Source of the DNA: Heliocybe sulcata
Lineage: Eukaryota; Basidiomycota; Agaricomycetes; Gloeophyllales; Gloeophyllaceae
Length of the DNA stretch: 64,000 nt
Direction: 5' to 3'
Assembly (NCBI GenBank): GCA_004369045.1
Contig: ML213507.1
Coordinates: forward strand, 827,361-891,360
The position numbers were made by a program, and so were the translations under genes. The notes under the pieces are model-generated. The model saw nothing but the letters and a program-made list of their open reading frames with translations. It was not told the DNA's origin and ran no database searches. Below are positions 1-64,000 of the stretch, in pieces (the stretch's first letter is position 1; each line of letters opens with the position of its first letter).

Positions 1-970
1 TCCGAGACAGCATTCGGAGAGCCTCATCATCTATTGGATCACGGTGCCGAGCCATGCTCTGCAGATATTCCAATGGGACGAGCTGGATCCGAGAATCCTC
101 CGGTGAAAGACTGCACTTGGACCTGACAGCATCTTTCGACACTGCGGGCGATGCTGGGGAGCTCACGCATGTGGCATCAGTGTCGGAATCAGATGGTCGA
201 GGTGATGGCGATGCGGAGAATGCGAAGAAGCGCCCCTGAGCTGATTGTGTCGGCGTATCGTAGCCCATGGACAGGTACTGGTTGGTTTTCGCTGCGACGT
301 CGCGCGACCGGCTGGCCCGCGCGCAGATATAATATGAATCTGGGACTACAAGATTTTTGATCGAGCAAATGTCGTCCACCGTTATCAACTGGTCCACGGT
401 TTCCTGGGTGTAGTAGGCGTCTGAAATAGCATGAGTTTTCGGAGGCGAAAGAATGACATGGGATCATTCTCACTCAGATGCCATTTTCTCAACCCAGCTG
501 GGGTGTTGACGTACACGGAGTACGTCTGTTTTATCATAGTTTGCCGCCTACGAGCCACAGTATTAGTTGCGACCATTAGTAGGATCTATTGAGGCTCACT
601 TGGGCGTTTTGCTGCTGCCCCCTGTCAATGATTTCGAGGGGCTGGCCTTTTCGTAGTAGAACAAAAAGTCCTACAAAGGTTGTGAGCAGCTGAATATATA
701 TCTCGAGCAAAAAAAGCATACATCTCGCGCACGCGATGGTCCCCAGCTTCTGCCGTCCGTGAATCGCTCAATGCCAGGTTCAGAGCCTTCTGGGAGGCCA
801 TGGCAGCGTTCCTCCCATACGTAGACGCATCCAGAGCAGAGTGCCATGCGTGCATCGCTATCAAGGCGACGAACGACCATGGGCAGGATATTCAGAGCGA
901 CGGCGTGAAACAAGACATTGGCGTCCCGAGTCGATCTGATACGAAGGCCAGTGCAAGTGGGGGACTGCAT
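1..970 (-). CDS. WOPR-domain (Gti1/Pac2 family) regulator, copy 1, C-terminus cut by window edge
   Basis: Gti1/Pac2/Wor1-type DNA-binding regulator. Coding exons read 970-722, 670-600, 547-474 and 420-<1, with consistent phases. Exon 1 starts MQSPTCTGLRIRST and carries VYVWEER and GIERFTDG, the first WOPR half. The second half reads IKQTYSVYVNTPAGLRKWHL then NAYYTQETVDQLITVDDI. WOPR proteins bind DNA and control morphology, sporulation and secondary metabolism in fungi. The tail is Ser/Pro-rich and ends with the stretch LVPLEYLQSMARHRDPIDDE, matching the other two copies in this window. The reading frame is open to base 1, so only a few residues are probably missing. Unlike copy 2 there is no intron between WEER and GIER. 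Family assignment is sure; the target genes are unknown. Confidence 0.9.
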
Positions 971-3542
971 AATGAGCACAGGTCAGTATAATGGCAGGTC
1001 ATGCCTAAGGGTCTTTATATATGGGACGATGGAATTACATCTCTGAGCACGCAGATGGATGCACTTCCTGAAGTTGAAGAGCGCCACCGTGACTTGTACC
1101 GGTGAGTGAGAACTATGATGGACTCCCTATTCTGGCTATGACCAATGCAAAGTTGCACCCAGTAGGCGGTAACTCCGGGCGTGGGACGGCGAGCCTGTTC
1201 TTTAAAAAGGGTGAATCGCTGAAGCTTATCTTCCCATGCATTCATAACGACGCTATGGCCACCCGTAGGATTTATCAATCTCACCGCACTGGCTGACACC
1301 GTACATAAGCATTCGTAGCTTTCAATAACCAGATCCTTGATTCATTAACCTCGCCAGGCCCGGGTGCAGAAATATGCCGTATTCACACTCTCACAGCCCG
1401 TGATGGCCCCCTCACTGCCTGACGTTTCCCACTTTCGAATTCCAGATATTCCATGCTCCTCGTGCTCGGGGTTTTTGATTGCGTTGACCTGGGCCGCCGG
1501 GGCATATCCTCCTTCGTCGCATGCCGCCCAGATCCTTGGTTCTCCGTCAATCAAGCGGTCATAACCTCATCCTGTCTCCTGACGGGCAAATGGATGCCAG
1601 GCCAGAGACAAGCCGGTATCTTCATCCGGACTTCCTTCGGCGTCTTCATGTGTGTCTTCTCTTCATTTGATGACTCTGTGACTAACGCGTTAGGCTGATT
1701 GTACATTGTGTGGGCCGAACCCTTTAATTAGGAGGAAGTCTATTACGGACTCGGAGACCCGTCGGGAGACGCGGCTGACATTCATCCCTCAGAAGTCCAA
1801 GATTTTGTGAGAACGATGAATACATGCCATGGTTCGTTCTGTCAGGGGAACTTCGCACGATGGGCTTGGCCAGTCTGGTCGGCGACCCATCACATTGCAG
1901 CATCTCAGCGGTCCTGCCGAAGGAAAGGGAAGCAACTATTTCACGCCCAGGTCGAAGGAAGGTCACAAATAGACGCGGGTATGGGGTCCACTTCATCTGG
2001 ATGTTGACTCGTGATTATGTGAAGACCATGCTCTACTGGCCATGTCTCTTCCCACGAGATTTTCTGGATCTACACCCGACTTGTCCGAGAAGTGTGCGAT
2101 GCCGCACTTTGAGCTCAACTTTGGTAACATCGAGATTTTAGAAGGACGGTGGTGATAGCGGTTCCTTCTACCTCGCGACTCCGCCGCCGAGCCCAGGACC
2201 CCCGGGAATATGTCCCTCCCCCCGCCCAGGGCTCGTGGTAAAGTCGAGTGTCCTATCTCTTGATGTAGAAAGGGTGTTTACAGCATTGTCACACGTGAAG
2301 CCTCATCGGAGCCACAAGCGTACAGGTACGTCAATCGCGGTTCTACCCGTTTAGCTGCTGCTGTCCTCCGTTCCTAAGAGAATCTGGATATTCTCTGGAC
2401 TATCGGACCGCCGGCATCGCTGATCCTACCTCCCAGTAGGTGTCCTGAATGAAATAACATACTAAAGGCTCCTTTACTCTTGCATCCAACCGCTTTTCAG
2501 ATTTGCAACATTCAGTGCGTGTGTGCATCTTGGCAGTGGACAGGCTACTGCACTTTGGTCGACATTCTTCGTTCTTGCTCTGAGATACCGGTCACTGTGC
2601 CTATCATGGTGTACAGCGCCGATATTCTTCATGGTTCTCGCGACGTTAACCCATTGCATTGCGCGGCTCCGGTCCGTTTTAGGTCCTCACTTCCTTGCGA
2701 TGGTGAGACACTTGCTCAGCGCTCAAGAGCTACCCATAAAGCCGCTGCTCCATGGAAGTAACGTTATGCTAGACTTGATTCTCGTAGGTGCGTTTCCCAT
2801 TCGCATCAGTAACCACAAGTCTGTCTCACGTCTGCAACGTAACAGTTACGTTCTTGTCCGAATGATGGGTTGCACTTAGATTCCTCCGCCCGGTCGTACT
2901 TGATTGGGACCATTCCCTTCAAGGATGCTCAATCATGTTGGCTTCCTCCGCCAGTCAAAATAGCAATCGTGGCGGTTATGGATGTCGAGGGAGATCCCTA
3001 GATACCCCAGGTATATGCGCTCGCATATTGACAAGCGTTGCAAAAAGATGAAGCCACTGTACCGCTCTAGGCTCGCAAGAAGAGAGTTATAAATATTGAC
3101 CCTCAATTCCCGACCTCTAGAAGCCAGCGTTATTTGTATGTGCAGGCTGCCGTGGTTGTTTTACTGAGTGTTCACGGAGCTGTGTGGAAAACTCCCAAGC
3201 TTTCCACGTAACTGCGACAACGGCGAACAGGAAGTCAACAAGATTGGACAACGTCCCCAGTTTCCAATCGTGCGGCGGAGAGATCCAGGTCGACGATTGC
3301 CAGCCGCCATCGACCTGACGCGGGAAGCAACGGAGCTTAATCGTGGATATGTTCTAAATTTCAAGGCCCTCGACCAAGGTCTGCGGAGCCGGTGGAGTCG
3401 CTTTACGCTTTAGCGATCATAGTACAGTTATTTCTGACGCTAAAGAATACGCTTACTGTCGACAAGAATCGGTCTTCAGCTAGCGTGTGGTGACACTCCG
3501 CATACAGCGTGCACCTGTCATGAAGGAAGCCTAGCCACTAAG
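971..3542. other. Gene-free stretch between WOPR copy 1 and GLTP
   Basis: About 2.6 kb with only short overlapping open frames in several phases. The longest (plus strand, 2523-2879, 118 residues, somewhat hydrophobic) has no recognisable motif, and I could not build a spliced gene around it. No repeat or transposon signature was seen. It probably contains the upstream region of the minus-strand WOPR gene next to position 970. Confidence 0.5.
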
Positions 3543-4388
3543 TCAGAGACCCTTAGCATAGCCTCCCTTTTCGTAAAAGGTTTCCACTCTTGTGACAATG
3601 TGCTCCAGACCCGCCAGCCATTTGTTCAGCTCTTCGTTTAGTTCGTCGTCTGGTACGGGCGGGCCACCAGCGGGATCCGCCGCAAGCTTCTTGTAGAAGT
3701 CGGCGCGGTACGGACACGCCTTCATCGCAACCTGACGTTCCATAGTCAATGAGACAAGGGGTGTTCGTGTTCCCGGTGAACGCTCGGACTTACGGAGAAA
3801 ATGCCCTTGACCACAAAGTTGTGGTACTTCTTCAGCGTGACGTCGTATCCTTTGGTGAAGGCTGTGGACAATTCTTCGTTCTTATTGTTCTGCGCGTTCT
3901 GGAGACCCTTGCACGTAAAGGAGAGCCCTCGAAGGAGCCACATCAGACCTTCCGTGGCCGTACGCTTCTTCTCGCCTTTCTCATTCTCAACGAGCTGCTC
4001 AAGAGTCGCAGACTGCGCGGGCGCTGCGTCATACCTATTCCGAACTTTCTAGTGTGTACGAGGTCGTTGAGAGGGGTAGGACAGAAAATTCTGGCAAAGC
4101 TCTTACTTCGATGTTGCCTCGCAGGTCCGACTGCACAACAGCGAAGGCTGTGGATCCCAGAAGATCTAGGTGGTACAGTGTTCACTCATGCATGTGCAGA
4201 GCGAGGATATTTCTCATACCGAATATACGGACCAAGCCAGTCGACGCCTCAAGGAAAGCCAGTGTGTCGACGCCAGCGTCGGTTATAGGGACATCGGCGA
4301 ACGACTGCAGACGTTAGGATCTTCAGATGACTGTCTCTACCGTGCGTATATCCAAACCCACTTTAACGGATTCAAAGAAAGGAGCCAT
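3543..4388 (-). CDS. Glycolipid transfer protein (GLTP)
   Basis: Cytosolic lipid-binding protein that moves glycosphingolipids between membranes. Five exons: 4388-4362, 4304-4220, 4165-4107, 4048-3794, 3731-3543, giving 204 residues, the normal length for a single-domain GLTP. It begins MAPFFESVK and continues LAFLEASTGLVRIF. The sugar-headgroup site is present as Asp, Asn and Lys in QSDLRGNIEKV. The stacking Trp is in MWLLRGLSF and the conserved His in KKYHNFVV. It ends GGYAKGL. The first exon codes only nine residues; it was chosen because it supplies the only in-frame ATG and a good donor. It lies head to head with the fRMsr gene, with 246 bp between starts. The family is clear; the exact lipid specificity is not visible. 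Confidence 0.93.
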
Positions 4389-4634
4389 ATTTGCGCGTGT
4401 CGTCGCTGTTGTGCACGTTGGACGGCGCTCTCAAGACTGATGGCAGCAGATATCCAGCGTGTCCGGCAAGAGGGATTGTGCTAATAATAAATGCCACAAT
4501 GTCAACATGCGCAAATGTAGACTGTGGCGTCTTGACATCTTGGAGATCTCCGGCCCGCGATCTTCAAACGGCTATCCCGTGTAGCAATCGTCCGCGGACC
4601 ACCCTCTTCCATACAGCACTAGTCTGGCGTAGAT
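4389..4634. promoter_or_regulatory. Shared divergent promoter, GLTP / fRMsr
   Basis: These 246 bp separate the start codons of two divergently transcribed genes, so they must hold both core promoters and both 5' leaders. No clear TATA box was seen. Shared control is an inference from the spacing only. Confidence 0.5.
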
Positions 4635-5452
4635 ATGCATCACGCAGACTCTGCATTTATCCCTTCTGATATTCAGACGAGACAAGAATTTTGGGACTAC
4701 GTTTACCTCCAGCTGCAAGGTCTACTCGAGGGACAACGGTGCTGGGTAAGATAGCATATAGTTTCTCATCTGTCACGGACACATATACCGTGAATCTACA
4801 GGTCTCGAACCTCGCTAATGCATCCGCTCTGATATTTAACGCTCTCCTTGCGTACCCGGCGCATTTTGGCTCTGGAAATAGAGCTGTCAACTGGTGTGGT
4901 ACGTTCCTGTCATCCTATACGGGTGCTTTCTATTCTTTCCACTCGACTATACCACCCGCCGCGATGTTTTTGGAATTTGTATTCTCAAACATGCGCTGGA
5001 AGACTGAACGCAGCATTCTGATATCACTACTTCGCCTCGTAGGCTTTTACATCGATGCTTCCCTGTTCCCCACGCCGCTGTTAACGGGGGCAGATGATCA
5101 AGTAAAAAATGTCGATCGTTCCAGCAGACTCCTACTGGGCCCTTTCTGTGGCAAGCCTGCATGCCAGTTCATCAATACCGCCCCAGGGAAGGCTCGGGGT
5201 GTGTGCGCGGACGCTTACCTTCGCCGGGAAACTATCGTCGTCCCGGACGTGGAACAGTATCCCGGCCATATAGCTTGCGACGGGGAGACCAAAAGCGAAA
5301 TCGTATGTCCGCTACTCCTGCAGTTGGGCGACGAGCAGATCGTCGTGGGAGTATTGGACCTAGATTGTCTGGCTCTCGAAGGCTTTACTGAACAGGACAA
5401 AGCGGGCCTGACAAAGATAGCAGATTTGGTGGTTAATGCCTCCGACTGGTAG
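4635..5452 (+). CDS. Free methionine-R-sulfoxide reductase (GAF-domain fRMsr)
   Basis: Reduces free L-methionine-(R)-sulfoxide, a cytosolic antioxidant and methionine-salvage step. Three exons (4635-4745, 4802-4898, 5043-5452) give 205 residues. The protein is a single GAF domain: VSNLANASALIF, NWCGFYIDASLF split by the second intron, then LLLGPFCGKPAC. The three cysteines expected from the yeast enzyme are all present, in GKPAC, RGVC and PGHIACD. The diagnostic CDGETKSEIV follows the last of them. The start at 4635 was chosen because it gives the usual N-terminal helix (TRQEFWDYVYLQLQGLLEG). It is convergent with the CysRS gene, with 158 bp between stop codons. The segment after GVC (ADAYLRR) departs from the usual GVCGTAA, but the catalytic residues are intact. 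Confidence 0.93.
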
Positions 5453-5610
5453 TCAGAACTAGCTACGATTCTGGCATATCCAGCGTGCCTTCACGGGCGC
5501 AGGGTCCTGCCCATCTGACGTTCTATTTGATCTTACGATCCCAAACCGAGGTGTCTCGTAAGTTCCGCCGTCGTCTGGTAAACTCGCAATCGTAAAGGAA
5601 GTTACATTTA

Positions 5611-8600
5611 TTATCCAGATTCTTCCTTCTTCCATGCCAGGTACTTTTCGTGCAGCTCTTTCTGCAGTGTCCACGCTTGCTGATTCTTCTTGTTCTGGTT
5701 CTTGCTCAGGTCCTTACCTTCCCGATCAGTCAAAGGCAGTCCCTCTCCGTTCCAGCTGCTGTAAGTCCCCTCCGGGACGTTGGGAGGCTTGAACATCTCC
5801 TCGGGAGGTACTCTTCCTTTCTCCAGTTTCTGTATCCGTTTTTGGCGTTCCAATTCCACCTGAGCGGCCTTCTTCGCTGCTTTCGCCTCCGCTTGCTTTC
5901 TCTTTTCATCTCGAGCTCGTTGCAATTCCTCAGGAGGCACCAATTTCACAAGCGCCTTTCCGTCTAATTTTAGGCCGCGATAACGCACGCCGTAATCCAG
6001 TCACCAGCCGCTCGAGGACGAGGAGGGCAGTATGGCACTTACCATCTTGATCGTCTAAAGCGACCCCCAATGGCACTAAATCCGCATCCCGTAACTTATC
6101 GCACAAAGCGAGGATATCCTTGAGAGCCCCGTCCTCCTTAGCTATCGCTAGCCTTCGCACGCCGTCACGGAAAGACGATAATGTCCGCAAGTAAGGCATA
6201 AGAATCTCTTCTCTCTGCCATAAGATACCGTAAGCACACAGCTGCCACGCAACAGAGATAGATGACAATGACTATCCGACTCACATTGACCGCCACGCCC
6301 TCCTTGCCCAGGTCCTGCCCCCATCCAATTTCCGAGGATTCACCCTCACCGAGACCGAACATCCGCAGCATTTTGCCGACCCACTTGGCAACGTACTCGA
6401 CAACCTTGACGTTCATGTCTTTTCCGCGCGAATTTATATAACCGTTGGTCCGAGAAACAAGAGTCCGGAGAACGTCGAGCGCTCCAGGAGTATTGAACGA
6501 ATCGCAAAGAGCTGCTCTGAACACCGCCTGACTCTCGTGTAGTCTACACAATAGAATGAGTATCAAGTACGGTGAGATTCTAGAGTAACTAAAACTCACT
6601 GCTTCGTTAATTCCTGTTCGGCGTCACCGTAACGATGTTGCCCGTCAGATTTGACACGGTCCGTGTCCATGAGCAAGGCCTTGACGACAGAGAAGAAATT
6701 CTGCAAGATGGGAATCAAGCAATATCCGACGCAAGTACCGAACACCGCATCTTACGTTGAAGCCGCTCTCAATGCTCTTCACCTCCCCGATCATTAATGA
6801 TTCCGAGAAGTCCATCCGCGCGTTCCATTGCTGCGTTAAGAATGCAAGCCGCAACTGCCTAGCCGTGTATTTTTGTAGAATCTCCTACAATCCCGTCAGA
6901 ACGGTCTGGCTCGGAATGGCATGGTAGACGGACTCGCTGACGTCGATGGTAATAAAATTCTTGAGCGACTTGCTCATCTTCAGACCCTCGATATGCAGAT
7001 GTCCAGTATGCAGGAAGTAATTGATCCACGGTGCATGGTTATGATACGCCTGTCAAGCGGTATGAGCGGTCAATATTGCCGTACTATTAACTGGGACGAC
7101 CGCGCCTTACCTCCGATTGCGCCAATTCGTTATCGTGATGTGGGAATGCAAGGTCTACGCCGCCAGAATGGATGTCTATGTTGTCGCCCAGAACAGCGGT
7201 GGCCATCACGGAGCATTCAATATGCCACCCCGGCCGGCCCGGCCCCCAGGGCGAGGGCCAGGCAGGCTCCCCCGGTTTCGAAGCCTTCCATAACGCAAAA
7301 TCGGAGGAAGAGCGCCTTCCCAAGTTATCCGTAAGTGCACCTTGCAGCGGTAGAGGTTAGTTGCAGGGCAGGCGGAAATTCAGCGGCACATTACCTTCTC
7401 CCTCCTCGATTAATTTTTGGTTGCCCTTACTCCAGGGTTCCAATTTAGCGTAGAAGTGGCCGTCCGTTTTGTCGAATGTTTGCGTGTCGAAATATACGCT
7501 GCCGTCTACTTCATACGCGTAGCCATTTTCTATGATACGTTGCACGTAAGAGACAATCTCGGGTACATACTCCGTGACCCGCGTAATTGTATCAGGTTCC
7601 CGAACGCGCAACCGAGACATGTCCTCGAAGAACCGGTCTTCCCAGTACGAAGAGAGCGAGCGGAAGATTGAGTGATCGGTCACCGTCGTCTTGAGCTGCA
7701 AAGCGCTCCGTCAAAAGAGACCTACTTCCTCAGATTACAGAAGACGACCTACTTCCTTGTCAAGCCATTCAGATAGGACGTCACTGGAGGCCTCGACCAA
7801 GGTCTGTGCAAACTGCGCGTCTGTTTGACCGTCTCGGAGGTGCTGCTCCGCGGCGGATATGGCAGTGAAGCTGCGATCCTGTAGCGAGAGGATGAGCAAT
7901 AAGTTCACACTGGAATCACAGGACGCACTGCAGCGGTAAGGTGCATGGAGAATTTTTCGTCCCGCTTGACGCATTCCGATTTCCATTGGCCGTCTTTCGC
8001 ATGCTCACGAATACGAGTGAATATTTCGTCCGGGGGGGCACTATCTTGGAGAAATCCTTCTGGGAGACCCTTGCTGAGCCTGGACTGGAGATACGCGACC
8101 CAGGCCAATCTCACTTCCTCGACCAAAGCCGGACTTAAGGCGGTGGCCTTGGAAACGTAGTTCTTGTAAAGATGATTTTGTCTTGCTCGAATGATAATCT
8201 AGGGCAACTGTCAATTGCCGTTGTACATCGCAGGAACTGCCATACCTTGTCCTCGATATCTGTGATATTCATCACAAAGTGTACGTCGTAACCGAAGTAG
8301 TCGGTCATTATCCGTCGAAGTACATCCTGGGTGACATAATTCCTATGCCAGGCGTTGGATAAACATCACGGAGCTATCCATCAAAGATATGTCACTCACC
8401 GGGCATGGCCCATATGTGATGCATCATAGACGGTTGGACCGCAGTTGTACCACTTCACATGGCGCCCCTCCTTGGGAGTAAACTCGGTCTAGGGAGGTGA
8501 GGTTCTATATGCGAAGAGATTCGAGCAGCATCAGGCTACCTTGGATCGGGTCAAGGAGTTGTGCACTTTGAGAACAGGCTCGTCTGCATGGCGGACAGGA

Positions 8601-8719
8601 GGATGCCACTCTGGTTGCGCAGTAGCCATAGCACGTAGGTTCTTTGTGAACGCCGGGAAACGGTGGGAGGGTAAGGCAGCCAAGCGATAGACCACTGTAC
8701 GAGTCAAGAGAGCAAGCAT
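5611..8719 (-). CDS. Cysteinyl-tRNA synthetase, probably dual cytosolic/mitochondrial
   Basis: Class I synthetase charging tRNA-Cys. Thirteen exons (8719-8540, 8488-8400, 8342-8246, 8198-7929, 7878-7753, 7695-7395, 7340-7111, 7049-6942, 6884-6756, 6700-6600, 6543-6285, 6214-6043, 5963-5611) give 804 residues, normal for the eukaryotic type. It shows the HIGH-class signature DASHMGHAR, the zinc-site segment [10 protein letters not shown] and [15 protein letters not shown], and the KMSKS loop. The C-terminal extension is Lys/Glu-rich ([17 protein letters not shown]). The first 30 residues ([20 protein letters not shown] and on) look like a mitochondrial presequence and are followed by a second Met, [10 protein letters not shown], in a better start context. 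The last intron was set by acceptor ttag at 5964-5966 because the unspliced reading hits a stop. Confidence 0.93.
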
Positions 8720-11086
8720 AGGCTGCCCTTGTCGCGCCGGTGGCTGTAATGACTTTGTCACGGCTTTGTGACCTTAGTCACATCGAGTCAAAGTTCGACC
8801 GTCGTTCAAGTTGGCGGTCGCTGTTTATCGACATGCCATTAGTCGACTGGCCTCTGGGGGGAACTTGTGGTGTCTCTGGCAGTATTAACACCATGGCGAC
8901 GCTGTATTCTCTTTCGACGACTTTCCGGGCACCTCGCACTGGCTGGTTCGACGGGTTTCAGGGTCTTCTGGCATGCTATCGGCCGATAGTCTGGATCCGC
9001 TCTCTGCATACGCCCGACTTTTCAACTCTCTCGTGATGTGCTTCTGGTCCTTACGTTTTGCACCAAAAATACGACAGAACGTGTACTGACTAGGGCTGCG
9101 ATCGCTCCCTGTCATGATATTCTCTCCTGCTGCTCCTTCTCCAGTGGCGCGTTCCTGAGATGCCCAATAGTGCGCCGAGGTTTCCAACTCAGCTGCGGAC
9201 TGAACCTTGTCCTGTTCGTCGGCGTTTCCGGCAGTTGCGGGCGTCTCTCTATTGCTGCTTGAAATTCGATCCCTGGGGTGCATCTCGTCTCTCCTCGTAG
9301 AACTCCTTGCCAGTGACATGCGAAGCGGTTGGCCCGCATAACCCGCATTTGTATCTCATGGTCCGGAAATGCTGACTGTGGAAAGTCGACCTGGCCTAAC
9401 TCTGATACATCACGAGCCTACAGTGGCGAATCGATTATCAGGACGCATCAGACCGTAGTGTTCTATGGTCGATATCGGTTGCAGAAGATCATCTAGACCC
9501 ATTGGGGTGTACATCCATTCGCCAATATGCATCTGGTGAAGTGCGGTCACGCTCACCTCGTGTTCTCGCGCTAGCTGAATCGGATACCATAATTCCAGCG
9601 GCGCGGATAACGCGACTAACGATCTGTAGCTGAGCGATTTCTGTTCACAGCGATCGCATACTCATTCACGGTGATACGTAGTCTGAGATACGGTTATGCG
9701 CCATCCACATATCGGCAAGCTCGTCCTCGGCCGAAGCTGCACGTTCAAGAAATTACCTCCGCCCACTTTGGGACATTGGCCTGACTTGGTGACAGTGGCT
9801 TGACCTGCACCGCCTAGACGTGACAATTTATGACAGTGGACACCGCGATGAAAGGTCATTGAAACAGCGTGACAAATGGTGGTAGGATCCATGCGACCAA
9901 GCGCAACCTCTCCGACGAAGACATTCATATCTGGCACCACGGCTCAGAAGCCTTACGGCTAGACTGAGCTCTCCTACATATGCACCTCGGCAATCCTACC
10001 ACAACCGTCCAATTGGCAATCCTTGTTTCATAGCAGGCTATTTCGAACTCCGGTCTCCGCGAAGTGAAGGTGAGCAGGGAGTGTGGCGTCTACGTGTGAA
10101 CGCATCGCGCATCTATCTGCACCTTTCTCCCACCGGCGGTGCACCGAGGCGCGGTATCGATCCAGATAGTGAGCACGGTCAGAAGATCTTACTGGTCCCG
10201 GTCTAGCCGTACTTCCGATCACCTGGATGGCATTCAAACGCGTATCTGGCAGGAAGCGTGCTCAATAGACTTAGCCTTTACCCTATGCCGCTCCAGCCAC
10301 CTTCTGCCTAGCGCTTCAGCTCTGGTCGCGGGAATGGCGGGTATGCACGCGCGCTCTTCACCCCATTCTTCACCCTATCCGGGTGGACATGGTCTGGCCA
10401 TTCGCCCTGCGTCTTTCTCGGTGCTCTGCAGCCGTCAGGATACGCTACTAATAGTGTAGGCTGCTTCGGGAGTTTTACGGCATCTCGGTGGCGGGACTTA
10501 GGGATCCCCTATTATGGACTCTTCATTCCCTTCTTCGCGGCCTCTACGAACGCCTACATTCCCACAGCTTAAGCTCGCGCATTCTTCATCAGATAGGCAG
10601 CTAGATGCGACATTTATCGGGACTTTCTTAACCCCTAGCGTAATTCGCAGCGCTGACTATCCCAGGCATCGAGCTTAATGAAGCTAATAGTGGCTGGCAC
10701 TGCGGGGACGCGCCGAGGTAATCCAACAAAACACCGTACCCAGAGAAGCCCGATTGCGCTACTCGGCTGGTGCTGAGCTTCAAGCGCCAAATCCCATCGA
10801 TCCTACCTAGCTATCATGCCATGGAGTCAATTAGAGGGCTCACTGGACCTGTCAAACAAGGTCAGATCTCAGTATCTAAGTTTTTGGACTGCTACGCGTT
10901 GTCTGAACTGTTGCTGCGTTAACATTCAGTTCTGTTCGAGATCGAGCGCCACTCGGATCATCAGGTTATGTTCATCTCACGCGGATATTTTAGCATATCA
11001 CCACAGCCCTTGTCTCTTAAAGGGCGCATCGCCTGGTCACCGAGACATTACCTCCATCTCCGCTTGTATCGCTAGCCGTTCCCTCC
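8720..11086. other. Gene-free stretch between CysRS and WOPR copy 2
   Basis: About 2.4 kb without a recognisable gene. The longest frame, minus strand 9319-8885 (144 residues, Ser/Glu/Arg-rich), has no motif I know and no supporting exon neighbours. Other frames are shorter than 110 residues. The segment next to 8720 must contain the CysRS promoter, and that before 11087 the WOPR promoter. No repeats were seen. Confidence 0.5.
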
Positions 11087-12180
11087 ATGCAACGACCCAC
11101 CTGCACCAACATCCGTCTCCGAGCCACTACAGATGCGCACGTTATATTCCATGCTGTCTACTTGGGCATCTTGCCTATGGTAGTCCGCCGACTGGACAGC
11201 GAGGAGAGGCGTTCGATAGTACCCGGCTCCGTCTTTGTATGGGAGGAGCGTAGCCCCAACACTGAAGCCACTGGGGTTAGTAGCTAGTGTCGTCTTCGTG
11301 CTGCCTAGGTTGACCATCGCTATGACATTTTAGCTCGGTATCGAAAGATGGACGGATGGCATCAAGTGGGGGCCCTCCCGAGTACGGGACGTAAGTACTA
11401 GTATGCAATCGATCGTGTTCCACGCCTCATTGCTTATAGGACTTTCTTCTTTACAACGAGAAAGACGTCGATTATGATCTCGACATGTGCTCCGAAGCAG
11501 ACCGATAGTGCGTTTCTAATTCGTGCGGATCAGAGTGTCGACTGACGAAAGATTAGTCTCAGATCTCAGTCCCCATCTGGTCGGACTTGGGGTAACCCAG
11601 CGGACCACCTCGTCAAGCAAACTTACTCGGTCTTCGTCGAGACACCCAGAGGTCGACGGAAGTGGCACATGAGTGAGTTGGACCACACATCATACAGTGA
11701 TATGTGCTTATACCTTTCTTCACAGTTGCCTACTTCACGCAGGAGTCTCTGGACTACTTGCGGACTATCCAAGATATACCTGAGCTCGCGCATCTGCAGG
11801 TTCCCGAAGGCCTGTACAAGAAGGCCCGATTGGCTAAAGGTCGGGGCCGAGAATCGGAATACTCTTACGATCGACAAGTTTCCGTCGTCGAGGACTACGG
11901 AGGTCACAGTGGATACCCCTATACCCCCTACGCATCGCGTCCAGCTCCGTCCTCGCCTTACATGACCGGGTCCTCGGAGAAGCGAAAACCGCATACGCCT
12001 GATTGGAGAGAAGTGCCTCGATCAATGGACCGTGACTCCTCGCAGTCGACTGATTCGTCAAAGTCCTCAACAAGGAACCCCGACGCCTGTCTTGCGCCAT
12101 TATCCTATCTGGAGAGCATACGTCAGTCTCGCCGACACCCGCTCGACGAGAAGGCTCTTCGGTCATTCTGCGCTTGCTAG
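11087..12180 (+). CDS. WOPR-domain (Gti1/Pac2 family) regulator, copy 2
   Basis: Sequence-specific transcription regulator of the Gti1/Pac2 family. Five exons: 11087-11275, 11334-11390, 11440-11507, 11557-11672, 11726-12180, about 294 residues. The first WOPR half contains LGILPMVVRRLDSEERRS, FVWEER and LGIERWTDGIKWGPSRVRD. The second contains LVKQTYSVFVETPRGRRKWH followed by IAYFTQESLDYLRTIQDIPE. The remaining tail is Ser/Tyr/Pro-rich and carries LAPLSYLESIRQSRRHPLDE near its end, shared with copies 1 and 3. It has one intron (11276-11333) that the other copies lack; the remaining splice sites are in the same places. The canonical Trp-His of the domain is kept. The protein looks intact. Its role (dimorphism, fruiting or metabolism) cannot be told from the sequence. 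Confidence 0.9.
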
Positions 12181-15100
12181 ATGCGTCGCACCGGTTCTCT
12201 GCCCCCTAACGCCGGCGAACAGCAAGTTTTGGGAACATTTTGCGGCCGTATAGTCGGTTTCACGCCGCTGGATGGGCGCCGCTTATACGATTTGGATTTT
12301 CTCGCCACTATTATATGGACCAAAGATTTTTCCCAAGTGAAATGTACAAGCTTCTCTAGCGCTGTATTGTTGTTATCACAATTGTAGTTTTAGTATCAGA
12401 GTAACAACGGACAGATCCCAATGTTCCCTTTACCATTCAGCATTAGTAGTGTTACCAAATAAACTATTATGTAGCAGTATATCTCTGTCAGACTGAGGTT
12501 GTCCTACAAGAGTATAGCTCAGTAAGCGAGAAGTCGAAGAATGTCAAACAGACAGGACCCGCATAGGCGCGTTCCCGTCACGGCTCCCTGCGGGGTGAGA
12601 AGATCAGGACGCAGGGAGCACCGAAGGTGAGGAGCCGCCCAGTTCTCAGAAGCCAATTTAGCCTATTAGAGTCAGTAGAATGCATGCCGTATGTTTTGAA
12701 GGTAAAACGAATTCATGCGCCATGGGGTTGATTGCACGCGGATTGAATATACCTTCATGCTCGTTGCTCGATGATTTCCCCACCACAATGGCAATCAACG
12801 CTTCCGTATGGCCGGTGGTCTCAGGGATATAGGCGGTCCGAGATCAGTGAATATATTTATCATATTGTCGACGCTTGTGTATTTCTGGATATCACGCCCG
12901 CCGGATGCATAGCCGCACTTCAGGTAAAGTCGAACGAGAGTTTGGCTATGGTCTTTATTTCTGGACGGCTTTAAGGTTCAAAATATCAGAACGTCGTTAT
13001 ATTGTATCAGGAGGACTGGACCCTGTGGCTTCCTCCCGTGCCCGCGACGCTCTTGCGATCGGTGAGAAACCAGTGGGGGCGTCCACTCTATCGTACGGTC
13101 AAGGTTAGCGAGTTCTTGCAACCAAATTGACCACCCACCGGGGCCTTTGTCGCAGACGTGATCCACAGCATGTACAGATCGTTGATGAGCGCTGGTACAT
13201 TACCTCTGAAAGAGAACCCCTATCAGGCCTTCCGCAGTACTGGGCGCTCAAGCAGGGTAACCGCTTTCCCTGGTAAGACCTAGTCTAGGACAGGTGAGCT
13301 GATACATGGGTGCAGATACTATTTCCATCAACGGCGAAGTCAAAGCGACTAATGCACAGTTAGGTCAGACCCGTCAAGAGACGAGAATAGGACATGGGAC
13401 GACGAGATACACTGAATGCTTACGGGTACAGTTGAATTCTGACTTAGCCTCGCAGACTGATCAGACTTGCAGTACAGAATGGTGTGGCTGCCAGTCCAGT
13501 TGGATTGGACTCGAAATCTAGAGAACATCATATCCAGCACCATCACCCAAAAGGCACGGACTCTAGAAACACTTCCACGAGCGGATAAGTCATGGCGCGT
13601 CCGACGTCTAGCTGACAGTTTAGGCCCGTATCGAATGCCACCAGCCTCATTAGCGTTGAAGTTCAAACCTTGACGTAAGCTCGGCAGCCGTGCCTCTACT
13701 TCGATACTCATTGAGGACGTTGCCCCTTGCATTATAGCGGGAGATCAAAGGAGAATACGGACCTGAGATCCGTACGGGGATTATGAGCCATGGACGGATA
13801 GATGGTTAGATTTGCTAGAGATCCTTGTATGGAAAAGCACACCCGAGGCGTCCTCACCTCAGGCAAGTGTTTTCGGCGAACTTGGTCAATGCGTGCCAAG
13901 ACGTACCCGAAACGGATTTAGACTATGAACTCGGCCGCCGCTGCAGAATGTGACGTCCTGTCCTATTGCCTGGATTCAGTGACTCACCAGTGATCGTGAG
14001 AACCAGTAAGGTGCCCAGAGTTTGACAGCCGTGCATGCAGGCTACTCTGCACCTTGACTAAAAATCTTGCGCCAAATGCATGGCTTCACGACGGACCCTG
14101 ATTAATTCTCAGCGGGAACGTGGCAAATAGTCAAGTCGGAGCCCGCATACTTCTCGGAGATGCTTGTTAGCACCGAAATGTCAGGAACGTTCTACGATGA
14201 AGCTGAGCGGTGATACCACGAATACTTACACGAAAAATTCTCTAGGCGTGCTGCACAGCGTGGAACTGTGCAGGAAATTGGATACCATCTGCCGCCGTAG
14301 GTCTCTTGAACTGGGATGATACTTGTTATACGATAGGACGCACCGGCAGTTCCTTAGCGGGTGCCTGTGTTAGGTAACCCAAGCCGATGATTGACGTGAC
14401 CTGACTGAGAACTCTAAAGTGTGTCGGCGTCAGCTTACAAAGGGTTCATTATACTCAAAGAGGATCACCTATCACGCTTCACCTTATGATTGACTTCCAG
14501 CATCAATCCGTGTGGCGACTCGCACGGGAAGCATGTTTAGGAAGCCGTGAATCTATGGCTGAGCCACAGGCAGCGCAGCCTAGAGCTTTCCGGAGAAAGA
14601 GGAAGATGATCCATAGACTTTGCTACTGGACTATGACCTGGACGTGTAGCGCCCTGAAATGAGCTAGTCAATAACAGCGCGCAGCCCGTATGTCCAGCCT
14701 TGACTGTCCACGCATGGGGGCAATATCTTCTGTGGCAGGGCTGATACATCAGACACGTAAGCGGACCATAGCTGGTCGTCAGCTTTGGAGACTGCAGAAA
14801 TGTTTCTTCTTCTTCAGGGCTCACCGGGCTGAATTCGAAGCAGTACCATGCGATGTGGTGTAGGTCGCTCATATGCAACGAGTAAGTCACTTCTCTAAGC
14901 AGCTAGGAATTCGAGCTGACGAGGAAACCGTACATGATGTCGACATGTTAGATGTCAGCACAGTGGACTCACGCTGGATAGTACTTACCCCTTCGTACTG
15001 GTAGTTTCCAATCATCGTTATTGATTCTGGTGGTACCCTTCATCCATAATTGTGAGTGCGATCAACCGGCCTGAGGATTTGATGGTGGGAATTCGGTGAA

Positions 15101-16047
15101 ATAGCAGGCTGCCGGCCATGTGGCCGGTGTCGGGTGCTTCAACTAACCGACCACCAGTATGACTCCGCCATCCGGTTAGCACAAGGCTAGCACCGATGAC
15201 CGGTCGCTTACTAGAGGGATCACAAGGATATTCGCGAACACTTGGCAAAGCCTCCTCCGGAAGCACTGCCTGGTGTGAAACTCATGAGTAGCGAAGTGGA
15301 GTAACTTAGAACCCTCCGAAGACATCAAGACGCGGGGGGGTCATGATGCACACGAACGCCCGCAGGGACTATCAGACAAGAGTCTTCAGAAAGGTACGCC
15401 GTCGAAGCTTGTGTTACACGCTATACAGTGCCTTTGCTAAGGAAAATAACCAATAGAGGACCAAGTAGGGCATTTTGACGGTTTCTGCTCGCTGATAGCC
15501 TTGGGCAGCCCCACTCCCAGTAATAGCCTAGCGAATACACCCTTATGAGCAGCATGCACCCAACCCCAGATGCTGGGTCTCGCATATCTCCGGAACATCG
15601 CACTAGCATTTTGTGCCGGTGCGTATCCGAAGACCATATAAGTCCTTTTTCGCCGCGTAGAACATTTCCTAGATGCAGACGGAAGCAAATTGGTGGGCAG
15701 CTGATCAGTGGAGTCAGCAATCGGCGGTATGTGATATATCATCGAACGATATTCTGAGTTATAAACTGATAGCGTTGCCATATAAATCGAGATTGGCTCT
15801 GTTACCGCTTGTCCGGTTCTACTGCTCTAATTGGATTCTACGCGTCACTCTAAGTACATGACGGCCCCGGTCCTTGGTTATTGCATCCTGGCCGACTGTC
15901 CTCAACCATAACCACGTCCTCCCCCGCACGCTTACTTGTCACTCCATTTCCTATCTCCCGACTCACGCCATCGACTCTCTCACCTTCCATATCTAGCGGC
16001 AGGACTTTGCAGTCACGGTATCATCTAAGGCGTTTGCGTACCGTGCC
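12181..16047. other. 3.9-kb gene-free stretch between WOPR copies 2 and 3
   Basis: The largest empty interval of the window. Open frames are short and in competing phases. The longest, minus strand 13732-13349 (127 residues), shows no domain or splice partners. No long repeat, terminal inverted repeat or tRNA was noticed. The first few hundred bases are probably the 3' region of WOPR copy 2, and the last part the upstream control region of copy 3. Long upstream regions are common for master regulators of this family in yeasts; that this applies here is an inference. Confidence 0.5.
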
Positions 16048-17456
16048 ATGCAACAACCGACCCTCAGGAATTTCCGCCTCCGGAATGTTCAGGATGCTTT
16101 GAGGGTGTTCTATGCTTGCTATCTGGGCATCCTCCCGCTTATTACAAGACGTCTGGACAACGAGGAGAGGCAACAACTCCGTCCCGGTGACGCCTACGTA
16201 TGGGAAGGCCGAAATCCGGAAACGGATGTGAGCGGGCTCGGTATCGAGAGGTGGACCGAAGGCAAGAAATGGAGTCAATCGCGTGTGCGCGAAGTACGTA
16301 CCTGCAAACATAATTTGGTTTTGTTTTGTTCTGAGGTGATGCCAAGGATCTGCTGTACTACTACGAGAAATTTCATGACGGGTGCGTCGTATGCGGAGAG
16401 TGCAGAAACTATATTCTAATACTACTGGACGTCTCAGTCACACGCCTCATGCCGCGCACCGTCTCATAAGACAGACATATTCAGCTGCCTTGAATGATCC
16501 CGGTCGGGACAAGGCTCGTAAACTAGGGCTGAGTACGTATTGCCACCTTCGATTTTCAGCTACTTTTCGATTAACCGCCGCTCGCACACATGTTAGGCAC
16601 CTATTATACGGAGAACAGCTTAAGGCATCTGCATACTGTGGACGACATCCCGGAATTGCGAGATCTCGTTGTGCCAGAAGGTCTCTTCGTGAGAGAGCGC
16701 AAGATCAACCAGAAATCCTCGCGGAGTTTGTCTTCCGCTTCTGCTCAGAACTATCCGACTCCCGGTGCTACTCAACGGCATGGAGAATCCCATCGACATG
16801 CGGTCCCTCGCACCTACGCCCCATATCCAGTTCCGACGAGTTCCTCCTTCCCATCCGAATCATCGCAGGACTTCCACCCTTATCATATTCCCCCACAGTC
16901 TCACCTCACCGCTTTCCCTTACAGCTCATCGCAGTCGGCGGGACACGGAGGACACGGCCACCATGAGCTTACAGAGTGGTATTGGGCGCCAGCAGATGCT
17001 GAGCAACCGACTCCGAACGAGATGGGGACTGACAGCGTATCATCGGCTTACGGGTATCATCATCCCTCCTACTATTACCCACAGCCCTCCAATGAGCTGT
17101 ACAATTCGTCCCCTTCCTCCAGCACCGCTTCTATCCACAGAGAAGAGCCTTCTCCCATCGAGTCAGCCGTCAATGCTTCGATGAGAAGGCAATCCCCGCC
17201 CGTCCATCAGCTACATGAAGAAGGACGGTCTCCACCAGCATCCTCGCCTTCCACTGGCACGCCGTACGCGGTTCCCAGAGATGTGGCGCCACTTCCGATA
17301 AACTTGATGGTTGGGGCAGAGAGGGGCAGCATTGGAGGGCCTGTCTATCTCGCTCCCCTGTCCGATCTCAGGAAGGAGAGCACCTATCACCGAGACCCTG
17401 CGGATGACTGGGCATTACGACTGCTGGATCAGAAGCAGGACTGCCTCCAACACTGA
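16048..17456 (+). CDS. WOPR-domain (Gti1/Pac2 family) regulator, copy 3, divergent second half
   Basis: Gti1/Pac2 family regulator, 411 residues from four exons: 16048-16293, 16347-16381, 16438-16532, 16597-17456. The first half is canonical (MQQPTLRNFRLRN, YLGILPLITRRLDNEERQQL, YVWEGR, LGIERWTEGKKWSQSRVRE). The second half keeps LIRQTYSAALND and STYYTENSLRHLHTVDDIPE. The conserved K-W-H-L block, however, reads RKLGL here, so the usual Trp and His are replaced. The long tail (about 240 residues) is rich in Ser, Pro, His and Tyr, as in other family members, and ends with LAPLSDLRKESTYHRDPADD. Exon positions match copy 1 exactly in number and phase. It appears intact. The substitution suggests altered DNA contacts, which is inference. 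Confidence 0.9.
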
Positions 17457-17940
17457 TGTACCCCCCGCGGTACCTCCAGCGCAGCGGGCGGATGTTTGCG
17501 GTGAAGACAGATGGGTAGAAGCATGAATCACGAGGTCATGTCCGAATTGATTACGGGGGCCCTTCGCCACTTCACGAGCCGGAATGAACTGAAGAAAGAA
17601 GTACTCACGCACAACAATGGTCATTATCGAGAGGATGATTTGGGGTGTACATTATAAGGGTGTAACAGTACTCGCGGGATCATCTCCCAGCCGTCGGAAT
17701 GGGTCGTATATTCTATACCTGGTCCAGGAGAACAGCTGCATCATGTGCGATTGGACCATGACCTGGGTGCCTCATACTTCTAGATTGGCCGGCAAAGACA
17801 CGGGTATACGCGAAAGAGCGCAGTCTCGACCTCAATCCCTCGCAGTTTGCGTCGGGTCGGGAAGGACTGCAGGGGCTTCGGTGATGTCCCTGACTTGTGT
17901 TGTATCAGAAAGCCGGCCGGCAAGCTTGGGCGATACCGAG

Positions 17941-17973
17941 TCTGCTTCTGAATCTCAGGCCATCAGAAGCAGA
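17941..17973. repeat. Perfect 11-bp inverted repeat
   Basis: Left arm TCTGCTTCTGA at 17941-17951 and right arm TCAGAAGCAGA at 17963-17973 are exact reverse complements with an 11-base spacer. It lies four bases from a second hairpin. Confidence 0.85.
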
Positions 17974-17977
17974 GAGA

Positions 17978-18011
17978 CCGGCTCAACTCTCGGTACTGAG
18001 AGTTGAGCCGG
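17978..18011. repeat. Perfect 14-bp inverted repeat, 6-base loop
   Basis: Left arm CCGGCTCAACTCTC at 17978-17991 and right arm GAGAGTTGAGCCGG at 17998-18011 are exact reverse complements around GGTACT. This could form a stable hairpin in DNA or RNA. It sits about 520 bp downstream of the WOPR copy 3 stop codon. Function is unknown. Confidence 0.9.
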
Positions 18012-18837
18012 CCACTCAGTGCTGTGAGAGCCTGTACAAGCATGTTACAGATGGAACCCTTCTATGACGTCGAGATTTTTAACGGGACATAGCGACTGGC
18101 GAGTAGTGAAGTCGGAGCATAGTGCATTACGCAGGCGTCGGGAGCACAGACCTGCACGGTCATCTGTAGAGGCTAACGTGGCCCGAGACCGGCAAGAGGA
18201 TAGTGATATATTCCTTGCAGCTAGCTTGAGATCTTGAGACCCCGTTAGTTAGGCGAGGACCGATCACCGTGGGCGGTATAGAGGTAGATTCGTTATTTGC
18301 CGTACACGAATACAGCAGGTGGACCGGTCAAGTTCTGAGAGTACAAGTACGTCAGGTGTGGTAACTGTACGCAAATAGTTTCGCACATGGTCGACGACCG
18401 CTGAGCAACCTCTCACAAGGACTTGGATGATATACGCGGGCCTTGTATCAAGAGAACAAGCATTCAGGCGATTCTGGTGGAAGTACTCCAGTGACGGTCC
18501 TCAGTCGGCGTTCTTTCAACTTCCAAAGCCTCGGAGATGATTGTGGCGGAAGAAGTTCGCACGCCTTAGGAGTCGCCTTCCTGCCACCATCTCGGCACTT
18601 AGGCTCCCAATACTCAGTACTCAGTGGCTTATTGCAATCCGGCCTCGCTGCTATGTCGCGGAATTAAGAAGAAGTGAAGAAGCCATACTACTGAACGAAG
18701 AAGCTCTCACAGGTTCTCGGGGCTCTTAGCAGTACGTGTAAGGACTCGAGGGGCCAGACTCTGACTTATCCTTAGGCCTAGGGCCCACTGAATCAATCGT
18801 ATTCGAATCATCAGTACCTGCTTAGGCATTGTCTAGA

Positions 18838-20283
18838 ATGAAGGAGAAAGACGTTCCTCTTGAGATTTGGTTATTAATATTTCAATACGCGACTTATATC
18901 CCGGAGAGCACCAATGACCAACCGCTGGACCCATTCCAGCCTTCCTGTTGTCCCAGGACGGCTATGGGTGCAAATACACCAGTTCTCTCTATGAAGACCA
19001 AGTGTAGCCTCGTTCTAGTGTGCCGTGCCTGGAGAGAGACGGCCACGGAACTTCTGTACGAATACCTGGTTATCCGAAGCCTTCGCAGGGCTGTTCAAGT
19101 CCTCTCAGCTCTGAGAAGCAGCCCTCGGTCCATCGTTATTAACGGAGTCGAAGTTACTATCTCAGAGTACGGCCAATGTGTGAAGCACATTGAAATACAT
19201 GCTCAAGCTCGCGCCGTTGGCTCCAACAAATTCGCGGAGAATCTATTTCGTATATTCCAACTCTGCCCGAACATTCGCGTTCTCTCCGGTGTATGGGGCG
19301 GAGCTATCCCACGTTGGTTGTCAGCTGCAATGCCTCGCTTCTACGGGCCAAAGCTCCAGCTTCTGCGCTGGGACTCTCTCTCGTATGCGATGTCCTCCAC
19401 GGACATCTGCACTCTCACACCCGAGCACCTCACGGCCTTTCAGTCCCTACGAACCCTTGATTTACGAAAATTCGGCGGTTGGCCTTCTGCAGATTACGGC
19501 AAACCCGATTTGACGCTGCACCGAGTCTCACATCTTGTGCTGACGACAAACGAGCCCAGCCTCCGCACGGCAACTAATCTCGTTCTCCCATCCCTTAGTC
19601 ATGTCATACTGGCAGTACCGTTCTTCCACCCGATGCCAACGCATTTCTGGAACTTCACCGGGTCCAGTGGGATGTATACTCCAGTAGCGGATAAGGAACA
19701 TGTACGGGCTTTCCTTGCTGCGCACGGTGCTAAGATCACCTCCCTCGAGTTCATATCGTCTCCGATGTACGTGAGCTCGGATGAGCGGAATTCGGAGTCT
19801 CACTCAAACACCGTATCGCCATCTCACCGGCTGAACATGGCCTGCTTCCTCCTCCCGGGTGTTTGTCCCAACCTCCTGGACCTGGTCTTCAACGCCCACG
19901 AACATGTAATTGACATGAAACTCCTTACGGAGCCGCACAACTCCCTACGTCGCATCGGCCTCCGCGGAGTATCCGAAACCGCAATGACCGCAGTGACCTC
20001 CTCGCAGGCGCTCAACCATCTGTATGCGTTCCGGCGCAACTTGGAACGCTTTCCTGCACTGGAAGTCATACGCACCTTGGACTTCCATGCAGGTGCTGTA
20101 GAGAAATACAACTTGCACATCTTCATATACTGGACGGAGTGGTTCAAGAAGCGTGGCGTCGATCTGGAGGATGGTGAGGGTGTGATTTGGCTGTGGGACG
20201 AGTATGAAGATAGCCGCCAACAAACGCCACAGAAGGAGGTCGAGAATCTGTACCTTGCGGACGGACCTTCAGAAAGCAAATGA
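18838..20283 (+). CDS. F-box protein with leucine-rich-like C-terminal region
   Basis: Single-exon gene, 481 residues, starting at the first ATG (MKEKDVPLEIWLLIFQYATY). The N-terminus is an F-box of the agaricomycete type: DVPLEIWLLIF, an inserted loop, then KCSLVLVCRAWRETATELLY, about residues 5-80. F-box proteins recruit substrates to SCF (Skp1-Cullin) ubiquitin ligases. The rest has repeated strand/helix segments such as LRTLDLRKFG, VCPNLLDLVFNAHEH and LRRIGLRGVSE, suggesting degenerate leucine-rich repeats for substrate binding. This is a very large, fast-evolving family in mushrooms, so the substrate cannot be inferred. It is convergent with TOA1, with 285 bp between stops. Confidence 0.85.
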   Translation: MKEKDVPLEIWLLIFQYATYIPESTNDQPLDPFQPSCCPRTAMGANTPVLSMKTKCSLVLVCRAWRETATELLYEYLVIRSLRRAVQVLSALRSSPRSIVINGVEVTISEYGQCVKHIEIHAQARAVGSNKFAENLFRIFQLCPNIRVLSGVWGGAIPRWLSAAMPRFYGPKLQLLRWDSLSYAMSSTDICTLTPEHLTAFQSLRTLDLRKFGGWPSADYGKPDLTLHRVSHLVLTTNEPSLRTATNLVLPSLSHVILAVPFFHPMPTHFWNFTGSSGMYTPVADKEHVRAFLAAHGAKITSLEFISSPMYVSSDERNSESHSNTVSPSHRLNMACFLLPGVCPNLLDLVFNAHEHVIDMKLLTEPHNSLRRIGLRGVSETAMTAVTSSQALNHLYAFRRNLERFPALEVIRTLDFHAGAVEKYNLHIFIYWTEWFKKRGVDLEDGEGVIWLWDEYEDSRQQTPQKEVENLYLADGPSESK

Positions 20284-20568
20284 TATGGTACAAAAGCCTG
20301 CATACGGCGCATAATTCAATATAACCGGCGTGTACGATATACGTTTTCCTGCTACTGACTTGTGCTGGATCCTCGTCCCATAATGATATTGCGTTCTCCG
20401 AAGATGCTCGTCGCTCCTTAGACATATTGTGCTCATGAAAGAGTTGCCATTTCATGCAAGAAAAACATAGAGGTCTACATGAGATTGACGGGAATGTGAC
20501 ATGCAATTGTTTTACAGTGACCATGGTATGAAAGTAAATATGATAGGAAGGATCTGAGAATGCGTCTA

Positions 20569-21676
20569 TCACCACTCGAATTCGCTATGCAATATGATCT
20601 TAGCATTCGCAGCGAACCGGAAATGTAGGGACTCACCCGGTGCACTTTGCGAACAGGTAATCCTTACCGTTCACATGGGCTATACCATCCTTGAGGATGC
20701 ACTTCCACTTCGTCTTTACTCTAGCGACCTGCGACCATGCCCAGTTAATTGCAGCGCGACGAGTTCCAAGAAGCAGGTACCGACCTTGTCGTACGTGCAG
20801 AAGACTATGTCTGTGTCGCCAGCACCACCTTCATCGTTCTCGTCCTCTTCTTCAGTATCAGAATCATCGAGATCGCTATTGATGGCCTCATCGTCATCAT
20901 TTGTTGTAGATTGGGAGGCGGATGGCATAGTCGGAAGAGATGGATGAGTGGAGCGAGGCGCAACCGACGGCGGCGGGGAGGGCGAATCCGATGAAGAAGA
21001 CGAAGGCCCGTCAGTCTGAGGTATGCGCTGAGGAGCCGGTGACTGCGATGATTGGGCCTGAGGTTGCTGTTGTCCTCCCGCAGGTCCTTGCAGAGCAGGA
21101 GGGTAACCAGGACGAGCCCCCGCAGGAGGCGCAGAAGGAGGAAATGCCATCATACCCGGCTGAGGTTGAGCAGGCCGCACGCCAGCAATCTGTGGACCTG
21201 GTAGACTAGGCACCGCGTATTGCGAAGAATTCAGAATGTAGCGGCTATCAACGGGCTCGGTTTTCACTTGCGGCTGGCCTCCAGGGTGGTGCAGAAATTG
21301 GGTTGTATAGTGAGGCGGTTGCATCATATGCAGGGTATGAGGGGGAGGATAAGGATGCTGAGGTACTTGCGGAGCAGGGGCGGGGGTCTCGAACTCGGCC
21401 GCATTCGATTGCATAACCTTCGTCTGCCATTTCTACAGGATGGAGGTGGTAGCACCGGGACCAAAATGCGTACCTGCAGTCCTTAGGATACTCACATGAT
21501 GCAATTCGGCCAGAACGTCTTCGCTGATTCCGTATTCATCGAATTCTGGCTTTATCGCCTGGATAACATCGTCTATGATGGCCCGGTAGATGGGAGGCTC
21601 GAGACGAGCGGCGTTACTAGGGGAACGACTACCAACATAACTATGGTGAGCAGCTCACCACAATTTTATTTGACAT
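20569..21676 (-). CDS. TOA1: Transcription initiation factor IIA large subunit (TFIIA alpha/beta)
   Basis: Nuclear general transcription factor that stabilises TBP on the TATA box. Five exons (21676-21659, 21597-21496, 21432-20785, 20728-20637, 20584-20569) give 291 residues. The N-terminal helical domain reads MSNKIV then PPIYRAIIDDVIQAIKPEF and DEYGISEDVLAELHHKWQTK. The middle linker is Pro/Gln-rich, then an acidic stretch (NDDDEAINSDLDDSDTEEED). The C-terminal beta-barrel part reads DIVFCTYDKVARVKTKWKC, NGKDYLFAKCTG and ends GEFEW, the classic terminus. The first and last coding exons are only 18 and 16 nt. Acceptor ctcgag before PPIYR was chosen over a nearer AG because it restores the conserved N-terminus. 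Confidence 0.94.
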
Positions 21677-22292
21677 TGTGGCAAACGGCGAACGGTGGGC
21701 GACGTGGACGACGGCGACAACGTTCCAAGGGGTCGTGGCAAGGAGGAAGGTGGGGCTTTTATAGAAGGTGCACTCTCGAGACAACCACGTAAGTTCAAAC
21801 TCCGATGGCTAGGCCTGCCCGACTATTTCCCACGCACGGGCCAGGTTACGTCGAAGACTCCAGGACGCCGGCCTTGGTCGACCTGCATTCCATTCTGCTA
21901 TGTATCGATACAAAGACGCCTGCCTAGGTGCAGCCAGAGCCTTTCGGATCCCTCAGTACATCAAACCCCTAGCTATTTCAACATGCTCTATGAAAGTCTG
22001 TTGAGGCATGGGATAATGACGCATATGCTGGAGCTCATTCAATGGAGCCGTGTCTGAAGGTCGCAGCCGCCCTTGACGTCTCTCCAAGGGACAAGAGCAT
22101 GAACAGACAACGTGAATGGTGTACTCCACTGACGTACAGCGATCCCGACTAGCATAAAAGCTAGCCTTCGCCAGCACATGAAAGCAAGACACTCAAGCGC
22201 ACTTCTCAATAACACTCGTACACCGCCAATAGTTAAAGTGAGCATGACGTTGAATTGCGTATAGGGTGTTTGTTGATTGTTCCTTTTCAGTC
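21677..22292. other. Intergenic region, TOA1 / small protein (divergent)
   Basis: 616 bp between divergent start codons. No gene or repeat was recognised. It must hold both promoters. A ttttcag lies directly before the ATG at 22293, so a 5' untranslated exon with an intron is possible. Confidence 0.4.
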
Positions 22293-22802
22293 ATGCCGCT
22301 TTTCGGGAAATCGCACCGTTCTCAGGAACCCGCTCACGATGATATGGCCTACGGCAACGGCAACGGAAACGCCAATGGTGCCGCCCCTAACCGGTCTGGC
22401 AGCATGTTCGGTGGCCGCAGGTCCGCCGACGATGCTCGCGCCCGGTCAGCCAGTCCGACTTCGTCGAGTGGCGGGTCGAGCTGGTTCGGACGGGGCTCTT
22501 CCCCCAATGACCACGGCAACGATGCCACTCTCATTGCTGCTAGGGAGAAGGTCTCTAGCGCTGGAGAGGCTGAAAGAGCCGCTGAAAGGGCCCTACAACA
22601 GGCGCGCTATGCTGCACGCGACGCCAAGGAGCATGTGAAGGTCCTTGAGCGCGAAGCTGTGGAGGAGTAAGTGACCCAATCTAGATAGTTGTACGAACTC
22701 TAGGTCTCACCGGCCTCGTCTTTCAGCGCCCGGCGGGCTAAAGCCAAGCAAGCTGAAGCGAAGTCCATGAACAAAGCTACCAAAGGTCTTGGAAGGATCT
22801 GA
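22293..22802 (+). CDS. Small conserved-looking fungal protein, unknown function
   Basis: Two exons (22293-22666, 22727-22802) give 149 residues. It starts MPLFGKSHRSQEPAHDD, followed by a Gly/Asn/Ser-rich low-complexity part (AYGNGNGNANGAA, FGGRRSADD, SSSGGSSWFGRGSS). The C-terminal half is an Ala/Glu/Arg-rich predicted helix (AGEAERAAERALQQARYAAR, EHVKVLEREAVEE) that continues into a basic tail, ARRAKAKQAEAKSM. The helix could form a coiled coil. No membrane segment or signal peptide. I do not recognise a named domain. The clean splice (gtaagt donor, tttcag acceptor, phase kept) and codon-like bias support a real gene. Confidence 0.75.
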
Positions 22803-23256
22803 TAGACGTGCACTTGACGACTGAATTGTATTCTGTACTACTACTGTACCTCTGTATACCCCATCTCGATATAGTAGCCCTCCTATAATCTGATATAAAT
22901 TGTATCCATCGTATGCTCTTAGAATCCTTAATGCACTCGGGCTGCGAACCAGCATTAATTACTTAACGGAAGAGTTTTGGCTGTTCTTGAAAAGCTGATT
23001 CAAGAGCTAAATATACTTCAACACTAGTGGGCATCAGCGACTCCGAGACGCGGCGCAGTACAGCCCCGGGATGGTGTTCGTAAGCGCGAGGTATGTGCGC
23101 CGCAGTAAGTAATGTTCATCTTCGTGCGACTTGCATGCTGGAGCGTGAACGTTTGAACCACCATCCCGTACGTAGTCATTGTGACCAGACAAGGTCATAA
23201 TCGAATAGTCCGATCATACGGTGGTGTTGTCGAAAGTGCACAGCAATACAGCTTCA
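22803..23256. other. Intergenic region upstream of the Zn2Cys6 gene
   Basis: 454 bp with no recognised gene or repeat. It contains the 3' end of the small protein gene and the promoter of the Zn2Cys6 gene. Confidence 0.4.
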
Positions 23257-26200
23257 ATGGCTCCCAGGGCAGCAGAATACGATTCGGACGGGGAACCAGA
23301 CGAACGCAACTCAAAGAAGAGGAAGACTAAGCCTGGTGTTCGAGCCTGCGACGTCTGCCGACGTAAGAAAAGTATGTCTCGTCCGTTGATACTACTCGCT
23401 CGCCGAAACTTAACTCCGAAATTGCTATTCCTGCATAGTTCGCTGTGAGTCTCGCGAACAATGTGCTGCGCGCTCGACTTGTCTTAACCAATTATACCTC
23501 CGTGTTCCAGGTGATGGCCCGCAAGGCCCAGATAACAAATGCCTGAACTGCATCAGCTTTAAGACGGAATGCACTTACGGAGAAGTAGTGAAGGTCGGGA
23601 ACCCTGTCGTTCTACGTGGCATACTGCGGTCTGACCGACATGTCCTCATTGCAGAAACGCGGTCCTCCTAAAGGGTGAGAATGCACTGTGCGGACAGGCC
23701 TGCACGGAAGTGAACCTTAGCCTGCAGATACACGCACACTTTGGAGACGCGTGTCTCCAAGTTAGAGGACCTCCTGCGAAAGGTGTCTATCACTGTCTGC
23801 CTGATTGCGTACAGACTGTTTGACATCATGCCAGCATTGTCCAGATCTCGATTTGGACAAAGAGGTCGGGCCTCCTCTGAACAAGCACAGCTACCGCAGG
23901 GAGCAGGCAAACCTGCCTCTCATCAATGCTGATGCAATTTCCACGAAACCGAAGCCTAGTGAGGTCGCGGAAACATCTAGGCAGGGCTCTGGATCGCCTG
24001 TGGCTCAAACGGATGTGGAGACCAGTGAAGATGAATATCTCCAGAACTCGCTGGCCGAAGACGCACAGAGGCTTTCTATCAAACCCAGCCATCACCGCTA
24101 CCTCGGGAAAGCCAGCGGCATCTCCTTGATCGAGGCAGTCATCCAACTGAAAGTCCAGAGTTCCGGGACTGATGCTGCAACGCTCACCAGCGACTGGGGT
24201 AAACACCGGCGTTACCAGTTTTGGACCGTCCCATCGGTACGTGTGCAACTTCAGGTATTGAGGCAGGCCTGGTCACGCATTATATGCAGTGGGAAGTTCC
24301 CATGTACCAAGACGAGCATCCTGACTTCGTGTTCCCTGAGCCGGATCTGATGAACGACGTCGTGGATCTGTATTTCACGAAACTTAACTCGCTCTCGCCG
24401 CTCCTTCATCGGCCAACTTTCCAGGCGAATATAGATGATAACCTACACCTGCGGGACCATAAATTTGCAGCAGTCCTACTTGCTGTCTGCGCTATCGGCT
24501 CGCGATTCAGTGATGATCCGCGAGTATACTCGGAACCTGATACGCCTCAATCAGCAGGCTGGCAATATTATAATCAGGTCCACAAAATCCGAAGGTCCCT
24601 CGTGGCGCCGCCATGCCTTTATGATATCCAGGTTTGGCCAGTCAGTGCTGATTTCGTCCTGCGTAATGGCCTTACTCAGCTGAGTCTTCTCGACAGTTAT
24701 TAACGTTCTTCCTTCTCGGTTCATCCTCCCCTCATGCTGTATGGGGCATAATCGGCATCGGCTTGCGGATTGCCCAGGATGTAGGAGCTAATCGACGCAG
24801 ATTTTATGGCGACCAGATGACCGTAGAAACCGAAATGTGGAAGCGTGCCTTCTGGTGAGTGGCGGGCATTGGAGGAATACTATGGCTGATGCACTTCCCT
24901 CAGGGTTCTGGTCACTGCGGAACGCGGAATTAGTGCTGCGCTTGGCAGACCGACCACTATACAGGACGAAGAGTAAGCAGTGCTATCAATCCGTCGGTGG
25001 CGTGCAGCCTGACACATTCCTACAGCATCGATGTCGACTGGCCTGCGGAATGCGACGATGAGTACTGGACGAATGAGGACCCTGCGAAGGCCTTCAAGCA
25101 ACCTCCAGGGAAGCCCTCATCCATGTGCTTCTATATTTATGGGTTAAGGCTAGCGAACATTCAAGGAAGTGCCTTGCGGACCATTGTATGCTTTTATATG
25201 TTCAAGCCCATTATTCGACCTGACGATTTCTCTCTGTAGTACTCCACCGGACGTCGCCGTGCATTCTTTGGGCAGATAGGCCAAGACTGGGAAGAACGCA
25301 CCGTAGCGGAGATGGACTCCACCCTGAACAAGTGGTTCGACGATATGCCAGACCATCGTATGTCTATGCCATAGCTCGCTATAGTCCAGCAATTTGACGT
25401 ATTTGTTAGTGCGGTGGATACCCACCAGTGACAACCTGATCTTCTTCAGACAATCAGCGCAGATGCACGTCGCTTATAACTACAACCAAATCCTCGTACA
25501 CCGCCCATTCATAGCGTCTTCTCGGAAAGCCACGCAGCTGACGGTGTCTTGCATGGCCATCTGCACAAACGCGGCCCGATCTATCGTCAACGTAGCTGAT
25601 GTGACGTCCAAGCGGGGCGAATCCATACCAGGCATAATTGTCGCAGTCTTCACATCGGCCGTTATATTGATGATGCATGCGTTGGGTGGCAAACGAGCAG
25701 GGCTCTCGTCCGACCCGGCCAAGGGGATCAACGACGTCCTAAAGGCCATGGATGCTTTGAGATTCTATGAGGAAAGGTGAAGTACTAACTGGACCCTGCC
25801 TTGCCATACCTCTAACCTGTGCTCTTATATAGATGGCATCTTGCTGGCGCTTATTGGTAAATGTCTCTCGCTTGCTTCTACAGGATGCCCCGCTTACGCC
25901 GCCCAGGGATATTCTATGGAGCCTGGGAAAGGTGGCCGACCTTCTGGTGCCGCCTCCAAGACTACCTGACTCGCTGAAGCGAAGCCGAGACTCGGGTCTG
26001 CTCGTATCAGACTACGGAAGCGACTCAATTCCGGGCCATCAGTTCCACCCAGTCTTCAATCCGCTAATGGCCCGTAACTTCAGGTCGGATTTTGCAAACA
26101 TGGGCGACGATCTGAGCTCGCGCCTTGTTGGATCGACCGCTCAACAATCGCAGACACCTCCGGGCGTTCAGTTAACAGCACCATATGCAGCGTCCGTTAC

Positions 26201-26806
26201 CAGGACTGCAGCACTTCCATCAGAGCCCTCTGCAGATCATTCCGGTGCGCTACCCGCGGGTGTTCCTACGTCTGTTATGTCCCCTGGGCGACTGGCTAGA
26301 CGACACACCCGTATAACTCAGGAGCCCAGCGCATCCGAGCCATTATTTCTCCCCGGTCAAGGACCACCCGCACCACCGCCACCACCACTGTCCCACTCCT
26401 CTACGTCCGATGGTCTCGACGCACAATATCCAGCGTCTGAACTCGATGATATGGCCGCCTTCTTCCATGCTTTCCAGTCGATGTCGCAGCACACAGCGGA
26501 TTCAGAGATGACCGAGCAGCAGCGATCGTATCAGACTGCGCCCCAGACCTGGTCTTTCGATGCGAACACCAACGAACCACTTACTCAACAGCAGCAGCAA
26601 GCTCTCGACAATGAAATACTTGCTGCCTGGTCCAACGTGCCGACTGCCTTGATGTGCGTATACAGATTTATTTCTCTTGGTTGCTTCTTAAATGATTTCT
26701 ATCTAGGCCGGGCGAGTGGGATGCTTACTTTAGCGGTCTTGGCGATCTGACGCATAGTCAAGACAACACGACTCACAGTACTTCTACCGGAAATCAACAG
26801 TTCTGA
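23257..26806 (+). CDS. Zn2Cys6 (Gal4-type) transcription factor with fungal-specific TF domain
   Basis: Nuclear DNA-binding regulator of 899 residues from 16 exons: 23257-23371, 23439-23444, 23511-23593, 23655-23674, 23728-23782, 23835-24152, 24219-24236, 24290-24631, 24697-24854, 24904-24972, 25026-25185, 25240-25357, 25410-25776, 25833-25856, 25907-26653, 26707-26806. A basic patch (NSKKRKTKPGVRA) precedes the zinc cluster CDVCRRKKIRCDGPQGPDNK CLNC, with spacing C-x2-C-x6-C-x9-C-x2-C-x6-C. A linker (KKRGPPKG) and a coiled-coil helix (LETRVSKLEDLLRK) follow. The middle homology region contains DVVDLYFTKLNSLSPLLHRP, HAVWGIIGIGLRIAQDVGAN and ERGISAALGRPTTIQDED. The C-terminus is Pro/Gln/Ser-rich, probably activating. 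Exon 2 is only six bases. Targets are unknown. Confidence 0.9.
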
Positions 26807-27421
26807 TTTTTGATGGCACTCTACTCAGCAATTTTCTAGTATTCCGACTTAGTTACTGATACTAAACGAAGTGTGAAGAGGCAGCGTTCTAATTCACGAC
26901 TTTCCAAATGTAAAAGCTATCCAATAGACCTTGAGGTCATATATAGATCGTTCAGGAGCACCTCACATCGTGGCAATGAGACCTTGGGAGTGATTGGAAG
27001 GGCCGCAAACATCAACCATTGATGCAGGGCGTTCCCATTCTTAAGCTTCTTCATTTGTGTAATCACGAAGTTTCCGTTAACCACGAGCCCCGAAATTTAA
27101 ATTGACACGTCCTGCAGGTGCAGGTACTTGTACTGGAAAACTCAGAGAAGACGTGCGTCAATGAAGAGTAACAAGGTGCAAGGTAGCGGAAATCCAATCA
27201 ACCCGAGAGCAATTGTCCGAGGGTCTTCAGAAGAACTAAAGGGCAGGAGACGAGTGGTGGTAGGTGGTGGTATAATCGAACTGCGAGTTGTTGATCCTTG
27301 TTAGTCACGCAAAGGGAGAAACAGCCACAGGGTAAATAGGCACAAATACACTGTCCCGTCGTTGGACTCAATAACACCGGTCAAAACTCGCTATTCCAGG
27401 AGGCCATAGTATTCCGTCAAG
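26807..27421. other. Intergenic region, Zn2Cys6 / DUF3844 gene
   Basis: 615 bp without a recognised gene. A short GT-rich run (ggtggtaggtggtggta, near 27256) and an imperfect local repeat around 27112-27133 are the only features. It holds the promoter of the downstream gene. Confidence 0.4.
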
Positions 27422-28674
27422 ATGCTTGGCCCTGTATTCACGACATGTCTGCTCTTGACGGCCAGCCTTGGTCTGACTGAGGCGTCTACCAACGTTTACC
27501 TTCACCCCTCTCCGCCTCAAGCGGCGCGCCTGTCTCCGCAGAGGTCGAGCCTGTTGCTCTCGCGTCACCTCGGTCTTGAACGCTACGAGTCTGTAGGAGA
27601 AGATGACGAGCAATGGCTGATGGGTACTGTGGAGTCCACCAATGATTTTGTTGGGAAGGGCGGTGATGCGCTGCTTGTGACTCTTTCGGAGGAGGACAGT
27701 ACAGGTGAAGTATCCGCCACTCCTGTCCCTCCGACAAGGTTACTCACCTATAATGATTATCGAAAATTTAGAAGCAATTCCCGAATCTCTGCAGCCTGCT
27801 GTTACTGCGCCTGATTCATTCTGGCGATACCACGCCGACTCATTGGTCGAGCGCTACCTGAGCCGCGCAAGCCGAGTGTACTCGTCCATCTACTCCTCGT
27901 CATATTCCTCCCCCCTATCCCTAGGTATCCCCCGCCTGCTCGACACCTGGACACTCACGAAACCCACAAAGGCCACCGAGACCTTCATCGAAGAAGTCGC
28001 CGCTCTCGTCGACTTCCTTGAAACCCCTTCTGAGGACGGAGAACCCAAATTTGGCGCCTTCGATCTGCAAGGCCTCCATGAAGTCAAGGCACACTACGGA
28101 GCGGACAGCGAGCAGTACCAATCCGCCAAGGAGACGCTCAACGCCTTCTTCCAGAGCGCCCTTGCCAAGCCCAACCTGAACTTCGCTATCGTCACGCACC
28201 CCTCATCCGCTATGAACGCCAAGCGCCAGCCTCCCCCGTCGCAATCGCCCTTGCCGATGCCGCAGGAGCCCATTGGTTCCTTTGCGAGATGCTTCCAGAG
28301 TGAGAGTGCGTGTGTGAACGGCACATCGAGCTGCTCGGACCATGGGGCGTGCGTGCAGGCGAAGGCGCAGGGCCAGGGCGGGTGCTGGGTGTGCGCTTGC
28401 GCAGCCACTAGGAGTGAGAAGGGGAAGGTTGAGACATGGGCGGGCCAAGCCTGCGAGAGGAAGGATGTCAGCGGGTATGTTGCTTAATCTCCTTCGTCCA
28501 AGGCTATGCGTTTTGACTGAATGCATCGTCAGCCCCTTCGTTCTCCTGACTGGCACCGTTATTACATTGATACTCCTCATTGCTGGTTCGGTCGGCTTGC
28601 TCTTTGGTATCGACGCGGACAAACTGCCGAGCACTTTGACGGGCGCAGTAGCTCCCGGTTTGAAGAGAGACTAG
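27422..28674 (+). CDS. ER/vacuolar-sorting membrane protein with DUF3844 (Vps3844) domain
   Basis: Predicted type I membrane protein of the secretory pathway, 375 residues, exons 27422-27704, 27772-28474, 28533-28674. It starts with a signal peptide (MLGPVFTTCLLLTASLGLTE). The luminal part leads to a Cys-rich module: FARCFQSESACVNGTSSCSD, HGACV, CWVCACAAT, then WAGQACERKDVSG. This is the EGF-like DUF3844 pattern. A single membrane helix follows (FVLLTGTVITLILLIAGSVG) with a short cytosolic tail ending KRD. In yeasts and filamentous fungi this family is annotated as vacuolar-sorting or ER membrane protein; the precise function is poorly known. The first intron was taken as 27705-27771, because a nearer acceptor would leave an improbable 34-nt intron. 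Confidence 0.88.
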
Positions 28675-28954
28675 GGGAACGTAGTCTGAGCTCTCATGCA
28701 TGAAGTGACTTAAATTCCTGATTCAGTCGCCTTGTAATCCCATCTGCATTTTTCTTGCACTCACGACAGAGTTCTACGATGACCATGCAGCTTGGTGAAT
28801 GAGCGACGGCGGACAGCTACGATGCAGGACTCGGTCCCTCCCGATTCCGAAGGCGGGATAGCTTCTCGAGCTAAGCACTGCTTGCTATGTTCTCCTTTGC
28901 TCCCATACAGCAATACAGACAAGTAAATACCTATGCTAATATCCCAGTAAATAC

Positions 28955-30317
28955 CTAGAGCGCCTTCGGGGTACCCTCAGCTGTCATGAGGGACGCCTCC
29001 TTACCAAGAATCTTAGGGCCATCTCCGACCTTGCAGTGAATGACACCCTTAACAGCACCGGTGCCCCATTTCTTTAATTTCTCCTCGTTGAAACCCTCAA
29101 CCAATTTGCCTGTGGGCTTGCCGTTGGCCTCGGGGAAGATGTTGAGCACGTCGTAAAAACCGACAGCGCTTGCCTGGGATGTGCGCTCTTCCGGTGCGGG
29201 AGGGACGGGGAAGTAGTAAAGCACAAGCTCAGTGATCGCTTTCATATGCTCGGGGAGCGTGTAGATGACTGCGTTGGGTCCAGCATCGAAGGTGTACGCT
29301 GCGCCCAGGTGGCCAGTCTTCTGCAGGCAGACGCGGTTGTACTCCTCGACGAGAGCGATGAGGTTGCGCGAGACGTCGTTCATGTAGAAGATCGGCGGCG
29401 TCGTGTCGAGAGCAACGGCATGGAACTGGTTCGAGTCCGCCATCGTGATCTTTGCGAACGCGTCAAAGTCGCGCGCCTTGATGGCCTTGCTGATGGCCTG
29501 CATGCGCATGGGAACGACGTGCTTGATGCGGTGCTGGAGGAGCGGCGACGTTTCGACGGTGAGCTGCATGCCGACGCTGCTGCCGACGTCCTTCTTCTCG
29601 CCGGAGACGACGCAGACGACGGCGCGCATCTCGGGCCAGTGCGCTCGCGGGGCGACCTCGATGGCGAGGGAGTCGGAGCCGTCGGGCTTGGAGCCCATTT
29701 CCCAGGCCACGTACCCGCCGAAGAGGGAGCGGCAGGCAGAGCCCGACCCGCGCCGTGCGATGAGGGAGAGCTCGGAGGGGTTGAGGGGGAGGGCGAAGAG
29801 AGAGGCGAGGGAGGTGGTGAGGGCGGCGAAGCCGGAGGCAGAGGAGGCGAGGCCTGCCGCTGTGGGTACGGTGTTGAAGGAGACGATGTGGAGCTTCATT
29901 TCTGAGAGCTGGGAGCGTTATTAGGATCTTGATCATTGTCTAATGCACACTGCAGCATACCTTGGGTGCGTTCGGATCCTTGTCCTCAACGAGAACTTTG
30001 CGCAGCCTCTTCATCTCCTTGATACAGTTGTCCATCCGTCCACCATCCTTGATCTCCTCCTCCTTCCCGTTCAGCCACAGGCGGTCTTTCGTGAAAGAGG
30101 GGTCTGCTCGCGATGTCGTGGTCGACCGCAACAGGTCCTGGTCAAGGGTCACTGACAATGACGAGTTTGTCGGCAGAATAAGCTTCGTGTCCCGCTTTCC
30201 CCAATACCTGATAATCATTCAGTGATCATCTGAGCCTTGGAACGTCTACTCCACTCACTTGATGCAAGCAATGTTCACCGGCGCGGACGTCGTCGCCTCG
30301 TATACGGTCGCCGACAT
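28955..30317 (-). CDS. MVD1: Diphosphomevalonate decarboxylase (mevalonate pathway)
   Basis: Converts mevalonate diphosphate to isopentenyl diphosphate with ATP, the last step before sterol and isoprenoid building blocks. Three exons (30317-30259, 30207-29961, 29908-28955) give 419 residues, full length. It begins MSATVYEATTSAPVNIACIK, followed by YWGKRDTKLILPTNSSLSVT, which contains the substrate-binding start of GHMP-fold decarboxylases. The GHMP phosphate loop is PTAAGLASSASGFAAL. ARRGSGSACRSLFGGYVAWE and the catalytic-region MADSNQFHAVALDTTPPIFY also match. The acceptor at 29909-29911 was chosen because it restores LSEMKLHIVSFN. In fungi the gene is called ERG19/MVD1. A 792-bp divergent intergenic region separates it from the MDR gene. 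Confidence 0.96.
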
Positions 30318-31109
30318 TGTCGTTCAGTGTGGGGAATGATACGTGCTGGCAGAGACGTGAGAGGCAGAATAAAAGGTCTCAGCTGTGGCCAATGGTACGA
30401 CTGTTTTACGGCCGCTGTTGTTCCACTCGTCCGACCGCGACATCTTCGAGTCTGTGCTAAATGATATCTGCCAAATCTGGCAGTATCGCCTCTCTGAGTG
30501 CGCTTCCGCTCCGGGGTCTTGCGGTGTCAGGAGCCGGCATTCCTCTTCAAAGCTTTGAAGGACAGGTCAACTCGCTGCCTTCGTTTCTTATAGATTTGAA
30601 ATGAACAAGTAGAGGGCGATGAATATGCTCTGTTGAAGTGAATGCACGGTCTTGAGTAGTCTATAGCACTATACTGACATTATGCAGCGTCGTCTGCGGT
30701 GTCTCCGCTTTGGGCGGTCGCGTTGGCTTGAGTTGTCGATCCACAGGCACCACAAATCAGCGCTGCCTCAAAACACCTTAAGACGGGTGCACCCATGCAA
30801 CATGGAGGTTAAGGACCGAACACACGCTATAATTTGCTTCACATAAGCAAGAAAGTGTCAATTGCATCGCCACCATGCATCCACCGATTTTCTCGGTAGA
30901 CTCGGTACCGCAGAGGCCATGGGGGGCTGCGACGCTGCCTAACTAGACAAAAGGAATGGATGATCCTGCTGCTTTGTATCGCGTCCTAGAGGCCAGAGTC
31001 ATCATCTTCATAAGCTGATGAGCTGACAATACTCAGCAGACTGGCTTGAGAGGTATATAAGTTTACAGACACAGGCACAGAACATCCTGACTAACTGGAC
31101 AAACTCACC
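30318..31109. other. Divergent intergenic region, MVD1 / MDR reductase
   Basis: 792 bp holding both promoters. A TATA-like site at 31054-31060 faces the MDR gene and is listed separately. I see no gene, repeat or sterol-response element I could defend by eye. Confidence 0.45.
31054..31060 (+). promoter_or_regulatory. TATA box of the MDR reductase gene
   Basis: TATATAA about 50 bp upstream of the ATG at 31110. With a short 5' leader this fits a core promoter. Inferred from position and sequence only. Confidence 0.5.
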
Positions 31110-32426
31110 ATGTCCCTCCCAACTAACTCGAAGGTCTTCATCCTCAACCGCTCCATCGACGACAGCGGCGTCAAAGCATCGGGTCCCGACTCACATTTCA
31201 CCCTCACCACGCAGCCAGTCACCCTCCCTTCACCGGAAACCCCCAACTTCATCCTCGTCCAAGTGCTCGCCATATCAAACGACCCAGCCCAGATCCTGTG
31301 GTTCCGCGGAGGAGCCCGGGACATGGCTATTGTCGGTAAAGCTGATCCAGTCAAGACGTATGGCATCGGGAGGGTGCTAGCGGTTGGGAAGAACGTAGGT
31401 AAATTCAAGACCGGAGACTTGATCTTTGATATGATTGCCTGGGCGGAGTATTACACGTACGAGCCGACGGACCGGGCTTATGTGGTCAAGTGAGGGTTTG
31501 AGCTCGTTCGATGCTGAGCACCCATACCAACTGATTTGGTACCCGCAGTGGTGGACGCCCGTTGGAGTTCCCGCTCAGCACATATTTGGGTATCTTGGCC
31601 ACGTCGGGCCTCACAGCATATGTGGGCCTCAAGAATACGCTCGAGTTCAAGCCAGGGCAGTCCCTCATAGTCAGCGGCGCAGCAGGGTAAATCTTGAACT
31701 ACTCATGCAGAACTGAGAACATACTGGGACTATCCGCTCGCTCTCTAGATCCGTCGGTCACGTCGTAGTCCAGTACGCAAAGAACGTCCTGGGAGCATCG
31801 AAGGTTGTCGCCATAGCCGGGTCCGGAGACAAATGCGCTTGGCTGGAGAAGCACGGAGCGGACAAGGCGGTCAACTACAAATCAGCAGAGTTCACGAATG
31901 AGCTGGCGGAGGCTGTTGGTCCCGATGGTGCTGATGCGTGGGTACTCTTGACGCTCAGGATGCGGAACAGAGACTAAGAGTGAAGTTTTATGCAGGTTCT
32001 TCGATAATGTCGCAGGTCGGGTGTACGACGCCGTCCTCCCGAACATGAAGCTCCACGGTAAAGTCGCGCTGTGTGGCGCCATATCCCGTAAGTCCCGAGT
32101 CCTTGCGCATATATACGCCTACTCATATTCGCTCTCCGATGACGACAGAGTACAACTCGAAGGGCACGTACAACGCTGGTACGCACATGGTCGTCCTGAT
32201 CAGGCGGCTGCATGTCATCGGGTTCACCGTGCGCGACCACTATGACGAGACCCCGAATTTCATGAAAGAGTGTACTGACGCGATCAAGAGCGGCAAGATA
32301 TGGATTGGCGAGGGCACAGAGACAGTGGTCGATTTAAGAGGGAAGTTCGAGGGTATTCCGGAGACGTGGGCGGGACTGTTCCAAGGAAAGAACAACGGGA
32401 AGCTAGTCAGCATCTTGGCAGATTGA
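31110..32426 (+). CDS. NADP-dependent MDR-family oxidoreductase (PTGR/alkenal reductase-like)
   Basis: Zinc-independent medium-chain dehydrogenase/reductase of the alkenal/prostaglandin reductase type. Such enzymes reduce double bonds of reactive enals and enones in the cytosol. Five exons (31110-31489, 31549-31686, 31749-31937, 31996-32087, 32149-32426) give 358 residues. The N-terminal part carries DPAQILWFRGGARDMA and GIGRVLAVGKNVGKFKTGD. The central block is PLSTYLGILATSGLTAYVGL. The dinucleotide fold begins LIVSGAAGSVGHVVVQYAK, with VVAIAGSGDKCAWLEKHGAD beyond it. FDNVAGRVYDAVLPNMKLHG and CGAIS are typical of the family. No structural-zinc Cys cluster is present. The closest named groups are PTGR1/LTB4DH; the natural substrate is unknown. 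Confidence 0.92.
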
Positions 32427-32610
32427 GTGGGGATGTCTCGAGAGGACGATCCAAAGCTCATAATGCTGGAAGTTCACCATGCAAGGTGTGTAGAGTACAG
32501 TATAGGACCATTCATAGCTGTGGCGCGTCGTGCGAGTACCGCGGCAGTTACCGACTGCATACCTAATATAGAACGCGAAGTTAAGTCCTGTTTGAATTAA
32601 AACTTCGAGG

Positions 32611-33359
32611 ATGTTGGCTCGCCTTTCTATTTCGACGCGCGCTGCTGTTCGCTCAGCATGTGCTCCTAGAGCAGTTGGACTTGTCTACGGAAGGCAATGG
32701 CTCGCGACTCCGCCTGTGCGAACTTTTGAGTCAGACGCGACGAGTGGCTCTTCTGAACCTGCCCGACATCCTCCCAGACCCGTCGTCAAAGAACCAAGTA
32801 AGTCGGGGGGAGACGCGATGGCTAAGTTCTGATTTATTCTTTTGGATGACAGCTGAAGTCCCGGATGCTCCTCAAGAGCCCCGTTTGCTCAGTAATTCAG
32901 AAATGAAGGAGAAGGTTGATCAATTCCTCTCAGGGCGGAGGTGGAACATAGAACGCAGAAATAAACCCGTGAAAATCGCGAAACGTTTCCATTTCCCGAC
33001 CTACGACGATGCGATCGACTTCACCAACGTCGTCGCAGAAATTGCGAAGAAGGAGAACGTACGTGAACATCGCCATATGTTGTCCATTATTAGTTCAAGT
33101 TCTCAACTGCGTTGCTGCGCTGTAGCACCACCCTGCTATCTTGACAGAGGCGCAATTGGTTACGGTCCAGACATGGACTGACCACGGCATTTCGGTATCC
33201 CAGGAGGGCGGCCGAAAGCGAGCGAATGGCATTACCTTGCGAGATGTGCGGCTTGCGAGTCTCGTTGAGAACGCGTTCGTGGAGCAGTTTGTGGCGAATG
33301 GACGATACAGCGAGCCAAGAATGAGACCGCCATATGAGCAGCCATTTGAGGAGATGTGA
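32611..33359 (+). CDS. Pterin-4a-carbinolamine dehydratase with mitochondrial-type presequence
   Basis: Dehydrates 4a-hydroxy-tetrahydropterin, recycling pterin cofactors. Three exons (32611-32797, 32853-33058, 33126-33359) give 208 residues. The first 45 or so residues (MLARLSISTRAAVRSACAPR and on) are rich in Arg, Ala and Ser without acids, a mitochondrial-type presequence. The catalytic domain shows RRWNIERRNKPVKIAKRFHF, FTNVVAEIAKKEN, then the hallmark HHPAI and WTDHG, with GITLRDVRLASLVENAF at the end. The core family is about 100 residues, so both ends are extended. The second intron falls exactly between Asn and the catalytic His-His pair. Family identity is firm; localisation is predicted from composition only. 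Confidence 0.9.
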
Positions 33360-33777
33360 GTGTCGTCATTGCTGTACTGGCTTGCATGGCGATTTATGAA
33401 CAAAAAAGCGCAGGGAGTGAGGAGGCAAAAAAGAAGCCTGAAGCTTCAAGTGAGCAGTGAGTCCGTGCCAGCTCGACTATCCCGGCGGATGGGAATTTGA
33501 GGTTTATACGCCTCCTTAACATGTCGTTGATGCTCCATGTTATTACTGCTGCACTACACTCTAAGATACTAGTGCATACCGACCAGCTCTTATACTCGGG
33601 GACGCCATTGCAAACTTCTCAGTCTGCTTACTGCGAGGTATTGCTGTGCCACATTGACCCCTAACCTTGCCACCTCATATCACGTGCGCGTCAATTATCT
33701 ATGACTTCAAGCTTCAGCCTTGGGCACTCTAGCTGTAGCTTTTCATCTTGTATCCGGCGCTCCTGCAGAAAATCAAT
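33360..33777. other. Intergenic region, PCD / zinc-knuckle gene
   Basis: 418 bp between tandem genes. No gene or repeat was recognised. It holds the 3' region of the first gene and the promoter of the second. Confidence 0.4.
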
Positions 33778-34923
33778 ATGACCCGCTACACGAGTATCGG
33801 ATATAAACGCAAATACCTTGAAGCCGGTTTTGGCGACGACGCGGACGATGTCGACGCCGCCCCTCAGGATGAATCTTTTGCAGCGGAGGAGGGCACTACT
33901 GCTAGCGTTCCTCAGGATTTGGGCTCTGTAGACCCGCCGAAGAAGAAACGGAAGCGGAGCAAGAAGCCAAAGGTGGCTAAACTCAATGTTGAAGAGGTAC
34001 AGGGTACAGAAGGAGTTGAAGCACAGGGGAAAGAGCGAGCGCAAGAGCAGACTGGGGAGAGCGCGCAAGGTACCGCTGAAGTGCGGGAAAAGAAGAAGGC
34101 AGGCCAAGGCAAGAAACAGAAAAGACTGGGTGCGTCTGGATCCCTTTGCTAGCAGGTTGGCGCGATTTGACGTTTGCCTTAGATGCGAAAGCTCGCTCCG
34201 ACCAACGACGGCAGAGACGCATCGACGAGCGGTACGCGAACACGACGTGTCTAGCTTGTAGAGAGAAGGGACATATGGCGAAAAAATGTCCGAAAGCGAA
34301 GACGGAGGATGGGAACGGTCAGCAGGGGAAGAGTGCTGTGGGTATATGCTATAGGTACATCCTATCGCCAACTTCACGAGAGACATTAGATATTAACCTG
34401 TATTATGTAGGTGCGGCTCTAGAGGACACAACCTGTCTAAATGCAAGAAAGCCGTGGACCCAGAGAACCCTCTGCCCTTCGCCGCCTGCTTCGTCTGCTC
34501 AGGCACGGGCCACCTCGCCTCCGCCTGTCCGCAAAATAAGGAGAAGGGTGTATACCCGAACGGCGGCAATTGTAAGCTGTGCGGAGAGACCTCGCATCTG
34601 GCGAAGAATTGTCCCCTAAGACAGAATGGTACGAATGGTACGCATATACCCTATGCGGTCCCACAATCAGAGTTAATGGGTATCTTCGTTATGTAGATGG
34701 GGCGAAGAACACTAGCGCGTCGCTCATCGGCACTGGCCAGCAGGCCGGCGCCGACGAGGACGACTTCCACATCATTAAACGCCGCACGGCCGAAATTGAT
34801 CTCGAAGAAAAGCAGGCGGAGAGAGCGAAGCGCCTCGCCAACGTCAAGGCCGGCGTGCACTCGGGCGTTGTAAAAGCGTTCGGGAAGACAGCACCCGCGC
34901 AGAAGAAGGTGGTGTTCTTTTAA
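33778..34923 (+). CDS. CCHC zinc-knuckle protein, ZCCHC9-like
   Basis: Probable nuclear or nucleolar RNA-binding protein. Four exons (33778-34129, 34183-34354, 34411-34628, 34697-34923) give 322 residues. The N-terminal third is charged, with a strong nuclear-localisation patch (PPKKKRKRSKKPKVAK) and acidic repeats. RRQRRIDERYANT is followed by four C-x2-C-x4-H-x4-C knuckles: CLACREKGHMAKKC, CYRCGSRGHNLSKC, CFVCSGTGHLASAC and CKLCGETSHLAKNC. This order, and the FAACFVC and NGGNCKLCG context, match ZCCHC9 and its fungal relatives. The C-terminal tail is mostly helical and basic (LEEKQAERAKRLANVK) and ends KKVVFF. The start at 33778 is the first ATG. Specific RNA targets are unknown. Confidence 0.9.
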
Positions 34924-35385
34924 ACTGTTGGGAGCCTCGGGGATTGTGGTGGCTAGGAATTGAGGTGGTGATACGAGTACGCAGGTACGCCGTTGATGTC
35001 ACGAGCCAAACTATCGGGGCTGATCATCGCGGCAGGTATATCAGACAGGGTTCTTCGTGCAGATAGGCTATGTATGGGTGTGAAGTCCGCGGGCCTCATT
35101 GACCGAGGGCCTCTGCTATTGGCTCGTATCTAGCCGAGCCGTGGGCGGCTATCTGGGCTTGTGGCTATTCACACACCAGTTCAAGGGAAGACGCAACTGC
35201 GGCCTGGCGCTTACTATGCTGTTCAGTGGCGCCCATCATCATCTCATCTGTTCGTCAGCAATAGCCACGGATGTCTATTACAGAGACCATCAGCCGCGGT
35301 GTCTCATTCTCCTATTATATTACGACTGCGAGGATGTCATCGTGCCCTCTCGTCTGCCGTTAGCGCACGCCACCTTTATGCCTTC
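34924..35385. other. Intergenic region, zinc-knuckle gene / hypothetical gene
   Basis: 462 bp. Two overlapping short open frames run into the next gene, but no homology is visible. An untranslated or short extra 5' exon of the next gene may lie here. Confidence 0.35.
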
Positions 35386-36265
35386 ATGTCCTCCTCGTCC
35401 CTACTCACGTCCAGAACTTCCTCTCCGAAGTGTTTGAAGCGGTTGTGGATACATAAGTCGCTGCCTCCCGTGCCACCGGAAGGGTCTGATTCGTATACGG
35501 GTCAGGCGGAGGGATATTCACATCTACAGGGCACCGCCTATGAAAATGTGAGCATCCTAACATTGAGTTTCCCATCCACTCTCAATGAAGCGGGGGCAGC
35601 CATATGCGATAGACGAGTGTCCACGGACCCCCTCGAGCGTGCTTAGCCAGGACTCGCCCGGCGGGAGTGTACAGTCCCCTGCCAGCGCATACAGCGACGA
35701 CTCTTTCGAGGGCGATATCCGGCATCCACTACTATGCGCAGAGGAAGATGACTCGACTATTACGTTTGCGACGCCACCCTCCCCGGACGACATCTGCATC
35801 GTGGCTGCGCGCCCGATCCCGACGCCGATATACGTCCCCCCGCCGGACTTCCGCGACAGGGCGCTGCTCACGCCCATCTCGGAGCAGACGGAGATCGAGT
35901 CCATCTTGGACGTGCATCTCGACTACTCGGCGGACCGGGACGCGGTAAGGGAGACGGAGGACGCCGAGGACGACCGCGGCTCGCTCGCGCGGACGCCCAG
36001 TTTGTCGGAGTCGATGTGCACGGCGAGCTCGGAGGTGTCTTGTGGGTGTGTGGTTGGTGGGAAGACGTCGTGTGGGAGTCTCAGCGTGAGTACGCCGGCG
36101 ACGGAGGTGTCGCATTTCAGCGAGGCGGTGGTGGAGCATGGCAGCGGGAAGGTGCTCAGGCGCGTGGATAGGAAGTGGTATCGGCCGCGAGAGCTCGGGC
36201 TGCCGGGGGTGGAGGAGAGGGATTTGCTGGATAGTGATTGTAGTGATGAAGAAGGGTACTATTGA
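35386..36265 (+). CDS. Hypothetical acidic protein
   Basis: Two exons (35386-35547, 35600-36265) give 275 residues. It starts MSSSSLLTSRTSSPKCLKRL. The second exon begins PYAIDECPRTPSSVL and is rich in Ser, Asp, Glu and Pro (SQDSPGGSVQSPASAYSDDS, IPTPIYVPPPDFRDRALLTP). Near the end there is a better-ordered part, EVSHFSEAVVEHGSGKVLRR and VDRKWYRPRELGLPGVEERD, with an acidic C-terminus (SDCSDEEGYY). No membrane segment. I recognise no domain; it looks mostly disordered and probably phosphorylated, which is inference. The frame, splice phase and lack of competing frames support a real gene. The start could lie further upstream. Confidence 0.65.
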
Positions 36266-36492
36266 TGGACACTGTTGGACTGTTGCGCTTTGGAGTGGAG
36301 ACTGTATGCTAAGTTATTGCCATTCATCGTAGAGCTTTGTGTATTTGATACAAAATCATCTATTACGCCGATTGTGATTGCATGTATTGTGTGATCGATA
36401 GGATAGCGACATGAGGGTAGAGCTCACAGAACGAGCTGTCGACAAAAGATAAAGCAAAGGGTACAGGAGAGCATGCGGAGACGGGGAAAGCG

Positions 36493-37584
36493 TCAGGAGA
36501 TGTCTTCGTACTCCTCGTCGATCTCGAGGTACCTCCGGATATCGGCCGGCTCGATGGCGTTTTGCCTGCAGAAGTGGGACAGGAGCATCGAATAGTTGTC
36601 TGCACATACATTTGCGACTTGTCAGTTCCAGTCGGCAGCTCAAGCCGAGGATCATGGGACAGATGATACGGTTGAGAGATGCACACGCACCGGTCCAGCG
36701 AATGGCGGCCTCTTTCGCGAGCACGAGCGCTCTCTTCTTTTCCTCGATCTTGACAGGATCGCATGCGCCGTATTGTGCCAGCTCATCTTCGAGAGTCTGC
36801 AGCTCTTTTTTGAGGTCGGAGAGGTTCTGCAGGGCGGCTGTGCGCTCCTCCTACCAGGCAGTCAGGTGGTACCGAGAAACGGAGCAAAAGCAGCGTACAC
36901 TTTCGAGGCGCGCGGCACGCTCTTTCTCAATGTTGGTGCGGAGCTCGGCGAGCTGCTTTTGATGCGCGTCACGGGTTTCTTTCACAGTCTCCAGGCGGTT
37001 TTGCAGCTGCGGAGGTGGGGTTAGAGGTGGGTTTTTCTTTGGAGGCTATTGCTACTGACGACAGTGCCGCGTTGTGAGGGAAAGCTCCAGAAGACTGTAT
37101 ACGGTGATAGGGTTAGTTTGAGCGCATATAGGGAGACTTGAACAGAGATCAGACGTACAGTTGGAGGATCCGACTTTGTCGGAAGATACGTGACCGTCGT
37201 CTACGAGCGACTGGAGGACTTCCTTGACTGATTGGGATACTGTGCATTATATCGGGAGTGGTGTAAGTCAGCACCAGGGTAGAGGCAGTAGAACCGACCG
37301 ATGCCCTTCATTTTAGGTCCGAGTTTCTCCAGCTCCTTGAGCTGACGGGATGCTTCAGTGAGGATGTTCCGATGTAAGCGAGATTATCTACCTGAAAGAA
37401 GTCTTTCTGCAGGGAGAGTGTCATTTCATGGTTACGGTAGAATGAGATGAGGCTTTGTGCATACCGTCTCATGGAATATTTCGAGCAGTCTGACGCGTTT
37501 TTCTTCTGCGGACAGTCCTCTTGGCGCCTATCAAACACTGTAGTAAAGCGCCAGAGCCACTGTCAACATGTAGACACGTACCAT
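36493..37584 (-). CDS. MND1: Meiotic nuclear division protein 1 (Hop2-Mnd1 complex)
   Basis: Partner of Hop2; the complex stimulates Dmc1/Rad51 strand exchange during meiosis in the nucleus. Nine coding exons (37584-37582, 37527-37465, 37406-37392, 37341-37299, 37239-37159, 37094-37063, 37006-36899, 36850-36691, 36599-36493) give 203 residues, the normal size. The winged-helix N-terminus reads APRGLSAEEKRVRLLEIFHE, KDFFQ, LKELEKLGPKMKGI and SQSVKEVLQSLVDDG, ending in NFFWSFPSQ. A long coiled coil follows (LQNRLETVKETRDAHQKQLA and LSDLKKELQTLEDELAQYG). The helical cap is LAKEAAIRWTDNYSML. The first coding exon is just the ATG and the third is 15 bases. The gene is expected only in sexual species, so the organism probably has meiosis. 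Confidence 0.92.
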
Positions 37585-38275
37585 ATCGGAGCAAACAAGT
37601 AACTTGTGGGCTGTGGAACGTCGAACGACTGATCATGAGAGAAAAGCTGAGCGCGTCGCGTCACTGTCATGTGACCGTGGAAGACTTTTGTGATTGGTCG
37701 GAGCTTGTTTTGGCGTCATGTCAACTTGCACCTTCGATGCCACATCGGACGCTTCCTTGTCAGTACGAAACGGGACCGTGGTCTTCCCTTTCAAGCTTTT
37801 GCTCTACGGCCTGCGAATGAGCTTGCATTGAATCAGTAAGTATCTGAACGTTAACGCTGACTCTTGCAGTTGCGACGTATCGCACCGTTGATGCATCCAG
37901 GCTGCGAGGTAATACGACCGGCTTGGAGTCCACGGATAGTGGGATGGCGGAGCACGTCCTGGTCTGGATATATGCGGAGTCGAGGGACAAGAAGGCAGCT
38001 CCTCGCTCCGCATACATCGAGACTAATTAATGTTGCCTCACACCACCGATGTCAAGCCAGAAGGCGCATATACCCACTTCAGGCAATTGCCATCGTTCGA
38101 ACACGATCGAACACGATTGTTGAGTGCGTTCTCTTTCTCCAAACAACGCGCAAACAAACACAGGTTATATCTCCCTAAGCTTCACGCCTCTCCGTCTTTT
38201 CGACCACACTTATTGCGCCCTGCCTTATAACAGCATTCCGCGCGATATTTGTCTTCTCTGGACCTTGGCACTGCC
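37585..38275. other. Divergent intergenic region, MND1 / repeat-protein gene
   Basis: 691 bp holding both promoters. A TATA-like site near 38224-38230 faces the plus-strand gene. The direct repeat cgatcgaacacga / cgttcgaacacga near 38093-38117 is short. No gene was recognised. Confidence 0.4.
38224..38230 (+). promoter_or_regulatory. Possible TATA element of the repeat-protein gene
   Basis: The motif cttataa lies about 45-50 bp before the ATG at 38276. Weak match, assigned by position only. Confidence 0.35.
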
Positions 38276-41200
38276 ATGGATTCCACTGCGGTTTCATTCT
38301 CGGTCTTGGACATCGTTCTTCTTGTTCTCCTCATCATCTCCCTCCTCGGTCTCATCGTCCTCGGCGTCGCCGTCTTGAAGTTTGTCATCAAGCCTTCGAC
38401 CAAGAAGACTCAGCCTACTCTCCCCCCTCCCGTTACGCTTGCAGCTGTCCCCGCTGCCATCAAACCTGTCAATGAATCAACCCCCACCGCTGCACCCGCA
38501 GTACGCGGCGGGTTCGTCCCCGCCGACGTCGTCCCTCCCAGTGCCGATGTCATTCGGAATCAACTCGAGCTCATCAAATGTGACAACCACCAGTTCGTCG
38601 ATAATTCCCTGCGGGACAGTGGTAAGCAATACGTTACATCCTTCTGCCCTCATGCTCACGCCCGACGCTTCCAGTCGCGGAAAAAGCTATTCAAGGACTA
38701 CACTCGAACCGTTCGACGGAGGTTACGTCTGTACCTTGCGCATATAGTGACCGCGGCAATTCGAAAAATGTTCCCGATGGTCACTCGGAGAACACCAAGG
38801 CTTCCGCACTCCCTGTTGCCTCTGTTCTGTTTGCCTCCCTACCGCCAGCGGAAGGTGAACGTAATGGTATGACGGATGATCCCACGGAAAATTCGATGGT
38901 TCAGAACACGATAGAAGTTCGTGTCCCTGATTGTAGCGTCGACGTTGTCTAACTGCGGCGCATAGATTGAGTCCAAAGCCACGGCTACATCTCTATTGAA
39001 GGTTGATGTTGACAGCACAGATGGATCACCCGTCAGCAATTATCATTCGGAGAGCTCGACGGCATCTGAATTCCCTCATGCGGCCGTATTGTTCGCATCT
39101 CCATATCAGGTGGAAGACTACCATGTTAGTAAGGTTAACGGTCACTTGGGATGCATTGTTCAGAATTCGGCTGAGGTGCGTACGCTGCTCGTTACCGAGC
39201 CGGCCTTTGTCTAATATATGAATGCAGATGAGCAGCCTTAACTCCGAGGAACTCGTATACCTCAACTTCGTCGCACTCTTCGAAGAATCTTCCATTGCTA
39301 CTGGAGACGCCGTAGTCGTCGAAGTACCCATTATCCAGGAGGAAGTCTCCCTGGTTGAGCAAGTGACTATCCCCGTCGTCTCTCCTCCTGTGGCCCCGGC
39401 GCCTCCCGTCATTGATGATGAACTCGACATTGTCGAGTGTGTGCATCTACTGTTCCCTGTGCCGGTGAGCTTGTTCTGTTTTGGTATTGAACCCTATTCG
39501 CTCATGCACACACAGGACTATACTATATTCCCTGGCACCGCCCTGAACGTACTCGATGCATCGCCCGATGTTGGCGAACTCGATATGTTCAATTATCTGA
39601 ACCTTCTGTTTCCTGATCAAACTATCGCGCAAACTATCACTGAGCCCGTACAAGCTACTATTGAAGACACATATACCACGACTACTGCGAACGATTTCCC
39701 GGCCCAGCTCGACTCGTTCGAAGCTATGAACCTGCTGTTTTCCATCAATGTGAGTGTTTCGTACTGCTTGGTCTCCCTGTCCTGCTCAACCTCTCGTAAT
39801 AGCACGCAGAGTCGGCGACCGCTATCGCTGACGCTAAAGGGGCCGACGACGAGCTCGACTTGTTCGACGCTTTAAACATTATGTTTCCCATCTTGGCTAC
39901 CGCCAACATCGAGGAGGATGAAGTTGAACTGGACCTGTTTGATGTTTTGAACGATCTGTTCCGCGTTGTGGTGAGCTCTTTCTTATGCATCTCTGGTACT
40001 GCCTTCTGATCCGAGCCTAGGATGAACTCCCGGATCAGGGTATCACGCGGCCTCAGGTGCAAACGCTACCAATCATTGTCGATGTCGAAGAAGAGCTCGA
40101 CGTGTTAGAGGACCTGAATGTTCTGTTCCCTGAAGTGGTGAGTACTCGTAAGGTAGCATCGATATTTCTTTCTTAACTACCCGCAGGGTGAGGGTATGGC
40201 GACGCCGCCGCTACAGCCTGCGACCGATGCGGAAGAGGATGTCTCCGACATTGACACCCTGGGAATGTCGCCTGAGAATCCGATCCTACTGAACGATCTT
40301 GACGATGAGCCCATCGCAGAGGAGGCCACGGAGATCAAGCCTGAGGTTAGGCAGGAAGAAGACCTGCAGGAGAGCGAGGATGCGCTTGAGCGGAAGCCAT
40401 TCATGAGCAACATCAAGATTTCGACCACCGACGGGCGTTCTGAGCTGACCGAGGCAAGTCAAACTTCAGAGTACTGTGTTACTGCAGGATAGCCACTGCT
40501 CGGTGCTGACCTAGCCATGCGAACAGACTCTCCTTTCTGGGCTGATGTTTGATTTCGGTCCCGAATCGTCGCCCTTCATCGGACGCGGAGAAGTAAGTGA
40601 ACCGTGGCTGTCCTGCACTTATTGTCTCATCGTCTCTGTCACAGATCATCGCTGCTCCTGTGGCTTCTACACCTACGCGGGACCTACTGGGGTCGCCGCT
40701 GCAGCTGCAATCTCCGGCAACGTTCAATGCTTCCAGACGGCGGCACGATCCCTTCGGAACACCCGAATGCTCATCTCTGGCTGACGCTGGATGTCTATCT
40801 CGACTTCATCATCAGGACGACACCCTCGCCACCCTTCGAGAGGAGTCGCCATCGATTGGGAAGTCATTCGCTGAGACGGCATATAACGAGTCGATTACCG
40901 TTGGCAATGGTATCCTTCCCGAGTCTCATGTCAACCCAAGATCGGTCGAGTATAGTTGGGACCTTTCCTCTTCACTATCCCGCTGTCGCCAGCGGACGAG
41001 TAGCGCCAATGGGTCGCCACGCTATGAGCCTTATAGGTCTTCGATGCCTACTGCACGGGCTGCCGATGTGAGATATACGGGCCATTCAAGGCGGGACACT
41101 GGTGGTGGGGCGGTGGGTACACCGCCAACGCAGCAACAGCTGCATATGCATCCCATGGCACAAGGAACACCTTCCGACGTGGGGAGCAGATCCTCTGTAG

Positions 41201-42945
41201 CATCGGTAATTTCGGTTCACTCGGTTGCGCGACCGGCACCGCCGACGCCGTCGAAAATGAGGGCCCTCGGCCGGACGCGCTGGGCACCCACGTTTACAAG
41301 GCGGGTTTCGGAGTTGAGGAGTCCGAGTCTGTCTTCCAGGTCGGGTGAGAGAAGGGACAGTGGAAGGTCGAGTGGTAGTGGAGTCAGTTCATCCTTCCTC
41401 ACTGCCTAAACTACTGCTGATGGGCATTGCTTAGTTTCCACCTGTCCGGTCCCGTGCTTCTCTAACATCATACGAGGCTCGCACACCTCAATGGAACTTT
41501 AACGGATCTATTGGGGGCAGCGGAGGGATCCCTTCGAGTCCCTCCTATTCAAGGACAGGGCAGTCCAGCGCATTTGAAGAAATCTCACTGCGATCGACCT
41601 CACCGCCTCGGCCTGTGGTGCCCTCTCCGGCCTCGGATGTATCCCACGTGAGTTGTCCGTATCTGCAGCCTATGTATGGATCACCACGGTCTCCTGTGGC
41701 TTCCCTCCGACGACCGTCGGCGCCATCTCCAGGCTCGTCTTCATCTGGATTAAGTCAGAGATATCTTCCGGCGCTCTTGTCCTCCACCTCATCACAAGCG
41801 TTCGCCCGTGCGGTCTTCTCGAGTCCGAGTCGCTCTAGTCATGCGTGGTCACCTGCGACAGGGCGAGGGCGACCAACTGCCCCTTCTCCTGAGTCAGTCT
41901 CGTCTGAACCGAGTCGAAGGTATCTGCCAGCACTTGTGTCTACCACTTCTCCTTCAACCGACACCGACATTGATGCAAGAAGCCCAAGCCAGTTCAGCTA
42001 TGTCTCGACGCCTCGTACGGGAGAGATCCGCTGGCAGCCGAGTCCCGAGCTCCCACCACCGCAAGGGCCCTCATCGCCACAGGAGCCCCCTGCCCGCCCG
42101 TCGACTCCTGTTTCTGGTACGATGCCCTCTCCCGACTCCCGGCCTACATCGCTCAGGCTACGCCCTGAGTCTGCCTACTCCATTGATGACCAGTTATTTT
42201 TCCGGTACGATGCGGTGCGAAGACCGGATAAGGCTTGGCTAATTGACGCTTACCGGTTTGCGTTCCGCCTGGAGCGCGCCGCCCGGGGAGAACGAGTGTT
42301 GCCTGATTACGGGGATGATACTCTCTACAAACTGGACGGTCGTTTAACCGGTCAATCGAGGAGGGTAAGAGCGGAAGTTAAGCGGCAGGAGTTTATGGAC
42401 CTCGAGGATGGTCGCCGTGCGGTGCGCCGCGCCACCAGGACGATGGGAGCTTTCGGAATAATGGAAGGTGATGGTCGTCCTGAAGAGTGGGGAGAGGCTG
42501 CGGAGGAAGATGAGGTGGAGTCTGACTTGGACGGTCTGTCCGTCGACAGCCAGGCATCTTCCTGTTCGAGCCAAGAGCCTGGCGGTTTCCCGGAAAGTAT
42601 CCTTTGCTTCCTGAGGCCGAAGAATGCGGAAGAAGAACCGAATCTGGCTGTCGCTGAGGCGTTTAATGCCGGGTTGGAATGGGCTCTCAAGGCGTATGAC
42701 CCGGAGTGGGATCCTCCTCAGCATCCCAACAAAGTGAGTCTTCTTTCTTGACCTCGTAAGATAATATTGACAATCGTCCGCTAGAATATCCAGGAGTATA
42801 TGTATAAGTTCTGGCGGCGCAAGCTGAACGAGCTAGCTGAGAATCCTGTGGAGCATACGTTTGATCAAGTGCCGGTGAGTGTTGCATCTTTCCAGTCGTC
42901 CTTGCCGTCGATTAACTTAGCTGGTCTTAGGATCTGCCAGCGTAG
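38276..42945 (+). CDS. Large single-pass membrane protein with seven ELDxxxxLNxLFP repeats, unknown family
   Basis: Predicted 1342 residues from 13 exons: 38276-38621, 38675-38916, 38966-39175, 39228-39464, 39516-39749, 39803-39970, 40021-40137, 40187-40453, 40527-40592, 40645-41382, 41435-42733, 42785-42874, 42931-42945. All introns after the first are phase 0. Residues 10-38 or so form one membrane helix (VLDIVLLVLLIISLLGLIVL), with no cleavable signal. Exons 4-7 carry seven copies of an acidic-hydrophobic motif, for example DELDIVECVHLLFPV and DELDLFDALNIMFPI. Exons 8-11 are Ser/Pro/Arg-rich and disordered. Exon 11 ends with an ordered part (YSIDDQLFFRYDAVRRPDKA, WLIDAYRFAFRLERAARGER). The C-terminus is NIQEYMYKFWRRKLNELAEN. 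One intron (40454-40526) has a GC donor; if it is not used, the gene ends at 40491 and a second gene would follow. I do not recognise the family. Confidence 0.65.
39246..40134 (+). repeat. Seven-copy protein repeat encoded across exons 4-7
   Basis: Copies at 39246-39284 (EELVYLNFVALFE), 39417-39461 (DELDIVECVHLLFPV), 39573-39617 (GELDMFNYLNLLFPD), 39702-39746 (AQLDSFEAMNLLFSI), 39848-39892 (DELDLFDALNIMFPI), 39923-39967 (VELDLFDVLNDLFRV) and 40090-40134 (EELDVLEDLNVLFPE). The consensus is D/E-E-L-D-x-F/V-x-x-L-N-x-L-F-P. Copies 2, 4, 6 and 7 end 1-2 codons from a phase-0 GTGAG donor, which suggests growth by exon duplication. Confidence 0.88.
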
Positions 42946-43237
42946 CACGAGTGCCGTGTTCTTTTCTTGGTGGACCAGTGAATTAGTGAATGGTTGTCTG
43001 CATGAACGAATATTCTTCCTGATGTGTAGCAGTATCTCTGTATCTCCCACACTCGTCTGTCTCGGATTCATTCTGTACTACACCTTCTATTTATCATTTC
43101 TCTACGTATATCATTACAAGCAGCATCCCAATAGCGGGCGTTTGGGGCAAAATAGCGACATATCTGGAAATGACAATCGAGTTGCTTTCCTTAACCGGTT
43201 GAAATTCGATGGTTGTTCTTTGCGGCCATAACCTGCA

Positions 43238-44929
43238 ATGTCCCTTTTCGTCCGGCGACCACCAACACCCTTTTCCCGCTCCAAGCGCCGCTACCACAGC
43301 ACGCCCATTGCATGCGCCGGCGGAAGGCCCTCAAAAACGCTCACAGGCAGGTCAACACCAGGCAGGCGAAAATCTTTCGTGCAGACGGTCGAACCCAGTC
43401 TCGAGTTACCAGAGTTGGAATTATGGAGGGAGACATTTCCGTACAGCGCTATGGGCCTGAAGGACAGGGTGTCGGTGAAGAACCCAGCGACTGCGGATAA
43501 GCTGGCGAAGAGCTTCGTCTACTGGAACTGGAATAAGATGGATGAGAAGAAGGAGCCGTCGAATGTGAAGGAGTACGCTGAGGAATCAGAACAGCAGGAA
43601 GCTAATGCAGACCTGGAATCGGAACTAGAACCAGGTAACGGAAAGGGTAAAGTTATAATCGAGGCGTTCCCTGGTGAGTCGAAGTGGCTCGTGTCTCCAT
43701 TCAACACGCTCATGCATATGCCTTCAGGCCCTGGGGCTCTCACGCGTGCACTGATGCGGCTGCCCGAAGAGCGCGTACGGAAGCTTATTGTGCTGGAGGA
43801 CGACGAGCTGTACTATCCCTGGCTAAAAGTATGTTCTCCTCGCGCTCTAAGACTCTTCTACTTATCTCCTCGTCTCAGCTCCTTGAAAAAGTCGACCCTC
43901 GCGTGCACGTCATCGACAAATCCGGCTACTCATGGGAGACGTACGAAGTCATCGAAGAGCTTGGCCTGCTCGACGACGTCAAGAAGCAGCCCTGGGAGCA
44001 AGTGCACGACGACCTGCACTTCATCTCGCACATACCCACGAACATCATGGGGGAGCAGCTCGTTTCCCAGTTTTTCCGGTGCATCCCCGACCAGCAGTGG
44101 CTGTACAAATTCGGACGCGTGCCCATGAGCATTATCCTGGGCGCGCGGATGTGGAAGGTGTGTGGTCCCCTCGTATGGTACGCAATGATGTCCAACCCTA
44201 ACCTCATCAGCGCATCTCCGCCGCCCCCGCCACGCAAGACCGCTGCAAAGTGTCCGTCATTGCGGAGGCGACCTCCGCATTCGCCGCGTCGCTCCCGCCG
44301 TCCCGCCTCCTTCCCTACGAAGAACACTTTCACCCGGCGTTTGTGAGGGAGAATCGCACCGGCAAGGAGAAACATCATGGTCCGCTCATCAGCATCAATA
44401 CCCTGCCGCTCGCGCAACAGGTAAATTGTGTCTGCCTTAAGCATGGGCGTCAGCATAATTAAACCTATTTTCAGGTCATCGACACATATTCCTTGGAAAA
44501 ATGGGACTTCTGCTTGAGACGTCTTTTTGTGCTAAAGCGCACCGCTATTGGCAAAGCAGTGGCGTAAGTCCCGCTTTGTCTTCTCGTCGCTGCCCTTTAG
44601 GATGCTTACTAAATTCAACGTAGCTCCCTAGCTCCCGGTGCGAACACCCTGATCAAGTACCTCTCTGATGAGAGCAGCTTACCCCCGAAAGAGCGGTTGG
44701 ACCTCACTAAGGCCATCAACGAGATGACGGTCAGAGACTGGTCATTAGTCCTCAAAGCCTTCGAGAGATGGCCGTTCGCCCCGGAGGATCTATTGATCTC
44801 TGACGGGTTCAATGACGATAGGGACGATGGCAAAAGGTAAGTAGAATTTTACTTTTAAATCTTTGGTGTATGGTTCTGACTGCTCTGATAGGTTTTAGGA
44901 GCCAATCGACCCTCGCGTCACCGCGCTAG
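43238..44929 (+). CDS. MTF1: Mitochondrial transcription factor B / rRNA dimethyltransferase-like (MTF1)
   Basis: Member of the KsgA/Dim1 methyltransferase fold that helps mitochondrial RNA polymerase open promoters. Seven exons (43238-43673, 43728-43828, 43879-44157, 44211-44420, 44475-44563, 44624-44836, 44899-44929) give 452 residues. The N-terminus is a basic mitochondrial presequence (MSLFVRRPPTPFSRSKRRYH). The SAM-motif region is VIIEAFPGPGALTRALMRLP, split by an intron, followed by RKLIVLEDDELYYPWLK. HDDLHFISHIPTNIMGEQLV and FGRVPMSIILGARMWK correspond to the catalytic-loop part, where the methylase N-x-P-Y is replaced by HIPTN. The C-terminal helical domain reads SLEKWDFCLRRLFVLKRTAI. 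The loss of a clean catalytic motif suggests it acts in transcription rather than methylation, as in yeast Mtf1. Confidence 0.87.
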
Positions 44930-45129
44930 GCTGAGCAAGCGTGGGCAAAGTACCTATCCACGGGCGTAAACTCTTCCCCGTCAACATGGCTGAAGTACAG
45001 AAGCGAGGTTGAGGGTGCACCACAATACGCTCACGCGTTATAGAATACAATCGGCTAATAATAATATGAATGGCCCTATACCCAAACCAACAGATGATGA
45101 ACTCCCTGCTCTCTTTCGACGGCTCTGCG

Positions 45130-48100
45130 TCACGCCTCTACTGGCACTGGTGTCGCTTCCTCCGCATCTAGACTTAGACCCTCTGAAGCAGGCGAGAGCG
45201 GCCATTCGATCGGCTCTGGGGATCCGGTCTCGGTGATTTGCGTCTGCAAATATGCGTCAGAGGCTTGTAACCACTGATTAGACGGGTAGACAGGAACCTC
45301 TTCTAGCGTGTCTCCGTGACTCGGATCTGCGTCGTCAGCTTGTACTTCATCAACTGGGGTCTCGCCATCCATGGTCGCATCGGTCAATTGGGAGTCAACG
45401 GCGTCAGTCTGCGCCTGGGTCTCTTCCTGGGTGGTCTGCGTATCCTCTCTCTCCGTAGACTTCTTCTTGCGGCCACGTTTCTCGATCTTTTCGGATGCTG
45501 GAGCCGGTGGTAGACCGAACAGAGTAGTCTGTTTCTTCTCCTTGGGTTTGACCTTCGTCCCTGATGGCGTGTTGTTAGTGCAAGTTACGAGGGAAAAATC
45601 AAGCGGCAGGGAACTCACTCTTACTCGTGTCCGTCTCCGCGGCGTCGACTTTTTCGAAGAAGCTCTCGCTCTTGTGGAGAGACGAGTTCTGGGTTGAGTT
45701 GCGTGCGAACGGGTTTCGAGCAGCGGTTGCTGCGCTGGGCTTCTTAGCAAACGGATTAACCTCTTCCAATTCCAGAGTCCCTGTCAGCATTAATCACAAC
45801 GACAGCAATCCAGCATGCACTCACTTGATTTAGGACCAGCAGCAGAGGCAGGGGCAGGCTCCACCAACGCCCGTCTCTTGGGAGCATTCTCGACCTCAGG
45901 AGACATGGCCTCCCTTTCATCGGGCTCGTCTTCTGAGCGCTTCCGTTTCCCAGCGGCCGGCAAATCGACCTGCGTCTCTTCGTCGTCGGTAACAATCGTA
46001 GAGGTCCTGTGGCTGTCATTCGCTTTTGCGGGAGCAAGACCGGGTCTCGCAATTGCGGGCGGAGGGCCGAAATCCTGGAAGGGGTTATGTCTCTTTGTCG
46101 ACAACCGTTCTTCTGGAAGCCGAGGCGGAGGGACTGGCTCCGAGTCATTCATCCACCGCTTGCGCTTTTCTCTGGCGCCTTCAAGCCGGTCGTCACTCAT
46201 CCGATCCTCCTTCAGAGCCTCCATCTTCTCTCGTAGACCGACAAGATGGTAGAACCCCGCAACTTTGATCGCCATGTCGAAGGAAGGGATGTGGTGCAGC
46301 ATTCCAGTTAGTTCCAGTGCACGCGGCAGTTTGTCATTCTTGCAAGCGTGCTGGATCAACTGGATGAGCTCCTTATCCAGAGCTAGTTCTCGCCGTGAGA
46401 TTTCGTCGGAGGTGAGATCATCGCCTAGGGCATCCCGCTTTATGTTCAGGAGCATAGACTCTCGTGCAATGCTGACAGGTGCCCGTCAGATAATGACATG
46501 TCGCAGATCGCTTGACTTACTGCTCTTCCAGAGGTCCTTCTTTGGGATCCTTTCTCCTGAACGGATACCTGAGCGGTAGTTCTTGGATAAGGGGTCTAGG
46601 GAACCCTGGGTATTCTTGCCGTCCCTGTCTCAAGCTTCAGGCTGGACAGACTTGTCAAAACGGACCTGTCCTTACCTTGAGGATTAAGCACATGATGCTA
46701 TCCGCAGTAACGCCAACAGGCCAGTACGACTCATCCTTGCCTTCTCGGCGTTCTAGCGTATTTGTATCCAGTGAGCGTACCCACGACGCCCGGAGTGGGA
46801 TTCGGAAACGAGGCATGGTGTACAAAACACCTTTGGAGTCGTAGATGGCTGGAGCCTAATGAACTGTCAAGGGTAGTGCAATCGTGTCAAGTAGTATCTG
46901 AACTCACACCCTCCTGTGTAATACCGATCCACTTTAAAGTGGAGCCCTTTGGGATGGGGAGCTTCTGCTTCTGCAGGACGCTGAACTCATCGAACTCCCA
47001 CATGGTGCCGAGTAAGTTTTGCGAACCTAAGTAGAACTATGAGACGGAATTCACTTCCTTTTGCTACCGCTTACCGTCTATTGTCGTCGCCCCATCTCTT
47101 GTTACGACGAAAACGAACTCAGTGCCCGCAACCATGGTCACAAAATCTCCGTCGAGGCCGATACTGATTCGCTCGATGCCACTTCCGGTGAGGAACGTGA
47201 TTTCATGCTGGTTCGTGGCGACCACGACATTGCCATATCCCTGCAATTCGCCGTCGGACATGACGCGTTGAGACTTTGTCGCGCGGGGGCCGCCCGCCGA
47301 CACTCCAATGGCCCTGACGTCCTTGGGGAGTTCGTACGTCCACTCGCCCTGGGAAGCCCAGGTGCCGTAAGGCTTGTACACGACATGTCCCAGGTGGTCG
47401 TTCTCCGATGGGCACGCGAAGAGCGCCCCTCGCTCCCCTAAAGCAAATTTGAGCGTGTGATATGGTTTCAACAGGGAAGGACTGACCGAGCGACGCCAGG
47501 TCATACTTGAAGTGGTCCGTAAAATGCATTCCTTTGCGAGCCGTCTTGTCGTGGAATTCCACGTTGACGATGTGGTGGGTGTCCTGATCCGTTGCCTCGA
47601 TGACCCCAATCATGTTGTAGTCTGAAATATACGGTATGAACGCATGGTGCATGCTGTGAGATATGGTTTCTTACCGAGATATCTCTTCTTGTTCGTCCAA
47701 GGTGTCGACCCCGGCTGAAATGCAGGTTGCGCTTTTGTGACGCTCACTAGGGAAGAAAGTTCAGAGATGACGAGTGACGAAGAGTCATTTCTATTACCCA
47801 TCTCCTTGACAAGACCATCCTTTCTGCTCCTTTGCTCCTCCGGTTCGTCCTGCAAACCGTCGCCAATGTCGTCCAAGATCCAATCATCATTGTCAAGGTC
47901 GACCTCAGGCTCTGGCTCAGCACCGTCCTTGCCCTTGTTATCATCCACAGCATCATCATCGAATAAGGAGGGGGCTGCCTTCCTCTGCATCGGGACTGTC
48001 GTTACGGACGTAGCACCAGAACGCTTCACTGGATCTGGTGCAGACGGAGGAATCGGTTGGGGCCATCGTGTCAGGATACCCTCGCTGTCAGTCCATGCGA

Positions 48101-49366
48101 GCAGGTTCTGGGTTGGCGACCAAGCCAGCTGTGTCACGGTTGCGTTCGGTGACGGTGGATGCCTGGCGAGAAGTTAGAAGAGCAAAGAACCTGAGCTGCA
48201 GTCTTACGGACTTGTAAAGCACCCTTCTGTTCTGCGTTGACCAGATGAATATCCCTGCTTGTGACGATGATGCAAGATACAGCCCGTTTGCAGAGAGTGC
48301 TAATGCTGTAACGTCTCCTAGCATTGAATCGTCAGAGAACGTGGACGACTTTGCCCATGTGCTACGGGAGATGGTGACAATTTCTGCAATGATACAGCTT
48401 CAGCCATATCCCACCTACCCTGCCAAAGAAACATACCGTGTGTACGAGTGGCGGCATAGAAGTACTGTCCTGATGTGTGCCAAATTACCGAGCAGTCATG
48501 CGCGAATTCCGGTGATCTGCGCAGTCATTAGCATATTGGTTAGATGACTAGGATATTGAAGGCGACGGACTCGGGATCTGAGACAGCGGGTATGACACCC
48601 TCGATGATTTTCTCTTGCTTTGGCTCATCCTCAGACACATCCCATACAATGACCTTCCCATCAGCTCCAGACGTAGTCTACAGACTGGTCATTTGGCATG
48701 TCTTAGCGACGTCAATGAGGGCACGTACCAGTAATGACCCGGACGGGTGCCATGTAATTCTCCGTACACACTTGATATGCCCTGACAGCAATGAGATCTT
48801 GAGGGGATCTTCCAGATCAATCAACTTGACATCCAATTCCCTAGAGCAGACTTGAATCCTGAAGGGCAGAATTTATACAATGATAACTCACTCCGAGGAT
48901 ACTGCAACCCGTTTGCCCTTGGGATCAATGGCCAAGGAACGGATAGCCGCTCCGTTTCCACTGGTAACAAGGCCCTCCATCACGGTCTCATCTTTGAGAT
49001 ATCGCCGAACCTCAGTGTCTTCACTTCCCGACAGCCAGCAATCCTCCTATCGGAAACCAAGGACGTTAGGGCATATAACGATCGTCGCTGGTCCGAGTTT
49101 GCCATGCGTACCCCAACCGCAATCGCTGTTATGCTCTCGCCAGCTTCAACTGCTATACCCGGCTCCTGGTCTGCCCCTTCTTTCGTATTCCAGACGCGCA
49201 CGAGCGTGTCGTTGCCACCAGTATAGGCCAACCTGCGGCGGGTCAATCACATTCGATATCGCGACCATCGTTTGCTGAGTGTCACTCACGAGCCATCTCT
49301 GGAGAACGCGAGGTAGGTCGTGCCCGGACCGTGAGCTGAGTTCTGCAAGACTTTGCTGCTGGACAT
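45130..49366 (-). CDS. CTF4: Replisome adaptor Ctf4/Mcl1 (AND-1/WDHD1 family)
   Basis: Nuclear hub linking the CMG helicase to DNA polymerase alpha and sister-chromatid cohesion. Seventeen exons: 49366-49290, 49232-49112, 49046-48892, 48840-48729, 48677-48571, 48516-48437, 48383-48212, 48162-47798, 47746-47675, 47621-47487, 47437-47075, 47026-46908, 46855-46676, 46624-46521, 46471-45825, 45780-45625 and 45560-45130. They give about 1131 residues, as long as animal AND-1. The N-terminal WD40 propeller starts [20 protein letters not shown]. An acidic linker ([14 protein letters not shown]) precedes the SepB propeller ([40 protein letters not shown]). The helical bundle contains [20 protein letters not shown] and [20 protein letters not shown]. 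The tail is disordered, with two NPFA motifs, KSESFFEKV and [10 protein letters not shown]. No HMG box is visible. Confidence 0.93.
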
Positions 49367-50027
49367 GCTAGCGTTGACTGAGTGCTGAACGCGTGAACGA
49401 AGACGCGTGAGGTCAGACGCGTCGCGCTAAACGCGGGGTGTAACGCTCCGTCACGAGTCACGTTCGGTTGACCACCCGAAGAAGCGTGAAAGAAAATCAC
49501 GTATGTTTTCTGTTCCTTGCTAGCCTCCTAAACTGTCTCGGAAGACTCTCAGATGCTCATCAATTAGTCTTGGTGGCAAGCGGTCTGCATTCTATGATGT
49601 AACAGTACTCGCGTCTCAACACCACTTCTTGCCAGCCTTCTGCAAATATTATGCAGTACGGACACAAACGGGAAAATCAGGTGGACTCGGACAGTGAAAT
49701 AGCCAGCCTGTTACGGCAGATACTTCGTGGCAACCGCATCTCGTGAAGCTCTGAAGTCTGGGAACAGTTATTGCTCGCGTCAAGTAGTTTGAAACGCCGG
49801 CTTGGAAGATGTGGATATGGCTCTCACGTTTTGATGGGGCATCTATCTCAACTCCTCCGTAGCGGGCTTCTCGGCTACACCAGCCAATCATATGCGAGCT
49901 CCCCATTGAGCATAATCAGGTCAAGAAATTGAAGAAGCGGCTCATCGGCTCAGCACTAGATCGATGGACGTACACGCGTATCACGCTCATGAGCCCGTTG
50001 CTTGTCTCCAGTACCAGGGTGCGAGCC
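49367..50027. other. Divergent intergenic region, CTF4 / FAD2
   Basis: 661 bp holding both promoters. The frame of the desaturase stays open upstream to an in-frame ATG at 49929, but the family N-terminus starts at 50028. No repeat or RNA gene was seen. Confidence 0.4.
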
Positions 50028-51918
50028 ATGCTGAGGACACTCTTCGCTGACGGGCCAGAGTACCTTGAGCGCAAGAAGCGGCCCTTTGCACCACCGAAGG
50101 TAGGCAGTTGGAGGATGCAAGCATGGCATTCGAGCTAACTTGCCGTTAGATCAGCCTCGCGGAGGTCCATGCTGCTATTCCTCCTCATCTTCGCCAGCGA
50201 TCCACTTTGAAAGGACTCTACTATGTCTCGAGGGACGTCTTCTTCGGCGTCCTGTTCTACACTCTCGCGCTGTATATCGACCCAGCCGCCGACTACGTCT
50301 CCGCGACCTTAGGCCATGGCTCCACGTTCTCTGCCAGTCTAAAAGCAGCTTTCTGGCTGAGCTATTGGTTCTGGCAAGGAGTATTGTTTACCGGGTTCTG
50401 GTGCCTGGGTATCTTTTCCACTTGTCAGGCGATCTGACTCGGGCTAAGATATATATCATCAGCTCATGAAGCGGGCCATGATACAATGTCTCCGCACAAG
50501 TCCGTTAACCAGATCATCGGCTACTCACTGCATACGGTACGTATCACCTCAGAATCATCCCTCAACTCATACTCTATCCTGCACGCAGTTCCTCCTTGTG
50601 CCTTACTACTCCTGGCGCTCCACCCACCGCTCTCATCACGTTCGTACATTTCCTTTTAGCCCTCCCCCATGCAGAGGCATCAAGCTTCCAACTTCCGTTT
50701 ATTCGTCCCCCTTTCCTGTGGCTCTGACATGTCTCTCTCATTGAGCAGAAAGGAACTGCGTCGCTCGAGCGCGACGAGAACTATCTCCCCAGGACACGCT
50801 CCGACTACAACCTCCCTACCCTCTCCAGGGCTCGCCTAGCAGACTACCGCGAGGCTTTCGAGGATGCGCCTCTCTACATCCTACTTCGTATGCTCCTGAT
50901 GCAGGCCGTGGGCTGGCACGCCTACCTCTTGTGGAACGCACTAGGTAATAAGAAGTACCCGCCGGGCACCAATGTGAGTGGATGACTGTCTTGGACGAGG
51001 TTCCCCTGCCGAATCCCGGTCTCTGCCGGACAGCACTTCAACCCGAGCTCTCCGCTATTCAAAGCGCACGAGCGACAGCAAATCATAGCCTCAAATATGG
51101 GCATCGCAGCCATGGCAGGTGCACTCGCTCTGTACGCCCATTCGCATGGTCTAGGAGCGTTCATCAAGTTGTACTTCATACCGTATCTGGTCAGTATCCT
51201 TCAGACCCTTGAACCAACAAGCGAATTGTCCGAGTAAACCCATATCATCTTCCCAGCTGGCGAACCACTGGGTCGTCTTTCTGACCTTTCTACAACATTC
51301 GGACCCGACTATCCCGCATTACCGCGGGCAGGCGTGGTCCTTCCTCCGAGGCTCCCTCGCAACCGTCGACCGGCCTCTGCTCGGATGGATTGGCAGGTTC
51401 TTCATGCATAATGTAACCCGCCCAGTTTTCCATGTCTGTGGTTTCAGGTGATCCTGATGTACCTGGATGGTAGATCTCGCATGACCACATAGCGCACCAC
51501 CTGTTCTCTAGGATTCCTTTCTGTGAGCCTTCATCCGCGCGAGATATCAAAATGAGACGTGTTGATTGTCCCTCGGCAGACAACCAACCCGAAGTAACAA
51601 AGCAGCTTATACGCGTCCTCAAAGAGCATTATAACTATGACTCCACCGTATGCAGTCCATTCTGGTCGGCTGTCCTAGGGTTGCTGATTCCCACTTATTT
51701 TCTCTCGTTGGCTCACACTTACTCGCACTGCACACCCCGGACCCTTTCGGCAGAATACCTTCCGTGCCCTCTACCGCTCGTTCACTGAATGCTGCTTCAT
51801 CGAAGATGAGGGTGACATCGTGTTCTACAAGAACCAGGATGGCGTACCGCAGCGAGAGCTCAAGGAGGAAGACGAGGACGTGGATTCGGGGTTCGAGAGT
51901 AATGCTAGTGTTGATTAG
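50028..51918 (+). CDS. FAD2: Delta-12 (oleate) fatty acid desaturase
   Basis: ER membrane di-iron enzyme that converts oleic to linoleic acid. Ten exons (50028-50099, 50150-50408, 50463-50536, 50589-50639, 50749-50973, 51034-51189, 51257-51412, 51474-51522, 51580-51647, 51754-51918) give 424 residues. It starts MLRTLFADGPEYLERKKRPF. The three histidine boxes are HEAGH in exon 3, HRSHH in exon 4 and HIAHH in exon 8, each in family context (FWCLAHEAGHDTMSPHKSVN; ISHDHIAHHLFSRIPF). Hydrophobic segments lie around GLYYVSRDVFFGVLFYTLAL, AFWLSYWFWQGVLFTGFWCL and NMGIAAMAGALALYAHSHGL. The C-terminus after TFRALYRSFTECCFIEDEGD is acidic. The start at 50028 fits the fungal family better than the in-frame ATG upstream. 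Delta-12 rather than omega-3 activity is inferred from overall similarity. Confidence 0.93.
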
Positions 51919-52088
51919 GATCTATATTGTATGTGAATGTCGTGGTACATGACACATGTGGGTAATTGTGCTTTTCCAAAGATTATCTTTCTTAGAACTA
52001 TCGATGATTTCTGCATTTTGCGTCATAATTTCCCAGCTGTCTGGCGTAATCATACCAGTACAATGAACAATGTCGTATCATAACGAGC

Positions 52089-55000
52089 CTAATCATGCAC
52101 CTCTAGAGGCGATTCTTCCTCGTCCGTTAGATCACTCTCCTCCCCCTCCTTGCTCTCCGCCAGCGCTGCCTTCCCCGCCTCATCTTCCATACTGCCTTCC
52201 GGTTCAGTCCTTCCATCCGCTTTCTCATTTTCATCTTCACCAGTGACGAGAATGTCCTTGACTTTTGGGTCCTCCTTGCTCAGCACGCCCTCCTCACTCG
52301 AAAGCGGGGCACCAGAGACAAACGCCTCCGCGAGCGAGCCCACGGTCGAAAGCGCCATCTCCAGTACGGACTCCACGCGTTTGCGTAGGACCTCGTGCGT
52401 GCTTGTTACTGTCTGTACATCAAGGTTCCGATCAGACCTTGTTCTGCGGCGCAGAGCAAAATGCAAATCTCGCGGCACGCACCATAGTGACAAGATTGAT
52501 GCGAGCGTCCGCTTCGTCGAGGGTGACAAGAAGTGACGCGTCCCGGTCTCCGTCCTCACCCTCCTCATCGGGAGCTTGGCCTGATTCGTCCGGCATGTGG
52601 AGTTCGACGTCGCCGAAATGCGCCTCTAGGAACATGGCCAACCGCTGGATCCGCGTCACATCCGTTTGTTCATTGTCGGCGTCTGCGTGAGGGTGCGCAT
52701 GCCCATGCGAATGCGAGTGGGTGGTGACTGAATGTAAAACGTGGTGAGACGGATAGAAACAAGGATGAAAGCAAAGAGGACATACGCTTCACCGATGCAG
52801 GACTCTTGTCAATGCCCGAGACAAGTGCCAGGGTCGAGTCCGCAATCATGTCGTTGCTGGCGCTCGAGTCCCACTCAAGGGTGAGCTCATGCTCGTTCGT
52901 ATGCTTCACATCAACCACACCCATAACCTGCAGCACATCAGCTGCCGTCTCTACCGTTTATTAGATGTTACCCACCCGCATAGTAGGCACCCCATCCCTA
53001 TCCAACCCCTCCTCCACCTTCCCAAACATTCCCTCCAAATGCCACCGGACAAGCTCCCATCCGACGCCCAGCGTCATCTTCTGCCTCTGCGTCACGACGC
53101 ACGTCGACAAACCAGCAAAGTCGCGCAGGTCTCGTGGATCGAGGAGCGTGTACGAGTAGTCCTTCGAGACGAGCAGCCCGGAGAGCGTGTCGCCTGCTTG
53201 GGGCGGCTTCATCGCAAGCGCGCCGATGGCCTACAAAGACGTCGTACGTGAAGGCGGTATTATGGCTTGCAAAGGCATAGACGCGTACCTTTGCGACTCT
53301 TTCCCCACGGAAGGTCAGCTCGACGGTTTCCAGATTTCGAGGGGTGTGGATCTTGACCTCCTCATCCCGGTCTTTGTACCTTGATTGCAAGGCAGCTCGC
53401 AACCGACCCATGTTGTTCACTTCGCCATGCACGAGAACCTGTGGCAATTGTGAATCACAAGAAGACAATACGGGTTCTGTATTGGACGTACCACATGCTG
53501 GGCTTTGACCATCTCAATGAACTCTGAATTTTGCGAATAATCCACATGTGCGCTGAACGAAATCTCGTCCACTGACATCTTCCTCGGGATGGGATTGCCC
53601 TTCAACGAAGTGATCTCTGTCGGCTCAAGCAATATATCCTATCAAATCCATCAGTACTGATATTCCGAAGAGAACTGACCAGCGACAGGCTATGCACAGG
53701 CACACCACATACAAAGACTCTCCCACAGAGACAAACTTAAGACGCGCACAGGGATGGGGCAAATATATTCTTTATTCCACGACGAATGTACATGATGTCG
53801 TACGGTGGCCCGGCCATAGCCATATCGCCCACTCACCCTAGCCAGTGTCCCCTCAATTGAGTACCCAGTGACGATCAGCCCGTTCCTCGGGTCCGGCGCC
53901 ATGAGCTCCAGCAGTTCGCGGCTGGCGCCATTGTTCATGAAACCAGGGCTAGCGAGCACCACGCACGGAGGGCCCTCGGCGATCTTGCGCTCCCAACCTC
54001 GAGTCTGCGGCACATTGGAGATATGCCTATGAATCGGGTAAGATCAAGACTGCACCATTTGGCTAAGGGACTCACTTGAAGACGAAGGGGTTGTCACGTT
54101 TGGCAAATCTCGACCGGATATTTGCGTTCATAGTATGGATGTAAGTTTGGTAGACAGCCATACACTTGCGAGCAAGATTGGATGCATAGTAAATAGGCAC
54201 ATTGTGTAGGTCCGGATGCTTCTTCCAGTATTCGTCCAAGACAAGCAAGAGTTCCTGAGCGCGGCCCAGTGCGAAGACAGGCATCAAGACATGACCACCC
54301 CGCCGGATAATCGAATGAACGAGTTCAGTAAACCGAGCTTCTTTTGCATCTCTTGCTTCGAGAGTCTGCACGCCGAATGTACTTTCTACAATGAGTACGT
54401 CCGGCCGAATGGGAGGTAGTTCCGCTTTGACAAGGTGCCGGTCCTCTTCTCGAGAATAGTCGCCAGTGTACAATATTTTCAGGCCAGCAATGTCAATCAA
54501 GAACATGCATGCGCCTAGAACATGACCAGCGTGGTAGGACGTGAAGGAGATCCCGGGACAGACGTTGATTAATTGATGGGCAGACACCGGGATGATGGAG
54601 GCCAGCGACATGGTGACATCCATTGGAGAGAATAAAGCATCGGATGAAGAGGAGCTGCGATCGCATAGGTCTTCACCCACATATTCACAAGTGACAGGCT
54701 TACCTCATTCGGACGAAGTCTTGCATCATGAACTTGTGCACGGCTTTCGTGGGGTGGGTCATGTACACTTTTCCTTTACCGTCTCTGAAATTAGTCTGAA
54801 AAATAACTGAGTTACTGAGCGGTTCCGTAGTAGGACAGCGTAGATCAATACCTTTTCCATGATATACGTTAGGGCAGCTGCATGATCCATATGGAAACTG
54901 AGCCAGATGCTGAGCATGCACCCTTAAATAATTCAGCCGCTTTCCACTTACTGGGTGATGAGGAGAGCATCAACTTCACTCCAATCAAGCTCGTCTATGA

Positions 55001-55148
55001 ACGGGAGCGAAGCCATTCCACTGTGCCCCAAGTGCACGCCAGCATCACACACTACAGTCTTGCCCCGGTACTGCAGAACGCAGCATGAGCGACCAACCTC
55101 CTGGCCAGCGCCCAGCATTGTAATACTGAGAGTAGGAGTGTCGGCCAT
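52089..55148 (-). CDS. YSH1: Pre-mRNA 3'-end endonuclease CPSF73 / Ysh1
   Basis: Metallo-beta-lactamase/beta-CASP nuclease that cuts pre-mRNA before polyadenylation, in the nuclear cleavage and polyadenylation factor. Eleven exons: 55148-54952, 54897-54852, 54795-54704, 54654-54076, 54026-53837, 53638-53492, 53438-53289, 53230-52976, 52927-52786, 52727-52483 and 52412-52089. They give 788 residues, close to yeast Ysh1. It starts MADTPTLSITMLGAGQEVGR. The zinc motif HFHMDHAAALTYIMEK is present, with its first His codon split by intron 1. SYHAGHVLGACMFLIDI and ILYTGDYSREEDRHLVKAEL complete the active site. The beta-CASP part holds VLIVESTFGVQ, GRAQELLLVLDEYWKKHPDL and PCVVLASPGFMNNGASRELL; VDEISFSAHVDYSQN and VLVHGEVNNMGRL follow. 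The C-terminal domain carries a His-rich insert (HSHSHGHAHPHADAD) and an acidic tail. Confidence 0.95.
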
Positions 55149-55284
55149 GGCGGTGTGGATGGAAGAGAGGAAGAAGCGTTCACCGTCAACAAGCGCTCGA
55201 ATCACAGTTACGTAATACATGCAACTTTTGTGCATTTGATATTCAATATTCAACCCTCGCGGTTACCCTTCCGTTCTGCCGTTC
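55149..55284. promoter_or_regulatory. 136-bp divergent promoter, YSH1 / small basic protein
   Basis: The start codons of two divergent genes are only 136 bp apart, so both core promoters and leaders overlap or abut. No TATA box was seen. Co-regulation is an inference from spacing. Confidence 0.55.
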
Positions 55285-55593
55285 ATGTCGAAAGGAACTA
55301 GAAAGCATGCAAAACCCGGTATCCTAACTCCTCAGAAGGCCTTTGCGCTGAAGGCGGCCAAGAAGGATAGACGAAGCAAGAAACTGACTCGAGAGCAGGC
55401 AGCGGAGGCTCGAATCCACCTTGACAGCCATGTTCAAGCGATTTATGGGGTACGTCGAATATAATGTGATTATGCTGGCGTGGCTCATTCATATGTTGCC
55501 TACTAGGTGAATGCGAAACCAAACGTTTCGGCCGCTCCGCGTTTGGCAGACGATTCGGTCCATATCTTGACTTCTGGCATTCAAGGTCTATAA
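55285..55593 (+). CDS. Small basic protein, 83 residues, unknown function
   Basis: Two exons (55285-55449, 55507-55593), both too short to stand out as open frames, join in phase 0 to 83 residues. It starts MSKGTRKHAKPGILTPQKAF and continues ALKAAKKDRRSKKLTREQAA, a highly basic helical segment. After the intron comes VNAKPNVSAAPRLADDSVHI, with the end LTSGIQGL. The basic part resembles short nuclear or ribosome-associated proteins, but I recognise no domain. Support comes from clean splice sites (gtacgt donor, tactag acceptor), a biased composition and the position head to head with YSH1. Confidence 0.7.
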
Positions 55594-55879
55594 CTTACGT
55601 CCCTCCGGAGTGATGGGAGCAATGTTCTGTTCAAGATGGATTAACATCGCATATGCATGCATTGATATCTACTATGATAACAGCGGTATCGTAAACTATC
55701 TAACTACACCCGGAAGCGTCCATCCTAAAGTTGATTCGGGAATAGCCAACCCAGTGATACAAGCGATTCCCAGAGCAGAATCGAAAAATACATAGGAGCG
55801 GAGACGATCACAGTACAGAGAATACTTATACTCTAGCAACGAAAACTCGAGAGCAGCGGTCATGATTTCAGCAACGTCT

Positions 55880-58800
55880 TCAATTCATGTCTTCCCAGTT
55901 GGGCTGCGGCGGCCTGATCGACAGCTTGCCCATCTCCTTTCTCTGACGTAAATTCTTGACTTCCGTGTTAATGAGATCTCGCAGGCGCTCGAGATCGACG
56001 CTGCGCTCTGCTCGAGAACCCATGAGCAGGTTCCGCCAGATGCCTGCTGCAGCGACGGAATTGTCGATGGCCAGCTGCAACGGCCTGTGAAGGCGAACCA
56101 TCTTCTGCATGAGATGGTCTGGACTAGGATATATGGCATCTGGCCAAGCGATCCGGATGGCAAACCACCATCCCAGCGGCTAAGCAAGAGTCGATCAGTT
56201 CATCGAGGTCAGCGGCGATAGCATGGAACTTACACGACCATCCGGTAAGCATCGTTCCGGAAAGGTATCGTATGTCGTCAGAGTCCCGTCAGGCAGCGAA
56301 AACCTGTGTATATGGTCAGAACATCTTCTCTTAGATGAAAACGTCTTCCCATACCTATGGACGACCCAATGGTTCTCATCCGAGCGATGCTTGGCGAGCA
56401 CGATCAATAACCTAGGAATGCCCTCTAACCCAAAGGGCCCCCAAAGATCACGGAGCATGGCACAAGCATCGCCATGGCGGCCATTGTAGACGGCATTACT
56501 TATAGCGTCCGCCATATTTGGGGGCACAAAGAGACGATCCACGCGGCCCTGCGGGGAGTCCGTCATCTTGCTCCTCACATACCGCTTGTACGTCTGCGTC
56601 GACCAGATACTCAGGGCCACCTCATCAACCTGGTGCCCGCGAGTGGTGCTGTTCAGCGCCGCATCCAGCTCGGACATGGGCCACACGATGGCCCAGCTCA
56701 ACAAGCGCTGGTGTACTCTCTGCCAGGGCGGCATCGGCGCCTCGCCCCCATACGAGTTCTGCCACATATCCTGTCGACCATCGCGAGGAACAGGCGGCAA
56801 AGGCGGAGACGGTTTCCTCGTGTACGCTCCAGTATTCGTGTTTACATCGGTCATGTCGGGCAACCCCGACTCAGTAATCGCAGCATGGCCGTCTGGGTCC
56901 TCTTCATACTCCCCGCCATCCCTCGCGACTTCCCAGGTTTTATGGGAAACCGCGGACTGGCTCCCGGTTGGCTTTACCCGAAGTTTATACAGCTCTTCTT
57001 CGAGGTACTGCTGCCCGGGAGAATCGTCGCGGCCAACCATGAACTCGCTCGTCGGCTCTCGCGTCTCCGTGTCCTGCCCAGGGTAAGCATTGTGCAGCTC
57101 GTCGTCATACTCGTCTTCTTCCCTGATCCCATGAGTAGAGCCATCGTGGTGGTGCATCGAACCCGGCATCGTGGGCCCTGCTGTCGATTGACCAATCATC
57201 TCGCTTTCTGGGATCTGGAACATCGAAGCCCCAGTACCAGTCGGTTGAGCCGTCTGGATGTTGACTGTCTGCGTTCTCGGCGTCTGGCCGTATTGGTCGA
57301 GTTCCGATTGCGTGTACTGGTGGTCCCGACGATAGCTTCTACCGTCATCCACGTAGGAATCTCCTCTTGCAGACTTGAGACTGTCGATCTTCGGACCCAA
57401 GCCCTCCAGCCTCTGTTGCATAAGAATCATTCCCTGCATGAGTTCCTTGGCCCAATCAGGTGGCTCCGCCTGGAGGGAAGTCAGCCCTGACAATCAAACC
57501 TTCGCTAAATCCCACTTACCGTGGTGAGCGTAGGTACATAATCCGATTGCATATGAACTTCTGGGTCGTGATTGTGAAAGGACTTGCGGTACTGAGCAAT
57601 AGACTGCCGCGAGGTAACTGAGCCAATCACCACGCGAGAACCTCATTGAGCGCCCACCTCTGTATCATACTTCATTCCCAACTTCTTGATCCTCTGCCTC
57701 ACCGCCCTCTGCACCGCCTTCTTCGTGATATCATGTAGATTAGGATCCTCCAAGGAATGCAAAAGCACGCAGAGCTCCATGTCGTGGAAGTGAGAGTTAT
57801 GTATGTCCGTTTGCATATTGGTCAACGCCATGGACGTCATGGACATCCTACGAGACAAAAGATCTCTGACTTTCTCAGCATCACCCTCGTCCATGTCCAT
57901 AGGAGACTGAGGACGCGACTGTCTAGGTGTAACACCGCCATCGTTCGCTGCGGAGCGATTAGCGCTTGCCCGCGATCCCGCCACCGATGGCTGCTTCTGA
58001 TGCCCCGGAGACATGCCACCATTCATCATTGCCACATGGAACAGGTCCTCAGTCGTTGCTGCATGCCGATGTGGAGAGAATGCCCGATTCGGATTCAGCC
58101 CGGACATGCCTGACAGATGCGAGCGAACTACATGAAAACGCGAAGCACTCAGTAAGTAAATAAACTCAGATAGAGATGAAAAAAGCCCGACCTCCGTTCA
58201 TCTCGCGAGTCTGGCTGCGTGGCGACTGCTGTTCTCGAACAGGGCTCATAGCTCGCGGCGACATGCTCGCCTTCGCAGCACCATTTGTCTTGGGTTTGTA
58301 GTTGGAAGGTGAATCAGAGGGGGAAATAGAAGGCGCCTTGGATAGCGGCTTCGGCGACTTTGCGCCATCAACAGCGCTGCCATTCGCGTAGCCATTCCTG
58401 CCATTCTGCGAGCGGGGGGACAACGGGCGCCCGTTCTCGGTAGGTGCTCGGCTCCCCGCATTGGACGGTGCTTTGCCCGGCTATAATGAGACTCCGGTGA
58501 GCACGGTGTCGAAGACGGGAATAGACAGATGGGGACTGACATTCCCTGTGACTGTTGCATCGTCCCGCTCCGATCCTCGCGCCGAGCGGTCATTGGTACG
58601 TGTCTTGTGGGAAGAGCTGGAAGGCGGTTCAATATGAATCACCACGCTCGGCGCACGCGGAGAAGCTACAGACCCTGGGAGAGGGACCTGCGCAGCTTGC
58701 GCGGGAGTACTCTGGAACCAAATGTTAATCAGTGTTATACATTGCAAGGCGTCGCGCATACTTGAAACCCATTGTATGGTCCACCGCCGATACCGCTATC

Positions 58801-59160
58801 GCGTAGGGGTCCAAAGTTCCCGAAAGACGGGCCGGAGCCATAAGATATATAACGCGGCCCTGGCTCGTCCTCCGGACCAGGCTCGCGCTATACAGCGTTC
58901 AGCTGGCAGTTATGGAAGTGACATGAATACTAACCTCTGCTAGAGCCGACTCTCCTCTTTCCTGGACATTGGAGTCCACATCCTCGTCCCGAGCGCCCAT
59001 CTGCGAACCACGGAAGCTCTTGCCTAGGAAGGATGCGATCAGTCCAGCGCGTAATTTTAAGAGACCTGAAATCCCAACTTCTTGGGCTCAGAGGTTCCTC
59101 ACCGTCATGAATCGACGGCGAGAGCTCATCGGGATCTGAAAGCATCTCTTGATTGGACAT
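55880..59160 (-). CDS. Large hypothetical fungal protein, conserved-looking C-terminal domain
   Basis: Ten exons (59160-59103, 59023-58935, 58887-58762, 58711-58553, 58480-58192, 58127-57658, 57603-57520, 57469-56355, 56303-56234, 56179-55880) give 919 residues. The N-terminal 300 or so residues are disordered and Ser/Pro/Asn-rich (MSNQEMLSDPDELSPSIHDG; KPLSKAPSISPSDSPSNYKP). A helical segment follows (EGDAEKVRDLLSRRMSMTSM, DITKKAVQRAVRQRIKKLGM). A long acidic linker comes next. The C-terminus is ordered: WQRVHQRLLSWAIVWPMSEL, DEVALSIWSTQTYKRYVRSK, CAMLRDLWGPFGLEGIPRLL, ENHWVVHRFSLPDGTLTTYD and GWWFAIRIAWPDAIYPSPDH. The last third looks like a folded domain, but I cannot name it. There is no membrane segment or signal peptide. 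Splice phases are all consistent. Confidence 0.75.
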
Positions 59161-60556
59161 GCTCTCCAGATAAAGGAGCACTACACATAGCGTTCAGTTC
59201 CTATTACCAGGTTTCACGCGACCAGACGCAATACCTTTCTCATCGGGAGCTGGACGTTCATACTTCGATAAGATATGAAGCATTAAAGCAAGGATTATTG
59301 ATCACACCTGGTGTGCTGGACCTCATAAGAATGGGCCGGATGGTCGCCTCGCCGTCCATCATTCTCGACATGACTCTTCCGCTCGTTCAAGTAGATGAAT
59401 ATACACTTAGTTCCTTCGTGAAACACAGCCTTAAGAATAAAAAAGAGAGCAGAGTCCGAAGAGCGTCGACAAGAAGAGCACAGTGAGAGCAGACGAACAC
59501 AGCTAGATCGGTAGGTCGTCAGATATAGGTTTCCGGGGTATACAGCGAGCAGAGTTCCGGAGCAGGTTCAGTCAGAATGGCACGCTGCTGCCTCGAGGCA
59601 CTGAAGCGCCACAGAGCCAAGTCGAACATGACACAAACACCCGTAAATAACCTTCAGAACCATGCCATCATCAGGCACTCGCGTATTTCTGGCCTTCTTC
59701 CATCCCGCCGGGCACTGTGCGCTTCTGGGTCGTCGTCGTCGGTCGACTCGAGCGCGTCGGTACTGTGCACGTCGTTGATTGTCATTCAATTAGCCTCCGT
59801 TGTCCCACCATCTCTATGAAATTGAGACAACGGAAGCTAATCGATGCGCTTTCGCCTGAATAAGGACAAGCCACTGGAGAGATCGAGAAAACCATTTATG
59901 CGACCCCTAGCTGCTTAATGAATTTGATGCGTCCAGGCTGATAGTCGGTGACGTTGCCCAAAACTCGTAACGGCCGCCGACGTAGAGATGGAGTGGCAGC
60001 CTCGCGTCACAGAATGGCTAGCGAGGAGAGGGAAGTAGAACGACGTGTGCAGTCGGCCTGGATGAGGGAAGAACTGAAGCAAATATTCTCCGTGACTTCA
60101 AGTACATACTGGTGGCGCAAATTACGGTGTACGTATGCCAATGCCATCATATTCGCAGGCAGATATGCTTCTGCCGTACCGTGAGCGACGTGCTCGCAGA
60201 ATAAAATGTCGCCGGATGTCCTCACAGGAAACATACGCATAAGCTCACAGTATTTAAAAGCAACCAGGGCTACAATGCAAGTAGTACATCCACATCTACG
60301 TATACATATCCGGCGCATACGCATGGATGTATGTACCAGTGCGAGACAACATAGAAGCAACCTATGACCGACACCACCCCCAGGGCACCGCCGGGTACCA
60401 GCATGAGTCAACCGAGTGGCGTACCGGAGACGCCATATCGAGAATACTTAGTGATAGTGATACGAGGAAACAAGCAGACCAAACGGGGAAAACAAGCAGC
60501 AGGAATCCAATCCGTGTGTCTAAGAGCTCTAGGAGACATCAGTTGAGAGCGCTCGC
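59161..60556. other. Intergenic region with one hairpin-forming repeat
   Basis: About 1.4 kb without a recognised gene. The longest frames (plus 59082-59486 and minus 60411-60007, 134 residues each) have no motif. A 16-bp inverted repeat at 59789-59841 is listed separately. AT-rich and alternating purine/pyrimidine tracts lie around 60280-60350. Confidence 0.45.
59789..59841. repeat. 16-bp inverted repeat with one mismatch
   Basis: Left arm ATTAGCCTCCGTTGTC (59789-59804) and right arm GACAACGGAAGCTAAT (59826-59841) are reverse complements except for one position, with a 21-base spacer. No target-site duplication or coding content was noticed nearby. Confidence 0.85.
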
Positions 60557-61576
60557 TTAGAAGCTGCCCTCAGCGAGGCGCCTGCGGTGCTCGCGCGTCG
60601 CCCGCTGCAGAGCACGCTTGCTCTTGTTCTTGCAAGTGCCGCGGTTGGGCGTCGTGCCCGAGACGGATGGGGACGGCGCGGCAGCGGCGACTACGCTAGA
60701 AACAGCCACCGACGACGTCGGCGCTGCGGACGAAGAAGCCTGCACTTTGCTTGACGAAGGGGCGGGGGCGCTGCTAGAGCTGGGAGCGGGCTCTGCGGAG
60801 GAGATGGCGGCGGGCTTACTGGAAGAAGGGGAGGCAGCGGCGGAAGAGGAGGAGGAGGGGGAGTCGGAGGAGCCGTCGGGGCAGAAGGTGATGAGGAGGT
60901 TGACGTTGTCGGCCTGGCAGGCGACCTGGACCTGCGTGTCGTCGGGGACGAAGAACGCGGTGTTGCAGTTGGCCGTCGTGCAGGTGGCGCCCTGGCCTTG
61001 GCAGCCGCCTTGGTACTCAAAGGCAACCGGCACGTTGAGGGCGTGGCTGGGGAGGGAGTGAGACAAGATGAGCAGAGAGATGAAGATGACTCACGGAGTA
61101 ATGAGGGAGATGTCGGTGCTGGATCCACATCCGGCGCACGTCGGGTTGCCCAGGGTCATCTCCAAGAGAGCGCATTTCTCGCCGTTAAAGCCACACTCTC
61201 CTGTTTGGAGGTAGCTGGTGCAGTAAAGTCGTTAGAAATGCTGTGATTGCGGGAAGGGGTAGCAGACTCACGCAATACCGGAGCTGAAGGCACCATTGCT
61301 GGTGTACGGCTGCCCGGTCGAAACGACGTTGCCGCCTTGGATCAATTGAGGCTAGCAAAGGAAACCGTGTTAACGGATGTGATCGACGAAGGCTGCAACA
61401 CGATCGGTGCTCACTGTTCCTTTACCACACCTAAATTCGCAGGACAATCAGCGTCCACAGAGTCACAATATCGGGTAGAGGACGTACTTGTTGTCGAACG
61501 AGATGGTGTGGGATTCGGCGTTGGCAACCGCAGCGAAGGCGAGAGCAGCGAGGGCGGAAACGAACGTGAAGGCCAT
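60557..61576 (-). CDS. Secreted cysteine-rich 'glycopeptide'-type protein with Ser/Ala-rich tail
   Basis: Predicted extracellular protein of 264 residues, five exons (61576-61488, 61430-61415, 61351-61272, 61214-61095, 61046-60557). Signal peptide MAFTFVSALAALAFAAVANA, then a cysteine-rich domain: FDNKCGKGTPQLIQGGNVVS, YLQTGECGFNGEKCALLEMT and NPTCAGCGSSTDISLI. It continues GGCQGQGATCTTANCNTAFF and ends DTQVQVACQADNVNLLITFC. Proteins with this pattern are annotated as 'glycopeptide' in many agaricomycetes and look distantly thaumatin-like; function is unknown. The tail is a Ser/Ala/Pro linker of about 90 residues, likely O-glycosylated, followed by a basic end (KSKRALQRATREHRRRLAEG), with no GPI signal. 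Exon 2 is only 16 bases. A TATA-like element lies about 45 bp upstream of the ATG. Confidence 0.85.
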
Positions 61577-61618
61577 TGGGGCAGTGAGGGGTTGTGATAA
61601 ACGAAAGTGAGGTCGTCG

Positions 61619-61626
61619 ATATAAGA
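61619..61626 (-). promoter_or_regulatory. TATA-like element of the glycopeptide gene
   Basis: On the minus strand the sequence reads CTTATATC about 43-50 bp upstream of the ATG at 61576. Assigned by position and sequence only. Confidence 0.45.
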
Positions 61627-62100
61627 GAGACCGTGAAGACACGTCGAAACCTGCAGGGAACCGTTCCTCTAGCTGGACAAGGTGCACGAGAGCGGTGTGA
61701 GGCTTTGCTTTTGAGGGACCTTCCTACCCGCGTGGCGCGGAGAACGCCGAGACGTAACTTTCACCCAGGTTGATCTTCATTTCACTCAGAGCGTGCGCTC
61801 ATTTTTAGAGTTGGCCGTTAATATACTAGCAGGTACGATTAGGATTCCGGTATAACGTTAGGTATCGTGTGCAGCTGTGTTGCAAAGGCATGCCACATGA
61901 GGCGAGCCACAATCGGTTGGGAAGAAGTCTGTACGGACGGCTTGTTCCCACGCTGTGGGGGCAGTGCCAAGTCTCGACTCATGACGTCGCCTCCGCCGGC
62001 ACCGACGAGCACCGACGTCGGCGACCCATTCTCGTTCGTGCGCGTGACCAGTCACGTGAGGATGCACTCGAGCCACTTATCGACGGCGAGCTTGGCGTCA

Positions 62101-62121
62101 GCGCTCAGCGCTCAGCGCTCA
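62101..62121. repeat. Short tandem repeat, GCGCTCA x3
   Basis: Three exact copies of GCGCTCA at 62101-62107, 62108-62114 and 62115-62121, preceded by a one-step degenerate copy. Simple repeat; no function visible. Confidence 0.85.
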
Positions 62122-62819
62122 GCATCCAGTTTGCTGGAACAGACACAAGCATCATTTTTCGTCCATACAACTATATTGAAGGCATCGACGCCAACTCCTT
62201 CCGTACTGCTCTCGTTCCCCATCGCTTCGTGACGGCTCTCCCTTGTATACGTCGGAAGAACGTCCCCTTCGAGGGATACAGCACCTGGTGTAGGGACTGG
62301 ACGTCAGTCTCTATGCTTGTATGCTACGCGGAAACATTAATGGGTCTTGCTTGCGTATGCCCGCCGGCTTTTGTTCCGACATATGTGAATTCGTCCACTA
62401 TTAGACAAGGAGATCGAAACGGTTTGCTTCCAGAATCTGCTTGTGATTAATTAAGATTATCTTTACTCACAATGAATTATCACTGTCGATCAGATCAGAT
62501 ATCCGTCATCTTGTAAGTCCGTCCTGCGTATACGATCTAAGCTAATGTTAGCCGTTTACAGCAGTCAGCAGTTAGTCTCCATGTTCCCGGGACAAAACGC
62601 GTCTGATCACGGCCTGCTCGAGCAAATTGATATTTCTCCAGCAATTTTGCGTGCGACGCACTGTGGATAGTTGTATGTTAAACGGGCTTTCCGTGTCAAA
62701 CACACTACACGACTGTCATATGCCGGTCTTCCTGCAAAGATCCTACACCGGCGAAATAGGAACAGTCTGATCTGTCGACTGCGATCTCCTTCTCGTGAGA
62801 AGGCCGCTTCTATTTCCTC

Positions 62820-62826
62820 TATAAAG
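62820..62826 (+). promoter_or_regulatory. TATA box of the GH76 gene
   Basis: TATAAAG about 40-47 bp upstream of the ATG at 62867, on the coding strand. Good match and normal fungal spacing. Confidence 0.5.
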
Positions 62827-62866
62827 TCTCGGTTTGCAAACAGGCTGCAGCGTTAGGCTACTCGAG

Positions 62867-64000
62867 ATGCGTCTTTTATACCTCATCTCCGCGATCCTTC
62901 CTTTCCTGTTGGTCGTCCAGGCGCGGCCGTACCGCCGCGCACAATGTACAGCTACCCTCGACAAGGCCACTGTAAGCTCTTCGTAACTGGAAGAATGAGC
63001 GCATAACAGAATCCCGTCTAGGCTGTCGCGAAGCGACTGCAATCCGCGTACTTCGATCCCATCCTCGGGCAATACACAAATGGCGAGCTATGGACCGACG
63101 CAGTAAGCCCTTGTTCCTTTGCAGCTTCCCGCACCTAACAACACTTTCCTTGTTGACTGCAGAATGCTGTGGAAGACCTCCATAACCTGATGCTCGCCGC
63201 CGACTCTAACGACTTCTTTGCGGTCGCGGATCTGTCGTGGATTGGAAGAGCTGCTTTGTTCCCCTTTACGGACTGGAACATTTTCCTGGGCGGGAGTAAT
63301 GATGATGCTCAAGTAATACTCAGTCCATCTTGATACATTGATTATGGTTAAGTACTGATGGTGGGCGGCAGTGGCTGATCCTAGCATACTGGAAGATTGC
63401 GGATTATAAAGCAGCCAGGGGGTTGGACTATAGCGCATACACGGTATATTTATTTGAAACATGCTGCACCTACTATTCATACTTACATGCAGTTTCATAG
63501 TCTAGCGCTGCGAAGATCTACGAAATGGTCGCCGGCCAGTGGGATGATACAAACTGCGGTGGCGGAGGTGCGTGGTAAAACAAAGGCTGAACCGTGCCTC
63601 TGATAATGCTATGCAGTATGGTGGTCTACTGAGCACACGTATAAGAACGCCATTACGAACGAACTGTTCTTGCTAACATCAGCGTCTGGGTATTTGAGAT
63701 TCCACAATCAGACGTATTTGGATAATGCTCAGAAGGTATGTGCATCTTTTCGTGCCATTCTCTTCCACTCCCTCGATTACGGTAACTGAGCACTGATATT
63801 ATAGGAATGGGCGTGGCGTGAGTGTGGTCCATTCTATCCATGAGCTGTACCGACGTCTGGGTCGACAGTGAGCCAAAGTGGCATGCGCAATTCTGACGGA
63901 TTGTTCAATGACGGCATCGACCTCAACACCTGTCAGAACAACGGGCAGACGACCTGGATTTACAATCAAGTAGTAAATTTACTGCGTTGTACTCCCCTCC
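62867..64000 (+). CDS. GH76 alpha-1,6-mannanase, 5' part (runs off window)
   Basis: Secreted glycoside hydrolase family 76 enzyme, acting on alpha-1,6-mannan of cell walls. Exons seen: 62867-62971, 63022-63102, 63163-63312, 63372-63443, 63501-63567, 63617-63735, 63805-63817, 63869-63969; the rest lies beyond the window. It has a signal peptide (MRLLYLISAILPFLLVVQAR). The catalytic Asp-Asp pair is in GGSNDDAQWLILAYWKIADY, split by intron 3. YEMVAGQWDDTNCGGGVWWS, KNAITNELFLLTSASGYL and MRNSDGLFNDGIDLNTCQNN are typical of the family. Acceptor ttcatag at 63494-63500 was preferred to one a few bases earlier because it keeps the frame. Exon 7 is only 13 bases. In fungi some GH76 proteins (Dfg5/Dcw1) are GPI-anchored transglycosidases; the missing C-terminus would decide. 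Confidence 0.92.

Follow-up and report, generated by a model that had tools for sequence, protein, structure and literature searches.

Short motifs repeated along one chain are known from several systems. In Pex5, several short helix-forming motifs of the WxxxF type, with aromatic ends, lie along a disordered chain and bind Pex14. FAM21, of the WASH complex, carries 21 LFa motifs in its tail that serve one partner with varied affinity, an array that binds VPS35/VPS29 of retromer (PMC4110399). The membrane protein RTN3L has six LIR motifs, reported to be functional (PMC5517149). In the activation domains of Gcn4 and Gal4, short clusters of hydrophobic residues sit in disordered, acidic surroundings; the feature that binds Med15 is described as short hydrophobic stretches amid acidic residues, Med15 reading hydrophobic character more than specific sequence (PMC8044209).

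Here, a gene of Heliocybe sulcata is compared with these systems. It lies in a stretch of 64,000 nt (GCA_004369045.1, contig ML213507.1, positions 827,361-891,360, forward strand), referred to as the window, and all coordinates are positions in it. Its product resembles FAM21 in having many short motifs in one tail, and Pex5 in having several short, putatively helix-forming motifs with aromatic ends on one chain, although the six copies, unlike WxxxF motifs, contain no Trp. It is distinct from SNB1, which has seven predicted membrane helices (PMC10949477). The protein is probably a multi-site docking platform: we assign a rough probability of 0.5 to the reading that it is a single-pass membrane protein whose acidic cytosolic tail would display six helical motifs as a putative multivalent docking array.

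Gene Model and Predicted Membrane Segment

38276..42945, + strand: complete coding region for 1342 aa in 13 exons, ending at stop codon TAG; the frame stays open across all 12 inferred introns
38312..38389, + strand: membrane helix predicted from the hydropathy maximum, at about aa 13-38; flanking charges make N-out/C-in likely

The splice sites of the 13-exon model were inferred from sequence alone and give introns of 49-73 nt (n = 12), the donor of intron 8 being of the GC-AG type in this inferred model. For intron 5, TAG at 39802 was taken as the acceptor in preference to a CAG close by, since it preserves the frame. By codon score the chosen frame was the best of six in 11 of the 12 exons tested, the exception being exon 10, with the 15-nt exon 13 left out. 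The original observation that the introns following the array are in phase 0 as well agrees with the model (introns 2-12 phase 0, intron 1 phase 1). The chance of 11 phase-0 introns in 12 ranges from 0.0003 to 0.085 for phase-0 shares of 0.4 to 0.7, which are assumed shares and not this genome's own, and the excess is not decisive alone. An Rfam scan of the whole window gave no match at gathering score.

The membrane helix that had been proposed at the N-terminus corresponds to a single strong hydrophobic segment, with a Kyte-Doolittle maximum of 3.35 over 19 residues. Asp residues stand on its N-terminal side (D2, D12), while Lys residues cluster within it or on its C-terminal side (K35, K39, K43, K44), a distribution that favours the C-in orientation. 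Judging from these charges, the protein is probably N-out/C-in, with its tail on the cytosolic side.

The Motif Array

Exons 4-7 hold six firm copies of the motif [EQ]LDxFxxLNxLF(P):

39420..39461, + strand: repeat 1, ELDIVECVHLLFPV, end of exon 4; leave-one-out score 15.3, 0/400 shuffles as high
39576..39617, + strand: repeat 2, ELDMFNYLNLLFPD, exon 5; leave-one-out score 25.1
39705..39746, + strand: repeat 3, QLDSFEAMNLLFSI, end of exon 5; leave-one-out score 23.9
39851..39892, + strand: repeat 4, ELDLFDALNIMFPI, exon 6; leave-one-out score 27.5; predicted helical (AlphaFold)
39926..39967, + strand: repeat 5, ELDLFDVLNDLFRV, end of exon 6; leave-one-out score 25.4; predicted helical (AlphaFold)
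40093..40134, + strand: repeat 6, ELDVLEDLNVLFPE, end of exon 7; leave-one-out score 20.4

A profile of any five copies recovered the remaining one in all six cases, and equal scores were absent from 400 shuffled proteins. The strict pattern matches the protein six times; when aa 267-520 was shuffled 200,000 times, a single match turned up in seven shuffles and more than one in none. Seven repeats had originally been counted in these exons: six stand, and the seventh, at aa 274 (ELVYLNFVALF), falls, given that 3997 of 5000 of its own shuffles score equally well and that 4.5 such scores are expected per shuffled protein. Outside the array, the segment ELTETLLSGLMF at aa 604 scores no better than chance (2.9 such scores expected), and QLELIKCDNHQF at aa 96 is a degenerate candidate copy (in a shuffled protein, 0.07 such scores are expected). 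At the DNA level, five of the six copies form one family of 41-nt repeats with 61-80% identity to the reference copy; Tandem Repeats Finder reported no array at the motif region.

Leu-2, Asp-3 and Phe-12 are invariant in the six copies, and Asn-9 and Leu-11 are present in five, which suggests a defined interface and not bulk composition. Successive copies are 35, 43, 31, 25 and 39 residues apart, and the linkers between them are of unequal length and look dissimilar in sequence by eye. The several significant copies are those expected of a short docking-motif array, linker divergence being judged by eye. The acidic region around them (aa 267-518) has a net charge of -49, with 3 Lys/Arg versus 52 Asp/Glu, a balance that makes it less likely that the motifs rest on acidic lipid. 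The copies seem to have diverged under constraint at the protein level, with pN 0.25 versus pS 0.59 over all 12 codons, a contrast partly built in because conservation was how the motif was found; the four variable columns alone give pN 0.53, above pS 0.45.

Helicity of the motif is predicted from an AlphaFold model of exon 6 (one exon, one sequence, pTM 0.32) with two short helices, one at exon residues 14-33 that spans repeat 4 and one at residues 44-55 that spans repeat 5 save its first two residues, at moderate confidence (pLDDT 63-71 as 10-residue block means from residue 21 onward). The helical hydrophobic moment did not stand out from shuffles in any of the six copies (share as good 0.12-0.75), and the earlier description of the repeats as amphipathic has no statistical support.

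Exon Duplication

39465..40186, + strand: introns 4-7 (39465-39515, 39750-39802, 39971-40020, 40138-40186), with exons 5-7 between; phase 0
38749..38838, + strand: exon 2 copy of a HSExxxASxxPxAxVLFAS segment, aa 141-170, from ungapped alignment with exon 3
39011..39100, + strand: second copy of that segment, in exon 3 (aa 212-241), from ungapped alignment with exon 2

The four introns that end the array exons all begin exactly three codons past the last Phe of the motif, in phase 0. This is two codons past the Pro position, at a GTGAG donor, and four copies had indeed been noted to end just before such donors. With uniform placement and an assumed last gap of 30 codons, an equal offset in four of four has a probability of about 2e-6. 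Leu codons also match by column across copies (5 of 20,000 permutations as high). The shared offset and the codon agreement together support spread of the array by exon duplication, in line with the view that the repeats are exon-borne and can be duplicated in frame. Two copies of the six are not followed by an intron. No residual similarity between the introns was found: in this comparison a value below 0.05 was reached by one of six pairs among introns 4-7 (0.027) and by 5 of 66 pairs among all introns, which is compatible with old duplications.

Exons 2 and 3 duplicate each other, a second duplication in the gene whose motif is distinct from that of the array; their ungapped alignment scores 59, with 1 of 2000 shuffles as good. 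This duplication had not been part of the earlier reading of the sequence. Kinship between the two motifs is unconvincing: for the best of the eight pairings of exon 2 or 3 with exons 4-7 (3 versus 6), 29 of 500 shuffles were as good.

Searches for Relatives

Pfam, queried with two halves that make up the whole protein, returned no family up to E 10, with filters that drop most matches above about 0.1. Within the species' own genome, the array found no relative besides the gene itself, nor did exons 2-3 or the C-terminal 232 aa, all counts being lower bounds; these three parts were the ones covered. Searches of PDB sequences took in the array, the repeat profile and the C-terminal region. The array gave nothing up to E 10, the C-terminal region two matches only (E 1.4 and 1.5; not credible), and the profile six, the best being a CNOT7/CAF1 segment, EEELDFFEILRLFFPV, at E 0.066, which is compatible with chance and was taken as such. 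That segment sits in a folded nuclease, and CNOT7/CAF1 has only this one and no array, against six copies here. For the C-terminal 232 aa, 36 pattern matches in prokaryote genome contigs and three in viral contigs were obtained, none of them confirmed, both being unlikely places for a fungal gene. Among the listed matches of a literature search on basidiomycete repeat membrane proteins, the septal pore cap and exon duplication, none describes the protein in its title or the opening of its abstract, and several spellings of the array motif gave no occurrence in the literature.

Possible Roles of the Array

Docking of the motifs on the cytosolic face is plausible in view of the charges that favour C-in, the helices predicted in exon 6 and the apparent protein constraint on the copies. 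Each motif would fold into a helix of about three turns that docks in a groove of a soluble partner, and multiple copies on one membrane-anchored chain would confer higher avidity or gather several partner molecules at the membrane. Copy number may have grown by duplication of a unit in which a linker and a motif are followed by three codons and a phase-0 intron. A more ambitious proposal, which we put forward tentatively and consider rather doubtful, is that [EQ]LDxFxxLNxLF represents a helical docking motif of a new class, with a dedicated putative receptor, the valency of this fungal membrane scaffold being tuned by duplication of symmetric exons. If the docking reading is true, exon number sets the binding valency of a membrane scaffold and the duplications stay recorded in the intron positions. 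With so sharp a motif, fungal proteomes can be searched and a bait peptide designed, so a partner should be findable.

Alternatively, the protein could be a regulator tethered to a membrane and freed by cleavage, its array resembling an acidic activation domain that binds coactivators, for example Med15 of Mediator. The hydrophobic clusters of the array lie, as in Gcn4 and Gal4, in a strongly acidic background, and all six copies contain PhixxLF (0.83 in shuffled copies), a pattern that the WxxLF element of Gcn4 resembles, as well as PhixxPhiPhi (4.77 in shuffled copies). WxxLF itself occurs in none of the six. The motif positions are fixed here, unlike the preference for hydrophobic character described for Med15, and in contrast to Gcn4 and Gal4 the protein starts with a hydrophobic segment, its predicted membrane anchor, and Pfam found no DNA-binding domain. 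This reading is unlikely.

A slightly smaller chance is given to self-association, in which the repeats would bind one another, on one chain or across chains, and cluster the protein into helical bundles or condensates without an outside partner. Each chain would offer several similar hydrophobic helices, two of which are predicted in exon 6, but the pTM of that model carries no packing information, acidic helices of like charge would repel, and copy spacing is variable, unlike that of structural repeats. It is improbable, in turn, that the repeats lack a binding function and passively persist from exon duplication, in a disordered region that evolves fast. The duplication history is clear, exons 2-3 add a second case, and no relatives appeared among what was searched; against this, the motif residues persist despite the synonymous change reported above, a contrast partly built in by motif discovery, and the linkers look different by eye.

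The docking reading was also weighed against known motif classes. Export-signal, Atg8 and retromer-LFa readings all fit poorly. Motifs acting as CRM1 nuclear export signals of class 1b spacing are very improbable: PhixxPhixxPhixPhi occurs in five of six copies, and not in every one, versus 1.81 in shuffled copies, but its last hydrophobic place is motif column 10, which is variable (L, L, L, I, D, V), it leaves out the conserved [LM]F pair, class 1a spacing is found in no copy, and six export signals would be redundant on a membrane-anchored chain. Just as improbable are Atg8-interacting (LIR/AIM) motifs in a multivalent selective-autophagy receptor; a membrane anchor with six motifs resembles the layout of RTN3L, and four of the six copies, taken with their flanks, contain the core [WFY]xx[ILV], but shuffled copies carry the core in 2.86 of six on average, the stricter xLIR consensus matches none, unlike in RTN3L, and there is no reticulon domain here since Pfam found no domain. 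The retromer-binding repeat of FAM21, in the form LF-[DE]3-10-LF, matches none of the six copies. Regexes for the clathrin box, AP-2 alpha-ear motifs (DP[FW], FxDxF), LD motif and FFAT each matched no copy; plain DLF occurs in two of six, versus 0.35 in shuffled copies.

C-Terminal Regions

42140..42945, + strand: final 232 aa (C-terminal region), interrupted by introns 11 and 12, without a match to a known family
40645..42139, + strand: Ser/Pro/Thr-rich stretch, aa 630 to 1110, comprising exon 10, intron 10 (41383-41434) and the start of exon 11

The exon 11 part of the C-terminal region was modelled as helical with a mean pLDDT of 36.5, a low confidence that makes the model uninformative. 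Upstream of it, Ser, Pro and Thr make up 40% of aa 630-1140, where the net charge is +18, and the Ser/Pro/Thr-rich stretch is probably disordered.

A repeat array of six copies

The pattern [EQ]LDxx[DEN]x[LMV][NH]x[LM]F matches six segments of the protein predicted from the gene at 38276-42945, all lying in exons 4 to 7. When aa 267-520 were shuffled 200,000 times, one match arose in seven of the shuffles and more than one in none, and a leave-one-out profile built from the other five copies recovered all six, at scores that none of 400 shuffled proteins reached. Exons 4-7 can be paired in six ways; for five of these pairs 0 of 500 shuffles aligned as well, and for the pair of exons 4 and 5, 12 of 500 did. 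The original prediction had described seven repeats; six stand as significant, whereas the seventh (ELVYLNFVALF, at aa 274) is at chance level, with 3997 of 5000 of its own shuffles aligning equally well. Compared as DNA, five copies group into a single family, which repeat 1 is too divergent to join, and Tandem Repeats Finder reported no array at the repeats.

The same gene contains a second duplication, absent from the original prediction and of a segment that differs from the main motif, HSExxxASxxPxAxVLFAS (alignment against shuffles, 1 of 2000 as good):
38749-38838, copy in exon 2
39011-39100, copy in exon 3

Gene model and introns

The exons were picked by eye, with splice sites predicted from sequence; the 13 exons join into 1342 aa without internal stop. 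Eleven introns have GT-AG ends and measure 49-56 nt. Intron 8 (40454-40526) has an apparent GC-AG donor, GAG/GCAAGT, and exceeds all the others in length (73 nt). Phase 0 is found in 11 of the 12 introns (intron 1 is in phase 1), such that all later introns are in phase 0, as had been claimed, an excess that taken alone is not decisive. The acceptor of intron 5 was chosen so that the frame is kept. By codon score the chosen frame ranks first of six in 11 of the 12 exons examined. The exception is exon 10, where a different plus frame leads narrowly (-0.033 vs -0.067); scores are low in exons 2, 3, 10 and 11. Intron 4 (39465-39515) is 51 nt long, a multiple of three, and lies within an open frame (39222-39875), so that its retention would add 17 residues and keep the frame.

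Origin of the array

In each of exons 4, 5, 6 and 7 exactly three codons separate the end of the last motif copy from a phase-0 donor, which agrees with the closeness of repeats to such donors noted originally; the chance of this common offset is about 2e-6, assuming uniform placement and a 30-codon last gap. The two other copies have no intron behind them. Common descent from one unit is favoured over convergence, because Leu codons match within motif columns (21 pairs) to a degree equalled in only 5 of 20,000 permutations, to which local codon preference could contribute. Introns compared for residual similarity gave nothing above chance. Over all 12 codons, the copies differ from one another by 0.59 per synonymous site and 0.25 per non-synonymous site; the values are 0.68 and 0.12 in eight columns chosen afterwards as conserved and 0.45 and 0.53 in the remaining four. 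On this evidence the duplications seem to be old and the motif to be constrained at the protein level, with the caveat that conservation itself defined the motif.

Structure and possible function

A strong hydrophobic segment is present at the N-terminus, where a membrane helix had been proposed. Lys residues sit on the C-terminal side of this segment, and under the positive-inside rule this suggests a cytosolic tail. AlphaFold, given exon 6 alone (mean pLDDT 61.6, pTM 0.32), placed one helix at exon residues 14-33, over repeat 4, and a second at 44-55, which takes in repeat 5 apart from its first two residues. The repeats had been called amphipathic, a description that gains no statistical support, as the copies have a helical hydrophobic moment no higher than that of shuffles; polar residues recur in motif columns 3, 6 and 9. 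Of the C-terminal region (last 232 aa), the portion encoded by exon 11 gave a model that is not usable (mean pLDDT 36.5).

The best fit, to which we give a probability of about one half, would be a membrane-anchored scaffold whose acidic tail bears six helical putative docking motifs. With lower probability the array may be an acidic activator, given that all six copies fit PhixxLF; five of six fit the class 1b export-signal spacing. No copy fits xLIR, the clathrin box, AP-2 alpha-ear (DP[FW], FxDxF), LD, FFAT or LFa motifs.

Relatives and neighbouring genes

As far as searched, the gene is without relatives in Pfam, PDB sequences and its own genome. Pfam gave no family for either protein half up to E 10, and PDB sequences no match for the array and none credible for the C-terminal region; the top PDB match to the repeat profile A1, a CNOT7/CAF1 segment (EEELDFFEILRLFFPV, E 0.066), is probably due to chance. 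Searches of the genome (31,634,890 bases, 51 contigs) with the array, exons 2-3 and the C-terminal region found no second copy of any of them, and the motif, spelled in six ways, was absent from 5.39 million papers. The window lies at C5:827361-891360, and its introns of about 50 nt, together with the nearby genes, point to a probable fungal origin. The surrounding genes are ordinary:
about 37055-37383, minus strand, upstream Mnd1-like gene (PF03962, E 1.7e-10)
downstream, ribosomal RNA adenine dimethylase-like gene (PF00398, E 4.6e-06)
beyond the latter, Ctf4 C-terminal domain (PF20946, E 4.3e-16)

Transcription of the Mnd1-like gene points away from the repeat-bearing gene, and both genes may have several hundred bases of upstream sequence in common.
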